In this document: positions 1 to 64,000 of the stretch, in pieces
How positions within the stretch are numbered: position 1 is the first letter of the stretch
How the letters are laid out: every line of letters starts with the position of its first letter
Assembly (NCBI GenBank): GCA_014239955.1
Contig: JAAZXW010000009.1
Span: 62,001-126,000, forward strand
From: Methanobacteriota archaeon
Lineage (GTDB): Archaea > Thermoplasmatota > Poseidoniia > Poseidoniales > Thalassarchaeaceae
DNA: 64,000 nt
Direction: 5' to 3'
Made by a program: the position numbers and the translations under genes
Notes under the pieces: generated by a model
What the model was told of the DNA's origin: nothing
What the model saw: only the letters and a program-made list of their open reading frames with translations
Databases searched by the model: none

Positions 1-692
1 CCACCATTCTCAACACCCCCAATCAGGTTTGCCACCGGGACCCTCACATCAGTGAAACTCACCCCTCTGGTGTCGGAACACCTCTGCCCCATGTTGACTT
101 CCTTCTTCCCGAGTTTTATCCCCGGAGAGTCAGCGTCAACGATGAACCCACTCAAGCCCCCGTATCCAGCGGTTTTGTCCGTGTATGCTAGGACGAAGAA
201 CCAATCCGCGTAACCAGCCCCTGAAATCCAGGCCTTGCTTCCGTTGATGACATACTCATCTCCATCCTTGATAGCCTCTGTTTTCAGAGATTGTACATCA
301 GATCCTGCATCTGGTTCAGTAACGCAGTATGCTGCTAGCTTGCCTGCAACCACTCTGCCAAAGTATTCCTGCTTCTGCTCCTCTGTGCCACCTGTCAATA
401 GCGGCAATGATGCAAGCATCGTATGATATGCTGCAGTGCCGAAACCCGGATCCCCGCGCGCTACCTCTTCGCAGATGATTATCTCATCCAATGCAGACAT
501 CCCTTGTCCGCCATACTTCTCTGGAATTGTGACGTTTAGAAGCCCCAAATCGTGAGCCTTGTTTATTGCTTCTAACGGATAGGTTCCTTCTCTATCCCAC
601 TCCTCAGCAAATGGGACTACTTCTTTATCACAGAATTCCCTAGACATATCGCGTATCATTTCCTGTTCTTCACTGAGTCTAAAGTCCACCAT
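1..692 (-). CDS. Acyl-CoA dehydrogenase, N-terminal part (truncated by window edge)
   Basis: FAD-dependent enzyme of fatty-acid or branched-chain acyl-CoA beta-oxidation. About 230 codons are readable from ATG at 692 to the window edge with no stop. The product begins MVDFRLSEEQEMIRDM, the usual N-terminal helical domain, followed by the middle-domain signature AYCVTEPDAGSDVQSLKT and then NGSKAWISGAG, which contact flavin and substrate. The catalytic glutamate lies in the missing C-terminal half, so substrate class cannot be assigned. It is divergent from the hotdog-fold gene that follows. The family is certain; the exact substrate is unknown. Confidence 0.92.
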   Translation of the reverse strand, partial: MVDFRLSEEQEMIRDMSREFCDKEVVPFAEEWDREGTYPLEAINKAHDLGLLNVTIPEKYGGQGMSALDEIIICEEVARGDPGFGTAAYHTMLASLPLLTGGTEEQKQEYFGRVVAGKLAAYCVTEPDAGSDVQSLKTEAIKDGDEYVINGSKAWISGAGYADWFFVLAYTDKTAGYGGLSGFIVDADSPGIKLGKKEVNMGQRCSDTRGVSFTDVRVPVANLIGGVENG

Positions 693-801
693 GAACCAGC
701 CGATGAATAGCACTATTTGAGTGATTTCTGTATATGCTCTTTTTGCATTAAGTGTTTTTTTCATACCATTTCTAGTACAGTCAAACCATATGATTCTTCT
801 A

Positions 802-1323
802 ATGGGGCCCTGTGGCTATTTCGTGCCCATAGATGACGAAAGGCTTGCTTCTGAAATAAAGAAGATCAAGTCTCCGCTCAGATTCCTCCTATGGACCTTC
901 AGAAAATTCCCAGCTTCTCGGTTCTCCGGACTCAAGTTGGACAAACTCGACGATGATTCCTGTGTAGTCTCAATTCCCGGGGGGTGGAGGTCGCAGAACC
1001 CTTTCAATAGCATGTATTGGGCCGTCCAGGGAATGGGGGCAGAGCTATCCACTGCTGGATTTCCTCTGGCACTGGTAAAATCCATGGGAGGGAGGACTCG
1101 GACGCTTGTTGCCAGTCAGGAGTCGAAATTCACTAAGAAAGCTAAGGGACGAATCATATTCACCTGCGAGGATGGGCACCTAGCTAGATCAGCGATCGAG
1201 GAAAGTATCGAGACAGGCAAGCCAGTTAACGTGGAACTCACATCCGTGGGCACAGACTCCTCTGGTGACGTGGTTTCAGAGTGGGCTTTCAAGTGGAACT
1301 TCCTCGTGATAGAGGGGGGTTGA
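802..1323 (+). CDS. DUF4442 / PaaI-like hotdog-fold protein (putative thioesterase)
   Basis: About 173 residues from ATG 802. The central stretch IPGGWRSQNPFNSMYW followed by AVQGMGAELSTAG resembles the DUF4442 branch of the hotdog acyl-CoA thioesterase superfamily, where NPF-SMY packs on the long helix. The frame is open back to a GTG at 721, with ATG codons at 790 and 802. I prefer 802 because the family domain begins at SEIKKIKSPLRF, and the extra upstream residues would be a hydrophobic stretch over the promoter region of the divergent dehydrogenase. Its place between acyl-CoA dehydrogenase and a nitronate monooxygenase-like gene fits acyl-CoA or small-acid metabolism. No catalytic residue can be named with confidence. 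Confidence 0.6.
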   Translation: MGPCGYFVPIDDERLASEIKKIKSPLRFLLWTFRKFPASRFSGLKLDKLDDDSCVVSIPGGWRSQNPFNSMYWAVQGMGAELSTAGFPLALVKSMGGRTRTLVASQESKFTKKAKGRIIFTCEDGHLARSAIEESIETGKPVNVELTSVGTDSSGDVVSEWAFKWNFLVIEGG

Positions 1324-1327
1324 ATTC

Positions 1328-2308
1328 GTGGTAAATTCGAAACTGACAGAGCATGCCGGAGTTGACTACCCAATTATCTGTGGGGCAATGTACCCTTGCT
1401 CCAATCCCGATCTGGTTGCAGCAGCAGCTAATGGAGGGGGGATGGCGATTATCCAACCCGTCTCTCTGACTGTGGTCCACGGATTTGACGAACCAGATCT
1501 TAATCAAGGTCTGATAGAGGGAATACGTTACATCAGGTCAAAAACCGACAGGCCCATAGGCTTCAATGCCCTTATTGAGAAGGGTAGTGACAAGTACTTG
1601 CAAAGAATGTCTGAGTGGATAGACATAGCACTGGACGAGGGAATCAGGTTCTTTGTGACATCCTTAGGTAAGCCAGACTGGGTTTGCGAGAGAGTGCACT
1701 CCAAGGGCGGCTTCGTCTATCACGATGTAACAACCCGATTACATGCAGAGAAGGGTGTAGAGTGCGGTGTCGACGGCCTGATTTGTGTTAATGACAGGGC
1801 GGGAGGCCATCTCGGAACTGATAGCATGGAGAAGATGCATGAATCCCTCTCTGATCTAGGCCTGCCTCTGATTTGCGCTGGCGGGATAGGCAGTGAGAAG
1901 GAATTGAAGGAGGCACTCAATATCGGTTACGACGGAGTCCAGATGGGTACCAGATTCATCGCAACCGAAGAGTGCTCAATGCCGGATGGGTACAAGCATG
2001 CCATAGTCGGGGCCAGCGAGGGTGATATCGACTGGACCGCCAAGCTGACTGGAATCCCAGTATCGGTAATCAAGACTCCAAACTATCGTAGGGAGAACTC
2101 ATGGCTAGTACGGACTCTTCTTTCCAGCCGATTGAAGCACAGAACCAGGTGGTTGATGAACACAATCTCGTTCAGGCGGTGGAGGAAGATGTCCAAGGGT
2201 GCGAAGTCATCCGACATATGGTCCGCGGGTAAGAGTGTCGAGACCATCGAAAGCGTGGATTCAGCAACCACGATAATGAGGAGACTCGGAGAGTCCCTAG
2301 GAGAATAA
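1328..2308 (+). CDS. Nitronate monooxygenase / 2-nitropropane dioxygenase-like FMN enzyme
   Basis: TIM-barrel flavoprotein of the NPD family, 326 residues, GTG start four bases after the previous stop. The N-terminus has the PIICGAMYPCSNPDLVAAAANGG pattern in shortened form (PIICGAM, then SNPDLVAAAANGGG). Mid-protein it has LICVNDRAGGHLG, the FMN phosphate and active-site loop, followed by LPLICAGGIGSEKELKEAL and GVQMGTRFIATEE, all typical of the family. It may oxidise nitronates or, as in FabK-like relatives, act as an enoyl reductase; sequence alone does not separate these. It is co-oriented and nearly contiguous with the hotdog protein, suggesting one transcript. Confidence 0.82.
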   Translation: MVNSKLTEHAGVDYPIICGAMYPCSNPDLVAAAANGGGMAIIQPVSLTVVHGFDEPDLNQGLIEGIRYIRSKTDRPIGFNALIEKGSDKYLQRMSEWIDIALDEGIRFFVTSLGKPDWVCERVHSKGGFVYHDVTTRLHAEKGVECGVDGLICVNDRAGGHLGTDSMEKMHESLSDLGLPLICAGGIGSEKELKEALNIGYDGVQMGTRFIATEECSMPDGYKHAIVGASEGDIDWTAKLTGIPVSVIKTPNYRRENSWLVRTLLSSRLKHRTRWLMNTISFRRWRKMSKGAKSSDIWSAGKSVETIESVDSATTIMRRLGESLGE

Positions 2309-2542
2309 ACCAGGCCACTTTCTCTTTATGGCCCGGAAAATCACTCTTGAGACTACCATCGAAGTGAGTAGGAAGGCTACCGATGCCCACATGGGTGCCT
2401 CTTCACTAGTCGCAAGAAGATACGTGACAACCAGAATCCCCGTTCCGTAGACCGCACGAAATGCCGAGAAGACCAAGAAAGCTCGGAAAGCTTTGCTACC
2501 TAGCACTCTTTGCTTCAATGACATGTTCGAAGTCTTATCCAT
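2297..2542 (-). CDS. Small two-helix membrane protein, unknown function
   Basis: 81 residues, very basic, with two hydrophobic segments (about residues 22-43 and 50-68) and a basic tail RAIKRKW. It overlaps the 3' end of the nitronate monooxygenase-like gene by 12 bases tail to tail. The ATG at 2542 lies inside a perfect 10-bp-arm hairpin (2534-2559); a second ATG at 2524 (MSLKQR) is just outside it and may be the true start. I do not recognise a family. Conventional membrane-protein composition makes it likely real, but it remains hypothetical. Confidence 0.5.
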   Translation of the reverse strand: MDKTSNMSLKQRVLGSKAFRAFLVFSAFRAVYGTGILVVTYLLATSEEAPMWASVAFLLTSMVVSRVIFRAIKRKWPGLFS

Positions 2543-2559
2543 GTATGCTCATGGATAAG
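2534..2559. repeat. Perfect inverted repeat, 10-bp arms, 6-nt loop
   Basis: CTTATCCATG, then TATGCT, then CATGGATAAG. It lies between the 3' end of the ZIP transporter gene and the small membrane protein gene, and contains the ATG at 2542. It has no T-tract, so it is not a standard intrinsic terminator. It could be an mRNA hairpin masking a start or an operator. Confidence 0.6.
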
Positions 2560-2594
2560 CAGCAATTCGCAACACTTAGTCGTGACCGTGTCGA

Positions 2595-3731
2595 CTAGTG
2601 CCCATGCTCGATTAGTCCTGCAGCATCAGCCCCGAATAGGATTATGGCCATGAGAATAACCCCCATTAGGACGTTCATCATGGCCTCTTTGCCCGTCTCC
2701 GGGTTGTGTATGTCTGGGAGTGTGTCCACTGCTGCCACATACAGGAAAGTCCCCCCAGAGAACAGCATGGCAAGAGCGATCATATGGTTGTCCAGCCCCT
2801 CGAGTGCGTAGAATGATACGACGATCATCAACGGAGTAGCGATTGAGAACAAGACGACGTCCCTGATGGAGTCGTTTCTGTCTCCCCTCTCGTGCATTGA
2901 GAACACCCCTAGGCTGAATGCCGCGGGGACCTTGTGGATTAGTACAGCCAGTGCTACTGCAGCAGTGACAGCTTCTGAGGCTCCGGCCGCTGCAGAGCCT
3001 ATCGCCAGGCCGTCTGCGGCAGAGTGCAGTGAGAGTCCCAGAACCAGCAATAACGGAGCAACCCGATGATGGACGTGCTGATGCCCGTGTTCGTTCTCGT
3101 GGTCGTGGTGCTCCTCGTGTACGGCATGCCCGATTCCCGAGCCCTCCAGTGCTAGCATCAGAACGAACCCAACAAGCACTGCTAACCCTATTGTCAGATT
3201 CTCGAGAGATTCCTCCTCCTCAGCCCCATGTCCCTCTTCGTGTGCGTGGGAGGTAACTATCTCCTCGATCTCCTCGATTCCGGTCGAGGCGGTTATCTCC
3301 CCTGACTCCACTTCCTCGATGACGTGCTCAATGCTTTCGGACAGAGACTCCTCGGCATCCTCGTCATGGGATTCTTTCCCCTCATGCTCGTCCTCATCGT
3401 GTCCCCCGATCAATTCCTCAATCTCCTCGATGGCCTCCGATGCGGTGATTTCACCGTGCCCCAACTCCAGTATTACGAGGGCGGTGGACCCAGCCAGTGC
3501 ATCCTCATCAGCGTGCCCGTGCTCGTCGTGACCTCCCTTGGCCAACTCGAAACCCTCTGGGATGACGACAAGCACTGCAGAAGCCAACAGAATCCCAGAA
3601 GCCAGTCCGGTTACCCTTCGTAGAGCATCCTTATTCCCCTTTATCTTGCTGAAAATTGGGGATAGTCCCCCAATCAGGGCTAATATCAGTGTCAGAGCAA
3701 TTAGTTCTACGGGCAGGCTAGCTTCTGTCAT
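2595..3731 (-). CDS. ZIP family divalent metal transporter with acidic/His-rich loop
   Basis: Membrane importer for zinc or similar divalent cations, 378 residues. TM segments occur at about residues 8-25 and 38-57, then a long hydrophilic loop (about 65-175), then the ZIP core with SLHSAADGLAIGSAAAGA and IHKVPAAFSLGVF, the family motifs that place metal-binding His and Asp in helices IV and V. The loop is very rich in Asp, Glu and His and contains a duplicated unit GEITAS-x-(A/G)IEEIEE. A second His cluster (EEHHDHENEHGHQHVHH) precedes the core. It is divergent from a NikR-like regulator, from which metal-dependent control is inferred. Confidence 0.93.
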   Translation of the reverse strand: MTEASLPVELIALTLILALIGGLSPIFSKIKGNKDALRRVTGLASGILLASAVLVVIPEGFELAKGGHDEHGHADEDALAGSTALVILELGHGEITASEAIEEIEELIGGHDEDEHEGKESHDEDAEESLSESIEHVIEEVESGEITASTGIEEIEEIVTSHAHEEGHGAEEEESLENLTIGLAVLVGFVLMLALEGSGIGHAVHEEHHDHENEHGHQHVHHRVAPLLLVLGLSLHSAADGLAIGSAAAGASEAVTAAVALAVLIHKVPAAFSLGVFSMHERGDRNDSIRDVVLFSIATPLMIVVSFYALEGLDNHMIALAMLFSGGTFLYVAAVDTLPDIHNPETGKEAMMNVLMGVILMAIILFGADAAGLIEHGH

Positions 3732-3752
3732 AAACCGCGGAAGATTATTACA

Positions 3753-3760
3753 TATTTAAA
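3753..3760. promoter_or_regulatory. Shared near-symmetric TATA element between ZIP and NikR-like genes
   Basis: TATTTAAA read forward, TTTAAATA on the other strand, in a 56-bp AT-rich intergenic region. It lies 21 bp from the ZIP ATG and 27-33 bp from the regulator's GTG/ATG, the distance expected for archaeal TATA boxes serving leaderless or near-leaderless mRNAs in both directions. Confidence 0.5.
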
Positions 3761-3787
3761 AAATATTATTAATTATTCTCTCTACGG

Positions 3788-4216
3788 GTGTCCATGAGTC
3801 GGATTATCTCCTTCAGCGGAGACAACGAATTCCTAGATTCACTCGACTCCATGATCGAGGAAACTGGCTACAAGAACAGGAGTATGTTCCTTAGGGACGC
3901 CAGCTTTCACTTTGCAGACTCCAGCCGTGGCGATCTCAGCATATTGGAAGACGACACTGAAACAGAGGGCGTGATGGTAATTTTCTACCAACACGGAGTG
4001 GAATCAAAGATTCTGGACATCAGGCACTCCAATTCTGTCGAAGTGTCCTCATTCCACCACAACTGCCTCACAGGTAGTCATACCTGTGTTGACACTCTGC
4101 AAATCAAGGGGACCGCCAGCTCGTTGAGGGAAATAGTCTCCAGATTGAGGAACACGAGCGACGTCGACAGGGTCTCTTTCGTACCCGCGCCTCTCCGAGA
4201 ATCGGGTTGCTGCTGA
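3788..4216 (+). CDS. NikR-like metal-responsive ribbon-helix-helix regulator
   Basis: 142 residues. The N-terminal part (SRIISFSGDNEFLDSLDSMIEETGYKNRSMFLRDA, residues about 4-38, given here as its start SRIISFSGDNEF and end NRSMFLRDA) fits a CopG/Arc ribbon-helix-helix DNA-binding domain. The C-terminal part matches the NikR ACT-like metal domain: YQHG, then FHHNC and SHTCVDTLQIKG, where His and Cys residues correspond in order to the NikR nickel ligands. Start GTG 3788; ATG 3794 is an alternative. Divergence from a ZIP importer suggests it represses that gene in response to nickel, zinc or a similar ion. Confidence 0.78.
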   Translation: MSMSRIISFSGDNEFLDSLDSMIEETGYKNRSMFLRDASFHFADSSRGDLSILEDDTETEGVMVIFYQHGVESKILDIRHSNSVEVSSFHHNCLTGSHTCVDTLQIKGTASSLREIVSRLRNTSDVDRVSFVPAPLRESGCC

Positions 4217-4277
4217 ATGAGGGAATGCGCGATACATTCAGCGTGGCATTCAAGGTGCGGCGCTTCGACCATGCACT

Positions 4278-6020
4278 GTGGAAATACCCCACCAACTCAG
4301 TTCCATGCTGGATGGCTCAATGGGCCCGACCAAGCAGAAGGCTGCTCGCTTGGTAGTTGATTTGGCCTCCACGGCAGGCGCTACCGAGTTCATTCAAGTG
4401 GACAATGCGCATGTTTCAGGAGTCAGTGTGATCACTGGAGGGCATGGGTTGAGGCGATTCCTCTCTGATCTCTCTGGTGACTCCCAAGGGGTTGTCTCCA
4501 TCCCAACTACTCTTAATTCGGCTGGATGCGATCACGAGAAGATGGAGGAGATGGGCATTGACTACCCCGACTTCTTGGAGCAGCAGTTCGAGATAGTCCA
4601 TTCTTACTCAGAATTGGGTATCGAGGCTACACTATCATGCACCCCATACGACAGGGGAATAGAGATTGCCGACGGCATAGGGTCTTGGGCCGAGTCCAAT
4701 GCAGTTTGCTTCTCCAACTCATACACTTCCCTGGTGACAAATCGGGAGTCGGGCCTCTCGGCCCTCGCAACCGCACTCACGGGATGGACTCCCAAGTGGG
4801 GACTGCACTTGGAATCAAACAGGAAGCCGAATATCATGGTAAATGTCGAGGCAGAGATGTCCAACTTGACGGACTGGAGCATTCTTGGAGACTGGATGGG
4901 AAAGCAGATATTGCCGTCTTGGGAGCTCCCTTGGGGGCCAATGCCAAGGTTCGTAGACCTTCCAAGGGCAAGTTTCGAGATGCAGAAAGCATTGGCTGCC
5001 TCGGCAGCCAATTACGGCTGTCCGATGCTCTGGGCGGATGGGATAACGTCAGATGCCCCTGACGTCGAGTCATTCCAGGGTGAGGTCACATTCACGGAGA
5101 AAGACCTCGAACAGAGGTACAGGGAACTCTCACCCAGGGGCCGAGTCGATTTGGTGGTAATCGGATGCCCTCAGGCCAGTGTGGGGGAGGCCAGGGAAAC
5201 GGCTGCAGCCGTTAGAGCCAGGATGGAGTTGGGCGAGGCAATCCCGGATCAGAGACTCTGGCTATTCATGAGTTCCCACAATTATGACCTGATTTTAGCG
5301 GATGGGACTCTCGATCTCCTGGAGGAGGCCGGGGCACTGGTGCTAAGGGACACCTGCCCAGAGGTTACTCCGTACAACCGTTCGAAGTACAACCACCTTC
5401 TGACCAACTCCCTCAAGGCGGAACACTACCTCACTAGTGGACTGAATCGCATTCCCACCAGCGTTGCTACCATCATCGACTGCGTCGCCCACGCATTTGA
5501 CGACTCACTAGTCGATGGACCAGCCCCCCAACTAGGAGGGGATTCAGTGAAGCCAATTCATACTGCGAAGACATACCAGGAGTCCCCATTCGAGTCGATG
5601 GGCAGGGGCATACCGAGTCAGGACCAGTGGGAGGTCTCCGGCAAGGCCCTGGTCACCGACGTCCCCATCACGTATCTGGGATACGTGAACAGGGACACCG
5701 GGGTGATTGAGGAACCGGGTCACCCACTAGACGGGACCCCAATCAAGGACACCGTGCTGATCTACCCGAAGGGCTCAGGCTCTACAGTCGCACCCTTCGT
5801 CCTAATGGGTCTAATCTACACTGGCTACGGTCCCATGGCCATAGTGAACCGGGATGTGTGCCCACTCACGCTCCCAGCAGCATCCCTCCTGGGCGTGCCC
5901 TACGCTCACGGATTCATGGAAGACCCGACTATCCGAGTCAACACTGGGGACGAAGTCTCCCTGTCCCTTTCAGAAGGTGAAGTGTCACTCAGGGTAGAGG
6001 CACGCTCGACCGAGGATTGA
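4278..6020 (+). CDS. Aconitase X family dehydratase, large and small domains fused
   Basis: 580 residues, GTG start; the N-terminus reads MEIPHQLSSMLDGSMGP, the family start. Residues 1-430 are the AcnX large domain (DUF521), with three conserved cysteines likely to hold a [4Fe-4S] cluster: C121 (TLSCTPY), C297 (VIGCPQAS) and C360 (RDTCPEV). Residues about 450-580 are the swivelling small domain (DUF126), with VLIYPKGSGSTVAPF and AIVNRDVCPLTLPAA. Archaeal relatives are usually two-subunit phosphomevalonate dehydratases; fused bacterial relatives dehydrate cis-3-hydroxyproline. HMG-CoA reductase elsewhere in the window makes the mevalonate role plausible but unproven. Confidence 0.88.
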   Translation: MEIPHQLSSMLDGSMGPTKQKAARLVVDLASTAGATEFIQVDNAHVSGVSVITGGHGLRRFLSDLSGDSQGVVSIPTTLNSAGCDHEKMEEMGIDYPDFLEQQFEIVHSYSELGIEATLSCTPYDRGIEIADGIGSWAESNAVCFSNSYTSLVTNRESGLSALATALTGWTPKWGLHLESNRKPNIMVNVEAEMSNLTDWSILGDWMGKQILPSWELPWGPMPRFVDLPRASFEMQKALAASAANYGCPMLWADGITSDAPDVESFQGEVTFTEKDLEQRYRELSPRGRVDLVVIGCPQASVGEARETAAAVRARMELGEAIPDQRLWLFMSSHNYDLILADGTLDLLEEAGALVLRDTCPEVTPYNRSKYNHLLTNSLKAEHYLTSGLNRIPTSVATIIDCVAHAFDDSLVDGPAPQLGGDSVKPIHTAKTYQESPFESMGRGIPSQDQWEVSGKALVTDVPITYLGYVNRDTGVIEEPGHPLDGTPIKDTVLIYPKGSGSTVAPFVLMGLIYTGYGPMAIVNRDVCPLTLPAASLLGVPYAHGFMEDPTIRVNTGDEVSLSLSEGEVSLRVEARSTED

Positions 6021-6044
6021 TGGCAACTACTCCCTGCAAGGGCC

Positions 6045-8174
6045 ATGGACGCACGCAATGAACCCGAACCCTGTAGGGAGCAGGACAAGGGTCTTTTCGA
6101 GATCACCCAGAGGGACGGTGCAGCCAGAATCGGGCGACTCCACTCCAAGCACGGGGCAATCACCACCCCAATGCTACTTCCCGTCATCAATCCCAACATC
6201 AGGACGATCGAGCCTAGGGAGATGTGGGAAAAATACGGAATCGAGGCATTGATTACAAACTCGTACGTGATTTGGAAGCACGAAGACCTCCGCTCACAGG
6301 CACTTTCGAATGGAATCCACTCGTTGCTTGACTTCCCAGGGGCAGTAGTGACTGACTCCGGAACCTTCCAGTCCTACGTTTACGGGGATGTCGAGGTCGG
6401 GCCTGAGGAGATAGTGACTTTCCAGAGGGATATGGGGGTCGACATAGGGACGATGCTCGACGTCTTTGGACGACCGGACATGACTAGGGAGCAGTTGGAG
6501 GGAGCAGTCGATGAGACTGCAAACCGCGCAATTCCCTCACTCTCAGTCGCTGGCAATGAGATGCTCCTGAACGGCCCAATTCAAGGGGGAACGCATGCCG
6601 ATCTAAGGGCAAAATCATCGCTACTCATGGGTTCAGCCGAGAACGAAGGGAGAGGGTTCGCAGTACACCCAATCGGAGGGATTGTCCCCCTCATGGAACA
6701 GCAGAGGTACCGGGAACTCTTCGAGATACTACTCGCATCCAAGTCAAACCTCCCCCCCGATAGGCCAGTTCACTTCTTCGGATGCGGTCATCCGATGCTT
6801 TTCCCCATGGCCATCGCCCTGGGGGTGGACATGTTCGATAGTGCCGCTTACGCGATTTTCGCGAGAGACGATCGTCTACTGACTCCCGAAGGTACGGTGA
6901 AGTTGGGTGGCATACAGGAATGGCCATTCCACTCGCACGCACTATTCGGAACAACACCTCAGAATGTCAGAGAAATGGAAAAGGACGAGAGATCGATAAT
7001 TTTGGCCAAGCACAACCTGGAAGTCACTCAGGCCGAATTGTCAAGGTGCCGAGAGGCAATTCGAAATGGCACTATCTGGGAGCTAGCCGAGAAAAGGAGT
7101 CACGCATCTCCACATCTGAGAGAGGCTTTCGTATGGGTGCAGGAGCAGTTGGATGACCCCGACGAAGGTCCAGTAGGGGACTCCGTTCTTCGGATGATTG
7201 CCTCCACGAATCCGCTTAGGGCAGGGGGAGAGGGCCTTGGGGAGGAAATCGACTTCCGTCCACACATCCTCCACATCCAAGCCCTTTTGGCTACTAGATG
7301 GCGAGTACCAGGCTCTTGGTGGGACTCGTCTGCAGGTCCGCCTGAGAGGGTACTACTGATCGAGGGCGCCCCTCCTCCATGGAGGGTCACCGCATTGGGT
7401 TCCGTAATCGAGAAAATTGCAGAGGAGCCACGAACGGTCGTGATGATTTCTACCCCAATTGGGCTCATCCCGTTCTCGTTAGAGGACCTCTCTCCATGGT
7501 GCCACCTAACAGGGCCAGACTGGATATGGGGCCCGATATTCGATGACCACGAGGTATTGGGGGCACTCGAAGAGTTCGGACTCTCCGACATACCACTAGT
7601 CCGCATCGCCCCTAGGGACGAAGCCGAAGAGCACTCCGAAGCAATAGGCGTGAGGGAGTGGCTAGATCGATGCTCCGTTGTCGACAAGTTGGCTCTATTG
7701 TGTGCAATCAACCCCTCTGAGGGTTGCAAGATGACCAATGAGATGACAAGTAGGAGATCTCGAACAGACCGAGTGGTGAATGTTAACTCAGGTGGGAAGC
7801 ACATACTCTCCCCGAGACTAACGGACGGTGGAATCTCGTTGACCACCCACGGGGCATCAATTGCGAACGAACTGAATCCCTCCCCGATTCCCGAGTTCGG
7901 TTCGAGTGAAGAAGACTCAGCCTTCCCCGGAATCCCCCGTGTGTGCATCATCGATGACGCAGTCCCCTTCGTGGGCAAGGGGAGGAACGTGATGCATGGA
8001 TACATATCGGGAGCCGACTCACATCTGACTCCCGGTCAGCCATGCATAGTGGTAGACTCGAATGGCTCCTTGGTTGCTCATGGGACTCCGATAACTACGC
8101 ATCTGGAGATGTCGTCCCTGAGGAAAGGAGTCGCTGTCAAGGTCAGGGAAGGCGCTATGAAGCTGGACCAGTGA
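6045..8174 (+). CDS. tgtA: Archaeosine tRNA-guanine transglycosylase (ArcTGT)
   Basis: Exchanges guanine 15 of archaeal tRNAs for preQ0, the first tRNA step of archaeosine synthesis. 709 residues. The catalytic TIM barrel spans about residues 15-350, with VVTDSGTFQSYVYG (Asp104) and VDMFDSAAYA (Asp265, the nucleophile position). The C-terminal PUA domain is at about 630-705 (GKGRNVMHGYISGAD to KGVAVKVREG). The zinc site is abnormal: where relatives have Cys-x-Cys-x2-Cys, this protein has PFHSHALF (295-300), while the fourth ligand, His in LAKHNL (323), remains. Length is somewhat above the usual archaeal size through a longer middle region. Confidence 0.93.
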   Translation: MDARNEPEPCREQDKGLFEITQRDGAARIGRLHSKHGAITTPMLLPVINPNIRTIEPREMWEKYGIEALITNSYVIWKHEDLRSQALSNGIHSLLDFPGAVVTDSGTFQSYVYGDVEVGPEEIVTFQRDMGVDIGTMLDVFGRPDMTREQLEGAVDETANRAIPSLSVAGNEMLLNGPIQGGTHADLRAKSSLLMGSAENEGRGFAVHPIGGIVPLMEQQRYRELFEILLASKSNLPPDRPVHFFGCGHPMLFPMAIALGVDMFDSAAYAIFARDDRLLTPEGTVKLGGIQEWPFHSHALFGTTPQNVREMEKDERSIILAKHNLEVTQAELSRCREAIRNGTIWELAEKRSHASPHLREAFVWVQEQLDDPDEGPVGDSVLRMIASTNPLRAGGEGLGEEIDFRPHILHIQALLATRWRVPGSWWDSSAGPPERVLLIEGAPPPWRVTALGSVIEKIAEEPRTVVMISTPIGLIPFSLEDLSPWCHLTGPDWIWGPIFDDHEVLGALEEFGLSDIPLVRIAPRDEAEEHSEAIGVREWLDRCSVVDKLALLCAINPSEGCKMTNEMTSRRSRTDRVVNVNSGGKHILSPRLTDGGISLTTHGASIANELNPSPIPEFGSSEEDSAFPGIPRVCIIDDAVPFVGKGRNVMHGYISGADSHLTPGQPCIVVDSNGSLVAHGTPITTHLEMSSLRKGVAVKVREGAMKLDQ

Positions 8175-8251
8175 ACAGCACCTCCGGGGATTCATTCAAG
8201 TGTCCGGTTCATGACCCCAGTAAGACTCCAGTAGGGAGTCGGTGACAGCCC

Positions 8252-9247
8252 ATGATTGACGACGACCCCCAATCCGAGCCCCCTATCATCATCGCAAAGG
8301 GCATGCGGAAGATGTACGGCCCTCATTTGGCTCTGGATGACATCAACTTGGAGATACCCAGGGGTGCAGTAGGCATTCTGGGCCCGAACGGAGCCGGAAA
8401 GTCCACCCTCTTCAAGTGCCTACTGGGGCTAATCACCACCACCTCGGGAGAGGGCTCGGTACTCGGATACGATATTCGGACCCAGGGCGAACAGATCAGA
8501 TCCAAGATAGGGTACATGCCGGAGTACAACTCTCTCGACCCAAACCTGTTCGCAGTCGATCAGGTCAGATACGCTGGAGAACTCCTGGGGATGAACCCGA
8601 AGAATGCGACCCAAAGGGCCCACGAGGTCTTGGAGTACGTCGGCCTCAAGGACCAGAGATACAGGAAGATAGAGACATTCAGCACGGGGATGCTCCAAGC
8701 CACTAAGCTGGCATGCGCACTAGTCCACGACCCTGATATCCTGATATGCGACGAGCCAACAAATGGACTGGACCAGAGAGCAAGAGAGTTCATGCTCCAG
8801 ACCCTCAATAGAACGGTCCGAGAGGGAAACAGATCCGTTCTGATGAGCAGCCACGTAATGGATGACGTGCAGGATTTATGCGATAGCATAGTGATGATTC
8901 ACAAAGGGAAGATAGTGATCCAGAGCAGTATTGAGGACCTCGTCGAGCAAGTCGACAAGGAGATCGAGATGGTCATATGGGGCGGGGCTAGCAAGATGGA
9001 AAGGGAACTCTCCTCCTTAGGTCTAGAAACTAGGAGGCTCGGCAGGGTAATCCGAATCAAGGTGGAAAACGACTCCACAATCGACAAGGCGCTCGAAGCC
9101 GCCGTTTCGGCCGGAGTACAAGTCCGTCAGATGAAGGAATACGAACCGGATCTGGAAGATGTCTTCCTCTTGGTGATGGATAAGCTGGGGGCGCAGATAA
9201 AGGGAACAGGTGATCTGATGACGGCCGGGCACACTGGGGGCGTCTGA
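8252..9247 (+). CDS. ABC transporter ATP-binding protein (first of two)
   Basis: 331 residues. Walker A GPNGAGKST lies at residues 44-52, the signature is a variant FSTGMLQ rather than LSGGQ, and Walker B with catalytic Glu is ILICDEPTNGLD, followed by the switch His in SSHVMDD. The C-terminal 80 residues are a small regulatory domain typical of ABC-2 exporters (DrrA/CcmA-like). It is followed without a gap by its permease. The repeated ATPase-permease pairing suggests a heteromeric exporter; the substrate is unknown. Confidence 0.9.
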   Translation: MIDDDPQSEPPIIIAKGMRKMYGPHLALDDINLEIPRGAVGILGPNGAGKSTLFKCLLGLITTTSGEGSVLGYDIRTQGEQIRSKIGYMPEYNSLDPNLFAVDQVRYAGELLGMNPKNATQRAHEVLEYVGLKDQRYRKIETFSTGMLQATKLACALVHDPDILICDEPTNGLDQRAREFMLQTLNRTVREGNRSVLMSSHVMDDVQDLCDSIVMIHKGKIVIQSSIEDLVEQVDKEIEMVIWGGASKMERELSSLGLETRRLGRVIRIKVENDSTIDKALEAAVSAGVQVRQMKEYEPDLEDVFLLVMDKLGAQIKGTGDLMTAGHTGGV

Positions 9248-10258
9248 TTGCCCGAAGAGCAAGTCGACCTCGAGGGAGGGGTGACTCGAATGGAAGCTGC
9301 ATTCGGCTCCGGGGATGGGGACGAGGAAGCGACTGCCGTCGTGGCGAAGTCAAAAGCGTCCCTCGGACAAATTTTCGAGCAGACCTACCGCCCATGGGAC
9401 GGCGAACTCGGTCCGAGGTGGATGAGGAACTATGCCATCTTCAGGCATCACGTTTACGGCGTTTTCACCAGCAAGGGGCATAGGCAATACCACCCCATGG
9501 TAAGACTCCTGATTCTGATTATCTTCCTAGCTTCCCTGACTCCCATACCAATGCTTTTCCTGTCATCATTTATCGGTGATGATGGGGGCTTCTTCGAGAA
9601 GATGTGGGGGATTAATCGATACAACCTGTGGGGGCAAGTCCTAGGATACTTCCCTCGGAACCTATGCATGTGGCCACTTCTAACAGCGGTCGTCGTTGGG
9701 GGGATGATCTCCGACGACAGGCAGCATGGGACGAGTGCGATATACTTCTCAAGACCAATTTCGAGGCTAGACTACACGTCCATGAAGTACCTAAGCGTGG
9801 CAATAATCCTCGGATTCGTCATTGTTTTCTCGTACTTCGCATACTACACAAGTGCAATCGTGTTCAAGGCAGAGGGATGGGCATACCTTGCCGACACCCT
9901 ACCAATTTTCCTCGGAGGAATGCTTGCCGGCTCCATTCTGGTAATCACTTACACCTCGATAGGACTGGCACTCTCCAGCATCAGCCAAAGCCGATTCTTC
10001 GCTGCGATAGGCTTCCTGAGCATAATCTATGGCACCAAGCTGGTCTCGCTACTGGTTGAGCTCCAGTTCGGAACCACCGTCATGTACGCAACTAGCCCAT
10101 ACGACTGTCTTGCCCATACTGGGCAGTTCCTACTGGGAATCCCCTCCAACTACGAACACCCCGTATCAATCTCTGTTGTGTCCCTTATGGCGATGAACTC
10201 CATTTCGATATGGCTCCTCGTCTCGCGAGTCACTTCTCTGGAGGTCACTAGGGAATGA
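9248..10258 (+). CDS. ABC-2 type permease (first)
   Basis: 336 residues starting at TTG 9248, immediately after the ATPase stop; ATG at 9290 is an alternative. A cytoplasmic N-terminus (about 75 residues, with QTYRPWDGELGPRW) is followed by six or so hydrophobic segments from MVRLLILIIFLASLTPIP onward. GMISDDRQHGTSAIYFSRPISRLDY is the typical ABC-2 cytoplasmic loop (GTxxxxxSRPISR pattern). The stop overlaps the next ATPase start by four bases (ATGA), indicating translational coupling. Acts with the flanking ATPases in the cytoplasmic membrane. Confidence 0.87.
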   Translation: MPEEQVDLEGGVTRMEAAFGSGDGDEEATAVVAKSKASLGQIFEQTYRPWDGELGPRWMRNYAIFRHHVYGVFTSKGHRQYHPMVRLLILIIFLASLTPIPMLFLSSFIGDDGGFFEKMWGINRYNLWGQVLGYFPRNLCMWPLLTAVVVGGMISDDRQHGTSAIYFSRPISRLDYTSMKYLSVAIILGFVIVFSYFAYYTSAIVFKAEGWAYLADTLPIFLGGMLAGSILVITYTSIGLALSSISQSRFFAAIGFLSIIYGTKLVSLLVELQFGTTVMYATSPYDCLAHTGQFLLGIPSNYEHPVSISVVSLMAMNSISIWLLVSRVTSLEVTRE

Positions 10259-11202
10259 CAATGGGGCAACAAGACCCACCAGCGGTCCTCATCGACCAGG
10301 TCTCGAAGTGGTACGGGCAGGTGATCGGGATCAACGACCTCTCGTTGGCGATTGACGGCGGTGTGACTGGTGTTTTGGGCCCCAATGGGGCTGGCAAGTC
10401 CACTTTGTTCAAGCTAATGATGGGGAGAATCAAGCCCAGCCAGGGTTCTGTCAGACTTTTCGGAGTTGACCCTTGGAAAAACACGTCCCCCTACAGGCGA
10501 GTCGGCTATGTCAGCGAATCCGAGAAACTCTACGAGTGGATGACGGCACTGGACTTCGTCACCACCCTAGCCAGGCTACATGGAATGACTAGGGAGGAAG
10601 CAACAGAAAGGTCTGCACACGTTCTCGAATTCGTTGGCCTGACAGATGTCATGCACAAGGAACTAGGCAAGTTCAGCAAGGGCATGAGGCAGAGGGTGAA
10701 GATTGCCCACGCATTGGTTCACGATCCAGACCTACTCATCCTCGACGAACCTCTGCATGGGTGCGATCCACTAGCCAGGACCAGCATAATGAGCGTCATT
10801 CGCGAGTTGGGCGAGCAGGGCAAGACAATCCTAATCTCAAGCCATATTCTCGAGGAGATAGAGCGTATCACCGAGCAGATCGTGATTCTACACAACGGCC
10901 GTTTGCTCGCCATAGGAAACTTGCATGCGATAAGGGGTCTCCTGGACAAGCACCCCCATAGGATCCTGATCAACTGCGAGGATCCCAGAAGCATGGCTAA
11001 CCTGTTCGTAACCGAGGAACCGGTTTTCGGGGTCAGGTTCCCCAGAGAAGGCCAATTGGAAATCCAAACAAATGACCTATCCGCAGCACACGCGGTCCTG
11101 CCATCGATCGTCGTAAGCTCCAACCAGAAGATCACGAGCATCGAGAATCCGGATGACAACCTCGACTCCCTCCTGGGATACCTAATCAAGGAGGGCAGCT
11201 GA
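10255..11202 (+). CDS. ABC transporter ATP-binding protein (second of two)
   Basis: 315 residues; start ATG overlaps the preceding stop, with a second ATG at 10261. Walker A GPNGAGKST, signature FSKGMRQR, Walker B LLILDEPLHGCDP (Cys where most relatives have Leu in GLDP), and switch His in SSHILEE. The C-terminal extension resembles that of the first ATPase. Its stop overlaps the following permease ATG by one base, so the four transporter genes form a tight operon. Confidence 0.9.
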   Translation: MTMGQQDPPAVLIDQVSKWYGQVIGINDLSLAIDGGVTGVLGPNGAGKSTLFKLMMGRIKPSQGSVRLFGVDPWKNTSPYRRVGYVSESEKLYEWMTALDFVTTLARLHGMTREEATERSAHVLEFVGLTDVMHKELGKFSKGMRQRVKIAHALVHDPDLLILDEPLHGCDPLARTSIMSVIRELGEQGKTILISSHILEEIERITEQIVILHNGRLLAIGNLHAIRGLLDKHPHRILINCEDPRSMANLFVTEEPVFGVRFPREGQLEIQTNDLSAAHAVLPSIVVSSNQKITSIENPDDNLDSLLGYLIKEGS

Positions 11203-12911
11203 TGGACCGAAAGGGCAAGCCTCTGTCCGAGACGGTTTGGACCAGGATGGACCGGAAGGCAGGAGCCGTAATCGAACTCACCATCAGGCAACTCAGACAC
11301 CGCATATCGACATGGGTTGTATTGGGCGTCGGGGTACTCCTGATGGCCCTACTTCTGATCTTCTACATCGATTCGGTCAGGGAGTCCTTCGAACCCATCG
11401 ATAACGACGGGGACAGCGAGGACAATGACGGCGATGGGTATCCAATGGGTCAAGAGAGGAAGTACGGCACACCCGACTGGAACTCTGACCTGTATCCCGG
11501 GGCAAGCGTATTCATCCCCGAGAGCGATATTGACTGGAACGATGCAGACAGGACACAATTTGGTAACAAGTCTTGGGAGGGCAGTGCGTTCTTCGAGGCA
11601 TCATGGGTCGACGACCAATACGCCGGGGAATGGTGGGATTCCCACGTAGACTGGAAGCTGAACCAGGAAGGCATACCAGAACTGACCGATTGCTCCGATT
11701 GGGAGTTGGAAGAGATCATTGAAGCCATCTGGGCCGATGCCTGCGACCTCGGAGACGATGATGGGGATGGCATGACCACGTACTACGTGGCAGGAAAGTG
11801 GAGGGGCGAGGGGGTTGCCACCGTGCCAGAGGATTACTACCTCTCATGGGGATTCTGGACCGAGGAGGTGTACGTCGAGCCCGACCCTCCCGAGATGTAC
11901 ATCAACGAAGACGGGATAGACTGCTTCGATGGACTCATCCTCAGAGGTCCGGGTTGGGAGGACAGCCGGGTCGACTGCCCATCGGAGGCCAGAATCTCCG
12001 GCAGCCATGGGTTCGATGACGACGGCGACTGCCTTGCTGCCAACGAAGGCAACGGGGACGATGACAATGGGAATGGCGTCATATGCGACGTCCAATGGAT
12101 CGCATCAAACGGCGTCGTAACAAGAATCGAAGCGGACGACCTGGTCGACGAGGATCCAGACGAGCAGGAATACATAGGCGAGCTCGGCCATCGGACTTTC
12201 GTCATCGCAGTCGGGAAGATGGCATTCGTCATCCTACTCGGTCTCTTCATCCCGCTGTTCCTGTCCCTTGGCCTGGTGAGGGACGAGACCGAGAACGGGA
12301 CCCTTCACCTACTCCTCTCCAAGCCGATACATCGAGCCGAGTTCATCATCTACCGATTGATGGGCTATCTGGCAGTCTCTGGCAGCTACGTGATCGGACT
12401 CTCCCTTGTCGTGGGGCTGATCTCATCGATCCTGGGTCCCGGGGACCAAATAATCCGCTTCTCGGACATTCCCGTTTGGATAGGGATAGGGGCCGCCACC
12501 ACCCTGGTCCTAGCTGCCTATGGGTCGATGTTCAATGCCATGGGCCTGATCTCACCCAAGTATGGCGTCTACCTGTGCATCGTCTTCGGAATATGGGAAT
12601 TCATGATGGGGAGCTTCTCCATACTCAATCCCAATTGGACCGTGGCGAGCGTCTCGATATCCCACTGGGCCCTCCAGATGATCGATGCAGTTGTCCTCCT
12701 AGCATGGCCGGACACCATCCAGTGGGCCGAGATGGACAGGGCATTCGAGATTGACTCGGGACTGTCCGTGTTCTGGCAGCCCCCTGTGCATACGCTAGGC
12801 ACCGCATCAGCGGGAATCGCCCTCCTGAACAGCTTGGTGGTCCTTCTGCTGGTCTCCGTCGTGTGGATATTCATCGCCAAGTCAGTCTTCAGCCGCAGGG
12901 AGATAATGTGA
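11202..12911 (+). CDS. ABC-2 type permease with large Asp-rich extracytoplasmic insert (second)
   Basis: 569 residues. One TM helix at about residues 33-55 (TWVVLGVGVLLMALLLIFY) is followed by about 275 hydrophilic residues, then five or six TM helices from about 335. The membrane core has LVRDETENGTLHLLLSKPIHRAEF, the ABC-2 permease loop. The inserted region holds several Asp/Gly/Asn loops (DNDGDSEDNDGDGY, GDDDGDGM, GFDDDGDCLAANEGNGDDDNGNG), like calcium-binding type 3 or dockerin-type loops, plus scattered Trp and Cys. The insert is predicted to face outside and may bind calcium or substrate. Confidence 0.85.
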   Translation: MDRKGKPLSETVWTRMDRKAGAVIELTIRQLRHRISTWVVLGVGVLLMALLLIFYIDSVRESFEPIDNDGDSEDNDGDGYPMGQERKYGTPDWNSDLYPGASVFIPESDIDWNDADRTQFGNKSWEGSAFFEASWVDDQYAGEWWDSHVDWKLNQEGIPELTDCSDWELEEIIEAIWADACDLGDDDGDGMTTYYVAGKWRGEGVATVPEDYYLSWGFWTEEVYVEPDPPEMYINEDGIDCFDGLILRGPGWEDSRVDCPSEARISGSHGFDDDGDCLAANEGNGDDDNGNGVICDVQWIASNGVVTRIEADDLVDEDPDEQEYIGELGHRTFVIAVGKMAFVILLGLFIPLFLSLGLVRDETENGTLHLLLSKPIHRAEFIIYRLMGYLAVSGSYVIGLSLVVGLISSILGPGDQIIRFSDIPVWIGIGAATTLVLAAYGSMFNAMGLISPKYGVYLCIVFGIWEFMMGSFSILNPNWTVASVSISHWALQMIDAVVLLAWPDTIQWAEMDRAFEIDSGLSVFWQPPVHTLGTASAGIALLNSLVVLLLVSVVWIFIAKSVFSRREIM

Positions 12912-14107
12912 TGGCCATTCTGGATAATCCAACAAAGTTCGAGGGGGACTTCTCGTCACTCTGGCGCTTGGACGTGATGCCCCCGATTCACGGGCTCTCA
13001 TGGTGGTGGTACTGGGTTCTGATCCTCGTCCCGGATCCGAACAATTCGAAAAGGAGTCGACAATTGATGACACTGTGGTCGACCAAGGAGACGAAGGCAG
13101 TCAGGGTGAGCGGGCACTGGTGGAAGCCCGGCTCGAGGATGCACAAGGATGACCATGGCGGCTTCGTAATCCCCGGAATGGTCTGCGCGTGGTGGTACGA
13201 TGGCGAGGAGATGCACGAGCCACTGACCATGCGCGAGTGTCGCATGGCCGTCGTTAGCGACGAGCACCCACTCTGGCCGGGGGATGGCGATGGGCTCGGG
13301 GCAGGGGCAATCGTCCCAATAGACAGGGAGGATCTCTCGATGGGCATGAATCCCGGGAACGAGTCAATGTGGCTCAGCCTGTCGAGTGACAAGGATGCCC
13401 GCTCAAGAGGTGCACCTTCCAAATTCGATGCCCATCTCACACCTTGGTGGGGCCCTCCGAGCGAGCTCACATACAGGAACAACGAGATCTCACTTGGAAT
13501 GGGTTACGATATACTCAGGCTCCAGGGGATGAAGTCGCGACTGGTGGTCGATGGCGAGGAGTTCGAGGGTACGGCATACTTCCAGAAGGTCACCGTGCAG
13601 GCCCCATCCGCCCCTTGGTTCTGGGGAATGGTGCACTTCGACGATGGATCGTACCTCGATTGGTTCATGCCTCACATTACTCCACTCTCTACTGTCAAGG
13701 ATGACAAGCCATGGCGCAAGAGGGACACGTTCAGAGTTCCACTGAAAACTGCCGGCGTATTCCATGATAGGGTAAGGGGAAGAACTGAGGAGTTTGATAA
13801 CTGCGAGGTCGATTTGCAGAAGTCCGATCAAGGACTCTTGGATCCTCAAGGGAACTTGCTCCCTATCTTCAATATCAGAGTCTGGAACGACGATACCGAG
13901 ATTCTGATGGGGATTAGAGCAGTGAGCCGAGCAAGATGGACGTTCGATCAACCAACTCGAGGAGGGCTAGTGAGTCATCTCACTTACAACGAGTATCCAT
14001 TCGAGGTATTCTCCCTTTCCATTAAGGACAAAGAGGGACATAGGTCTCTTGAGGACTATCAGTGGATACATGGAAATGCAGAGCATTCATGGGGGTTCCT
14101 GCATTGA
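12911..14107 (+). CDS. Possible AttH/CrtC-like lipocalin-fold protein
   Basis: 398 residues from ATG 12911, which overlaps the permease TGA in a TGATG arrangement; the frame is open upstream but this start gives ideal coupling. Trp-rich, with HGLSWWWYWVLILVPD and FEGTAYFQKVTVQAP followed by PWFWGMVHFDDGSYLDWF. This pattern (G-x-Y, then W-W-hydrophobic, then dG-l) resembles the AttH / carotenoid 1,2-hydratase superfamily. No signal peptide is evident. Being last in the ABC operon it may handle or modify the exported compound. The family call is tentative. Confidence 0.6.
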   Translation: MAILDNPTKFEGDFSSLWRLDVMPPIHGLSWWWYWVLILVPDPNNSKRSRQLMTLWSTKETKAVRVSGHWWKPGSRMHKDDHGGFVIPGMVCAWWYDGEEMHEPLTMRECRMAVVSDEHPLWPGDGDGLGAGAIVPIDREDLSMGMNPGNESMWLSLSSDKDARSRGAPSKFDAHLTPWWGPPSELTYRNNEISLGMGYDILRLQGMKSRLVVDGEEFEGTAYFQKVTVQAPSAPWFWGMVHFDDGSYLDWFMPHITPLSTVKDDKPWRKRDTFRVPLKTAGVFHDRVRGRTEEFDNCEVDLQKSDQGLLDPQGNLLPIFNIRVWNDDTEILMGIRAVSRARWTFDQPTRGGLVSHLTYNEYPFEVFSLSIKDKEGHRSLEDYQWIHGNAEHSWGFLH

Positions 14108-14148
14108 TTCACAATCTCTTAGAACTAACCATTCATCGAGGAAACTAG

Positions 14149-15099
14149 ATGTCACAATTCATTGAACGATTCAGATCTGAAATCGACTCAGCCGCTGCTC
14201 GTAATGATTTTCCAGAGATTACCGAATCCGAGATCCCAATTTGGAGAGGGGTACCTGCAACCACCTCAATGGCAGACAAATACATCCTAGCACTCACGGT
14301 CCTCCTAGTACACGTAGTCTTCTTCCTCGGTGAACTGCTAGACTCTCCGGATGGAGAAGGTCAGGCCAACTTCTTACTTTCTGTAGTCATGTGGCTAATC
14401 GACACAACCGGAGTTATGGGCTTCGTAATCTGCATGCTACTACTGACCAAGATCAATCACTATGCAAACTTCTCAACCTCGGGAGGTTGGACAACATCAT
14501 GGCTTCTAGTGACCTGCTCAATCCCTCTATTTTGGAAATTGATGGATATTATCGAGTGGATTGGGGGTTTTGCCGGCTCTGATATCACAAATCCACTTCC
14601 AACGTGGAATTTCTCTTGGTTCGCACCGTTAGGGGTATTTTCGTTCCTTGTAATGGTGACCTTCACCCTCCTATACCAACGCTCCTTCCAGTACGCAATA
14701 ACCGACAAAAGAATTCACATTCGCCAGAGCTTCCTGTACTTCGAAACCAGTGCGCATGGGATCTCATACCAGAAAGTGGAGAATCTCAAGGCAGACCCCA
14801 CTATCCTGGGACGCCTACTTGGATATGGGAACATCCACGTTGTCACCGGCTCTGGCGTCGGTCTGCAGGTTGAGTCACTTGGGATCAATGCAGTAGCCCC
14901 CTCCGAAATTAGGGAGCAATCGAACGGAAAAAGAAGGCTTATTTCCTTCTTACTAGGATGTATTACCGTTCAGAGAAATAGGGCATTGGAGGCAACAGAT
15001 CCAGCCGATTGCCTATTTGGGATACGTCATCCTATGGATGTTTACCGATTGATAAACGAACTAATGGACTCGAACGTCGGATTAGCCGTGGAAAACTAA
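14149..15099 (+). CDS. Membrane protein with bacterial PH (DUF304-like) domain
   Basis: 316 residues. Four hydrophobic segments lie at about 43-63, 76-103, 113-132 and 160-185. They are followed by a PH-like domain (about 190-270): YAITDKRIHIRQSF, then GISYQKVENLKADPTILGRLLGYG and NIHVVTGSG, the common form of bPH_2 domains in membrane proteins of unknown function. The C-terminus (LFGIRHPMDVYRLINELM) also fits that group. It begins 41 bases after the ABC operon; base composition is slightly more AT-rich, so it may be a separate unit. Confidence 0.75.
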   Translation: MSQFIERFRSEIDSAAARNDFPEITESEIPIWRGVPATTSMADKYILALTVLLVHVVFFLGELLDSPDGEGQANFLLSVVMWLIDTTGVMGFVICMLLLTKINHYANFSTSGGWTTSWLLVTCSIPLFWKLMDIIEWIGGFAGSDITNPLPTWNFSWFAPLGVFSFLVMVTFTLLYQRSFQYAITDKRIHIRQSFLYFETSAHGISYQKVENLKADPTILGRLLGYGNIHVVTGSGVGLQVESLGINAVAPSEIREQSNGKRRLISFLLGCITVQRNRALEATDPADCLFGIRHPMDVYRLINELMDSNVGLAVEN

Positions 15100-15164
15100 C
15101 CTAATTGGATAGTATTTCTCTACCAAGTACTCCGCACCGTTCATAACCCCGAGTCCTTCCACCG

Positions 15165-15180
15165 ATAATGGGGCCATTAT
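15165..15180. repeat. Short palindrome at a translation start
   Basis: ATAATGG, GG, CCATTAT: 7-bp perfect arms ending in the ATG of the TPR gene at 15179. Possible operator or start-masking hairpin; short enough to be coincidental. Confidence 0.35.
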
Positions 15181-15724
15181 GCCGGATGAGGATACGATTA
15201 CTAAGGCTGCACAGTGCATAACGCAGGGAGATTTCATGGGTGCAATGGGGATTTTTGAAGAGCATATTAGTTCTAATCGAGATGATCCAGCAGGTTACCA
15301 CGGTTGGGCTGAATCAGCACTCTTTGAGATACAGGAGAACGGAAACTTCGACGAGAAGGGTAACGACAGAATCAACGAGGGACAGGTTGCTGCGTATTTC
15401 AAGAAGGCCGCTGCACTAGATTCTGAGAGCACTGAGTATCAAGCCGCCTATGCAAATGTATTAATCGAGTTCGACAGGATTCCAATGGCAATCAGGGAAC
15501 TAAAGAAGCTCAAGGAGCTAGGGGACTCTTCAGACGATTTCGATGTGACACAGGACCTCTACCAAGCAGCCAAGATGCTGATTGATAATATCGACTTCAA
15601 GACAAACTTCGACAGGAGTGAGGGGTTTGCCAAGCAATTCCTTCCCGTGGCAGTCGAATTCGCACTTCTCGGCATGGGCTTCGCCTCTGCGGAGGAGGCT
15701 CTGGAGTACCTCCAGACCGAGTAG
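15179..15724 (+). CDS. TPR-like helical protein
   Basis: 181 residues, acidic. Helical-hairpin periodicity typical of tetratricopeptide repeats is visible: AAQCITQGDFMGAMGIFEEH at the N-terminus, then AAYFKKAAALDSESTEYQ and IPMAIRELKKLKELG. The C-terminal part (about 130-181) is Ala/Leu-rich and does not fit the repeat clearly. No signal peptide or membrane segment. It precedes truA by 12 bases in the same direction. Probably a scaffold; no partner can be named. Confidence 0.7.
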   Translation: MPDEDTITKAAQCITQGDFMGAMGIFEEHISSNRDDPAGYHGWAESALFEIQENGNFDEKGNDRINEGQVAAYFKKAAALDSESTEYQAAYANVLIEFDRIPMAIRELKKLKELGDSSDDFDVTQDLYQAAKMLIDNIDFKTNFDRSEGFAKQFLPVAVEFALLGMGFASAEEALEYLQTE

Positions 15725-15736
15725 GGGGAAATCCGT

Positions 15737-16609
15737 TTGAGCGACCGTTTTCTGGTCGCCATAGGCTATCACGGCCATTCCTTCCATGGATCCCAGGTCC
15801 AGCCTGACGTGGGTACCGTAGAAGGCTCAATGCGCCATGCACTAAGAAGGCTAACTTGGTGGTCTGAGGGCTGCTTGGAGATGTCCAGTAGGACCGATTC
15901 CGGTGTCAGCGTGAGGATGAACCTGGCAAGGATTGACCTGCCCACATCAGTCTCCCAGAAAGCCAGCCAGGAATCTATTGTCCGAGCACTAAACGACCAC
16001 CTCCCAGTGGGTGCTGTCGCTATATCGGCAAATCGCGCACCGGCCGACTCCAAGGTCAGATATGCCGAATCACGCAGGTACCTGTATCGTCTCGAGTCAA
16101 TAGAGGAGTGGCCCTTCGAGAATGACCCAGATGTCATCTCCGAGGCTTGCTCCATGATAGAGGGTGAGAATGACTTCTCCAACCTCTCCAAATTGGAGGA
16201 GGGGGTCGATCCTGTGCGAACAGTAGACGAGTGCGCTCCATGGCTGGCAGAAGATGGCAGAGTTGTTGGATTCTCAATTCAGGCCAAGTCCTTCATCTGG
16301 AACCAAGTCAGGAGGGTCGCATCGGCCTTCTCCGGAATAGCATCCGGGAGAATTGCAATCTCCGATTTAGAATCTGCAATAATTTGTCCGGAGGTGGAGG
16401 TAGACATGGGGAGGGGACCAGCCGAGGGACTCGTATTGTGGGGGATTTCGCACACTGACTTTGAATCCTCATTCTCCGATGATTTGCCCCCTCCCGCGGA
16501 ATTTTCCAGACGTCCGAAGGACTCTCGTGATCACCGCAGGTGGTTGGCCATGTCCCAATACGAGATCGGGGCGCTCTTGGAGAAAGAGTGGCTCGGAAGA
16601 CTCAATTGA
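15737..16609 (+). CDS. truA: tRNA pseudouridine synthase A family
   Basis: Isomerises uridines 38-40 in the tRNA anticodon arm. 290 residues from TTG 15737. The N-terminus FLVAIGYHGHSFHGSQVQP is the TruA start. The catalytic aspartate lies in SSRTDSGVSV, and the substrate-binding YLYRLE and SFIWNQVRRVASA motifs follow in order. The C-terminal 60 residues are less conserved. It runs tail to tail with ribK, overlapping by 8 bases. The enzyme family is clear; the exact target positions are inferred. Confidence 0.9.
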   Translation: MSDRFLVAIGYHGHSFHGSQVQPDVGTVEGSMRHALRRLTWWSEGCLEMSSRTDSGVSVRMNLARIDLPTSVSQKASQESIVRALNDHLPVGAVAISANRAPADSKVRYAESRRYLYRLESIEEWPFENDPDVISEACSMIEGENDFSNLSKLEEGVDPVRTVDECAPWLAEDGRVVGFSIQAKSFIWNQVRRVASAFSGIASGRIAISDLESAIICPEVEVDMGRGPAEGLVLWGISHTDFESSFSDDLPPPAEFSRRPKDSRDHRRWLAMSQYEIGALLEKEWLGRLN

Positions 16610-17036
16610 GATCGATGTCTACCAAGTCCCCGTTCGAACAGGGAAGACTTTCACGCAGGAATGCTCCGGAAATCACCTCCGCAGTACTCGTGTGCCTGGT
16701 TAAATCTGGGATAAGAATCGCGCAATCCACCCACTCCCCTCCGCTATTCCGGATTTTTCCTCTGAAGGCAGTGGCACCTCCGAATGATTTTCCATCCCGT
16801 TCGAATCCACCTATCCTCAGTGGCTCAACAGACTCAGTGGGGAGCCCCTCATCCAGGCCCGATATTACTCGAAGTTGTGAGAACTCTCCCAAGCTCTCAC
16901 TTCCGACTTCGACATTGAGAGTTCCTGGCCAGGCACCTACTCCAAGAACGCCCTTGAACTGGGACTGGTAGTGCTTCTGGGCCATGAAAACATGGGCCCT
17001 GCCCAGTCCGCTGCTGACCGTCCCGCTGATTCGCAC
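16602..17036 (-). CDS. ribK: CTP-dependent riboflavin kinase
   Basis: Archaeal enzyme converting riboflavin to FMN with CTP. 144 residues with the DUF120 signature GTVSSGLGRAHVFMAQKHY followed by QFKGVLGVGAWPGTLNV and GFERDGKSFGGATAFRGKI. The start is GTG 17036; an in-frame TAG four codons upstream excludes a longer form, so the winged-helix domain found in some relatives is absent. It follows the PqqB-like gene on the same strand by about 40 bases. Confidence 0.92.
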   Translation of the reverse strand: MRISGTVSSGLGRAHVFMAQKHYQSQFKGVLGVGAWPGTLNVEVGSESLGEFSQLRVISGLDEGLPTESVEPLRIGGFERDGKSFGGATAFRGKIRNSGGEWVDCAILIPDLTRHTSTAEVISGAFLRESLPCSNGDLVDIDLN

Positions 17037-17078
17037 AAACCCCGACTAGACTGGCGATTCATAATACTCGGCTTGCAT

Positions 17079-17984
17079 CTACAGCAGTATTGTCGACCCC
17101 TGCTCCCCGATGGACCAACCCAGACCCGACAACTCACTGAATTGCTTGGATCCCCTATCTAGTGCAGGATTGGTATGGTTCAGATGGATGAAAACTATCT
17201 CAGGATCGCCTTCTCTCCTCTCGCCCAGTAATTCTAGCGATTCCGAGATTGTTGGGTGTGGGACCTGCCCCATGTCCCTGCCCCCCAACTCGTCAGCGCC
17301 CCAGAACGTCCCATCGATCAGTGCGAAATCCACCTTCATCGATTTCATCCACCCCATGATGCTGCCCTCTCCGACCATCTCCAGTGTCTGACCCCAGTCA
17401 TCATGGTCTGGGAGGAATAGAAGTGCATGGTTCGGACCACCGACCCTGATCGCATGCGTATCGGAGTACTCATCCCTGTGTGGGACTCGGACAAATTCCA
17501 ATTCAAAACCGCATTCCTCGGAGGGGGAAAAGGCGGACTCGGGAGACACTGCATTGGTCTGGAATGGAGCGGAAAGCCTCCTCTCTTCAAGCACTTGGAT
17601 AACACTACTACTCGCGAAGAGGGGGATGCCATCCAGGCCCATAACCTCCTTTCCAAACTGCCCTATGCCGTCTATGTGCCCCAGATGGGCATGAGTGAGG
17701 CATATCGAATCAGGAACCAGTGAGGCTCCAATGCCAAGGGCCGAAGCCGCAATGCCAAGTTGCTGGGAAAGGCTCCTCGTTGCCTCGACAAGATGCACGC
17801 TACCATCGGACCCTCTGATTACGCAGGATACCGGGTACAGCCTCTTGGTTTCGTCTTTCAAGGCAATAACGCATCTTTCGCACACGCATCCGGCTTGGGG
17901 CACACCGCCATCCTGGGCAATCCCGACAACAACCAGCTCAACGTCTCTTGTTGCCATGTGCTGCGATGGAATCTCTCTCATCAA
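17079..17984 (-). CDS. PqqB-like metallo-beta-lactamase-fold hydrolase
   Basis: 301 residues (ATG 17984; ATG 17954 is a plausible alternative just before TRDVELVVVGIAQDGG). GIAQDGGVPQAGCVCERC resembles the PqqB N-terminal motif and has three cysteines (C-x-C-x2-C). SICLTHAHLGHIDGIGQFGKE supplies the H-x-H-x2-H-x-D metal motif, with later acidic and His residues in FLPDHDDWG and DGTFW. No other PQQ-synthesis gene is visible, so pyrroloquinoline quinone synthesis should not be assumed. The gene lies head to head with the aminotransferase-fold gene. Confidence 0.75.
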   Translation of the reverse strand: MMREIPSQHMATRDVELVVVGIAQDGGVPQAGCVCERCVIALKDETKRLYPVSCVIRGSDGSVHLVEATRSLSQQLGIAASALGIGASLVPDSICLTHAHLGHIDGIGQFGKEVMGLDGIPLFASSSVIQVLEERRLSAPFQTNAVSPESAFSPSEECGFELEFVRVPHRDEYSDTHAIRVGGPNHALLFLPDHDDWGQTLEMVGEGSIMGWMKSMKVDFALIDGTFWGADELGGRDMGQVPHPTISESLELLGERREGDPEIVFIHLNHTNPALDRGSKQFSELSGLGWSIGEQGSTILL

Positions 17985-18041
17985 TACTCTCTCAATATCC
18001 CTCTCCGATTAATCAATGAACTAGGATGTCTTCTGGGAGTC

Positions 18042-19220
18042 ATGCCAGTCGACCTGTCATGGATGCGAGACAGGTATGCTGAACTCAAGGCACAGGGATT
18101 GGACTGGAACCCTCCTACCTTGGAGGCAGCGAGTGAGCCAAGGTGCACCATAGATGGCAGGGAGATGATCATGCTCTCTGCGAACAACTACCTCAATCTG
18201 ACAACCCATCCACGAGTCGTGGAAGCTGCAGTCGAGGCCACTAAGAAGTACGGGACTGGATCAGGTTCAGTCAGGGCGATAGCGGGGACGATGGACCTCC
18301 ACCTGGAAGCCGAGAGGATCTGTGCCGAATTCAAGGAGGTTGAGGCATCCCTCATCTACTCGGCAGGCTATACAGCAAACGTTGGACTGATTCCCACATT
18401 GGTCCGTGGCCAAGAGGACGTGATTATCTCAGACGAACTAAACCATGGGTCAATCATCGATGGCGTTCGACTGACCAAGGCATCCAGGGCATTGTACCCT
18501 CATAACGACATGGAGGCTCTAGAGAGGGTACTGAAGGATCACAAGGATTCCGAGCGCAAGCTGATTATCACGGATGGAGTCTTCAGCATGGACGGGGACA
18601 TCGCCCCGCTCGACGAGATCGCAGACCTCGCAGAGGAGCACGGGGCAATGACGTTCGTGGACGATTGCCATGGGGAAGGGGTATTGGGCGAAGGCCGAGG
18701 AATCGTCTCTCACTTTGGCCTGCAGGGCAGGGTGACCTTCGAAGTCGGGTCCTTCTCGAAGGCACTGGGCGTTCAGGGGGGGATTCTGGCAGGAAGTGAT
18801 GACGTCAGGACCCATGCTCTCAATCACAGCAGGTCATGGTTACTCTCAGGGAGCCAACCACCGGGCGTGGCAGCCGCCCAGAAGGCAGCGATCGAGGTTC
18901 TGATGTCCGAGCCAGAGCATGTCCAGAGGCTGTGGCAGAACACGTCATACTTCAGGGAACAACTCGACTCAATGGGATTCGACACGGGCGTGAGTGAGAC
19001 CCCAATAGTCCCCGTAATGTGCGGAGATAGCAGGAAGGCGCAAGAGCTCTCCTCGTTGATGAGGGACGAAGGGGTGATGGTCGGAGCGATAGTCTTCCCC
19101 ATGGTTGCCCGGGACAAGGCCAGGGTAAGGACGCAGATGTCTGCTGGGCTTAATCGCGAGGATCTCGACTCAGTTCTCGAATCATTCGATAGATGTGGTC
19201 GAAAGTTAGGGCTTATTTGA
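18042..19220 (+). CDS. Glycine C-acetyltransferase / 8-amino-7-oxononanoate synthase family (alpha-oxoamine synthase)
   Basis: PLP-dependent enzyme joining an amino acid with an acyl-CoA, 392 residues from ATG 18042 (the frame is open further upstream over the divergent promoter, but homology begins here: MPVDLSWMRDRY). Motifs: SANNYLNLTTHP, YGTGSGSVRAIAGT, DELNHGSIIDG, FVDDCHGEGVLG, and the PLP-lysine region VGSFSKALGVQGG. Overall it looks closer to Kbl (2-amino-3-ketobutyrate CoA ligase) than to BioF, but no threonine dehydrogenase or biotin gene lies nearby to decide. Confidence 0.88.
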   Translation: MPVDLSWMRDRYAELKAQGLDWNPPTLEAASEPRCTIDGREMIMLSANNYLNLTTHPRVVEAAVEATKKYGTGSGSVRAIAGTMDLHLEAERICAEFKEVEASLIYSAGYTANVGLIPTLVRGQEDVIISDELNHGSIIDGVRLTKASRALYPHNDMEALERVLKDHKDSERKLIITDGVFSMDGDIAPLDEIADLAEEHGAMTFVDDCHGEGVLGEGRGIVSHFGLQGRVTFEVGSFSKALGVQGGILAGSDDVRTHALNHSRSWLLSGSQPPGVAAAQKAAIEVLMSEPEHVQRLWQNTSYFREQLDSMGFDTGVSETPIVPVMCGDSRKAQELSSLMRDEGVMVGAIVFPMVARDKARVRTQMSAGLNREDLDSVLESFDRCGRKLGLI

Positions 19221-19263
19221 CTGACTAATTCTGAAAGGTATTTGTCGGAGGGATTATCACGGG

Positions 19264-20463
19264 GTGGCAGTTACCCTCTATGCTGGGAACCATATGGGTG
19301 ATGAAGAAACAATATTCTCTATTTCAGAAGAGCACTTGGATTCGGGGCTGAGGGGAATCCCGGTAGGAACCTGCAAGACCTCCTACGTAGACCCGATTGA
19401 AGGTGTGCATTACGTCGGATATCCCGTTGGCGATTTAGCTAACCTGGAGGAGGAGGACGTCATCTACCTGCTAATGCACAAGAGGCTCCCAGACTCCGAA
19501 CAGTCAGCAGCATTCCGAAAGGAACTGGCACATCGGGGCGAGGAAATCCCTACTGGGGCATTGAGGGTACTGGAGAACCTTACTCCCGGCAGCGGACACC
19601 CGATGGATTGGCTTTCTATAGGGATCATGGCGATGGGCGCAGCCGAGACCACTGGTGACGTCAGAGTCGACTCGATGAATCTCATTGCCAGAATGCCCGA
19701 GTTGATGGCCAGAATTTTCCTTCTTCGTGGCGGCCATCCCGAGAAGCTACGCCCTAGGAACACCGAATTGGGGCTAGTCGAGAACTTTGTTCACATGCTA
19801 GGAGTAGATAACGAGGAAGCCGAGATGATGAATAGGGTTCTCCGATTCTTCTTCATTCTCCATATGGATCACGGTGGAGGGAACCTTTCCACATTCTCTG
19901 GCAAGGCTGTTGCATCTGGAAAGGCCTCTGTGTATGCATCTCTTGCAAGCGCAATGAATGCACTCTCCGGGCCACTCCATGGCAGGGCAAATCAGGCTTG
20001 TCTGGAGTTCATCCAGAGGATTGGTACCTCAAATCCCGATGAAATTGAGAAGTTTGTCCGGTCAGAGCTTGCTGCGAGGAGGCCGATATATGGCTTCGGA
20101 CACGGGGTGCTTAGGGCAGAGGACCCCAGAGCCCGACTTCTGATCAAACTCGGCTCCGAGGTCTGCCCAGATGACGAGTACTACAAGGTGGCGAAGGCCC
20201 TCAGAGAGGTAGTCCCACCAATCCTGAAGGAGCATCCGAAGATTAAGAATCCATACTCGAACGTGGATTTGGCCAGTGGAAGCCTATTGCATGCGATTGG
20301 ATTCCGGAAGCCACACTACTACACCACGTTCTTCGGTTGGGCTCGGGTGGCAGGAATTTGCGCCCAAATTCTAGATGAGAGAAATGCTCGTGATGGTCGA
20401 GGAGTGCCAATATACCGTCCGAAGTACATCGCCAAGGAACAACCTCACAGGAGACTGGGGTAA
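19264..20463 (+). CDS. gltA: Citrate synthase family protein
   Basis: Condenses oxaloacetate and acetyl-CoA. 399 residues from GTG 19264; ATG 19294 is an alternative. The two catalytic histidines occur in ILHMDHGGGNLSTFSGK and SGPLHGRANQ, and the catalytic Asp in YSNVDLASG. The G-F-G-H-x-V motif (YGFGHGVLRAEDPRA) is present, as is the C-terminal ILDERNARDGRGVPIYRP. Methylcitrate synthase cannot be excluded. Its end overlaps the GDPD gene tail to tail by 19 bases. Confidence 0.9.
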   Translation: MAVTLYAGNHMGDEETIFSISEEHLDSGLRGIPVGTCKTSYVDPIEGVHYVGYPVGDLANLEEEDVIYLLMHKRLPDSEQSAAFRKELAHRGEEIPTGALRVLENLTPGSGHPMDWLSIGIMAMGAAETTGDVRVDSMNLIARMPELMARIFLLRGGHPEKLRPRNTELGLVENFVHMLGVDNEEAEMMNRVLRFFFILHMDHGGGNLSTFSGKAVASGKASVYASLASAMNALSGPLHGRANQACLEFIQRIGTSNPDEIEKFVRSELAARRPIYGFGHGVLRAEDPRARLLIKLGSEVCPDDEYYKVAKALREVVPPILKEHPKIKNPYSNVDLASGSLLHAIGFRKPHYYTTFFGWARVAGICAQILDERNARDGRGVPIYRPKYIAKEQPHRRLG

Positions 20464-21578
20464 TCTTCACTGTGAGTGGTTCCAGCACCTCTGTGCCCGA
20501 TAATCCTCGGACTCCCCCACGGCAATCCATCGTCTGCCATCCTAACCCATTTCTCAGTACTGCCCGGCCATAGCATCCTTGTGGCCTGATCCCGTATGAT
20601 GCTGCTCTTCCTCTCATGGGCAATCTCCTCCCACATAGGCAGGGAAGAAGCCGCCTCACTCATTATTTCTCCTCTCTCCGAGGAACTAGCCTTGTGAATT
20701 TTCTCGTACCATTCTTCATCGAGAGGCTGGCTGGCTGGTCTGGGCCATCTTGGGGTCCCATCCGGTTTCTCGAACACAGTTGGGTCCATGTTGTCCGAGA
20801 CTAGGGAAACCCCTGCATTCACCAATGCATCCTCGTGCTTCAATGGGGCCGGCCATACGAAAGCCCCCATGCCTCGCCGAGCTTCGAAGAAGCGTTGCAA
20901 ACTATTCCCATGAAGGCCAACGGGGAGGCCCGGGTGCATGTATCGTGGCAATCCTACAAGATAATCCAAGGCTATCCCGATTGATTCCATGTCCTCTTTA
21001 CGAAGGCTCCCGGTGATTCCACCGACTGTGGTCCTAGCGAAATGGGGGATGGCAACCACCCTCTTCAGCCTCCAGAACCTGCCCCAGGACCTGATATGTG
21101 GCATTAGTCGGATCACCGGGATGCTGAAATCGGAAGCCTTCGATGCCCTCCCTATCATGGGGGAGAAGCAAGACACGACCGCTGACCTATCTGGAAGGTC
21201 AAGAGGCTCCAGTTTTTCTTCCAATTTCCCCATAATCGAACTCAGGTACTCCAATGTCCCTATTTTTGTCGAGGGATGAGGGAGCTTGAACTCGATATCA
21301 ACGGTCTTTCCTCCTGATTGCCATGCTTCAGAGAACTCCCGATCGGCAAGAAGATCGTCCAGCGTGGGGATTCCTGCTGATTTGAGGTAGTCAGTTGGAA
21401 GTTTTTCCACGCACCTCTCCCAGATCGGGCCTTCCCCGGGAGCGAACTCGTCATGGAAGATCACCAACTCCCCATCCCCATCAACCCTGAGGTCAAATTC
21501 GACCCCATCCCCGAACAGAATTCCATGCCGCAGGGCATCGATAGAGTTCTCCTCTGGTTGCTCCCAGTTTCTCATCAT
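20445..21578 (-). CDS. Glycerophosphodiester phosphodiesterase-like protein with displaced HRG motif
   Basis: 377 residues. The N-terminus enters directly at the second GDPD motif: QPEENSIDALRHG, then GVEFDLRVDGDGELVIFHDEF, the metal and phosphate-binding strands 2-3. The barrel continues through VDIEFKLPHP and ends near VSLVSDNMDPTVF (about 270). After about 85 residues the protein ends in SPRIIGHRGAGTTHSEDYPSLL, whose GHRGAG normally opens the family and carries a catalytic His. The upstream in-frame sequence has no HRG. It is either a circular permutation of the barrel or a rearranged gene. Catalytic activity is uncertain. Confidence 0.75.
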   Translation of the reverse strand: MMRNWEQPEENSIDALRHGILFGDGVEFDLRVDGDGELVIFHDEFAPGEGPIWERCVEKLPTDYLKSAGIPTLDDLLADREFSEAWQSGGKTVDIEFKLPHPSTKIGTLEYLSSIMGKLEEKLEPLDLPDRSAVVSCFSPMIGRASKASDFSIPVIRLMPHIRSWGRFWRLKRVVAIPHFARTTVGGITGSLRKEDMESIGIALDYLVGLPRYMHPGLPVGLHGNSLQRFFEARRGMGAFVWPAPLKHEDALVNAGVSLVSDNMDPTVFEKPDGTPRWPRPASQPLDEEWYEKIHKASSSERGEIMSEAASSLPMWEEIAHERKSSIIRDQATRMLWPGSTEKWVRMADDGLPWGSPRIIGHRGAGTTHSEDYPSLL

Positions 21579-21663
21579 TCGTTCCGAGAGGGAACCAGAC
21601 CAAGAATGCAGGGGAGTGATACTTTCGATGATTTAGAAAACCACAAGTGTGGCAGAAGTTACT

Positions 21664-21689
21664 CAGTATCCGGGACAACACTGATACTG
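21664..21689. repeat. Dyad repeat upstream of the MFS gene
   Basis: CAGTATC and GATACTG as 7-bp arms separated by 12 bp, centred about 30 bp before the ATG at 21708. The arms are 19 bp apart centre to centre, about two helical turns, which fits a dimeric regulator site. No regulator is identified. Confidence 0.35.
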
Positions 21690-21707
21690 TGCCGCACACC
21701 CCTCGTC

Positions 21708-23570
21708 ATGATAGACATGTCAGAGACCGTAGAATTAGACCGAGCATCAGACCCGCAAGCAGTGAGAGGATACGTATTCTACGACTGGGGGAAGTCAGCC
21801 TTCGAGACTAGTGTTACCGTGGCAATACTTCCACTATGGTACGCATACTTGTTCTTGGAAGCGAACGGGCTAACCACATCCGTATTCGGAAAGCTGATGA
21901 CCTCAGATGCGATTTGGGCTTATTCAGTGTCTGGTGCAGCATTAATGGTAGCCCTTGTTAGCCCCTCTTTGGGTGTGATTGCAGATCGTCGTGCCATCAA
22001 GATGTGGTGGCTCAGGATATTGACCTACGTTGGAGCCGGAGGGACCATCCTCATCGGTTTTGCACTTCTGGTCGATGGCTATGAGTGGTTGTGGATTCTA
22101 GTCATGTTTGTTGTTGCAAACGTCGGCCTGAATGGCGCGGGGGTGTTCTACAACGCACTCCTCCCACACATGGGGACTGATGATGAGATGGATGACATCT
22201 CCAACAAGGCATTCGCATTCGGCTATCTTGGAGGGGGCCTGTTGCTAGTAATCCACTTCGGCATGGTACTCTCACTTTCGGGTGACTGGGTGGTGCCATT
22301 CTGCATCGCTTCTGCAGGCGTCTGGTGGTATGGATTCGCGCTACTGACATTCAAGTGGGTTCCCGAACCACCAATCCAGAATGAGATGGACGCAATGGGA
22401 ATAATGGACTCAACTCGACTGGCTCTTTCTGAGATTAAGAAGACCCTGAGTGAAACCAACAAGTTCCGAACTTTGTTTATTTATATGCTTGCATATTTCT
22501 TCTTCATAGATGGAATCAACACAGTAACTGCACTAGGGGGCGTCTACGGCCCAGTCGTCCTAGGCCTCACAGCTACACAATTGATGACTACAATCCTGGC
22601 AGTACAGTTCGTAGCATGGCCAAGCGCACTGTTTTTCACCGTCCTATCCAACGGTGGCCGTGCCGGCCTCTCGTACCCTTGGCTTGGATTCACGATTAAG
22701 GAGGGAATTGGGACCAAGAAAGCCCTTTCCGTCGCATTGGCGGGGTGGGTCTTCCTTTGCTTCGCAGCAGTCTCCTTCGCCCCTCTGGTCTTCGATTCTC
22801 ACGATGATTATGAGATAATGTATGACTGGGACGAGGAAGGGCAGGAGTACGAGGTCCACATCAATTTCGATGCACATGGGATTGCACAGAAGCTAGACTA
22901 TGCAACGAGCGAATTCGACGAGCAGTCTTGGGCTTCCCAATATGCAGAGGTATTACCAGTTGAGTTGGATAATAGGACAGGGACTTATGATTGGGCATAT
23001 GGCGATTCAGCAGATGATCCCTTATACTTCACTGTGCCCGTAACTACTCAAGAAGAAGTCGGCATGATTGAAGGTCTGATCGAGTCAATTGATGAGACTA
23101 GGTTCAGTGCCAGTGTCCTCCAAGGAAGCCTAGACGGAGTAACAAATGTGGGGGTAGATCACCCTACTAATCTAGGAGATGGCCCACTGGATGGATATAC
23201 GACATGGGTAAGGGATAATGTCTGGGCAAAGCTTGGCCTAGATGTCGGTCTACAATTCCTCCTCCTTGGATGCGGAATGGGAATGGTACTTGGTGGCTCC
23301 CAGGGGCTTGCGAGGAGCCTCTTCGGACAGATGGTCCCCGAGACCAGGAGTGCAGAGTTCTTCGGATTCTTCGGATTCTTCGGAAAGGTGGCTGCATTGA
23401 TCGGGCCTTTCCTCTATGCTTCGATGACGCTTGCATTCGATAGCAGGGTGGGGGTGCTCAGCGTAGCCGTACTGATTCTGATTGGTGCATTGATGATGAA
23501 TTGGGTCGACGTAGAGGCAGGAAAGGAAGACGCACGCGCCGAAGACGCAAGAAATCGCGGAATCGCGTGA
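21708..23570 (+). CDS. UMF1/Atg22-type major facilitator superfamily protein with soluble insert
   Basis: 620 residues from ATG 21708 (ATG 21717 also possible). The N-terminal YVFYDWGKSAFETSVTVAILP and the C-terminal EFFGFFGFFGKVAALIGPFLY are hallmarks of the UMF1/BtlA family (related to yeast vacuolar effluxer Atg22). About twelve TM helices are interrupted after helix 10 by roughly 155 hydrophilic residues (about 365-520; begins FDSHDDYEIMYDWDEEGQEY), probably extracytoplasmic. Substrate unknown; relatives are suspected to export amino acids. Confidence 0.82.
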   Translation: MIDMSETVELDRASDPQAVRGYVFYDWGKSAFETSVTVAILPLWYAYLFLEANGLTTSVFGKLMTSDAIWAYSVSGAALMVALVSPSLGVIADRRAIKMWWLRILTYVGAGGTILIGFALLVDGYEWLWILVMFVVANVGLNGAGVFYNALLPHMGTDDEMDDISNKAFAFGYLGGGLLLVIHFGMVLSLSGDWVVPFCIASAGVWWYGFALLTFKWVPEPPIQNEMDAMGIMDSTRLALSEIKKTLSETNKFRTLFIYMLAYFFFIDGINTVTALGGVYGPVVLGLTATQLMTTILAVQFVAWPSALFFTVLSNGGRAGLSYPWLGFTIKEGIGTKKALSVALAGWVFLCFAAVSFAPLVFDSHDDYEIMYDWDEEGQEYEVHINFDAHGIAQKLDYATSEFDEQSWASQYAEVLPVELDNRTGTYDWAYGDSADDPLYFTVPVTTQEEVGMIEGLIESIDETRFSASVLQGSLDGVTNVGVDHPTNLGDGPLDGYTTWVRDNVWAKLGLDVGLQFLLLGCGMGMVLGGSQGLARSLFGQMVPETRSAEFFGFFGFFGKVAALIGPFLYASMTLAFDSRVGVLSVAVLILIGALMMNWVDVEAGKEDARAEDARNRGIA

Positions 23571-23578
23571 GGCCCTAA

Positions 23579-24874
23579 TTACCCGCGCAATTCCGTCAGG
23601 GCCTCGATGACCGAGGCCTGAGTGATGCGTTCGCCTCTTTCTCGAAGCATGGATGCCACCTCTTCGACCTCTTCGCCCTCTGCTCCAGCGGTAACCGCCA
23701 TGTTCCTGACATGCAGCTTCATGTGACCAGCCTGTATTCCTACTGTGGCGAGGGCCCGAAGAGCACCGAGGTTCTGCGCCAATCCCGATGCTGCAATCAC
23801 CTTCGCTAGCTCGTCCGCGCTCTCCACCCCTAGGAGTGCTACGTTCGTTTGTGCTGCAGGATGAACCCTAACTGCTCCTCCGACCAGTCCGACTGCCATA
23901 GGGAGCTCAATGGACCCGACTAGATTGCCATGCTCGTCCTTTGACCACTTGGTCAGTGAACCGTAAACCCTCTCATGGGAAGCGTAGCTGTGAGCTCCAG
24001 ATTCGATTGCCCTCCAATCCTGGCCACAGGCAAGGGCAACCGCTGAGATCGCGTTCATTATCCCCTTGTTGTGAGTGGTGGCCCTGAAGGGGTCCGCCTC
24101 AGCGAAGTGGTATGCCTGTATCACGCCGTCTATCACTTCCGAGCCCTGCTCCGCGTCCTGACCTTTGTCTGACATCTCCTCGGGGGTGAAGATTGCACTC
24201 ACCCTAGCGAGACGAAGGACGGCTAGGTTGCTGATTATCCTCAGTACCACCGTCCCACCAGAGACCTCCTCTACCCTTGGCGCGATCGTTTCAGCCATCG
24301 TGTTCACCGCATTGGCACCCATTGCATCCCTGCAGTCAACGTGGATGTGGACGATCACCATTGGCCCGGATCCAGTCTCAATCACCCTCGCAGTAAGATC
24401 CCGGCAACCACCTCCGAACTTCACCAGTATGGGGTCGACTTCATTGCAGCTCGAAACCAACTCGTCCTTGGAAGCGAGTATCGAGTCCCTAGCACCATCG
24501 GGGTCATCACAGTTGACAACTTGGATCTGACCAATCATTACGGGATCATCGTTGTCCGATTTGAAACCCCCGTTAGCCAAGCACCTCTTCGCCATATTAC
24601 TTGCTGCAGCAACTACGCTAGGCTCTTCGAGAACGAACGGAATCGCATAGTGAGACCCATCAATCACGAAGTTGGTTGCAATCCCAATGGGGAGGGAGTA
24701 AGTACCCACCACATTCTCGATCATCCGGTCTGCCGCCTCTTCGTCCAACTCACCTGTGTCGGCCCATGCCTCAACCTGGTCATTGCTTAATTCCGCAATC
24801 TCAGCGAGTAGCTTCCTTCTCTCTGAAACTGATAGTTTGTAGAACCCTCCGATACGACTGTTCTCTATTGGCAT
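23579..24874 (-). CDS. mvaA: HMG-CoA reductase, class II
   Basis: Reduces HMG-CoA to mevalonate or the reverse; here probably the committed step to archaeal lipids. 431 residues from ATG 24874 (the frame opens 17 codons upstream but family similarity starts at MPIENSRIGGFYKLS). Motifs in order: ENVVGTYSLPIGIATNF, IPFVLEEPSVVAAASN (catalytic Glu), THNKGIMNAISAVALA (Lys), GQDWRAIESGAHSY (Asp), and GHMKLHVRNMAV with the C-terminal catalytic His. These are diagnostic of the class II (Pseudomonas mevalonii-type) enzyme. It is divergent from the Orc-like AAA+ gene across the GTTAA array. Confidence 0.94.
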   Translation of the reverse strand: MPIENSRIGGFYKLSVSERRKLLAEIAELSNDQVEAWADTGELDEEAADRMIENVVGTYSLPIGIATNFVIDGSHYAIPFVLEEPSVVAAASNMAKRCLANGGFKSDNDDPVMIGQIQVVNCDDPDGARDSILASKDELVSSCNEVDPILVKFGGGCRDLTARVIETGSGPMVIVHIHVDCRDAMGANAVNTMAETIAPRVEEVSGGTVVLRIISNLAVLRLARVSAIFTPEEMSDKGQDAEQGSEVIDGVIQAYHFAEADPFRATTHNKGIMNAISAVALACGQDWRAIESGAHSYASHERVYGSLTKWSKDEHGNLVGSIELPMAVGLVGGAVRVHPAAQTNVALLGVESADELAKVIAASGLAQNLGALRALATVGIQAGHMKLHVRNMAVTAGAEGEEVEEVASMLRERGERITQASVIEALTELRG

Positions 24875-24943
24875 AGTACTCAAACTGGAGGCATGACAAC
24901 GGGTTTCTAACCTTTTTCGAGCCAATATCTACACGAAAAAAGC

Positions 24944-25001
24944 GTTAATTTGCCCGTTAACGCTTCGTTAACGCTTTGTTAACCCGTTAATAATGCGTTA
25001 A
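24944..25001. repeat. Helically phased GTTAA repeat array
   Basis: Six GTTAA words start at 24944, 24956, 24967, 24978, 24986 and 24997, i.e. spacings of 12, 11, 11, 8 and 11 bp. Three are the palindrome GTTAAC, and flanks are similar (CCCGTTAACGCTT, TTCGTTAACGCTT, TTTGTTAACCC, CCCGTTAAT). A seventh copy is at 25074. The array lies 70 bp before mvaA and 140 bp before the AAA+ gene. The near one-turn spacing suggests cooperative protein binding, as an operator or origin-like iteron. Confidence 0.7.
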
Positions 25002-25090
25002 TACAGCTAATAGGGGAAATAGCCACTGCACCAATAATTGCCAATTCCTATGTCCCGCATTTGTGAATTACCCGTTAATTGACACTCTGG

Positions 25091-25110
25091 TATGCGTGAG
25101 TATGCGTGAA
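25091..25110. repeat. Tandem 10-bp direct repeat TATGCGTGAR
   Basis: TATGCGTGAG followed directly by TATGCGTGAA, 32 bp upstream of the AAA+ gene start. It is close to one helical turn and could be part of the promoter or operator. Confidence 0.45.
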
Positions 25111-25141
25111 CATTAAGAATGCCAGACGATGCTGAGGCACT

Positions 25142-26947
25142 ATGGTGTTGAGCGATCTTTCTCCGTCAGATCTCCCTACGCTGCGTGGTAATCCATTCGA
25201 CTCTAGGCCGATTGAGAGAAACCGGGCCAGTGAGATAGTCGGAAGAGAGGATATTCTGATTAGGTGGAAGGAGCATATGCACTCTCAATCTCCAAGATTG
25301 ATTCTCCTTTCAGGGGAGAGGGGCTCAGGTAGGACATCTCTGATCAATGCAATTTCTTCTCAGACAGACAATCGTTTCGTTGGAACCTATTGGCATAGTG
25401 AGGACCCCCTAAATTGTGCCCTGGACGAGCTTGCAATAACCTTCTGCGGGCATGATATTCCTCCGAGCATGCACCAGAAAGTAGAGCGGATTGTGGAGAC
25501 TTTGGATACAGTTTCAGGACCCCTTCCACTAGTCGCTTTGGATTATCCATCACATGTCGATTTGTCCTCGTTCTTGTCTTTGATATTGCCCATATTGCAA
25601 CGACTTAGAGCTCTCGTCGTAGTCGCAGTTTCCAACTCTCAATTTACGTCTCTGGACGAGAACACAAGGGAGGTTTTCGATGAAATAGCCACCGTTGAGC
25701 CCTTCTCTCAGAAGCATATTCAGTTGCTTAGCGACCTCAGGATCCGCAGAATGTCGCCCGAGAGGTGGCACATCAATAGCGACTTGCTCGAGGCGATTAT
25801 GTCCAGAACGGGCGGCAATGCTAGATCAGTCATCGGTATCCTCAGGGATCTCGTAGACGAAAGGAGGGGGATCGGTTCCAAAGACACCCTTGCATCACTA
25901 AAAAGCTGGAATACGCCAAAAATACCCACAGTGCCAGAGAATCCTCCAGATGAGCTCCAGATTGAACCTTTGATCACCCCAATCAATGAATCGGAGATCG
26001 ATGTTGCCGAGGAAACCGAGGAAACCGGGGAATCTTGGCCCGAGGAGGGAGAAATAGAACCGGAAACCGAGGAGCAGGTGCTCGAAGATGATGACTGGGA
26101 CGTAGAACCAGATGACATGTGGCCAGATGAAGAAATAATCGAACCAGAATCTGTGAACGATGGCCCCGAGGAAGAAGAAACCGGTGAAACCACCGCTGAT
26201 AATCCAGAAAAGATCACCGGATGGCCAGCAGATGAGGGAACGTTTCTGTCAATGGACGAGGGTACAGAGCCCCCTAGTAGTGGCCAACCAAGGGGATTCT
26301 CAGGCCTAGTAAGCAGGTCACGCATAACAAATGACCAGATGCCCATGGGTCCTGACTACTCAACCCCTATACAGGAGCCAGAGATAAGAGAATTCCAGAA
26401 CCCCACTAGCGAGCCTCCAGTCCACGAAAGGAAACCACAGTTCATTGAGGAAAATCGCAAGTCGGTTAGTACGGAACCGACACCTATCGAGGAGAAACAA
26501 GTATTATTCTCCGAGGGAGAACTCTGGACTGTTGACTCGGATCTCGAGGAAACACTCCCAGAACTCTCCAACGAAGCCGAATATGAGCCAGAAGAGGTCT
26601 TCGAAGAACCCGAGCCCATCGAAATCATCGAGGACCAAACAAAAACCCCACAATTGGAAAGGAAAATAGTGGTCAAAGGTCCGAAATGGGTGTCAAAGCA
26701 AGTTGTCGACCAAAGCCACCTTGGAAGGATGAGCGACGCTGAGCGACTGGTAGTCTCCATAGCCTCTTCACGCGAGATATCCCCCTCCGACGTTGAGATC
26801 CAAGCACGCCTTGAGGTAGGCAGACCTCGCCTTTCTCAGATATACAATTCACTACACAAATCAGGTATCCTCGCAGTAAGGAAGGAAGGGAGAAGCAGGC
26901 TATTCAAGCTTAGTGAAGCTGCAGGTGACTTGCTAAGCGAGGGGTGA
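25142..26947 (+). CDS. Orc1/Cdc6-like AAA+ protein with altered Walker motifs, acidic linker and winged helix
   Basis: 601 residues. The N-terminus (NPFDSRPIERNRASEIVGRE) and the lid SRTGGNARSVIGILRDL (sensor-2 region, about 221-237) resemble Orc1/Cdc6. The P-loop is SGERGSGRTS, with Arg64 where Lys is expected, and Walker B reads VALDYPS (Asp134-Tyr135) without the catalytic Glu. Residues about 270-515 are a very acidic, low-complexity linker (runs of EETEE and PEEE). Residues about 530-600 form a winged helix: MSDAERLVVSIASS, then GRPRLSQIYNSLHKSGIL. Likely a DNA-binding regulator or initiator-like factor with little ATPase activity. The DUF357 gene follows at once. Confidence 0.75.
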   Translation: MVLSDLSPSDLPTLRGNPFDSRPIERNRASEIVGREDILIRWKEHMHSQSPRLILLSGERGSGRTSLINAISSQTDNRFVGTYWHSEDPLNCALDELAITFCGHDIPPSMHQKVERIVETLDTVSGPLPLVALDYPSHVDLSSFLSLILPILQRLRALVVVAVSNSQFTSLDENTREVFDEIATVEPFSQKHIQLLSDLRIRRMSPERWHINSDLLEAIMSRTGGNARSVIGILRDLVDERRGIGSKDTLASLKSWNTPKIPTVPENPPDELQIEPLITPINESEIDVAEETEETGESWPEEGEIEPETEEQVLEDDDWDVEPDDMWPDEEIIEPESVNDGPEEEETGETTADNPEKITGWPADEGTFLSMDEGTEPPSSGQPRGFSGLVSRSRITNDQMPMGPDYSTPIQEPEIREFQNPTSEPPVHERKPQFIEENRKSVSTEPTPIEEKQVLFSEGELWTVDSDLEETLPELSNEAEYEPEEVFEEPEPIEIIEDQTKTPQLERKIVVKGPKWVSKQVVDQSHLGRMSDAERLVVSIASSREISPSDVEIQARLEVGRPRLSQIYNSLHKSGILAVRKEGRSRLFKLSEAAGDLLSEG

Positions 26948-26949
26948 AA

Positions 26950-27270
26950 ATGTCCGATACAATCACGCTGGAGAGAATCGAGAGGTACCTCGCTCTCACT
27001 GCCGAGGCTAGATCAAAGGCAACTCCCTCAGCATCAAACAAACTTGACGAAGAGAGGCTCAATGAGATGCTTCGGATGTGTGACGATTATGCTGCCGATG
27101 CAAGGCATTTCGCTTCCGAAGGCGATTTAGTTAGTTCCTTCGGGGCGATCAACTATGCCCACGCATGGCTAGACGCCGCAGTCAGGATCGGACTGATGGA
27201 CGGTCATGGCGACGATAGACTGTTCACACTGCCTAGGGGCCAACCATTCGTAGAGAGGGTCCAGAAGTGA
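26950..27270 (+). CDS. DUF357 family protein
   Basis: 106 residues from ATG 26950, three bases after the AAA+ stop, with GGGGTGA as ribosome binding site overlapping that stop. The sequence follows the archaeal DUF357 pattern: LERIERYLALTAEA at the start, then DYAADARHFASEGDLVSSF and INYAHAWLDAAVRIGL. Helical, cytoplasmic, function unknown. In many archaea it is found near translation or replication genes. Tail-to-tail with the PIN gene, overlapping by 38 bases. Confidence 0.85.
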   Translation: MSDTITLERIERYLALTAEARSKATPSASNKLDEERLNEMLRMCDDYAADARHFASEGDLVSSFGAINYAHAWLDAAVRIGLMDGHGDDRLFTLPRGQPFVERVQK

Positions 27271-27592
27271 CTTCGATGTACGAACAGCCCCCTTCTACCA
27301 GTCTTCTCTTCAGTACCCTGTCAACAGTAAGGACTGGCCACCGGTTCTGGAGGGATAGGGCTAGTAGGGCGTCATCCGTGTGCCCGTCTCCCGAATCAAT
27401 TACCTCCGACCTGCCATAGAGGAGGTCTAGGAGGAGGCCACTGCGACTCTCTGCGAGGGAATCAAGCTCATCCATGACTCCTGCGGTGATCTTCAGACTC
27501 GCCTTCCCTACCACTTCGTTCAGTGAAATATCCAGGTTCAGTCCTGCATCAATCAGGGAAACCCAGCCACATGCGTCAACCAGGACTGCAAC
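27233..27592 (-). CDS. PIN-domain protein (archaeal Fcf1/VapC9-like)
   Basis: 119 residues from ATG 27592, seven bases after the aIF2-gamma stop; a longer form from ATG 27625 would overlap that gene by 26 bases. The four acidic PIN positions are visible: VLVDACGWVSL (Asp), GVMDELDSLAE (Glu), GHTDDALLALS (Asp) and VLTVDRVLKRRL (Asp). Single-strand RNA nuclease or rRNA-processing role is inferred from the fold. Linkage to aIF2-gamma and S6e is common in archaea and points to ribosome biogenesis rather than a toxin; no antitoxin gene is adjacent. Confidence 0.82.
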   Translation of the reverse strand, partial: VAVLVDACGWVSLIDAGLNLDISLNEVVGKASLKITAGVMDELDSLAESRSGLLLDLLYGRSEVIDSGDGHTDDALLALSLQNRWPVLTVDRVLKRRLVEGGCSYIEVTSGPSLRMVGP

Positions 27593-27599
27593 CATTGAA

Positions 27600-28835
27600 T
27601 CATCCCGAGATGGTTCCATGACCAATCAGTCGCCATCTGGTACCCACTCTCCTTGAGAGCGTAATCCTGCTTCCCTCCTTGGCGCAAATAGGTAGCCTGA
27701 GGCTAAGGGTCGCCTTCTTTCCCTTGATATTGGCGACGGTTCCAACACTGGTCGCTGTCGCGGAATTGACCATCAGCATCTCGTTTGGCTGCAGGGGTCT
27801 AATGACGCCTTCATCCTCGTTTCCCGAGATCATCTTGTCCAATAGTTGTAGATCGAGACCCAATTCTTCCCAGATTGGGGGCAACTCCCCTTCTCTGGCC
27901 ATTACTTGCCCCGAAAGGTCGTCTGCCTTGGTAGCCAGTGGGTCTAGAGGGGTGGAAATGCCGCAAAGACCACCTGCAAAGGCAGTCTTTAGGTCGGTAC
28001 CTCCGCCCTTTATTCCCTCGATTGTTGTCCTAAGGGGGTCCCAACGAGTCTTGTTTCCTTCCTGTATCCTTCTTCCAGGTGCAATGAGTATGTTGTCCCC
28101 GACGTTGAATGACCCTTCCACGATACTGCCTCCGATCACTCCTCCTTTGATTTCAGACGGCCTCGATCCTGGACGATTTACGTCAAAGGATCTTGCGACG
28201 TACATCAAACCCTCCTCATCTTCTGTCCTGTCTGGGGTGGGGATGGTTTCCTCTATGGCCTCGATTAGGACATCTAGATTCACGTCGTGATGAGCCGAGA
28301 CTGGGATGATTGGGGCATCTTCTGCGATAGTCCCGCTGATAAATTCCTGAATTTCCTTGTAGGACTCCATTGCCCTCTCCTTACTGACAATGTCGATCTT
28401 GTTCTGCACTACTACAATGTTCTCGATTCCCGCTATCTCAAGGGCTGCTAGATGCTCCCTAGTTTGTGGCTGAGGGCATTTCTCCGTGGCAGCTACCAAT
28501 AGTAGTGCGCCATCCATGATGGAAGCCCCGGAAATCATCACCGCCATCAGTGTCTCGTGCCCCGGGGCATCGACGAAGGATACGACCCTAAGCAGATCCC
28601 CCTTCCCCTTCTCGCCCTCGGGGTGCTTCCCCTTGGAGTAGTGTTCTCCATCAGAAGTTACGTGGAATGAAGTGTCTGCATATCCCAACTTGATGCTGAT
28701 ACCCCTCTTTCGTTCTTCCGAATGGGTATCGGTCCAAGTTCCAGATAGGGCTTGGGTTAGAGTGGTCTTCCCGTGATCAACATGACCGACCATGCCGATA
28801 TTGACTTCGGGCTGCTTGCTTTTTGCTCTGGTCAG
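27600..28835 (-). CDS. eif2g: Translation initiation factor aIF2 subunit gamma
   Basis: GTPase that carries initiator Met-tRNA to the small ribosomal subunit. About 411 residues. G1 GHVDHGKTTL, G2 region with RGISIKLGYAD, G3 DAPGHETLM, G4 VQNKIDIV and G5 SAHHD are intact, followed by two beta-barrel domains. The first ATG (28793) would remove the opening strand PEVNIG that the fold needs. The frame continues upstream to CTG at 28835, which has GGGGTGAT five bases before it, and no ATG, GTG or TTG lies between. I therefore place the start at CTG. Confidence 0.93.
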   Translation of the reverse strand: MTRAKSKQPEVNIGMVGHVDHGKTTLTQALSGTWTDTHSEERKRGISIKLGYADTSFHVTSDGEHYSKGKHPEGEKGKGDLLRVVSFVDAPGHETLMAVMISGASIMDGALLLVAATEKCPQPQTREHLAALEIAGIENIVVVQNKIDIVSKERAMESYKEIQEFISGTIAEDAPIIPVSAHHDVNLDVLIEAIEETIPTPDRTEDEEGLMYVARSFDVNRPGSRPSEIKGGVIGGSIVEGSFNVGDNILIAPGRRIQEGNKTRWDPLRTTIEGIKGGGTDLKTAFAGGLCGISTPLDPLATKADDLSGQVMAREGELPPIWEELGLDLQLLDKMISGNEDEGVIRPLQPNEMLMVNSATATSVGTVANIKGKKATLSLRLPICAKEGSRITLSRRVGTRWRLIGHGTISG

Positions 28836-28840
28836 CTTGA

Positions 28841-28848
28841 ATCACCCC
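28841..28848 (-). promoter_or_regulatory. Ribosome binding site supporting a CTG start of aIF2-gamma
   Basis: GGGGTGAT on the minus strand, five bases before CTG 28835. A GTG within it (GTGATTCAAGCT) is in the wrong frame for the GTPase. Confidence 0.5.
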
Positions 28849-28853
28849 AGTCG

Positions 28854-29345
28854 TCACTCCTCTTCTCCAGAGGGCTGTTCGACTGCGGCTTCCTCTCCGT
28901 CGATAATCGCGGCCAATGAGCGCTTTCCAGAATCGACTACCTTCAGATTGATCTGGCGCGTGTCCTGGCTGATTACATTGCCCCGGAGATTCCTCCTCCT
29001 CCTCAGGCCATCGTACTTGTAGCGGTACTCTTTGCTGTTCTTGTTGACGAATTTCTTCCCCTTGTATCCTACTCCGGCAGTGATGAGTACCGATTTGACG
29101 CCAGAGCCATCCAGATCAGCCCTCATTGGCCTGCCTGTGGCATCAGATCCCCCTGTTATCTCCAGTTTGTACCCGCCGAGTGTAGTATCCCCATCTCCGA
29201 CGAACATCCCTTCTACCGAATCCCCAATCTTCTTTCCCAGAAAATGGTTGTAGTTTGCTCCTGTGATGTCCATTGCAAAGGACCTGCCTCCAGACGCCGG
29301 GTTAGTGTCGTTCACCACCGCCTTGAAGGACTGCTCACCTGCCAT
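28854..29345 (-). CDS. rps6e: Ribosomal protein S6e
   Basis: Small-subunit ribosomal protein of archaea and eukaryotes, 163 residues. FKAVVNDTNPASGGRSF, LGKKIGDSVEG, YKLEITGGSDATGRPM and GVGYKGKKFVNKN followed by RRRRNLRGNVIS are the family signatures. It is about 35 residues longer than most archaeal forms through an acidic tail (DGEEAAVEQPSGEEE). Part of the S6e-aIF2gamma-PIN cluster common in archaea. Confidence 0.95.
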   Translation of the reverse strand: MAGEQSFKAVVNDTNPASGGRSFAMDITGANYNHFLGKKIGDSVEGMFVGDGDTTLGGYKLEITGGSDATGRPMRADLDGSGVKSVLITAGVGYKGKKFVNKNSKEYRYKYDGLRRRRNLRGNVISQDTRQINLKVVDSGKRSLAAIIDGEEAAVEQPSGEEE

Positions 29346-29411
29346 TTGTTCACCTTGGACGGCATCCCGACATAAGGCCCCTATAAGAGCGGTTCGGAGT
29401 CAACCGATTGC

Positions 29412-30590
29412 TTACCTCTCGAGAAGTCCCTTCTCAATCCTTCTCCCGATCACCGCAGGTACAGAGTTTGGCATGGTGATGTACTGGGTCCTTCCCCTTC
29501 CTTGGTTGGAACTGGAGGACCTACTTACAATCAACCCCTCGGATTCGAGATGCTTCATGTATTTCCAGAATGTCGTGTAGCCTCTTGGACTCTCACTGTT
29601 TTCCTCACAGACTAGCTCGTACAACTTCCTGGCATCTCCGCTGGAGACTTCCTCTGTTTTCTTCAATCTCCGGCAAATACCAAGGAGGACCAACTTCTGG
29701 TGCAGGTTCAGGCCGTCAACCTGATTCGGCTCTACTGATGCGGATCGAATACTGCTTGGAATGACATCTGCTTCAATGACCTCTCCCCTGCCTGCCATTT
29801 CGGCATGTCTGATTGCACCCTCTAGAATCTCGATTGCCATCCTTGCATCCCCGCCCGAATCTTCTGCGAATGCCCCAATCTTTTCCAGAACCTCTTTGCT
29901 TACGGAACCGGGTCTGCATGACGCCTCGTAACGCTGACTCGCGATTCCTTCGAGGTCGCTTGCCACGTAAGGGCTCATTTGGAGGATGTTGTTCTCTCCT
30001 AAACGAGACTTGATTGCCTTCTCGAAGAGGGTGAATAGGGAATCTTCCTGGCTCACCATGATTAGGGATATGGAACCCTCACCTTCCTTATCCTCATCTA
30101 TTCTGAGGAGCTTGTATATCAAGTCGGAGTTGTCCCTTCTAACTAGCACATCAACTTCGTCTAGGATTAGCAGGAGGTGCTTATCGTGGGTACGGAGATT
30201 GCGTCTAACGCTCTGGATAACTTCTCCAGAGCTGAATCCTCGTTCAGGATGGCCAGAATCTAGAGACAATGCGATTTGCTGAAGGACTTGGGATGCCGAA
30301 GGATGGTTCCTGCAATTTACATGAGCGATAGAAAATTTCCTTTTTCCTTCCAGTTTTGATGCAATGTCCATGCAGAATCGACGGGTGAGAACCGTCTTTC
30401 CAGAGCCAACATTGCCCGTAACAACGGCTCTACAGCTAACGTTGTGATTCTCTATTCCAAAGAACATCGATGCCAATTCGCTTAGTTCGTCCTTCCTACC
30501 AACCAGCTCGGAAGGAGTCCAATCGTAGGACAAAGGCTCCTTGGAGATCAGAACCTTGCCTGCTCCTATCCTGTCGAGGTAGTCCGCCAT
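29412..30590 (-). CDS. cdc6: Orc1/Cdc6 replication initiator
   Basis: Origin-binding AAA+ ATPase that loads MCM. 392 residues. Walker A GNVGSGKT (about 59-66), Walker B LLLILDEVDVL, sensor-1 near LIMVSQED, and lid GGDARMAIEILEGAIRHAE. The C-terminal winged helix covers about 300-385 (LHQKLVLLGICRRL to YTTFWKYMKHLESEGLI). All catalytic positions are intact, in contrast to the Orc-like protein encoded 2.5 kb away. The upstream intergenic region (30591-30725) is not strongly AT-rich and shows no clear ORB element. Confidence 0.95.
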   Translation of the reverse strand: MADYLDRIGAGKVLISKEPLSYDWTPSELVGRKDELSELASMFFGIENHNVSCRAVVTGNVGSGKTVLTRRFCMDIASKLEGKRKFSIAHVNCRNHPSASQVLQQIALSLDSGHPERGFSSGEVIQSVRRNLRTHDKHLLLILDEVDVLVRRDNSDLIYKLLRIDEDKEGEGSISLIMVSQEDSLFTLFEKAIKSRLGENNILQMSPYVASDLEGIASQRYEASCRPGSVSKEVLEKIGAFAEDSGGDARMAIEILEGAIRHAEMAGRGEVIEADVIPSSIRSASVEPNQVDGLNLHQKLVLLGICRRLKKTEEVSSGDARKLYELVCEENSESPRGYTTFWKYMKHLESEGLIVSRSSSSNQGRGRTQYITMPNSVPAVIGRRIEKGLLER

Positions 30591-30725
30591 TGATTACTTG
30601 CCTATTTCGACGTTCTTAGACATATTCGGTTCAGAACCATCTACAACCCTATGATTGCCATGTGCACCTCTATGATTCGGTGTTTTGATAGGCTTGTGCG
30701 CACCAGCGCTACTTGAGGCCGTGCC

Positions 30726-31658
30726 GTGGTGCTGAAGAGGGTGTTCAAGAAGCCAACAGGATTGAGCCTAGTTGGAGCTACGTTTCTAGCAATTTTCGAG
30801 TCAGTAAACAGCTCTGGATTCTCTGACGACATCGCAGTTAGGTCTGGGCTGACCAGCCGTATTTCTTGCAGCTCACCGGACGTATGCACAGGCAGCATCC
30901 CAGAGGGAAAGGAGAAGATAATGTTCCCAGATGGGGCAAACTTCGAGATATGGGGAAATTTGGAAATTGGAATCTTAGATTACGCAATAGTGGCGTCTCT
31001 GGCTTACACCCTAGTGTCACTGTGGGCTCACAGGCCCATTGAGAACCAATTTGGAGTAAAGAAGTCTAGGAAATTGATTGCAATTAAGTCCATTCGCTGG
31101 ATTCGCATAGGGTTTCTTGCTTTGTTCGTTGCACTATTGTCCACAGCAAACAAGATGGGAAAATTTGCGAATATCTCAACAACCATCACCGGCAAGCGGA
31201 CAACGGGCTCATTCGGTAGGCACGACGGATCATGGGGATTCGAGGTATTCGAGTGGGGGTTGCTGGATTTCGCAGAACTCTCCCTCCTCTTCTCATTCTC
31301 TCTTTATTGCTTCTGGAAGGGCTTAGAGGTCGACAAGGCGATACTCAATCCGATTCCAGATAACAGGAACTTCATCGAGAGAATCTGGGGTGGGATTAGG
31401 GATGCCGAGAGGCAACAGAGGACGGATATAGAGGTAGGGGCCGTCAAGGCCAACGATTCATTTACAAAACTCGTCCAAATGCTTGGAGCAGCAGCATCCA
31501 TGAACGTAGCAGCAGCTTCACTGGACGAAGGGGACGTGAAGGTCGCCTTCAACAAGTGGAAGAATCTCACTCACCGGAAGGGCAAGCAGAACAAAGACTG
31601 GATGGGATTGTCAGAATCCCTTGAACAGGCCGGAAATTTCCCCGATGAAGAGGAGTAA
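30726..31658 (+). CDS. Hypothetical membrane protein
   Basis: 310 residues from GTG 30726. I do not recognise a family. A hydrophobic segment lies near residues 13-27, with others at about 88-105, 125-142 and 180-200. Between the first two is a Cys-containing stretch (SCSSPDVCTGS), probably extracytoplasmic. The C-terminal 100 residues are soluble, with IWGGIRDAERQQRTDIEVGA and an Ala-rich helix (LGAAASMNVAAASLDEGD) ending in an acidic tail. Divergent from cdc6. Confidence 0.6.
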   Translation: MVLKRVFKKPTGLSLVGATFLAIFESVNSSGFSDDIAVRSGLTSRISCSSPDVCTGSIPEGKEKIMFPDGANFEIWGNLEIGILDYAIVASLAYTLVSLWAHRPIENQFGVKKSRKLIAIKSIRWIRIGFLALFVALLSTANKMGKFANISTTITGKRTTGSFGRHDGSWGFEVFEWGLLDFAELSLLFSFSLYCFWKGLEVDKAILNPIPDNRNFIERIWGGIRDAERQQRTDIEVGAVKANDSFTKLVQMLGAAASMNVAAASLDEGDVKVAFNKWKNLTHRKGKQNKDWMGLSESLEQAGNFPDEEE

Positions 31659-31715
31659 GGAAAACTATCGGCGGGTTAAAGCCATGATGCGTATTGGGGC
31701 AATTGGGGTGAGTAA

Positions 31716-32411
31716 ATGGCAGATAAACTAACAAGAGAGGAAGTATCAACAAGGCTAGAGGCTATCTTCTCATCCTCTCTGGAAGGCGAAGAGTTGCAGA
31801 AGGCACTCACTAGCATCGAAAAGCGACTGGATAAGTTCGAGGGAAAGTGGGGCGGCTTGATAAAGTGGGCCGAGCAGAAGTACGGAAAGCCAGAAGACTC
31901 CGAAGAACCTAGCCAGGAAGAAACAGAGCAAGAGGGGCAGGGAGGGTCCTCTCCGGATCAAGTCGGAACCGCAGTTGACACCACCCAAGAAGACCCGGGT
32001 GAGTTGTCTCGCGAAGTAGCAGCCAGAAAAATGGAATCCATTTTCAGGTCCAATCTCGACGGCGAAGAGCTAGACAAGATGATCGGGAGCATCGATAAGA
32101 GGCTCGACAAGTTCGAGGGAAAGTGGCCAAAACTGATTCTCTGGGCCGAGGAGAAGTACGGCTCGGCAGATTCTGAGGGGGTAGTGGCATCCGAAGCAGC
32201 CGAACCCCCGCAGGAACCCTCAGGCGTCGAAGAAACCCTCAAACTGATAATAGGCGGCGAATCCGAAGCAGCATTGCACAACCTCAAGAGCTTGATTTCC
32301 CAAGATCCTTCAGATTCCGATGCATGGAATGTATTTTCCTCTTATTACTCCTCAATCGGATTTTCTGGAAGGGCGAAGGCTTGCGAGGAAAAGGCCGAGT
32401 CTCTTTCGTAG
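31716..32411 (+). CDS. Protein with duplicated 54-residue domain and C-terminal TPR-like hairpin
   Basis: 231 residues; ribosome binding site GGGGTGA lies just before the ATG. Residues 5-58 and 97-150 are a clear duplication: IFSSSLEGEELQKAL and SIEKRLDKFEGKW recur as IFRSNLDGEELDKMI and SIDKRLDKFEGKW, each followed by a conserved WAE(Q/E)KYG. An acidic Gln/Ser/Glu linker joins them. Residues about 170-231 form one TPR-like hairpin (ALHNLKSLISQDPSDSDAW). No signal peptide, membrane segment or known family. Its context with the following coiled-coil/TPR gene suggests a related pair. Confidence 0.7.
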   Translation: MADKLTREEVSTRLEAIFSSSLEGEELQKALTSIEKRLDKFEGKWGGLIKWAEQKYGKPEDSEEPSQEETEQEGQGGSSPDQVGTAVDTTQEDPGELSREVAARKMESIFRSNLDGEELDKMIGSIDKRLDKFEGKWPKLILWAEEKYGSADSEGVVASEAAEPPQEPSGVEETLKLIIGGESEAALHNLKSLISQDPSDSDAWNVFSSYYSSIGFSGRAKACEEKAESLS

Positions 32412-32502
32412 GATTTAGTAACCTAATTGTAACTATTTATCCGATTCAAATCCTTTGAAACTATATGGGCCACAATTAAATGCAATTTGCCTTTCCCCAG
32501 TA

Positions 32503-33210
32503 ATGGTAGATTTCATGGTGAAGAAGATTCCTGAGCACATTGCATTCAGTCTAGCAAAGAAGGCCAAGGACGCTGACAAGAAGACCAAGGACGCTGACAA
32601 GAAGGTAAAGGAGGCCGAGAAGAAGGTAAAGGAGGCCGAGAAGAAGGCCAAGGCAGCCGAGAAGAAGGCCAAGAACGCCGAGGATGCAGCAGACGACCTC
32701 GATGACTTCGACGACCTCGATGACTTCGACGACCTCGATGACTTCGACGACCTCGATGACTTCGTCGCCGTTGAAGATACACCGGTAGAAGAGCCAGGTG
32801 AATCCGAAGAAGAACCTCGGTCTGATTCGGCTTCTGAAAATCCGGATGGTGAGCTTGAGGCTTTGATGAAGCAGGCCTCCAGCTCCGAGAGTAGTGAACA
32901 AAGGATTCAGAGAGCAAACCGATTTGCTGACGAGGGGGACTTCGAAGCATCTCTTGAGATCTGGAAGGATCTAACAGCAAGCGAAGCCGAGAACCCAGAA
33001 AATTGGAGAGGAATCGCATCAGTTCTGGATCAAAGGAACCTAGTGGGTGACTCGGCAAAGGCACAAACTGCTCGGGATCACGCAGATAGAATCGAGACCC
33101 AGGCAATCTCGGAAAAAACCGGTAGGAAGATGGAGGATATCATCGCTGATTTGATGGACGACGGAATCCTGAATTTCAGTGCCGGATCCGATGCAAAGGA
33201 CTCCGAATAG
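32503..33210 (+). CDS. Repeat-rich protein: Lys/Glu heptad coil, Asp-rich repeats and TPR-like tail
   Basis: About 235 residues from ATG 32503 (ATG 32515 and an upstream TTG at 32455 are alternatives). After a short start (VKKIPEHIAFSLAK) come six heptads of the type KAKDADK / KVKEAEK, forming a coiled coil, then four exact DDLDDF units, then an acidic linker and a TPR-like hairpin (FADEGDFEASLEIWKDLT). The charge switches sharply from basic to acidic. Unknown function; same strand as the duplicated-domain gene upstream, with about 90 bases between. Confidence 0.7.
   Translation: MVDFMVKKIPEHIAFSLAKKAKDADKKTKDADKKVKEAEKKVKEAEKKAKAAEKKAKNAEDAADDLDDFDDLDDFDDLDDFDDLDDFVAVEDTPVEEPGESEEEPRSDSASENPDGELEALMKQASSSESSEQRIQRANRFADEGDFEASLEIWKDLTASEAENPENWRGIASVLDQRNLVGDSAKAQTARDHADRIETQAISEKTGRKMEDIIADLMDDGILNFSAGSDAKDSE
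32560..32682 (+). repeat. 21-bp coding tandem repeat (heptads)
   Basis: Six copies, the last partial, of a unit like AAGGTAAAGGAGGCCGAGAAG (one heptad); copies three and four are identical. It encodes the Lys/Glu/Ala coil of the surrounding gene. Confidence 0.85.
32692..32763 (+). repeat. 18-bp perfect minisatellite, four copies
   Basis: GACGACCTCGATGACTTC repeated exactly four times (72 bp) in frame, encoding four DDLDDF units. Perfect identity suggests recent expansion and likely copy-number variation between strains. Confidence 0.9.
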
Positions 33211-33314
33211 CACATTAATCGGATTTTATTACACTATTCCTTACTAGCAAATATGAGTAATTTCTACCATTCACATTAATAACTCTACACCCTTGGGACA
33301 GTTTAGGTAATACT

Positions 33315-33608
33315 ATGGTAGAACTGGAAGATAACCAAAGAATGGGACTACTGATTGGCGCAGCTGCGATATTGATATTTATTTTGATCAATATGACTGG
33401 GATCGTATTCGGCGGTGACAAACTATTCATAATTGACTTGATAGGTTCCAACGAATCTTCAGCATTTAGGCCAGATACTGGATTCAGCACTCAGGACATC
33501 GTCGGACTTCTCGCTGTAGCAGCAATGGGGGCTTTGTACTTCATGTCAGCCGAAGAAGAACTCGACTGGGAAGCCCTCCTAGGCGATGATGATGACGAAG
33601 AAGAGTAA
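33315..33608 (+). CDS. Small membrane protein, unknown
   Basis: 97 residues. Hydrophobic segments at about 10-30 (GLLIGAAAILIFILINM) and 60-77 (DIVGLLAVAAMGALYFM) with an acidic C-terminal tail DDDDEEE. The region before it is AT-rich, consistent with its own promoter. No family recognised. The strongly acidic tail recalls neighbouring proteins. Confidence 0.6.
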   Translation: MVELEDNQRMGLLIGAAAILIFILINMTGIVFGGDKLFIIDLIGSNESSAFRPDTGFSTQDIVGLLAVAAMGALYFMSAEEELDWEALLGDDDDEEE

Positions 33609-33677
33609 TCGCTCCTTCAACGCAATCCCAAAGCATTTGTGATCAAATGTCCCGACGAGAGTCTGGGTAGAGTAATC

Positions 33678-34799
33678 TCATGGTATTTCGTCAAATTTGT
33701 AACCGGTTTCCCATTTCTTGTCCCCAAGGACTACCTCAAGCTCGAAGGGCGTCAGTAGTGGCTTTGCATAACGAACCGAATCATCAATCGCTATTCTCGG
33801 ACATGCAGTGTTGACAAAGGCATCTACTGGATAGAAGTCAATCAACTCAGGACCGACGTGCTCCAATGCCATGAGGTAACCCTTCCTACCGTGCTTCTCC
33901 AACTTCCTCTTCATTCTTAGTGCCAGATTCCTCCTCATCTGCCCGGGCTTCTCACCAATTAGAATTCCAAATGTTTCAGCTTCATCACAGGACATAATGA
34001 GTCCGAACCTCTGCCTCAATATCCCCTCGATTCTTTTGAATGACATCTCCTCTGCACCGCCCGTATATGGGTCCAGCATTGCCAATGGCTTTCCTGTATG
34101 CAGGACTAGGCCTATTGGATGAAAATCGCCACTGCCAAGGAAAAGATAGTGACCGATATCATCCCTGTCTCCCGAATAATTGCAGCCTAGAACCTGCCCT
34201 GGGAACGATAGTCGGGCACCACCAACTGGCACCTCAACCTCGAACCCTGCCGATTCAAGACGTTCCTTGTAATCGAAAATCAGATGGAGATGCTGGATAC
34301 TTCCCACTAAACCTAGTTTTGCCCCCTTTAGAGGAGATACTCTACCCACTGCATCCATGAACCTCTCTTGTGCTTCCTCCTCGCTAATCTCACCTTTACT
34401 AGATGCTTCTGATAGACGCCTCTCTGCGATTTCTCTATGCATCGATAGTATTGGTAGGACTGGATCGATCGCAGGATCGCCATCGTATGTGACGTTGATG
34501 AATTCAGTTGGCATTCCGGAATCAATGTTCATTTGTGAGTGCCCCATATGCGCAACAAGCTCCACACCCATGCGCTGCATCTTGTCATGCACAAGGTCAC
34601 AAGCACCGTAACAAGGATCGGCTGCAAGGATTATCCTAGCAGAGGTGTCTTCTTCGATTGCATCCATCATTTCCAATGCTTGCATCTTCAGGCCCTCTGG
34701 GACTTGGAGGGCGACAAGTCGATTGTCGTTCTCCTTGATTCTCTTTATCAGGTCATCGAGTTCGAACTCATGTCTATTCATGTCCAACCTGATCACCAT
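33678..34799 (-). CDS. dph2: Diphthamide synthase Dph2 (radical SAM-like Fe-S enzyme)
   Basis: First step of diphthamide formation on elongation factor 2: transfers the aminocarboxypropyl group of SAM to the target His. 373 residues. The three cluster cysteines of the family are at C63 (ADPCYGACD), C206 (VLGCNYSG) and C333 (NTACPRIA). VPEGL near residue 34 and the GSGDFHPIGLVL segment are also typical. Four bases after the phosphoribosyltransferase start region, in one operon direction with it. Confidence 0.93.
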   Translation of the reverse strand: MVIRLDMNRHEFELDDLIKRIKENDNRLVALQVPEGLKMQALEMMDAIEEDTSARIILAADPCYGACDLVHDKMQRMGVELVAHMGHSQMNIDSGMPTEFINVTYDGDPAIDPVLPILSMHREIAERRLSEASSKGEISEEEAQERFMDAVGRVSPLKGAKLGLVGSIQHLHLIFDYKERLESAGFEVEVPVGGARLSFPGQVLGCNYSGDRDDIGHYLFLGSGDFHPIGLVLHTGKPLAMLDPYTGGAEEMSFKRIEGILRQRFGLIMSCDEAETFGILIGEKPGQMRRNLALRMKRKLEKHGRKGYLMALEHVGPELIDFYPVDAFVNTACPRIAIDDSVRYAKPLLTPFELEVVLGDKKWETGYKFDEIP

Positions 34800-34801
34800 A
34801 T

Positions 34802-35380
34802 CTATTCGACAATCACTACTTTTCCATCAACAATGTCAATTCTGGCAAGAGTTCGGATCGGCCAATCGGGTCTCTCTTTCGATAGCCTATCTTTGCCTTC
34901 TCCCTTCTCTATGGCAACAATTACGTCATGGAGAACTGCCCCCATTCCCTCGAGCGCTTCAAGGAGTGGTTCTAGGGTGCCACCAGTTGAGATGACGTCA
35001 TCCACCACCAGTATCCTCTCACCCGGTGAGATATCGTTGATGTAGGCCGTTGAACTGGAGTATCCTGTGGAAACATCCACTTCTACCTCTCCTTCCATTC
35101 CATAGGGCCTCTTTCGGATAACAACCGTTGGCTTTCCAGTTGCCTCCCCTACAGCTGCTAGGAGGGGGAGGCCCATGGCCTCAACACTGACCACTAGGTC
35201 TATTTGCGACCAATCAACCATCCCCACAATCAAATCTCTGGTTGCTCTGAGGACCTCTGCTTCCATCCTGGGTATCCCATCTGATATAGGGTGGATGAAG
35301 TATGGGTACTCGCCCTTCCAGATTATGGGAGCTCCTCTCAGCGAGTCTTGCAGAATGGAAAGCGGGTCAGTTTGAGGCAT
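34802..35380 (-). CDS. hpt: Purine phosphoribosyltransferase (hypoxanthine/adenine type)
   Basis: Salvage enzyme joining a purine base to PRPP. 192 residues. The PRPP-binding loop ILVVDDVISTGGT is intact (about 118-130), with DLVVSVEAMGLPLLAAV and the flexible-loop region RKRPYGMEGEVEVD upstream. The overall layout matches archaeal Hpt/Apt-like proteins; base preference cannot be read. It is in the L10e-PRTase-Dph2 series, with short spacers on both sides. Confidence 0.85.
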   Translation of the reverse strand: MPQTDPLSILQDSLRGAPIIWKGEYPYFIHPISDGIPRMEAEVLRATRDLIVGMVDWSQIDLVVSVEAMGLPLLAAVGEATGKPTVVIRKRPYGMEGEVEVDVSTGYSSSTAYINDISPGERILVVDDVISTGGTLEPLLEALEGMGAVLHDVIVAIEKGEGKDRLSKERPDWPIRTLARIDIVDGKVVIVE

Positions 35381-35392
35381 GTTCCCTTGGCC

Positions 35393-35932
35393 TCACACTA
35401 GGCCCTTCAAATGCTCGGAGCCCTGTACAATCTTGATGGTACAGGGTGTTGGGAATTTGCAAGTGGCCTTTCTCAAGGCGTCCTTTGCAGCAGAGTAGTT
35501 TTCTGCCTCAGTCTTGATGGAAATCACTGTCTGCCCCCTTTGAACTCTGGCAGCGGTTCCGACATTCTTGCCGAAGGATAGGCGCATACCTTGCGAAACC
35601 CTATCCGCACCAGCACCAGTGGCTTGCTTGTTCTCTCTCAAGATCTGATGTGGGTAGGTGTGCATTCTTAGCGCATATCCCTCCGTCCCAGCAATATCTC
35701 TTATTGTTGAGTTTGCTACCTGCCTTGCGGATTCTAGAGCAGAGTCTCTGATTTGACATGCATTATCCGCATGCAACTCAAGAGCGACTGGGAATCCACC
35801 GGTCTCCGCTTTCTTCCTGTTTCCCATGTGGTAGCGGAGGATTCTGTTGTTCGGCACACCCCCAGTGTACTCCCTCCTAGTGAAGGATTGACCTTTGATT
35901 TGCCTGTACATCTTTGCGGGTTTGCGTGCCAA
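35393..35932 (-). CDS. rpl10e: Ribosomal protein L10e (uL16 family)
   Basis: 179 residues, full length. MARKPAKMYRQIKGQSFTR at the start, then YTGGVPNNRI, LRMHTYPHQILRENK and GADRVSQGMRLSFGK are signatures of archaeal and eukaryotic L10e. Located upstream of hpt and dph2 on the same strand. Confidence 0.96.
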   Translation of the reverse strand: MARKPAKMYRQIKGQSFTRREYTGGVPNNRILRYHMGNRKKAETGGFPVALELHADNACQIRDSALESARQVANSTIRDIAGTEGYALRMHTYPHQILRENKQATGAGADRVSQGMRLSFGKNVGTAARVQRGQTVISIKTEAENYSAAKDALRKATCKFPTPCTIKIVQGSEHLKGLV

Positions 35933-35984
35933 TCAATCACCTCGATGCCCGGCCACCGACCCACCGTATTTAACGGTGAGGCAG

Positions 35985-36959
35985 TCAGATATGTCTGGAA
36001 CCGGCGGACAAACGCTCGCTCTCCCTCTGCACTTCCGTTACTCCTGCCACAATAAGTATGAATCCCAGAATCATTGAGGCGCCAATTTCTTCGCCAAGAA
36101 GTAGCCACCCGCCAAGGACTCCAAAAACTGGGACTAGGAAGACGTATGACGAAGCTGCAGTTGGCCCGATCGCTTCTATCCCCTTTGCGAACAGTACGTA
36201 AGATAGGACGGTGGAAACGATGCCAAGATATGCAATTGTGAGCCATTCTGCAGAACTGGGTTCCGGAAGTGCCGAGCCCCAGTTCTCTACAATCATCCAC
36301 GGAGAAAGCAATACCCATCCAGTTACAGAATACCAGACAACAATCTCGAGCGAAGAGTAACCTCTTTCCCAAGAAAGCATGATCTTTGTCAGGTTACTAG
36401 TAGCTGCCCATGATAGAGCCGCAAACAGTATCATCAAATCCCCCAGAATCCTATGTTCTATTGGGATTCCCGAGTTTGGACTCCAACCCACAACCACCGC
36501 GACCCCACAAATCCCAACTACCAGTCCAATGGACATTCTAGCAGAAATCTTCTGACCCAGCATCGGTACAGCCAGAAGGACCGTAAAGACCGGATTCATG
36601 GGGATTATCAGGGAAGCATCCCCTGCAGCAGTCCAACTCATGCCATGCATGAATAGTAATTGGTAAGCCATGGTGCCCAGAAAGCCCAGCCAAATAGAGA
36701 AAATCCAAGATTTTCGATCGGGGGGGAGAAACCGAAAAGAACGTCCTCCTCTGCTTGCAATCGACCAAGCAAGGAACACCGAAACAGCGAATGTGTACCT
36801 CAGCCATGCGGAGGTCCCCGGACTAAGGGTTGCAGGGTTATCTTCATTCAACCCGTAGCTTAGGAATCTCCCCGCAGCCCAAGTAGAGCCCCAGATCACA
36901 GCAACAAGAACTAGCAGCACATGGGTCCACAAGTTTTTCTTCCAATACCCACTTAACAC
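35985..36959 (-). CDS. EamA / DMT superfamily transporter
   Basis: 324 residues with about ten TM helices in two EamA repeats. The first begins with VAVIWGSTWAAGRFLSYGL and the second at about 165 with LGDLMILFAALSWAATSNLTK. The C-terminus ends in a short basic tail (EVQRESERLSAG). Such proteins export amino acids, nucleosides or other metabolites; the substrate cannot be predicted. It begins four bases after the aroA stop on the same strand. Confidence 0.85.
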   Translation of the reverse strand: MLSGYWKKNLWTHVLLVLVAVIWGSTWAAGRFLSYGLNEDNPATLSPGTSAWLRYTFAVSVFLAWSIASRGGRSFRFLPPDRKSWIFSIWLGFLGTMAYQLLFMHGMSWTAAGDASLIIPMNPVFTVLLAVPMLGQKISARMSIGLVVGICGVAVVVGWSPNSGIPIEHRILGDLMILFAALSWAATSNLTKIMLSWERGYSSLEIVVWYSVTGWVLLSPWMIVENWGSALPEPSSAEWLTIAYLGIVSTVLSYVLFAKGIEAIGPTAASSYVFLVPVFGVLGGWLLLGEEIGASMILGFILIVAGVTEVQRESERLSAGSRHI

Positions 36960-36963
36960 AATT

Positions 36964-38157
36964 TCACCGGCCTTGGTAGCGTGTGAGGATCATTTCGAAG
37001 AATCCTGGATGAGTGACTTCGCAGATCTCATGACCGGATAATTCACCCCCGACCTTAGTGGCTAGAACTGCGGCCGTCATCGCTAACCTGTGGTCATCTT
37101 CGCAGTCAATAGGCCCCTTTGGTTGGTTTGGACTTTGTCCGCCGGGAATGGTCAAACCCTCATTGTTTTCTTCGATTTCAATACCAAATGAGGATAGCAT
37201 TCTGATTGTAGACATGATTCGATCCGACTCTTTTCCCCTGGCATGAGACGCCCCCACAATTACTCCACCCTTGCCCATAGACATTAATGCGGCCAATGGG
37301 GCGATAATATCACTAGCATCCCGAAGGCTAACATGGCTGTAACCCCCTGATTTCGCCTCTTCGATTGCATCTGTAATTGATGATTCTCCAAATTGGCAAT
37401 GATCTAGGCTATTTGTGCCGTGAAGATCGTCGAATAGTAGGGAGATTGGAAATAGGCTAAATTCTCCGGGAATACTGACTCTTTCTGGTGTTTCAACCAC
37501 CCACGAATCTAGAATCATTGTTTCACCGTAGCCCCCAGTCCAACCGCTCAAACCACTCGTTTCTATGGTTAGGCCCCTATACCATCGACTAACTGCCTCT
37601 CCTCTGAGTGAAATTTTCACTTCCCCAGAAAACCCCGGAGAAGCTAAGATTATCCCAGAAAGTGTTTGACTCGAAAAAGACTCGTCTATCCAAAAACTAC
37701 CCGGAATGATCGGTCCAGAAACAATGTAGGGGAGACAATCAGATGAGACTCCGCACCCCAGTTCCCTTAATGCCGAAGTCAGTGGTGAGAGGTCCCTCTT
37801 CCTGAGAGAAAGATCCCCATCAATTTCTACCGAACCATCCAAACACGCTGCAATCGACGTTACGAAATTCGCTGTAGTTGCTGAGTTTCCGCAATCTAGA
37901 ACACTATTGGGCAATATCGGTCCGCCCCTATGACCACGAATGACCCATTTTTGCCGTTCTCTTTTAATCGAAGCCCCCATTTTCTCCATGCATGTTGCCA
38001 TCGACTCGATGTCTCTCCCAGGGACTCCTCGGAAAACCAACTCAGTTCCCGATTCAGATTGAGATGCGAGTGCAATCCACCGAATCATATGGCTCTTTGA
38101 GGGTGGCAGGAACCACTGAACTCTTTCTGGATTTTCGAGCGGCCGAATGCTTAGCAC
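36964..38157 (-). CDS. aroA: 3-phosphoshikimate 1-carboxyvinyltransferase (EPSP synthase)
   Basis: Shikimate-pathway enzyme transferring enolpyruvate from PEP to shikimate-3-phosphate. 397 residues, slightly short for the family. PPSKSHMIRWIALAS carries the conserved Lys-Ser-x-x-x-Arg pattern, LDCGNSATTANFVTSIAA is the usual substrate loop, and SLRDASDIIAPLAALMS and DCEDDHRLAMTAAVLATK supply the conserved Asp, Glu, His and Arg. Shares the pathway with aroD about 6 kb away. It overlaps nothing and is followed by the EamA gene. Confidence 0.93.
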   Translation of the reverse strand: MLSIRPLENPERVQWFLPPSKSHMIRWIALASQSESGTELVFRGVPGRDIESMATCMEKMGASIKRERQKWVIRGHRGGPILPNSVLDCGNSATTANFVTSIAACLDGSVEIDGDLSLRKRDLSPLTSALRELGCGVSSDCLPYIVSGPIIPGSFWIDESFSSQTLSGIILASPGFSGEVKISLRGEAVSRWYRGLTIETSGLSGWTGGYGETMILDSWVVETPERVSIPGEFSLFPISLLFDDLHGTNSLDHCQFGESSITDAIEEAKSGGYSHVSLRDASDIIAPLAALMSMGKGGVIVGASHARGKESDRIMSTIRMLSSFGIEIEENNEGLTIPGGQSPNQPKGPIDCEDDHRLAMTAAVLATKVGGELSGHEICEVTHPGFFEMILTRYQGR

Positions 38158-38172
38158 AAAACCGCATCGGAG

Positions 38173-39048
38173 TCATTCAGTTGAATGCTCCCATTCGCCT
38201 TGCTCCCTAATCCAATCTCCGAAATCAATCACTCCATCCCACGATTTGCCCCTTTCATCGATTATGCTATTCCTCAGCGTTTCCTCCATGGTTCCCTTAA
38301 TCTTGACCAAATTGTTCCTCTGTAGTAGCTTGGGGCTTAGTCCGGGAAGAAGGACTGCTACTGCTCTAGGGACCCTTCCCGGATATACTTCATTGACATG
38401 CCCGACTATGTTTGTTGTGCAGGTATTGGTAATCGTATTGTACCATTCAGGACTTTGACTGAGCTTGTTCGTTCTATTGAGATATGACTCGAGCATACGC
38501 CTTTCATTCCCGGGCCCGAGGACGACAGCTTCGAAAAGATGAGTCACAGATCTCTTTCTACACCGTGTCCTAACTCCAATAACATCTCTTTCGGTCGCCC
38601 AGACGTAAATCAACTCATATTGCCTGAAGAGGCCCTTTATTGGGTGGTATCTCTCCCCCTTCTCCCTCCTAACCTCTATCGAACAGGATATCCTCGTCCC
38701 GTCTTTCATTTCGAAACTCATTATCGTATGCGCCATTTGTCTCCTCGTTGGATCGAAATATTCCAGAACAAACCATATTTTTGATACCTCATTCAGTTTT
38801 ATCTTCACATCAATCCATCTTTCATCGAAATCTCTGTTGCTCCGCCATTCAAAGTCTCTGACATTGTGAATGGTCACATGCCCATCATCGAAATCAGCCG
38901 TGACAATCCTTTCGTTGTCATTTACCCAGGATCTTTCGTTAGAAGGCCTTAGCCTGAGATGCCTCATTATGGCCCAGAATAGTGCAATAACCGCTAGGAG
39001 CAATATCAGTATGACTCCGGTTTCAAGAATACTCGAGGTGTCGACCAC
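38173..39048 (-). CDS. Membrane-anchored protein, possibly DUF4105-like
   Basis: 291 residues from GTG 39048; the open frame runs further into the tRNA-Ser gene, so the longer form is rejected. One TM helix at about 8-30 (ETGVILILLLAVIALFWAIM), then a soluble domain with RSNRDFDERWIDVKIKLNEV and MSFEMKDGTRISCSIEVRREKGERY. The latter resembles the Lnb N-terminal/DUF4105 domain of membrane proteins. NTITNTCTTNIVGHVN also fits that domain. Biochemical role unknown. Confidence 0.68.
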   Translation of the reverse strand: MVDTSSILETGVILILLLAVIALFWAIMRHLRLRPSNERSWVNDNERIVTADFDDGHVTIHNVRDFEWRSNRDFDERWIDVKIKLNEVSKIWFVLEYFDPTRRQMAHTIMSFEMKDGTRISCSIEVRREKGERYHPIKGLFRQYELIYVWATERDVIGVRTRCRKRSVTHLFEAVVLGPGNERRMLESYLNRTNKLSQSPEWYNTITNTCTTNIVGHVNEVYPGRVPRAVAVLLPGLSPKLLQRNNLVKIKGTMEETLRNSIIDERGKSWDGVIDFGDWIREQGEWEHSTE

Positions 39049-39093
39049 AGTCTCCTGAGGACAATGTGATGGATGAATCCTCCCTTCATTGGG

Positions 39094-39180
39094 TGGCGCG
39101 GCAGGGGAGATTCGAACTCCCGAGGTGAAACACCACTGGATTAGCAATCCAGCGCAATGGCCAGGCTATGCGACTGCCGC
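39094..39180 (-). tRNA. tRNA-Ser (GCU anticodon), type II, CCA encoded
   Basis: 87 bases. Acceptor stem GCGGCAG pairs with CTGCCGC, followed by discriminator G and encoded CCA. Anticodon stem CTGGA/TCCAG encloses TTGCTAA, so the anticodon is GCU, reading AGC and AGU. A long variable arm (TGGTG-TTT-CACC) and T-arm GGGAG TTCGAAT CTCCC complete the type II serine tRNA. No intron. Confidence 0.95.
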
Positions 39181-39206
39181 AGTAATTACACGACCAGAGA
39201 TTCGTG

Positions 39207-39214
39207 CTTAAGAA
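39207..39214 (-). promoter_or_regulatory. Probable TATA box of tRNA-Ser
   Basis: TTCTTAAG on the minus strand, 27-34 bases before the tRNA 5' end, the distance expected of an archaeal TATA element, in the short gap after gyrA. Confidence 0.45.
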
Positions 39215-39228
39215 GAACGGTTGCTCCA

Positions 39229-41910
39229 CTACTCCTCTTCCAGACTTTCATCAGTGCTGATTAGTTCGGAAGGGAGCCTTGCTACGAATACTATCTCATC
39301 CACAAACCCAGTCCTATCCCGGTTTCTCAATTCCATTATCCTAGTTCCCTTGGTGACCTTGCCCAGAGTCCCCTTGGTCTGCCCGGAAACCATCCTGATC
39401 ATCATACCAGATCCCGTCAGCATGAACAACTGATCCTCCAAGTCGGGAATTTGCTTAACACTGACAATTTGATCGCCATCCCTCAGTGACATAGTCCGTA
39501 CCCCCTTTGTTCCTCTGTTTGTCTTCCTGTATCCATCCCTCTCGAGAACCGGATTACCTAATTCGTCAAAGATTTGTGCCCCTTCTTCCGATAGTGGCAT
39601 CATCTCCCCAGAACCGAGTCTGCTACGCTTTGCCATCCCGTACTTGGAGATTGTAAGGACACTCGTATCAAAGTCATCAGTGACAATCATCCCAATGACC
39701 TTGTCGTTGCCTGCAAGTTTCATTCCAGATACTCCCTGGCTAATTCTCCCCTGGACCCTTACAACGTACGTTGTAACCACCTCTCCGGTTTCAGGAGACA
39801 ACCTCATTTTCTTCTGCGAAGGCATGAATCGGCAGGCATTCCCCAATGCCGATACAAGAACAACGTGATCGGTGTCCGCTGCCGGCCTAACCGCGACAAG
39901 GTTGTCGTTGTCCCCATCTGCGAATCTCAAAGCGTACTTGCCATTGCGATTAATTCTCGAGTATTCCGAGAGCCTGCTCTTCTTAATTCTGCCATTCGCG
40001 GTGGCGAACATCAGGAAATGACCTTCTGGGTTTTCAATTAGTGACCTGTCCATTGGGAGAATTGAGATTACTTTCTCATCTTCCCTTATCCCCATCAAGA
40101 GGTTTCGGATGTGACTCCCTCTTCCATATCTGCTAGCCGAAGGGGTCTCCCATGCCCTCAATCCGTATACCCTTCCTTTGTCTGTGAAAATAAGTAGCCT
40201 GTCTTTTGAGAAGCATGTTACAATCTTCGAGGGCGCGTCTTCATCTTTCGTCGCAACTCCCTTGAGGCCCTTCCCTCCTCTGTTCTGAAGCCGGAACGAC
40301 TCTACAGGCAAGTGTCGGATGTAGTTGTCCCGTGTTAGTGAGATGACAATCGCTTCTTCTGCGACAAGGTCCTCTCGGTCCATTGAGAGGGGAGCCGGGT
40401 CGATATTCGTTCTCCTCTCATCACCGTGCCTCTCGACTAAATCTTCCAACTCTCCGGAGATAATCCCAAGTCTTCTTTTTCTGCTACCTAGGATGTCTTC
40501 GTAGTCAACGATGTCCCTCCCAAGCTTTCCCAACTCGTCGGAAACCTCCTTGACATTCAATTTCGTGAGTTGATACAACCTTCTCTCTGCGATTGCCTTG
40601 GACTGCTTCTCGGAGAAGTCGAACTTCTTGATCTTCGGATACTTCTCCTCGCCTCTTAGGAACTTCTCGAATTGGTCTCTAGACTCTGAGTTCCTGCCTA
40701 CTTCGATAATTTCGCCCATTCTTTCCTGGGCTCTCATCAGCCCCTCGAGAATATGTGCACGGGCCTTTGCCCTGTCCAGATCGTGTTTCGTCCTTCTCTC
40801 GACTACTGACTCTCGATGCCTCACGTATGTGTGTAGAATCGTCCTCAGGTCCAGCTGAACCGGTTCTCCTCTGAGGATCCCCATCATATTTGCAGAGTAG
40901 GACTCCTGAAGTCTGCTGGACTGGTATAGCTGATTTAGAACAGCATGTGGGTCGGCATTCTGTTTGATTTCGATCACGACCCTGATTCCATCCTTGCTCG
41001 ACTCGTCTCGAATGTCGCGAATCCCCTTCACCGACTCCCTTTGGACCAGACCAGCAATTCCTTGCAGCATCTTTGCCTTCTTCACCTGATAGGGTATCGA
41101 ATGAATGACCAACTTCTTCCCCCTCGAGTCGTCAAAGACCTCTACTTCCGATCTAATGTGGAATCTGCCCTTTCCTGTTCTGTACATGTCTACAATTCCG
41201 TCAATCCCGTATATCGTAGCACCAGTTGGGAAATCTGGACCTTTCAGGAATTCCATGTATTCCAGCGCATCTATTATTGGGGGGTTGTCTAGGCCAATTT
41301 TCCTATCCTGCTCAATTACTCTGCCGATGTGGAATTTTATTGCCCCAACAACTTCGTTTATGTTGTGCGGAGGGATTTTTGTTGCCATCCCAACTGCGAT
41401 CCCATCACTCCCGTTTAGCAGCAGGTTGGGGAGGCGTGATGGCAGAACTGTCGGTTCGATTTCAGAGTCATCGAAGTTTGGTTCCATATCGATAGTGTTC
41501 TTGTTTATGTCATCGAGCATGTGGCGAGACAACTTGTCAAGGCGGCTCTCCGTGTACCTCATTGCCGCAGGAGGATCGCCATCTATTGAACCGAAGTTTC
41601 CCTGGCCATCGACTAGAGGGTAACGGAGCGAGAAGTCTTGTGCCATCCTGACCATTGTGTCATATAGTGCTTGATCGCCGTGAGGGTGGTATTTCCCCAT
41701 GACTTCGCCAACTGACCTAGCCGATTTGCTATATCCCTTCTCATGCGTGTGCCCTGCTTGGTGCATCCCCCATAGAATTCTCCTATGGACCGGTTTCAGT
41801 CCGTCTCTTGCATCAGGCAGAGCTCTTCCGATGATTACACTCATCGCGTAGTTGATGTAGCTCTCTTTCATCTCCTCCGCGATGTCTCTTCTAAGTAGAT
41901 CTTCAGCCAT
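39229..41910 (-). CDS. gyrA: DNA gyrase subunit A
   Basis: Type IIA topoisomerase cleavage subunit. 893 residues. [21 protein letters not shown] opens the winged-helix domain, the active-site tyrosine is in AMRYTESRL, and the GyrA box that wraps DNA is QNRGGKG (in [13 protein letters not shown]), so this is gyrase rather than Topo IV. The beta-pinwheel C-terminal domain follows, ending in an acidic tail. At the residue equal to E. coli Ser83 there is Gln (HGDQALYD). It lies 9 bases after gyrB. Bacterial-type gyrase is known in Thermoplasmatota and some other Euryarchaeota. Confidence 0.96.
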
Positions 41911-41919
41911 AATTAGTCC

Positions 41920-43884
<1,965 letters not shown>

Positions 43885-43887
43885 TTA

Positions 43888-43914
43888 TTGAGGGTTCCCC
43901 TAGGGAACCCTCAA
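43888..43914. promoter_or_regulatory. Palindrome with 12-bp perfect arms upstream of gyrB
   Basis: TTGAGGGTTCCC, CTA, GGGAACCCTCAA, ending 15 bases before the gyrB ATG. It would form a very stable hairpin at the 5' end of the gyrBA mRNA, or be a two-fold-symmetric operator. No T-run follows, so it is not an obvious terminator. Confidence 0.7.
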
Positions 43915-44069
43915 ACTTCATCATCAATCTTAGGGAGACGAGGCCTATAACACTCTGCATTTGTCGAGTCAATAACCTGCAAATTGGAGATATTTTTGAC
44001 TAAGTGGTGATTTCACTTCTTTTCCCTCCCTCGGTATGATTAAACAGGCCACTTTATTCGGGCTCTCAC

Positions 44070-44861
44070 ATGCAAAAGCCCTTGGTATGCGTCACACTGA
44101 GGGGAAGGACCGCAGAAGAAATGTCCAATGACGCCCCAAAGGCAGTTAAAATGGGAGCAGACATAGTGGAGGTGCGACTAGATCTCCTATGGACTACCGA
44201 AGAAAGGATACGTTCACTCAAGAAGTCCGAAGAAGGGGAAAAAGAGGAAGTAGAGGTATTGGTGAACCAACTAGAACTCGACTCTATAGATTTCCAGGCG
44301 GCAATCAAGACAATTTCATCAGCAGTGGAGGCACCACTTTTGATGACTTGTAGGCCCCAGCGCCAGGGTGGATTCTATCCGGGTAGTGAGGAAGAGAGGT
44401 TTTTGGTCCTCGAGGCAGCAATTGCAAGTAAACCTAGTTGGATTGACTTAGAAGTTGAAATTGATCCTTCCAAGAGGGAAGATTTGGTCAAACTTACGGG
44501 AAAAGATACGCAAGTCCTTGCATCCTTGCATTCATTGGATGGGGTTCCTTCAGCATCTGAGATTTCTCAGGATGTTATGGATGCGCAGGAAATGGGAGAT
44601 TTGGTCAAAGTCTGTTACCATACAAAAGATAGAAAGGATGCACTCAGGATTTTCGAATCCGCATTGCAGCTGAAGACTTCAGATGCAAATTTTTCATTGA
44701 TGGGACTGGGCCCAGGGGGGGATTGGGGGCGAATACACGCACCAGTGCTCGGCCAGGACCTTGTCTTTGCAACAACTGAGTCTGGTTGGCATTTGGCTCA
44801 GCAAGGGAGAATAAACGCCTCAGATCTGAGAATCGCATGGGAAGTTCTGGAGTATTCCTAG
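44070..44861 (+). CDS. aroD: 3-dehydroquinate dehydratase, type I
   Basis: Third shikimate step, Schiff-base mechanism. 263 residues. DIVEVRLDLLW (conserved Glu and Arg), MTCRPQRQGGFY, then the catalytic His region VLASLHSLDG and the Schiff-base lysine in LVKVCYHTKDR. A helical insert with Lys/Glu-rich sequence (KKSEEGEKEEVEVL) after residue 50 is longer than in most relatives. AroA is in the same window, so the pathway to chorismate is probably present. Divergent from gyrB. Confidence 0.93.
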   Translation: MQKPLVCVTLRGRTAEEMSNDAPKAVKMGADIVEVRLDLLWTTEERIRSLKKSEEGEKEEVEVLVNQLELDSIDFQAAIKTISSAVEAPLLMTCRPQRQGGFYPGSEEERFLVLEAAIASKPSWIDLEVEIDPSKREDLVKLTGKDTQVLASLHSLDGVPSASEISQDVMDAQEMGDLVKVCYHTKDRKDALRIFESALQLKTSDANFSLMGLGPGGDWGRIHAPVLGQDLVFATTESGWHLAQQGRINASDLRIAWEVLEYS

Positions 44862-45764
44862 TCATCCGTCCCTCAGGAAAGGAACTTCGATCAATTCTTC
44901 GCTCTCTTTTCTACCCAAAGCAGATGAGTGATATTTCCAGTGGATGATTAGTGGGACGATTATGCATGAAATGGGTAGGGCCCCGATTAGGACATAGGCT
45001 GCAGTCTTCGGCAGTGAGAATCTTTCCTCTACATCGATTAGGACCTCCACACTCATGTTTCCAGAGGCCGGGTGATCCCCTTCGCGGCTATTGTCCCACC
45101 CATCTAGGACCAAGTGCAAGACTTGTTCGTCCGAGTCGCCGAATCCAGCAAATGACCACGCCGACCCGGAGGAGTCTATCGCTACTGAGAACTCTTTGTA
45201 GGACACAGATTCGTAAGCATGGGCATCCCTGAATGGGACCCAAGTAAACAGGTCTCTGTACTCAACCGGGACGGAATCTAAACCCCCCTCCTCGCAAATC
45301 AACTCCCACCCTTCTTCATCACAGTAGAAATCAATGGTGTACATATCCAGGTTCGAGTCAGTTAGGAGATAGATGTCCCCTTTCGAGCCACCATGGAAGT
45401 CAATGCAGAATGTGTATCTCATACCCGGTTCCAGCACCATTGCGATAGTCGTTGCAGACTCATTCTCAACGTGAATGCCAGGAAATCCATCCCATGCTCC
45501 GTCGGACCATTCTGTGCTGATGTCTTTGTCTAGGGCATTCAGCCCCGTGTCCCCTCCATAACCGTACGATCTACCATTGTCGTATCCGGGAACCCCTACT
45601 GACAGGTAATCTCCAGGGTCTTCTGTTGAGTTCCAGTCACTACTAGGGGAAACATCGCAGGATGTCGACTGGGAACTGACTGGAATCGAGGAAAAAACAA
45701 TCGAGCTCAGAAGAACTGCAAATAGGAACTGAGCCCCTATCCCGCCTACAATTCCAATTCTCAT
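44862..45764 (-). CDS. Secreted/membrane-anchored protein, unknown
   Basis: 300 residues. Signal peptide at about 5-31 (GGIGAQFLFAVLLSSIVFS), an extracytoplasmic domain with several Cys residues (CDVSPSSDWNST, CIDFHG, CDEEGW, CEEGG) and acidic loops, and one TM helix at about 253-275 (AAYVLIGALPISCIIVPLII) before a short cytoplasmic tail. Its ATG overlaps the stop of the preceding PKD gene by four bases, so the two are co-translated. Possibly a partner of that protein. Confidence 0.7.
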   Translation of the reverse strand: MRIGIVGGIGAQFLFAVLLSSIVFSSIPVSSQSTSCDVSPSSDWNSTEDPGDYLSVGVPGYDNGRSYGYGGDTGLNALDKDISTEWSDGAWDGFPGIHVENESATTIAMVLEPGMRYTFCIDFHGGSKGDIYLLTDSNLDMYTIDFYCDEEGWELICEEGGLDSVPVEYRDLFTWVPFRDAHAYESVSYKEFSVAIDSSGSAWSFAGFGDSDEQVLHLVLDGWDNSREGDHPASGNMSVEVLIDVEERFSLPKTAAYVLIGALPISCIIVPLIIHWKYHSSALGRKESEELIEVPFLRDG

Positions 45765-48700
45765 TTTCTGCGCCTCGTTCTAATCGGTCGAACGTACCCC
45801 GACTCCGTGTTTGTGCGCTGATCAGAAGTAAGATATCTTGGTTGCGGAGGGGGTCGGTGTTGATCCATGCCCGGCAGCCCACCTTCCGCCTCGACCTCAT
45901 CAACGTCGTATTTCTTAGCCATGTCCAGAGCGTCCAATTCCTCTTCGTCCCTCTCCTTGAGGACCATCCAACCAAGGATCGCCACCAGTGCCACTAGGAA
46001 AAGCAGCCCTGCACTTTCTTTCCCGGGAATAATATCCTCCATTCTCAAGTCGGAGAGTGTCTTTGGGGGCTTGGTATCTTCTATCGAAATAACTGTAATT
46101 ACATAGTCCTTTGATTCGCAGACGTTCAATCCATCGCACACAGTAAGTGAAATCCTCACTTCTCCGGGTTCTTCCCAAGTCTGATTCGAGGTGATCCAGT
46201 CATTTCTTGAGTCACCATCACAACCCTCCAGAGTATTGCAATCTTCATCTATGAAGACATTAATGTCCCAATCGAATTTCAGTGACCCATTGAGGCTCTT
46301 GTCTTTGTCATTGGTGGGATCGCCGTCTCCATCACTGTCGAACAGTGCATCATCATCCAGCCAAGCCACAGTACCTTCTTCTAAGTCCAGATCCAGGGCT
46401 TCACCACTCAAATTAACTAAGTCCCCTACAACAACATACTCGAAAGAAATCGGCCTTGAAGATGTAATTACTGGAGCAGTGGAGACTATTACCTTAATCT
46501 CTGAAGTATTTGAGTCACCACCCCCAAATCCATCAACTACAGTTAGTCTAACCGTATATTCGCCAGATCTTTCGTAACTGTGCCATACTTGTGGGCCAGA
46601 AGAGGGAGGGCTTGCATCCCCAAAGTCCCAAATCCACTCAACAATGCCATTCCAGCCCGGGTCTTTGATGTCCGTGGAAGTCTTTCCTTCGAATTCCGGA
46701 TCTGCATCGAAACTGCCACTTCCATCGAATCTGATGACATCCCCCGGGCCCACGAAAGCCCCACCATCCATCGTCCTTGGAATCTTCCAAACCAACTCCC
46801 CATCTCCATCACTGGGAATTTCTGTCAACATCCCATCTCCATCACTCGGGCAGCTGAATGAGATAATGGGAACCGGCATGGGATTCTGGATATACAGCAG
46901 AAACGTCTTCGGTGCCGAATTCAAACCCCTCTCGTCGGTGACGACCAGAGAGGCGCTATAGAGGCCAGGAATTGAAAAGGTTCTACTTACAGAAGTTGTA
47001 TTCTCTATGGCATCCTCTCTGTCTGAGAAAGTCCAGTAGTGAGATAGTGCAGACGTATCGCCATCAGGGTCGAATGATGAGCTACTGAAAATATAGGCAT
47101 CCCCTATATCTCCATCCGGAGGTCGTTCGAAAAGTGCCACTGGACGTTGATTTAGGATTTCCACTTCCAAGTATGCAATGGAAATATTTCCATCGTCATC
47201 ACTGACCTCCAGTGTCACATTCTTCATCCCCGGTTCCTTCCAGCTAACGATTGGGTTTGCTTCGAACGAACTTGTCTCCAAGAAATCCGATGCAAGTGAG
47301 ACCCCCTGCCCGTCTAAGTTGACCCCTTCTTCGAAAGTCCACCTGTATTCGACAATAATACCATCTTCGTCCTCGAAAATCTCAGGCATTTCTAGTGGAG
47401 TTACTGCAAAGGCCTCCAATTTTTCCGAGAATATCTGGTAAGGTTCTCTGTTCATAACTGTTACTAGCAGCGTCTTCTGTGATGACTGGAGTCCATCACT
47501 AACCATGAGCTCTAGGGAGTAAACAGTCCCTTCGCCGCTACCATCTATCCACGAGTGCCCAAATTCGAAGAGTCCAGTTCCAGAGTCAGAAGAACCATCC
47601 CCCCAATCCCATGAGAAAAATAATTTGTCTATGGGGACGTTGTCAGTCGTGCCATATGCAGAAAATTGAACTCTCTGATTTGTCTGTACAGTCAATTCAT
47701 CCTGAATCGCCAATCCATCAACGGAAATCTCAGGAATTGGTTCAGAGGTGTCATTCACTGAAATTGCCCATGACTCTGAATCAGAAAAGTAACTCCCCTG
47801 ATCCATTACAAGCAGAGTAATAGTGTAATTTCCTTCTCCTATGAATGAATGAATAGGGTTCTTCAAGCTTGAAGAGTTTCCATCCCCTAGATCCCAGATG
47901 TACGATTGGGGAGTTTCATTGTGGCCGAAAGAACCGTTTTGAAAACCGAATCCCCACGAATCGTAACCCCCTCCAAAGATGTATGTGGGCGTCCAAGTCT
48001 GAGTCTCATTGGATGAGATTGATCCAGATCCTACAGGTTTCATGTTGAAAATCTGCTGAGGAAGTGATTGGGCAATGTCCTGCAACTCCCCAGTAATGTC
48101 TCTGGCCTTAGCCGTGAATGACCAATCACTGGTAAAAGGCGGAGTAAACCATGCTGAGCGAATTTCTGGCTCAGAGTTTCCTACAGAGATCATGAAATCT
48201 GCAGAATCATACAGTGTGTTGTCGGTATAAGCTGAGAATTCTACAGACAAAGACTCCGAAAACGCACTTGAACTCAGGCTCATGCCAATTTCCACGCTAT
48301 CTTCCAGAGTGTCGCCATCCCGATCGAAACCCACGATCGAATCGATCGAGACTTCTGCAGGGCTTGTAACCTGGCTTGCACTTACGGTAAACGATCCGGA
48401 GGGATAATTTCCTCCCGAAAGAACACCACAATTTGCAAAGTCAAAATCACAGTCATCTACAAGGGAGTTGTACCAGACAAGGAGCAATACGTCAGAGGTA
48501 GTGTTTCCAAATCCGTGAACTAGGCCGGTCCCCCTTCCGTCGTTTGAGTCAATCCTCAGCCTCTCCATGGTCCAAGTACCGGAAGAGTCCTCTTTCGATA
48601 GAATGGCACCCTCGAAGCCAAATCGGTCAGGTTGAACCATTATGCTCAATGGATACCCATCCCCTTGCGTGAATCTGAAAGATTTGAGCCCCCATCCTTC

Positions 48701-49699
48701 TATTGAGTGTCCGGACGATTGCCATGCCTCGGACCACTGGTCGTTCTCGACACTGACAGTTCCTTTGCAGAAGCCACCGGTGGAGCAGTCATCAACCAAG
48801 TCAATTTCGGAGAAACCAAACGCGCCTTGCGCACTATCTAGGGTGACTGCAGCACTGAAGTTCGCAAATATCTCACTCATTGAAGTCCCTATTGGGGTTG
48901 AACCTGGACCGGGATTCCTAGCTAGGTTCTCAATTCCGTTGCCTCCTAGGGAGCCATCCGAGACCAACTGTCTAATCGAGGTCGGACCGCCTAGTTTGTC
49001 TGCTAAGTAAGACATGAAAAGGAAACTAGAACCTCTATCAGAATCCCTCTCATCCCACCACCTCAAACTGGTGTTGGAGTTCAATGTCCACGAGTTCGAC
49101 CTCTCCTCAAGTTCCGGAGACGCTCCGAAGCTAAGGAACTCAGATAGTCCTGCAGTGCCCTCATCGACCCATATGTATTCGAAAGGATCCATCTCGTGAT
49201 GAATCAATTGTCCGAACTCATGGGCCATGACGCTATTCCTTTCTGGAAGGTCATCAATGTCTAGGAAAATTGACTCACGTAACGATGAAACTCCAGATTC
49301 AAAATACCCTTCTTCCCCTCCAGGACCGTCTATGGATAGGATGGCTATTTCTATCTGGCAATTGTCATCAATATCGGGCGGCGCTCCGAAGTAGTTTGTG
49401 GTGGAGGGGAATATAATCGACTCCCAGTTTGACACAATGTCATTCAAGATGGTGGACGAAACAATCTGCTCGTCTTCCACGAAAATTGCAGCATTGGAGG
49501 AAATTTTCTCTACAGTGACAGAAAATGTGCCGTCACTGGTTGTCATGTTGTCGGCATCATCCACCGACCAAGTATTCAGGCAGCTTCTTGGTTGTCCTTC
49601 CGTGCTTCCTAAAGCACCGGGGGATAGTAAAACCACCAGTAGTGAAACCACGGTCAACACGGTCTTCCTAGTAGTGTTGATTTCCGAACTGCCACCCAT
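45761..49699 (-). CDS. Giant PKD-domain surface protein with degenerate metallopeptidase-like N-domain
   Basis: 1312 residues from ATG 49699 (the frame opens to 49777 but the signal peptide NTTRKTVLTVVSLLVVLLSPG follows 49699 best). Signal peptide, then a zincin-like domain (about 45-270) with SVMAHEFGQLIHHEMD and WVDEGTAGLSEFL; the expected HExxH second His is Gln. Several PKD-type beta domains follow, with the motifs YIWDLGDGNSSS, FSWDWGDGSSDSG and WIWDFGDASPPS, plus acidic DGDGD loops. One TM helix (ESAGLLFLVALVAILGW) and a cytoplasmic tail with a basic end (RPIRTRRRK). Likely a surface adhesin or processing protein. Confidence 0.85.
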   Translation of the reverse strand: MGGSSEINTTRKTVLTVVSLLVVLLSPGALGSTEGQPRSCLNTWSVDDADNMTTSDGTFSVTVEKISSNAAIFVEDEQIVSSTILNDIVSNWESIIFPSTTNYFGAPPDIDDNCQIEIAILSIDGPGGEEGYFESGVSSLRESIFLDIDDLPERNSVMAHEFGQLIHHEMDPFEYIWVDEGTAGLSEFLSFGASPELEERSNSWTLNSNTSLRWWDERDSDRGSSFLFMSYLADKLGGPTSIRQLVSDGSLGGNGIENLARNPGPGSTPIGTSMSEIFANFSAAVTLDSAQGAFGFSEIDLVDDCSTGGFCKGTVSVENDQWSEAWQSSGHSIEGWGLKSFRFTQGDGYPLSIMVQPDRFGFEGAILSKEDSSGTWTMERLRIDSNDGRGTGLVHGFGNTTSDVLLLVWYNSLVDDCDFDFANCGVLSGGNYPSGSFTVSASQVTSPAEVSIDSIVGFDRDGDTLEDSVEIGMSLSSSAFSESLSVEFSAYTDNTLYDSADFMISVGNSEPEIRSAWFTPPFTSDWSFTAKARDITGELQDIAQSLPQQIFNMKPVGSGSISSNETQTWTPTYIFGGGYDSWGFGFQNGSFGHNETPQSYIWDLGDGNSSSLKNPIHSFIGEGNYTITLLVMDQGSYFSDSESWAISVNDTSEPIPEISVDGLAIQDELTVQTNQRVQFSAYGTTDNVPIDKLFFSWDWGDGSSDSGTGLFEFGHSWIDGSGEGTVYSLELMVSDGLQSSQKTLLVTVMNREPYQIFSEKLEAFAVTPLEMPEIFEDEDGIIVEYRWTFEEGVNLDGQGVSLASDFLETSSFEANPIVSWKEPGMKNVTLEVSDDDGNISIAYLEVEILNQRPVALFERPPDGDIGDAYIFSSSSFDPDGDTSALSHYWTFSDREDAIENTTSVSRTFSIPGLYSASLVVTDERGLNSAPKTFLLYIQNPMPVPIISFSCPSDGDGMLTEIPSDGDGELVWKIPRTMDGGAFVGPGDVIRFDGSGSFDADPEFEGKTSTDIKDPGWNGIVEWIWDFGDASPPSSGPQVWHSYERSGEYTVRLTVVDGFGGGDSNTSEIKVIVSTAPVITSSRPISFEYVVVGDLVNLSGEALDLDLEEGTVAWLDDDALFDSDGDGDPTNDKDKSLNGSLKFDWDINVFIDEDCNTLEGCDGDSRNDWITSNQTWEEPGEVRISLTVCDGLNVCESKDYVITVISIEDTKPPKTLSDLRMEDIIPGKESAGLLFLVALVAILGWMVLKERDEEELDALDMAKKYDVDEVEAEGGLPGMDQHRPPPQPRYLTSDQRTNTESGYVRPIRTRRRK

Positions 49700-49775
49700 A
49701 ACTAGCACCTTGTTCACCAATCTGCTCAAAACTGTTCGAGGACGTATTTTAACATCGATGGAGCATCGTTCGTAC

Positions 49776-50708
49776 ATGGGAGGGGGTCTAGGGGCATCAA
49801 TCGTCCCCGTTGCCCTGCTCCTCCTTCTCCTTTCTACTCATTCTACAGGTGCAGAAAATTTTCAATTAGCCGAAGAAAGAGATGTTGAGATTTTGCGTAC
49901 AATACCTCACAACTCTTCTTCTTTCACACAAGGTCTTGAAGCACAAGGTAAGTCAATTTTCGAGAGCTCAGGTCTTTACGGGCATTCGAGACTAAGTGAG
50001 ATTGATTCACAAAATGGAGAGGTAATTAGGCAGGTATCAATAGATGACTCTTACTTTGGAGAAGGGATTACCGTAAAGGATCAGTCGATCATAATGTTGA
50101 CTTGGAGGGAAGGCGTAGCATTAGAATTCGATATCTCCAATTTCAGCATAATAGGAAACTTCAGTTTCGAAGGAGAGGGTTGGGGGTTATGCTACAATGG
50201 TGAGCACATGGTAACCTCAAACGGCACATCTGAGCTTTCATTCAGAGACCCCAATAGCTTCGAAACCGATTTCACAGTTCTTGTCACGTGGGACGGCAAT
50301 CCAGTCTCAAACCTAAATGAATTGGAGTGCGTCGATGAAAAAATATATGCAAACGTTTGGATGGAGGACACCATTTTGGAAATTTCCTCTACTTCCGGGG
50401 CAGTGAAGTCTTATGCTTCCCCAATTTCAATCTCTTCTGCACAGGGAAACAGTTCTGAAGAGGTCTTGAATGGCATTGCATTTGATCAGAATTCCGGAGG
50501 GTTCTGGATCACTGGGAAGAATTGGACGGAGATGTACTTGGTAAATTTCACAATTCCGGAAGTAATATTGAGTCCCGATGAACCCCTCGGATATCCAATC
50601 TTGGTTGCGGCCTCAGGAGTCACAATCGTATCGGCAATCTTACTATTTCGAATAACCCTCCATAAGAAAGAACCAGAAACGCCCAACTTCAAGGACTCCC
50701 ATCGTTAG
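49776..50708 (+). CDS. Glutaminyl-peptide cyclotransferase (beta-propeller type)
   Basis: 310 residues from ATG 49776, head to head with the PKD gene. Signal peptide at 5-25 (LGASIVPVALLLLLLSTH). Strong match to the plant/bacterial glutamine cyclotransferase family: PHNSSSFTQGLEA, YFGEGITVKD, EGEGWGLCYNGEH, TSNGTSELSFRDP, NLNELECVDEKIYANVW and VLNGIAFDQNSGGFWITGKNW. These propellers convert N-terminal Gln to pyroglutamate. A C-terminal TM helix (about 272-292) anchors it. Unusual in archaea, and close to secreted proteins that would be its substrates. Confidence 0.9.
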   Translation: MGGGLGASIVPVALLLLLLSTHSTGAENFQLAEERDVEILRTIPHNSSSFTQGLEAQGKSIFESSGLYGHSRLSEIDSQNGEVIRQVSIDDSYFGEGITVKDQSIIMLTWREGVALEFDISNFSIIGNFSFEGEGWGLCYNGEHMVTSNGTSELSFRDPNSFETDFTVLVTWDGNPVSNLNELECVDEKIYANVWMEDTILEISSTSGAVKSYASPISISSAQGNSSEEVLNGIAFDQNSGGFWITGKNWTEMYLVNFTIPEVILSPDEPLGYPILVAASGVTIVSAILLFRITLHKKEPETPNFKDSHR

Positions 50709-50716
50709 GGCATACC

Positions 50717-51457
50717 GTGGCCGATGAAGATGACGAGGGGGGTATCGACCTCGAGTACTTCCTAGAAGACATGGCGGGCGAGCCATCAACCCGCGTTGCT
50801 GGGGCTATTTTGATAATCATCGGAAGCCTTCTCGGTGTGCAGCTAGGGATTCTTCTGGTCTCAGCAAACCCGGATGAAATTCTCTCAAGTACTCTAGACT
50901 CATCCGACGAGTATTCAGATGTATCCGGAATAGTCATCTCTGAACTTTCTGGAAACGACTCGGGTGGAGAACCAATAGAAGGGGTAAGGGTGAGGCTTCT
51001 TTCCATTGAGGGCGCAACTACGGGTAAGGAGTCATTCACGGATTCCAATGGGCGATTCTCTATTCCCGAAATCCGCAGAGAATCTGCTCTGCTATCATTT
51101 ACTCACCCTGGGAACAATACGACCAAGTTGTATTTCGTACCAGGTGACGAAGCTCAGATCGTTATCACCATGTCCGAAGGAAACGGCGAGAATGTAATTG
51201 ACATGCGCGGAGAGAGCCATCAGGCCCAGTCCGTTTCCATTGCTACTGCTATTGCCTTACTAACCGTTCTTCTTGGGCTAACTGGATTCTACGGCGGCGT
51301 CGAGGCATATCGAGGCAATAGTTACAGGAGATCATGGTGGCTTTCCTTCCTCGGTCTCTGGAGCAGGGGGATGATTTTCATCGGACCACTGCTTATTTTG
51401 ATCGGAATGGGACTAGTGACATTGTCTAAGGAACAGTTTTCCGGTAGTCGCCATTAG
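50717..51457 (+). CDS. Membrane protein with carboxypeptidase-regulatory-like domain
   Basis: 246 residues from GTG 50717, eight bases after the cyclase stop. A cytoplasmic acidic start (ADEDDEGG), TM1 at about 28-48, then an extracytoplasmic beta-sandwich of the CarboxypepD_reg-like type with GVRVRLLSIEG and DSNGRFSIPEIRRES (the usual T-D-x-G-x-F pattern), then three TM helices (165-190, 205-222 and 222-240 approx). Function unknown; probably operates with the exported proteins next to it. Confidence 0.72.
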   Translation: MADEDDEGGIDLEYFLEDMAGEPSTRVAGAILIIIGSLLGVQLGILLVSANPDEILSSTLDSSDEYSDVSGIVISELSGNDSGGEPIEGVRVRLLSIEGATTGKESFTDSNGRFSIPEIRRESALLSFTHPGNNTTKLYFVPGDEAQIVITMSEGNGENVIDMRGESHQAQSVSIATAIALLTVLLGLTGFYGGVEAYRGNSYRRSWWLSFLGLWSRGMIFIGPLLILIGMGLVTLSKEQFSGSRH

Positions 51458-51473
51458 GCATCGTGAGAGTCGC

Positions 51474-52817
51474 ATGTATCTGTTCTCAATTGAAGGCGGG
51501 GATGGCAGTGGAAAGGGCCTGGCAACACAGATAGTGAACGAGGTTCTACAGTCAGAGTTTTGCTTCACTTCCGTAGAAGCTACTGCCGAACCTCGGAGGG
51601 GCCACGCACTGGGTAGGCTGGCAATAGAATCAGTAAGGAGGCAGAAACTAACTCCTGCTGAGGAGGCAGGACTGTTCGCAGCAGATAGGCTGGACCATTC
51701 CCATGGCTGGATTCTACCACGCCTACAAGAGGGGAAGGCAGTAGTAAGTGGCAGGAATATCCACTCTTCTCTTGTTTACCAAGGAATAGTCGGTGGAATT
51801 GGTTTGGAGAGAACTGCCCAGATGAATTCCGCGGCATTAATTCCGGATCTTTGTATTTGGGTGGATTGCGATCCGGAAATAGCTCTGGAGAGAATCAGAA
51901 AAGGTACACTCCGTGGTCTTTCTAGCAAGGAAGAGTACTTTGAGACGTCAGAATTACAGATTCGTATAAGGGATGGATATAGGCAACTACTATCTGGAGA
52001 TTTGGAAATGCCCACGCCATTTGACATGGGGGCAATATTGGGTCCGATTTCAAACGAGGGGACTCAGGGTCAGCTTCGTAATTCTCTGAAAGAGGCAATT
52101 CGCTCTTTCATGAATAGTAGACCAAATCCAATAAATGTCGAAACGGAGCAAGTCGACCAATTCCAGATTAGGTCTATGGTCAGAGAATCACAAAATCAAA
52201 GCATACTTTCTGATATTGGGATTGCACCAGCAAAGACAAAATTGGGGTGGTTGGATGGGAAAGCACCGTGGAAAATACTCAAATCTGCGCAGGAGAGTCA
52301 CAATAAGTTCCTCTCCTCAATGGAAGAAGAACCCCCGAACCGCCAGAATAATCCAAAAAATATCCTTAACCACTCAATGTCTTCTGTCTGTGGGACCCTT
52401 TCTCTCATTAATTCTGCCGAGATCTCTGAACTAAGGGCTGCCATGGGCCCAGTCCGGTGCGTATCCAAGAGGCACACACAGAGGATTATCCAGTTCCTTG
52501 AAGAATTGGGTTGGGTGTACCGGAGGAAGACTCTAGTCGGCCGCGAGGCGCCTAAGTCCCATCTTAGGGATGAAAACCTCGCGTTCGGACGACTCGTTCT
52601 TGCAATCTGGCCGCTCAGGCAGGCAATCAGGAAATGGCAGTCACTCAATCCTGGGACTCACGTTCGCTTCTCGATGGGGCAGATAATCAAATCTGGACGT
52701 CACGAACGTGCATTAGTGGATACAATCAGTCGCTTGACGATTCTGGGTAGTGGCTTCGAGGGCAAGTCACCACCGGATAACATCGAATCCCTGGTCGATT
52801 GGTGGCTGGGAAAGTGA
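51474..52817 (+). CDS. tmk: Thymidylate kinase-like protein with C-terminal extension
   Basis: 447 residues; a bare TMK is about 200. Residues 1-195 carry the P-loop EGGDGSGKG, DRLDH, and VSGRNIHSSLVYQG, where most relatives have a D-R-Y/H-x-x-S-S pattern; the Asp is Gly and the aromatic is Asn. The lid LERIRKGTLRGLSSKEEY is retained. Residues about 220-447 are unique: a linker with polar Asn/Gln segments, then a possible winged helix (CVSKRHTQRIIQFLEEL, then GWVYRRKT) and a basic stretch. The kinase is plausible, the extension unexplained. Confidence 0.8.
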   Translation: MYLFSIEGGDGSGKGLATQIVNEVLQSEFCFTSVEATAEPRRGHALGRLAIESVRRQKLTPAEEAGLFAADRLDHSHGWILPRLQEGKAVVSGRNIHSSLVYQGIVGGIGLERTAQMNSAALIPDLCIWVDCDPEIALERIRKGTLRGLSSKEEYFETSELQIRIRDGYRQLLSGDLEMPTPFDMGAILGPISNEGTQGQLRNSLKEAIRSFMNSRPNPINVETEQVDQFQIRSMVRESQNQSILSDIGIAPAKTKLGWLDGKAPWKILKSAQESHNKFLSSMEEEPPNRQNNPKNILNHSMSSVCGTLSLINSAEISELRAAMGPVRCVSKRHTQRIIQFLEELGWVYRRKTLVGREAPKSHLRDENLAFGRLVLAIWPLRQAIRKWQSLNPGTHVRFSMGQIIKSGRHERALVDTISRLTILGSGFEGKSPPDNIESLVDWWLGK

Positions 52818-52819
52818 AA

Positions 52820-53566
52820 TCACTTGACGACTAGTCTAGAACCCGCGGGAAGGGTGACGCCCCCAGCATCTTGAAAGAACCTGGGCCTGGCGGAGAAGGC
52901 TGAACAGAACCACCACCCCCCCACTACTCCAGATCCTGCCCCAGTAACTATTCTGAGCATGTTGTTAGACTCATATGAATCAAGAAGCAATTGAGTGAAA
53001 CCATCTATCCCCATTGGGATTAATCCCAGTGCCATAATCGACAGCATCACTATCATCCTCCTGTCCTTCTCGTAAATCCCGTGGAGCCATTTGTCCGGGA
53101 GAACTGAAAGGAAACTATCCCTGACCGTCCATCTGTTGAAGCCCCTGAGTCCGAAAAACAAACAACCAATGGAAAAACCCAGTAAAATTCCGATATCTCT
53201 TGCACACACTGGCATCTGATTTCCATTTATTTCCCACGATCTCTCATGCTTCTGATGGCAATTCAAATCTCCAAATCCGTATGCTAGTGCCCAAACTGGG
53301 TTCAATTCACTCCACGCAAATACTCCTCCATGCAGTGCCTGGTCATGACCAACAGAACCCCCTTCTCCATGTTCGTCGTTTCCCCAACTACTTTCGAATG
53401 CGTAATCAATAGCATTCGCGCGCCCTGAGAGCTCTGGGATCGAATCAGAAGGAAGCAAATAGGGGGCGAGGAAGCATAATGCTAGATATCCAAATGCGAC
53501 TCCGCCCAGAATTCCAGAGACCTTGTTCTCAAGCCTCCTATCTCGCAAGCCGTTTTTCTGAAGCAT
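52820..53566 (-). CDS. DUF2085 family membrane protein
   Basis: 248 residues. Hydrophobic segments at about 18-38, 120-140, 172-192 and 205-225. The central motif LNCHQKHERSWEINGN followed by MPVCARDIGILLGFSIGCLF matches DUF2085 (C-H-Q-x3-R-S, then C-A-R-D/C-x-G-I), a predicted membrane family of unknown role. The Cys/His pattern suggests a metal or haem site. Convergent with the TMK fusion gene, two bases apart. Confidence 0.78.
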   Translation of the reverse strand: MLQKNGLRDRRLENKVSGILGGVAFGYLALCFLAPYLLPSDSIPELSGRANAIDYAFESSWGNDEHGEGGSVGHDQALHGGVFAWSELNPVWALAYGFGDLNCHQKHERSWEINGNQMPVCARDIGILLGFSIGCLFFGLRGFNRWTVRDSFLSVLPDKWLHGIYEKDRRMIVMLSIMALGLIPMGIDGFTQLLLDSYESNNMLRIVTGAGSGVVGGWWFCSAFSARPRFFQDAGGVTLPAGSRLVVK

Positions 53567-53651
53567 CTCTCTCGTTTGCTGCTGAAATGGCCGCCCTCAT
53601 AGATGTCACTAATTCACCGTCTGTCAAAACAATCAAAATCAATATGAAAAT

Positions 53652-53840
53652 TTAGTAATACCCAGGAACCCCTTCGCAACACGCTTCCACTACTCTGTAA
53701 CACCGAGGGCACTCCATGTGTTGACGCATCGGAATTGCCTCTCCCTTGAAACCACAAAGGCAGAAGATGTTCTTGCAATGGTCACTATCTATGACTAAAG
53801 CGTTCGCCACTCGGCTCAAATCAATTTCCCTATTCCTCAC
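53652..53840 (-). CDS. Small Cys-rich protein translationally coupled to sufD
   Basis: 62 residues from GTG 53840, which overlaps the sufD TGA in a GTGA junction; a longer form from ATG 53885 would overlap sufD by 49 bases. Cysteines occur in HCKNIFCLCGF and MECPRCYRVVEACCEG (C-x4-C-x-C then C-x2-C, later CC), suggestive of one or two zinc or Fe-S sites. No family recognised. Its position at the end of the SUF operon suggests a role in Fe-S assembly, e.g. as a scaffold or target. Confidence 0.65.
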   Translation of the reverse strand: MRNREIDLSRVANALVIDSDHCKNIFCLCGFKGEAIPMRQHMECPRCYRVVEACCEGVPGYY

Positions 53841-54940
53841 GTGTCGAGGGCTTCTAGTTTGAGGCTTAGCTCGCTTACGAGCCACTCATGTAGTTCGGTT
53901 CCACCCATCTCTGAGAGTGTTGAATTGAGGAATGCTGCAATCAATGAACTCTTAGCACTATCTTCGTCAAAGCCCCTAGCCTTGAGATAAAACATCTGAT
54001 CTTCATCTATTGGCCCATTTGCAGTGCCATGCCCACAACCTACGACATCGTTCTCCATCACCTCTAACTCTGGTATTGAATCGGCCTTCGCAGATTCAGA
54101 GAGCAGTAGATTATGGAAAATCTGTGCAGCATCCGCCCCTTTGGAGCCTTTCCTAATGGTTAGCATACCAGTACCTATCGTTCTACTGCTACCTCCACAG
54201 GCTGAGTGCCAAGATAGCCGACTGAAAGTTTCCGGTGCTTCATGATGGATTTCTATGTGGTGATCTAAGTGCATTGAATCTGCAGACAGGATCGAGCCCA
54301 GTACTCTGATGTTCCCACCAGGGTCCCCCATAATGTATCGGAGATCAGCTTTTGTCCTCTCCGAACCCGACGACACTGTCCCTGCCCTTACCTGTGCATC
54401 CCGACCAATTGCAATAGCATCTGAACGCAGCAAAGTTCCCTTTTCTTGAAGGCCAAGAACCACATCATTCATGATTGCCCCATTTCGAATCTGACCAGTC
54501 CTAAGTAGTCCGAACCACTCACTTCTACCAGTGATCTTGGTAACCAACTCAATCTCCGATATTTCTCCAATATCCAGAGAAATGTGCGCAACTGATGGCG
54601 AATCACCGGGTCTAATCTCTAGAATAATCGGTTTTCCCGGCGCGAATCCTTTGTCTACCACCAATGTCCATTGCGATGATTTTGCCGAAGCATGGAGAAA
54701 GGCATTGGTCAGCGCATTATCCATTGAGAAATCCAGATCACCCTCAATCCCTTGTTCCAACCTGATTCCGGAAGGAGGTTCCGAACCATCCATCATTCCC
54801 AAACTTAGTTCCGGTTGCCCTAGAGGAGGCATCTCTGCAATATCACCTGTGGGGTGAACTTTCTTCCAGGAGGTGTACCTCCAAAGATGATCAGCTCTGT
54901 TTGGCTTCCCCAGACTGATGTATCTTGAGGCCGAATCCAT
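53837..54940 (-). CDS. sufD: SUF Fe-S assembly protein SufD-like
   Basis: 367 residues. Right-handed beta-helix protein of the SufBD family. HEAPETFSRLSW, GTGMLTIRKGSKGADAAQIFHNLLLSE and CGHGTANGPIDEDQMFYLKARGF are the family end motifs, the last holding the His used for cluster building in SufD. The N-terminal 100 residues are more divergent. It lies 12 bases after sufB and is the third gene of the sufC-sufB-sufD series. Confidence 0.9.
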   Translation of the reverse strand: MDSASRYISLGKPNRADHLWRYTSWKKVHPTGDIAEMPPLGQPELSLGMMDGSEPPSGIRLEQGIEGDLDFSMDNALTNAFLHASAKSSQWTLVVDKGFAPGKPIILEIRPGDSPSVAHISLDIGEISEIELVTKITGRSEWFGLLRTGQIRNGAIMNDVVLGLQEKGTLLRSDAIAIGRDAQVRAGTVSSGSERTKADLRYIMGDPGGNIRVLGSILSADSMHLDHHIEIHHEAPETFSRLSWHSACGGSSRTIGTGMLTIRKGSKGADAAQIFHNLLLSESAKADSIPELEVMENDVVGCGHGTANGPIDEDQMFYLKARGFDEDSAKSSLIAAFLNSTLSEMGGTELHEWLVSELSLKLEALDT

Positions 54941-54952
54941 TATTCGACGACC

Positions 54953-56365
54953 TCAACCTATACTTCCTTCCATCTCAAGAGCCATCAGTTGATTAAGTTC
55001 CACTGCGTATTCCATTGGTAGCTCTCTGGTGAAAGGTTCGAAGAAACCATTGACAATCATTGCTAGGGACTCTTCCTCGGAGTGCCCACGACTCATAAGA
55101 TAGAATAGCTGCTCATCGCTGACTTTCGAGACACTCGCTTCATGTTCACATCTTGCTGTTGAGTTCGCTACTTCCATTGTTGGGTATGTGTCAGACCTGC
55201 TCCCCTCATCTAAAATAAGAGCATCGCAGACGACATTCAACTTGCAGTTGTCTGCTTTTGGTGAAACTGTAACCATCCCCCTGTAAGAACCCCTGCCACC
55301 ATTTTTGCTTATGCTCTTCGAGAGAATTTTGCTAGTAGTGTTAGATGCCAGGTGATGTATCTTGGCCCCAGCATCTTGATGCTGACCCTCCCCAGAATAT
55401 GCAACTGAAATTACTTCTGCATGACTCCCTTCTCCCTTTAGGATAACAGAAGGATACTTCATGGTAAGTTTACTTCCTATGTTTCCGTCAACCCACTCAA
55501 TCTTCGCCTTTTCATGGGCTATCCCCCTCTTTGTCACTAGATTGTAAACATTGGAACTCCAGTTTTGGATTGTTGAGTACCGGATATGTGAACCAGGGAG
55601 TGCAATCAATTCTACTACTGCTGAGTGGAGTGAGTCAGTCGAGTAGGTAGGGGCGGTGCACCCCTCGACGTAGTGGATGCTGCTCCCTTTATCGGCAATG
55701 ATAAGGGTCCTTTCGAATTGACCCATATTCTTTGCGTTGATTCGGAAGTATGCCTGAACTGGCATCTCAACGTGAACTCCCTCGGGGACATAAATGAACG
55801 AACCTCCCGACCAGACTGCAGTGTTTAGCGCCGAGAATTTGTTGTCAGCAAATGGCACGACCGAGCAGAACCACTTTTTCACAATCTCCGGGTGTTCCCT
55901 GAGTCCACTGTCCATGTCTAGGAAAATTACCCCTTGCTTTTCCAAGTCCTCACGGATGCTGTGGTATACTGTTTCTGACTCATATTGAGCTGTTACTCCT
56001 GACAACCACTTCTGCTCTGCTTCTGGTATTCCAAGCCTTTCGAACGTATTTCTGATGTCATCTGGCACGTCATCCCAGTCATTCTTGGTTGAATCAGATG
56101 ATCTCAGGAAGTAGCAGATATTGTCGAAGTCAATTTCTTCCAACATCGACATGTTGCCCCATGTCGGCATCGGTCTTTTCATGAAGTGTTTGAATGCCCT
56201 GACTCGAATTTCCGTCATCCACTCGGGCTCATTCTTTAGGTTGGAGATTTCCCTAACTACCTCCTCCGAAAGGCCAAAGTCGAATCTAATCGTTGAGTTT
56301 TCTGGATCATGCCATCCAGCTTTGTATTCGCCAACTGCTTCCCGAGCATCATTGTTTTCCGCCAT
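54953..56365 (-). CDS. sufB: SUF Fe-S assembly protein SufB
   Basis: Scaffold subunit of the SufBC2D complex, 470 residues. The sequence follows the family from [20 protein letters not shown] through [56 protein letters not shown] and [16 protein letters not shown], to [20 protein letters not shown], which holds the conserved Cys-Glu cluster site. Ten bases separate it from sufC. Confidence 0.97.
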
Positions 56366-56374
56366 CCCACTACC

Positions 56375-57130
56375 TCACTCTTCTTTCAGCCATTCGTAGC
56401 CTCTCTCTTCAAGTTTTGTAGCAAGTTCCGGGCCTCCGGATGATACGATTCTTCCACCTAGTAGGACATGCACCCTATCCGGTTGGACATGTTCCAGAAT
56501 TCTAGAGTAGTGCGTGATTATCAATGCCCCAGAATCAGTGCCCCTGATCGCGGCATTAATTCCCTCTGAGACAGTTCTGATCCCATCTATGTCCAGGCCA
56601 CTGTCGGTCTCATCGAGAATCGCAAGTCGTGGACTTAGAAGCATCATTTGTAGGATCTCAAAACGTTTCTTCTCGCCACCGCTGAATCCATCGTTGACAT
56701 ATCTGGCCATGAATGAACGAGGGATGTCGAGTGCCTCCATAGCATTTGCCAATTTCTCCCTGAAGTTAGGGCCCTTGGCTTCATCTTCGCCCCTAATGCT
56801 GGCTACAGACTTTCTGAGGAAATTACCAACCTGAAGGCCTGGGACCGCTTGTGGATACTGGAAGGAAAGGAATACTCCCTTTCGGGCCCGCTCCCAAGGC
56901 TCCATTTCTAGGAGGCTCTCTCCTTCTAGGATTACATCCCCCTTCTCGACATCAAAGTCCGGATGCCCCATTATCACATTGGCAGCGGTTGTTTTTCCGC
57001 TTCCGTTCCTTCCCATTATTGCATGAATCTCCCCAGGACCAATTATCAGATTAATTCCCTTCAGTATTTCATTCCCGTCTATGCCTGCATGCAGATCATT
57101 AATTTCGAGTAATGGAGTCTTTCCGGGCAT
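56375..57130 (-). CDS. sufC: SUF Fe-S assembly ATPase SufC
   Basis: ABC-type ATPase powering the SufB-SufD scaffold. 251 residues: Walker A GRNGSGKTT (about 40-48), Q-loop in SFQYPQAVPG, signature FSGGEKKRFEI, Walker B LAILDETDSGLDIDG and switch His in ITHYSRIL. No membrane domain. First gene of the operon and divergent from the Nfu gene, so iron-sulfur assembly functions share this locus. Confidence 0.96.
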   Translation of the reverse strand: MPGKTPLLEINDLHAGIDGNEILKGINLIIGPGEIHAIMGRNGSGKTTAANVIMGHPDFDVEKGDVILEGESLLEMEPWERARKGVFLSFQYPQAVPGLQVGNFLRKSVASIRGEDEAKGPNFREKLANAMEALDIPRSFMARYVNDGFSGGEKKRFEILQMMLLSPRLAILDETDSGLDIDGIRTVSEGINAAIRGTDSGALIITHYSRILEHVQPDRVHVLLGGRIVSSGGPELATKLEERGYEWLKEE

Positions 57131-57214
57131 ACTTCATCCTTACCGGAACTAACCGACTATTCAATCTCTCGCTTCGTTAGATGAGCCTATAATGGCCCTC
57201 GCATACGCATTAGT

Positions 57215-57712
57215 GTGGGACAAGGGGGTGACGATGGCGAAGGGGCCTCAGAAAACCTGGAGGATAGGTATAGATCACAGATTCACGAGATTATCCAGGT
57301 CGAGGCAGAACGCCTGATATCAGAAAAAAACGATCCAACCGAGATTTCTAGACTTTTCTCGTTGTCACTTCTCGAGCTTTTTGAGTCTGCAGACCAATCT
57401 CTAGTGCCTGCACTGATGGCAAGATTGGGTCCCGTCAGAGCCGCATTGGAGGGGCATGGGGGTGCCTTGATTGTCACCAGCGGAGAAATCGAAGTTAGAA
57501 ATAACGGAAATAGAACTCTGTCCCTAGTAATAGGTCTCGATGGGGCATGCGTTTCCTGTGGAGCAGCCCCGGGCACCCTCAAAGGCATCCAAGATGACTT
57601 ATTGGCGGATGAAGAGGTGGGAGTTGTCCGTTTTGACTCATCGATGCTCGATTGGTTTGACGAGATTCAGCGCGATTTCGTCTTGAGGTTTGGTGGCGTA
57701 ACCTTCGTCTAA
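57215..57712 (+). CDS. nfuA: Nfu-type Fe-S carrier (NifU C-terminal domain)
   Basis: 165 residues from GTG 57215. The N-terminal 75 residues are helical and acidic. The Nfu domain (about 68-165) reads LGPVRAALEGHGGALIV, then LDGACVSCGAAPGTLKGI; the C-x2-C binds a [4Fe-4S] cluster for transfer to client proteins. It sits divergent from sufCBD and probably serves the same pathway. Tail to tail with the Maf gene, overlapping by four bases. Confidence 0.9.
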   Translation: MGQGGDDGEGASENLEDRYRSQIHEIIQVEAERLISEKNDPTEISRLFSLSLLELFESADQSLVPALMARLGPVRAALEGHGGALIVTSGEIEVRNNGNRTLSLVIGLDGACVSCGAAPGTLKGIQDDLLADEEVGVVRFDSSMLDWFDEIQRDFVLRFGGVTFV

Positions 57713-58338
57713 ACTAGTATGTTCCTGAGTTCCTCGATTGCACGGGTCGAGAATCCGAGAACGGTCACATCCTCACCCTCAATTATCCTTGAAAACGACC
57801 CAGCCTTTCCAGCTAAGTCATATCCCCCAGCCTTCCCAATCCACGAACCGCTTCCTATCATATCCTCCATTTTTTGTCCGCCTATTTCATCAAATTCAAC
57901 AATCGAGAAATCCGTCCAGATTTTCGCTCGCCAACCAAAACCAACATCTAAACCATCCCCATTTCTGGTCATGATTGCAGTAGAGGACCAAACCTTGTGT
58001 CTTCTTCCCGAGAGCCTAATCAGAGTAGATGCAGCACTCATCTTGTCCTTCGGTTTGCCCAAGGCGACAAGGATATCGTCTGGGTCCTCCACCAGGGTGT
58101 CGGAAACCACTATCAGTTCGAGAGAGGGATGGTCTCTGGTGTACTGTTCCGAGGCAGCTGCTCTTGCCTTTTGCAGACAAGAAGCTTCGACTTGTAAACG
58201 AACTTCGAGACTCGCCGAAGGCTCTGGTTCAGCCCCTTCAAGTGTGGTGAAAAATAACTCGACCCCATCGACTCCAAATTTTTTTGACATCAGCGTACGC
58301 CTTCTTTCGGAAGCCGAAGCGAGCAGAACTAGTGGCAT
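57709..58338 (-). CDS. Maf/Ham1-fold nucleotide pyrophosphatase
   Basis: 209 residues. LASASERRRTLM at the start, VVSDTLVEDP, GKPKDKMSAASTLIRLSGRRHKVW and GKAGGYDLAGKAG are Maf signatures, where the family hydrolyses non-canonical or UTP/dTTP-type nucleoside triphosphates. Substrate specificity is not decided by these motifs. Preceded by the giant subtilisin gene on the same strand, 8 bases away. Confidence 0.9.
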   Translation of the reverse strand: MPLVLLASASERRRTLMSKKFGVDGVELFFTTLEGAEPEPSASLEVRLQVEASCLQKARAAASEQYTRDHPSLELIVVSDTLVEDPDDILVALGKPKDKMSAASTLIRLSGRRHKVWSSTAIMTRNGDGLDVGFGWRAKIWTDFSIVEFDEIGGQKMEDMIGSGSWIGKAGGYDLAGKAGSFSRIIEGEDVTVLGFSTRAIEELRNILV

Positions 58339-58346
58339 TATTTACC

Positions 58347-61300
58347 TCAGAGTTCTATTATTGAACCACAGACGGGACATTTCATTGATGTGACTCCTGG
58401 TTCGGTGGCGAACCTACTCCCACATCCGAAGCATGGAACTTGACCACCAACTGTGGTTGCTATTGGGGTAGCAGGAGTAGGAATTTCCAATTCAGCATTA
58501 GTTACCGGTTCTGTGGGATCTGAAAATAACACTTCAGCGGATTTCCTCCTATCTCTCCTATCTCTTCTGCTCTTGCGACCTCTTTCGTCAATTCCCCCTG
58601 GGTCTTCGTCAACTATCTCAACATCGTCAGATCCAATCGAAAAATCGGTTTCATCTACCAGATCGACCACGTCATCCTCCATCACCACGCTAGCCTCTTT
58701 GTCAATGGACCCCCTCCTTCCGGCCCATCTGACTCCTTGCGCGGAAAGTCCGACTAGGGTTACCATTCCAAGAATTAGAATCGCCAATGCGACACCAATC
58801 ACTAGGATCTCGAAACTCTCCTGGTCCAAGCCGAGGGACGATCTTAGTTGGTCAGACAGGCTCCCTCCACCTCTAGACGACCCATCATCTATCAGGGTCC
58901 TGATTTGCCAGCCATCAGATGAAGAGACAACCATCATCGTCTCTCCAGAATCTTCGGATCTATCCATCGATTTGTATTGGCCTCGGACCAGAGTATCTGA
59001 GAGGCCTATCCAGCCTTCTTCGACATCAATTAGTCCATACTCAACTTGCGGTCCGCCGGCTCCAACTCTATCGAAAAGCACTTGGATTCCCCTATCGGAC
59101 TCAACTACGCCGATTCCAGCCATCCCCCTAGCCGGAATCCTCGTTTCCATACCCCCATTGGTCCTGAAATTTGAATCGGTCACAAATACGACCAGCTCTG
59201 AGTCCTGAGGGTCGCCCTCCCTCCATAGTGAAACCAAAGTATCACCATCATCATCTTCGATCACGGTCAGCACCGGTAGTGACGTCTCGTCACCCACCGC
59301 TTTTCGATATGCCCAGTTCTCCTGCCCAATCTGGCCATGCGAGTACCAAACCCCCAGCCGGTCCCTTCCAGTGGTGTCGTTTCTGATAGTCTGGTACAGG
59401 ATATGGGCCTCTTCATGTCCGAATTCAACCGATAATGGATCTCTCTGTGCCGGATCAGCATCAATGTCCCTGATAATCCCTGATTGCAGAGTCCAATCAT
59501 CAGAGGAAATCGGGCTCTCTGAGTGAAGGAGGAAAATACTCGTCTCATCTTCGAGACTACCTCCGCTGAAAACGTCTCTGTGGTAGCCCGAAACAAGAAT
59601 CTCTGAGTCTCTTACATCCATGTCTATCCCCCAGTACTTGCCATCGGAAAGGGGTATTCCGGGGAGCAAGTCCTGAACAGGGGCGATTCTACAACTTGAG
59701 TCGATGGTGGAGTAACTTAGGGTCTGCATGAGGAACCAGTCTGGGCCTATGTAACGTCTTGTCCAAACAATATGTGCGAAGCCCTCATCAGTACCGATAA
59801 TGGCAATATCTCCAGACCATCGCTCCTCGATTACGTTATTGCATCCGATTAGCGACCTGCTTTCGGTCAATTTGTACATCAATAGGGTGCCATCCTTCTC
59901 CACAATTAGTAAATCATCCCCCTCCTCACTGTCTAGACTGACTATTGCAACAGGGGATTCTCCAGGATTGAGTTCAGTTTCCCTTGGCCCAGATAGAGTT
60001 GTACTGTCAACTAGTAGGGTCTTTACTCGGACATTGTTCGACCAGTCATTGTCCCCTCCACTCTCTAGCAAGACGCTCACCCTCACTTCTAAGGGTCCGG
60101 AAATATTTGGGGCAAAGGGGAAAGAAATCATTGAATACGATCCACCCAGAACTAATGGGGTCGTTGAGTTCTCAATCATCTCCCATCCTCTCTCCGTCAT
60201 CACCTCCAGAGTCCCTGAGACGCCGACAGCGTCTTGCGATCCCAGATTGTCTATTCTTGCTTGGACAACAGCCGATTCGTCTGGCCTAGGGATTGGGCTA
60301 GAGACGGTTACAGCTGAAATCGATCCTGCCCTGATCGCAAGATCGACTCCAGGGGGTCTCGGAGCAACCGAGAAAGTTCCCGAGAGGTCGTTGTTGTTGT
60401 CGTCCAGCTCTTGGATTGAATTCAGTGGATCAATTGAGATGGATAGCAGTGCATCCCCTGCGTTCATGGGATTCCAGTACAGGACAACTTCAACGAACTG
60501 TCCGGTATCTATGTTCGCAATCACGTATTCATCCCGCCTCTCCCCCCATTCTTCTAGAATGACGCCAACATTGGTGGAAGCCCGATCTCCTGTATTCCTA
60601 ATCGTGGCTCTGACTTCCAAGAATGTGTTGACGTATGACTCTTGCATTGGAATGCCGAATTCCTGCACTGAAACCGACTTGCTAACGAAAAGCAAGTCAG
60701 GCATAGGCTCTACATTGTCGATTTGTATGACTCTTCGTAATTCCTCTGAGAAGATTCCCACGGCACTGACTATTCGAACTGAGAGCCTGTATTCGTCATC
60801 CTTGTATTGGGTCGTGTCCAAGTCGAAGCTCCAACTAGTCCATCCATGGTCGTGATCCTGGCAGCTCACGATCCATTCCCCACTAACCTGAATACTTTTT
60901 GATTCCCTGAACATATGGGTGCAGTATGCGTGCCCCTGAAAATCTGGGTCATTGCTGCCATCGCCTTTCTTATTCGAGGACGAGTGCTTCAGACCCTCTC
61001 TATCATCTTCTGACCATCGGCCATCATGATAATTGGTGGCATCCTGCCAGTCTTCGTTATCGATCCTCCACTGGATTGTTGCGTTTCCAATAGACTGGAA
61101 CTCGCCGAGGACCTCGACGGAACCTTCAAGATTGACATGTCCGCTTGGTCCCTCTAGGGTAATATTGACAATTCCTACAGGGAAAAAGAACTCCGTCGTG
61201 TTACTCCATCTGCCGATATCGTTTCTAGCGGCAACCATACCTGTGATTGAGACCTCAGAATATTCATCCGGCAGATCCGGAACGGCGAAAGGAACAGTCC

Positions 61301-63311
61301 AGTTTGTGATTCCTATCGTTCTGGTCCAGTTGACTAGAATCAACTTCTCTTTGGGTGTATTGGGGGATTTCTTGAACTTCATTTCTACTTTCGTAACAAC
61401 CTCTTCTATTGTCCCATTGTCCTCGCCGTGCTCGTTAATGTGGCCACGCAGGTTGTATGACTTCCCTTCGACAAGCCACGAGTACGCCGCAGGACTCTCG
61501 ATGTCTACCCAGTGTCCCTCTTGAGGTGATTGCGGTCCTCCCGTATCGTTGGTTATACTCCCGCCACCGAACATTTGGCTGGCAATTTCGCCACCATCAA
61601 TGATGCCGAATCCATACCTAGTGTCCCAGCTATTGTCCCCCCATGTCTCGTCCACACCCCATTCATTCCTGAACTCAGAGCCACTTGCGAGAAAACTCCT
61701 AATTGCCTCGTACCTCTCTATTCCGGGTTCATCCTCGTCCATGAATGGCATCTTTCGTATCTCACCAATTTCCAGCATTATTGCCACAAGTCCAGCTACT
61801 GCTGGAGTTGACATGCTTGATCCGGACAACTGTGTGTAGTCGTCACTGGCTCTGTTGACTTCCGAACCAGGAATTATGCCAGATGATTCAGCGTGCTGTG
61901 CAGAGTTGATGTTCGAACCCGGTGCCACAACCCATGGTTTCATCTCATCCCATGAGTCACCATCTTCATCATCTGTTCTCGGCCCATAGTTGGAGTTTGA
62001 GCTAATCGAGTCATCACTACGATCGATGGTATTCTTGTCATCTAGCCACCCAACGGTGATTGAAGTGTCCGCTGCCCCTACTGAATTTACGTTATTCGCC
62101 CCATCGTTCCCAATTGCGGCCACGCAGACCAAACCACTCTCTGAGGCCTGATCGACCAGATTCCCCTCGGCGGATGAACCATCTTCGTTGTTGTCTCCAA
62201 CCGCAGAGCTAGCTCGGCCGAAGGACATGGATAAGACGTGAATCCCTTTACTAGATACGTTATTGCCCCAATCGGTGTCTCTGTTGTTGATAGCCCATTG
62301 GATGCCGGCTAGTATTGATTGCGAATTCCCTCCGCCATAGTCCTCCATGACCTTCACGTCAACCAGATAAGAACCAGGGGAGTATCCCTGATTCACGCGA
62401 CTCGAGTCACCCGTGCCGAGTGCTATCCCCGCAACATGCGTCCCGTGACCATCTCCATCATCGGGATCCTCATCATTGCACCCCGATTGTCCCACGCCTG
62501 TTGCATCGCACCCTCCGACCCACTTGGGGTCCTCTATGTCGTTCGGATCCTTTGTGTTGTCCTTATTGTTATCCGAGAAATCATCTAGGGAGAAGTGCTC
62601 ATTGTCGACCCCAGTGTCAAGAATTGCGATTACTTTGCCCGAACCATGGTAGCCAAGCCCCCTCAGTGCCTCGTCATATACTCCCGATGCCCTCACCTTG
62701 GAACCCTTCGTCGCTTTGTCCAGATATGGCACAATTACACTCTGTTCCTCGACGAGGACGACTCCCTCGAGACCCCAGACATCGATTAGTGAACTTACTG
62801 GGACGTGATCTAGGACAATGGCATCCAGATGATCCATTACCATGAACCAAGATCCTTCTTCTTCCCAGCCATGTTGCCCGATGATTTCCTTCAAGGAATC
62901 GATGTCAGAGTCCCCTGGGTGCCACGCATAGTGTACAATTATCGCAACCGTTCCTTTACCATCATCACCGATGATCGAGGTCATAGAGGCTGACTCCCTT
63001 TCCCCGGCCACGATTAGTTGAAGCCTGTCGTCGAAGCCATTGGAGTCCGAGTCAGACCAGAAACCATGCCACCAGCCGAATTCCATTGCAGGAGGGCTCG
63101 AATCGATAGGGGTATGGGCTGGATCAAGATCCTTAAGACACGCTTCTTCCCCACAAAGTAATGCTGGAATCGATGGCGAAAGATTCTCAAAGAATACGGT
63201 AGAATCAGTATTTTCTCCACCAGGGGCATGAGCGGCCCCGAGGGGTACATCCAGCAAGAAAAATAAAATCGCTATCACAAATGGGAATAACTTTCCTGGA
63301 CTTCTGGCCAT
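58347..63311 (-). CDS. Giant membrane-anchored subtilisin-family protease with CARDB domains and zinc-ribbon tail
   Basis: 1654 residues. Signal peptide at 7-28. S8 catalytic domain: Asp232 (AILDTGVDNEHF), His289 (DGDGHGTHVAGIA), Ser499 (LSGSSMSTPAVAGL), oxyanion Asn402 (AIGNDG). Beta-sandwich domains follow, including two CARDB-like repeats (VRATIRNTGDRASTNVGV, DDNNNDLSGTF; then QARIDNLGSQDAVGV). A propeller-like region with WGIDMDVRDSEILV follows. A TM helix (SFEILVIGVALAILILGMV) lies at about 1485-1507; the cytoplasmic part is acidic and basic, ending in a zinc ribbon (CFGCGSRF, CPVCGS). Likely an extracellular digestive protease held on the cell surface. Confidence 0.92.
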   Translation of the reverse strand: MARSPGKLFPFVIAILFFLLDVPLGAAHAPGGENTDSTVFFENLSPSIPALLCGEEACLKDLDPAHTPIDSSPPAMEFGWWHGFWSDSDSNGFDDRLQLIVAGERESASMTSIIGDDGKGTVAIIVHYAWHPGDSDIDSLKEIIGQHGWEEEGSWFMVMDHLDAIVLDHVPVSSLIDVWGLEGVVLVEEQSVIVPYLDKATKGSKVRASGVYDEALRGLGYHGSGKVIAILDTGVDNEHFSLDDFSDNNKDNTKDPNDIEDPKWVGGCDATGVGQSGCNDEDPDDGDGHGTHVAGIALGTGDSSRVNQGYSPGSYLVDVKVMEDYGGGNSQSILAGIQWAINNRDTDWGNNVSSKGIHVLSMSFGRASSAVGDNNEDGSSAEGNLVDQASESGLVCVAAIGNDGANNVNSVGAADTSITVGWLDDKNTIDRSDDSISSNSNYGPRTDDEDGDSWDEMKPWVVAPGSNINSAQHAESSGIIPGSEVNRASDDYTQLSGSSMSTPAVAGLVAIMLEIGEIRKMPFMDEDEPGIERYEAIRSFLASGSEFRNEWGVDETWGDNSWDTRYGFGIIDGGEIASQMFGGGSITNDTGGPQSPQEGHWVDIESPAAYSWLVEGKSYNLRGHINEHGEDNGTIEEVVTKVEMKFKKSPNTPKEKLILVNWTRTIGITNWTVPFAVPDLPDEYSEVSITGMVAARNDIGRWSNTTEFFFPVGIVNITLEGPSGHVNLEGSVEVLGEFQSIGNATIQWRIDNEDWQDATNYHDGRWSEDDREGLKHSSSNKKGDGSNDPDFQGHAYCTHMFRESKSIQVSGEWIVSCQDHDHGWTSWSFDLDTTQYKDDEYRLSVRIVSAVGIFSEELRRVIQIDNVEPMPDLLFVSKSVSVQEFGIPMQESYVNTFLEVRATIRNTGDRASTNVGVILEEWGERRDEYVIANIDTGQFVEVVLYWNPMNAGDALLSISIDPLNSIQELDDNNNDLSGTFSVAPRPPGVDLAIRAGSISAVTVSSPIPRPDESAVVQARIDNLGSQDAVGVSGTLEVMTERGWEMIENSTTPLVLGGSYSMISFPFAPNISGPLEVRVSVLLESGGDNDWSNNVRVKTLLVDSTTLSGPRETELNPGESPVAIVSLDSEEGDDLLIVEKDGTLLMYKLTESRSLIGCNNVIEERWSGDIAIIGTDEGFAHIVWTRRYIGPDWFLMQTLSYSTIDSSCRIAPVQDLLPGIPLSDGKYWGIDMDVRDSEILVSGYHRDVFSGGSLEDETSIFLLHSESPISSDDWTLQSGIIRDIDADPAQRDPLSVEFGHEEAHILYQTIRNDTTGRDRLGVWYSHGQIGQENWAYRKAVGDETSLPVLTVIEDDDGDTLVSLWREGDPQDSELVVFVTDSNFRTNGGMETRIPARGMAGIGVVESDRGIQVLFDRVGAGGPQVEYGLIDVEEGWIGLSDTLVRGQYKSMDRSEDSGETMMVVSSSDGWQIRTLIDDGSSRGGGSLSDQLRSSLGLDQESFEILVIGVALAILILGMVTLVGLSAQGVRWAGRRGSIDKEASVVMEDDVVDLVDETDFSIGSDDVEIVDEDPGGIDERGRKSRRDRRDRRKSAEVLFSDPTEPVTNAELEIPTPATPIATTVGGQVPCFGCGSRFATEPGVTSMKCPVCGSIIEL

Positions 63312-63379
63312 GGCTCTCTTAGAGAGCCAATGTCAAGACCTGTATAACTCCAACCTGTAAGTGTCTGCTGGATTCACGC

Positions 63380-64000
63380 TTATGGCCACCTAATGTGATC
63401 CGGGGACAGGGAGCAATTCAACCTGCATACACCCCTATCGTCGATGGAGATAACTTCACCATCACAAATAGGGCAAATTGTGTGCTCCGCCAACTCTTCT
63501 AGCCAAGCTCTTCTCGTCTCGAGCTCGTCTCCTTCTTCCCTCAATCTGGATAGAATCCTAGTAGCCCTGCCTCCCAAATGCTTTCCCGCAGACTCCCAAG
63601 GGTCGCCTTCCAAGTTACCCATTCTAGCAGTAGCCTGCTTTCTAATATCGTTCGACAATGAAGAAATACCACTAGAAGTGACAATTTCGCCAATCGGGCT
63701 TGGAGCCCCCCTTGCTATGGGTCTCGCAAGTAGGTAAGCCAGGAAGAAACCTCCAATATGCGCCATGTGAGCTATGTTCGTTTCTCCAGCCGTTCCACTC
63801 TGAATAGAGTACATCTGGAAAATCTCAAGACCCAATCGAACGAATGCAATCAGCCACACAGGCCACGCCCTGATCAAGAAAATTAGTGGGAATTCGATCT
63901 TATCCTCTGGCCAGCAGGCCATGTACGCCCCCAGAAGGCCGAAGGCAGCACCACTTGCTCCAATCGCTGGGGCAAATGAATTTGGATGTGACAAGATCCA
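63380..64000 (-). CDS. Rhomboid-family intramembrane protease, C-terminal part (cut by window edge)
   Basis: The reading frame runs off the window, so the start is missing; at least 206 codons remain. GASGAAFGLLGAYMA carries the catalytic Ser (G-x-S-G), and MAHIGGFFLAYLLAR the catalytic His of helix 6. The tail of about 95 residues is cytoplasmic and ends in a four-Cys zinc-ribbon-like unit (TICPICDGEVISIDD, then CRLNCSL). Cleaves membrane proteins within the bilayer; partner unknown. The next gene is the giant subtilisin, 68 bases downstream on the same strand. Confidence 0.9.
   Translation of the reverse strand, partial: WILSHPNSFAPAIGASGAAFGLLGAYMACWPEDKIEFPLIFLIRAWPVWLIAFVRLGLEIFQMYSIQSGTAGETNIAHMAHIGGFFLAYLLARPIARGAPSPIGEIVTSSGISSLSNDIRKQATARMGNLEGDPWESAGKHLGGRATRILSRLREEGDELETRRAWLEELAEHTICPICDGEVISIDDRGVCRLNCSLSPDHIRWP

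Follow-up and report, generated by a model that had tools for sequence, protein, structure and literature searches.

Upstream of the gene for AAAwH, a protein with an Orc-like AAA+ domain, an acidic linker and a winged helix, genomes from either family of Ca. Poseidoniales, the order of Marine Group II archaea, carry a cluster of short, helically phased DNA repeats. We propose that this array is probably a cooperative cis-regulatory operator of AAAwH, with AAAwH itself the most likely protein to bind it. For the abundant, uncultured archaea of Marine Group II, a literature search returned no described operator, replication origin or skew report. The locus combines a defined DNA site, a candidate binder and an essentially single target across the order, which makes it testable in vitro.

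Sequence of the repeat array

We analyzed a 64-kb stretch of DNA (hereafter, the window) that is part of a 170-kb contig (C22) in a 1.28-Mb genome. In the intergenic region between mvaA and the AAAwH gene, the word GTTAA starts at 24944, 24956, 24967, 24978, 24986 and 24997, and again at 25074. The first six words fill 58 bp with spacings of 12, 11, 11, 8 and 11 bp, three of them belong to GTTAAC palindromes (24956, 24967 and 24978), and the seventh lies 77 bp past the sixth, all exactly as the initial annotation had described; in 100 first-order Markov resamplings of the window, the maximum was 2 GTTAA words per 58 bp. Comparison over relatives gave a full site of AAWGCGTTAAY, which occurs in both orientations. 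All four exact GCGTTAA heptamers in the window lie inside the array. The heptamer also appeared to be depleted outside the array, although the mononucleotide expectation used for that comparison is an unfair one. Two degenerate copies that the initial annotation had not listed, GCGTGAG at 25094 and GCGTGAA at 25104, are followed by a TATA-like box. In the spacer between the array and site 7 (25004–25070), short ACTG- and CGGATTT-like motifs are common to several genera. The sites are given below with the evidence for each in parentheses.

24942–24948, plus strand: site 1, GCGTTAA (sequence, resampling)
24957–24963, minus strand: site 2, GCGTTAA (sequence, resampling)
24968–24974, minus strand: site 3, GCGTTAA (sequence, resampling)
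24979–24985, minus strand: site 4, TTAACCC on the plus strand, one mismatch (sequence, resampling)
24984–24990, plus strand: site 5, CCGTTAA, forming with site 4 a conserved 8-bp inverted pair (sequence, spacing statistics)
24995–25001, plus strand: site 6, GCGTTAA (sequence, resampling)
25072–25078, plus strand: site 7, CCGTTAA, 77 bp from site 6 and in helical phase (sequence, phase analysis)
25094–25100, plus strand: site 8, GCGTGAG, degenerate, promoter-proximal (sequence, site comparison)
25104–25110, plus strand: site 9, GCGTGAA, degenerate, at the BRE position and in phase (sequence, phase, promoter distances)

Gene neighborhood and promoters

The array lies between divergent genes, in a conserved block that also encodes a true Orc1/Cdc6 protein:

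23579–24874, minus strand: mvaA, HMG-CoA reductase, divergent neighbor (Pfam HMG-CoA_red, E 1e-106)
24905–24919, minus strand: GGTTAGAA preceded by an A-run, putative core promoter element of mvaA (sequence comparison; predicted function)
25113–25120, plus strand: TTAAGAAT, TATA-like box 29 bp upstream of the AAAwH ATG (modal distance; predicted function)
25142–26947, plus strand: AAAwH, with Orc-like AAA+ domain, acidic linker and winged helix (domain, profile and structure comparisons)
26944–27270, plus strand: DUF357 protein; in this genome its gene overlaps that of AAAwH (Pfam PF04010)
27233–27625, minus strand: PIN-like protein (Pfam PF18477)
27600–28793, minus strand: aIF2 gamma-like GTPase, in the conserved block (translation and synteny; named from sequence)
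29412–30590, minus strand: Orc1/Cdc6 paralog B (Orc1-B), a true Orc1/Cdc6 with Cdc6_C (Pfam Cdc6_C, 4e-16; TIGR02928, 2.5e-66)

The mvaA start was placed at the ATG at 24874 on the minus strand, and a longer TTG-initiated open reading frame was rejected. Genus g1 conserves the putative mvaA promoter element, and g11 does so in part. Where the compared regions could be scored, the distance from the TATA-like box to the AAAwH ATG had a mode of 29–30 bp, and the promoter-proximal array copy stood at −38/−39 relative to this ATG in most of them. The 29-bp distance in the window implies a near-leaderless AAAwH transcript.

Both families share the order mvaA, array, AAAwH, DUF357, PIN, aIF2 gamma, Orc1/Cdc6; genus g10 is a local exception, where Orc1/Cdc6 adjoins DUF357 and the final genes have a different order. 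In the window, the start of Orc1-B (30590) lies ~5.6 kb from the array, within the block but not adjacent to it. Family f2 and genera g4, g9 and g10 have about 1 kb of additional sequence between AAAwH and DUF357, which g1 lacks; the regions with extra sequence are L128–L140, L049–L052, L066, L068–L072 and L142 (from genome G148), in the last of which it reads as a propeller-like repeat protein.

Conservation across Ca. Poseidoniales

A cluster of the words stands upstream of AAAwH in the examined regions of genera g1–g11 and of family f2. AAAwH was found in 227 of 244 genomes, with every one of the 22 sampled genera of the order represented; in family f3 of the same class it was essentially absent, with only three matches (E 1e-4 to 1e-3). 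Between the families of the order, AAAwH is only about 22 to 32% identical, yet the array is kept. In relatives that keep the gene order, the repeats were neither absent nor unphased, and this order-wide conservation strongly supports the functional tie to the downstream AAA+/winged-helix gene that the initial annotation had suggested.

Number, order and orientation of the words vary by genus. They are of mixed orientation in g1; in g3, all words or nearly all of them are direct. Both g10 and several f2 members have an inverted pair (TTAACGCGTTAA) at the center, and fewer words are present in g2, g4 and some members of f2. Within a genome, the array is essentially confined to one locus. By hand count, 86 of the 88 matches to a three-word pattern (words 10–12 bp apart) in 148 family genomes fell at the array locus, and about 40 of the 43 family matches to a two-word pattern fell on the AAAwH contig.

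Viral spread of the array was considered and rejected: a direct-pair pattern occurred in 9 viral contigs, which is roughly chance level, a tandem-pair pattern had 0 matches, and the stretches of viral contigs that we read held no comparable array. We likewise rejected recoding as the reading of an in-frame TGA in one AAAwH gene (L079, genome G133), where a stop near the C-terminus is crossed by the alignment.

Helical phasing and anchoring of the array

We compared array geometry in 72 regions from 68 genomes, four of which were fetched twice. Site density was 7.4 per 330 bp in these regions and 0.86 in shuffled sequence. The modal site spacing was 11 bp, larger gaps clustered at 32, 77–78 and 109 bp, and in 44 of 54 cases the 8-bp spacing separated a minus site from a plus site. 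With a 1-bp offset allowed for site polarity, sites within a region shared a common phase at 10.8 bp per turn, with a mean resultant of 0.875 against a maximized null with mean 0.377 and maximum 0.400, values to be read as effect sizes and not as P values because the 72 regions are phylogenetically related and not independent trials. The outlying sites kept the phase of the cluster (R 0.72, n = 139). The initial annotation's proposal that spacing near one helical turn places the sites on one face of the DNA, made for a single locus, therefore extends across the order.

Helical phase survives the changes in orientation and copy number between genera. Inverted copies in the array score as terminator-like stems, as they would in a transcribed RNA structure or a terminator, but persistence of the phase while word number and orientation vary indicates a constraint at the DNA level. 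In addition, the flanking genes diverge, so that no known transcript should end at the array, and there was no Rfam match; we regard an RNA-level function as extremely improbable.

The distance from the last array site to the AAAwH start is nearly constant (mean 138 bp, sd 15, mode 142–145), whereas that from mvaA to the first site is variable (mean 110 bp, sd 62, range 50–388), so that it is the AAAwH promoter to which the array is anchored. Repeated sites thus stand at a fixed distance in the promoter region of the gene for their putative binder. The same measurements bear on the idea that the array is an operator of mvaA, and hence of isoprenoid lipid synthesis, used by some other regulator. 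The divergent arrangement and kept synteny would suit such a role, as would the array of genus g1, which starts ~25 bp away from the putative promoter element of mvaA, on the upstream side, but the 50–388 bp range on the mvaA side, set against a nearly fixed AAAwH side, makes it very unlikely.

The AAAwH protein and its proposed mode of action

AAAwH consists of an AAA+ domain (residues 10–250), predicted with pLDDT mostly >90, an acidic disordered linker (259–512) of ~250 residues with 76 D/E and 15 K/R, and an ArsR/MarR-like winged helix (~523–600). Foldseek placed the AAA+ part among Orc, Cdc6, RFC, MuB, TnsC and RuvB. In nearly all members, Walker A reads GxxGSGRT, with Arg replacing Lys, and Walker B is without the usual Glu; these changes make ATP hydrolysis doubtful. 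The winged helix matches ArsR/BigR regulators weakly (E 6e-6). Identity to family f2 is 46% in the winged helix, 32% in the AAA+ domain and 17% in the linker, and conservation highest in the winged helix is expected if the DNA site is also conserved.

Profile searches of AAAwH returned no Cdc6_C match and only weak AAA_16 and ArsR-like matches, and its TIGR02928 score was 11.7 bits, with a cut-off of 181.3. On these grounds (no Cdc6_C, TIGR02928 below cut-off) we rejected AAAwH as a member of the Orc1/Cdc6 initiator family; it is an order-specific protein that is Orc-like in its AAA+ fold only. The label of an Orc-like gene in the initial annotation is apt for that fold alone; the real Orc1/Cdc6 gene of the window is at 29412–30590.

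In the operator that we propose, each AAWGCGTTAAY word would be one predicted winged-helix site. The six sites about 11 bp apart, with their one 8-bp inverted pair, all face one side of the DNA, and in-phase outliers ~77 and 109 bp away put the last copies at the BRE and TATA box of the AAAwH promoter. AAA+ domains could pack side by side along this face, or bridge the array and the promoter, and occupancy might respond steeply to AAAwH concentration, perhaps also to nucleotide state, thereby controlling AAAwH transcription. The position of the last sites, directly against the TATA box, makes repression more probable than activation. Although we infer that AAAwH is the ligand, Orc1-B, encoded in the same conserved block, could take that place.

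On the most economical account, the array is a cooperative, phased operator through which AAAwH regulates itself, with DnaA boxes in the dnaA promoter and Orc1-2 at its own promoter as the closest analogs; both the site and the protein family would be new. DnaA-box arrays in the dnaA promoter autoregulate the bacterial AAA+ initiator (PMC8203912). Like them, the AAAwH array places several short sites before the gene of what would be its own AAA+ DNA-binding protein, with possible coupling to nucleotide state in both systems (PMC8203912). Unlike DnaA boxes, it has another site, a winged helix instead of DnaA domain IV, an archaeal promoter and strict helical phasing, and AAAwH differs from DnaA, an established initiator, in its degenerate Walker motifs. 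Sulfolobus Orc1-2 is a genuine Orc1/Cdc6 that acts not as an initiator but as a transcription regulator, binding its own promoter and an ANTTTC element at several promoters (PMC9738581). AAAwH resembles it as an archaeal protein with AAA+ and winged helix domains that would bind its own promoter (PMC9738581), and departs from it in being without Cdc6_C, in its 250-residue acidic linker and in having essentially one array per genome.

Winged-helix domains and phased repeats also occur together in DNA segregation. TubR/tubC and other winged-helix iteron centromeres combine an ArsR-like winged helix with iterons about one helical turn apart and also have operator function. AAAwH and its array share the ArsR-like winged helix and the spacing of about one turn, the array is one site per chromosome with short in-phase iterons, and the AAA+ domain also matches the filament-forming MuB and TnsC; AAAwH could on this basis be a partition-type, iteron-binding, autoregulating protein and the array a centromere or segregation site. 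However, no partner filament gene, tubulin- or actin-like, and no ParA-like ATPase was identified in the block (DUF357, PIN-like, aIF2 gamma, Orc1-B), the Walker motifs of AAAwH are degenerate, and the array, unlike tubC, is chromosomal with mixed site orientation. We consider a segregation role quite unlikely.

Candidate replication origin elements of the order

The initial annotation had offered autoregulation or origin function as alternatives. Anchoring of the array to the AAAwH start and promoter favors autoregulation; origin function is disfavored, although several features would suit it. One target per genome fits an origin or a centromere as well as an operator, the array is deeply conserved beside a gene for an Orc-fold AAA+ protein whose AAA+ domain matches Orc and Cdc6 structures, and the block includes Orc1-B, the upstream region of which showed no repeat array when compared. 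For DnaA, arrays serving as both oriC and promoter exist. The array might accordingly be a replication origin that works without ORBs, either the main one or a second, and that AAAwH and/or Orc1-B would open; we judge this unlikely. Similarly improbable is that the whole order uses it as an ORB-independent origin of the chromosome, or as an origin and centromere in one, which AAAwH and/or Orc1-B would recognize and an assembly in helical phase would open. Were the array an origin or centromere, it would offer a way to study chromosome replication and to estimate growth rates in Marine Group II.

Several observations weigh against origin function, in addition to the anchoring of the array to a promoter. 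Skew in C22, 400 kb of G065:C1 and 353 kb of G050:C8 was weak throughout and did not switch at the array; in the closed genome G148, whose first half was sampled in twenty 20-kb pieces, it was also weak and made no clear turn there. The spacer is only mildly AT-rich (GC 0.42). Iteron origins of the plasmid type have direct repeats in one orientation, whereas the array has both orientations in most genera and is mostly direct in g3.

Archaeal ORB origins have CTTCCAGTGGAAACGAAAGGGGT (PMC4153887). The array resembles them in having repeated intergenic sites in a block with an orc1/cdc6 gene (PMC4153887), but it contains no ORB or G-string, and the ORBs of the order are elsewhere. In 60 genomes, a search for canonical ORBs as TTCCAnnGGAAAnnAAGGGGT with one mismatch allowed gave ~75 matches, whereas the control gave 1, and none of the ORB matches listed fell at an array of known place. 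Two Cdc6_C genes, Orc1-A and Orc1-B, are present in nearly all genomes with good coverage, and in ten genomes from both families an ORB lies near Orc1-A:

G011:C16, G014:C27, G046:C35, G047:C20, G050:C8: ORB 4.2–5.4 kb from Orc1-A
G111:C55, G149:C28, G150:C9, G161:C96, G168:C7: ORB 4.2–5.4 kb from Orc1-A

This ORB is likely a true oriC element of Marine Group II. Inverted ORB pairs, 147–163 bp apart, sit on contigs other than the Orc1-A contig and are possibly a second origin:

G173:C43, 3056–3239: inverted ORB pair
G152:C17, 15099–15282: inverted ORB pair
G161:C9, 25873–26054: inverted ORB pair
G169:C44, 11967–12134: inverted ORB pair

Base composition also varies along C22: from 30 to 95 kb of the contig (about positions 1–33000 of the window), GC is higher (~0.51–0.55) and GC skew is mostly nearer zero, with flanks at about −0.1.
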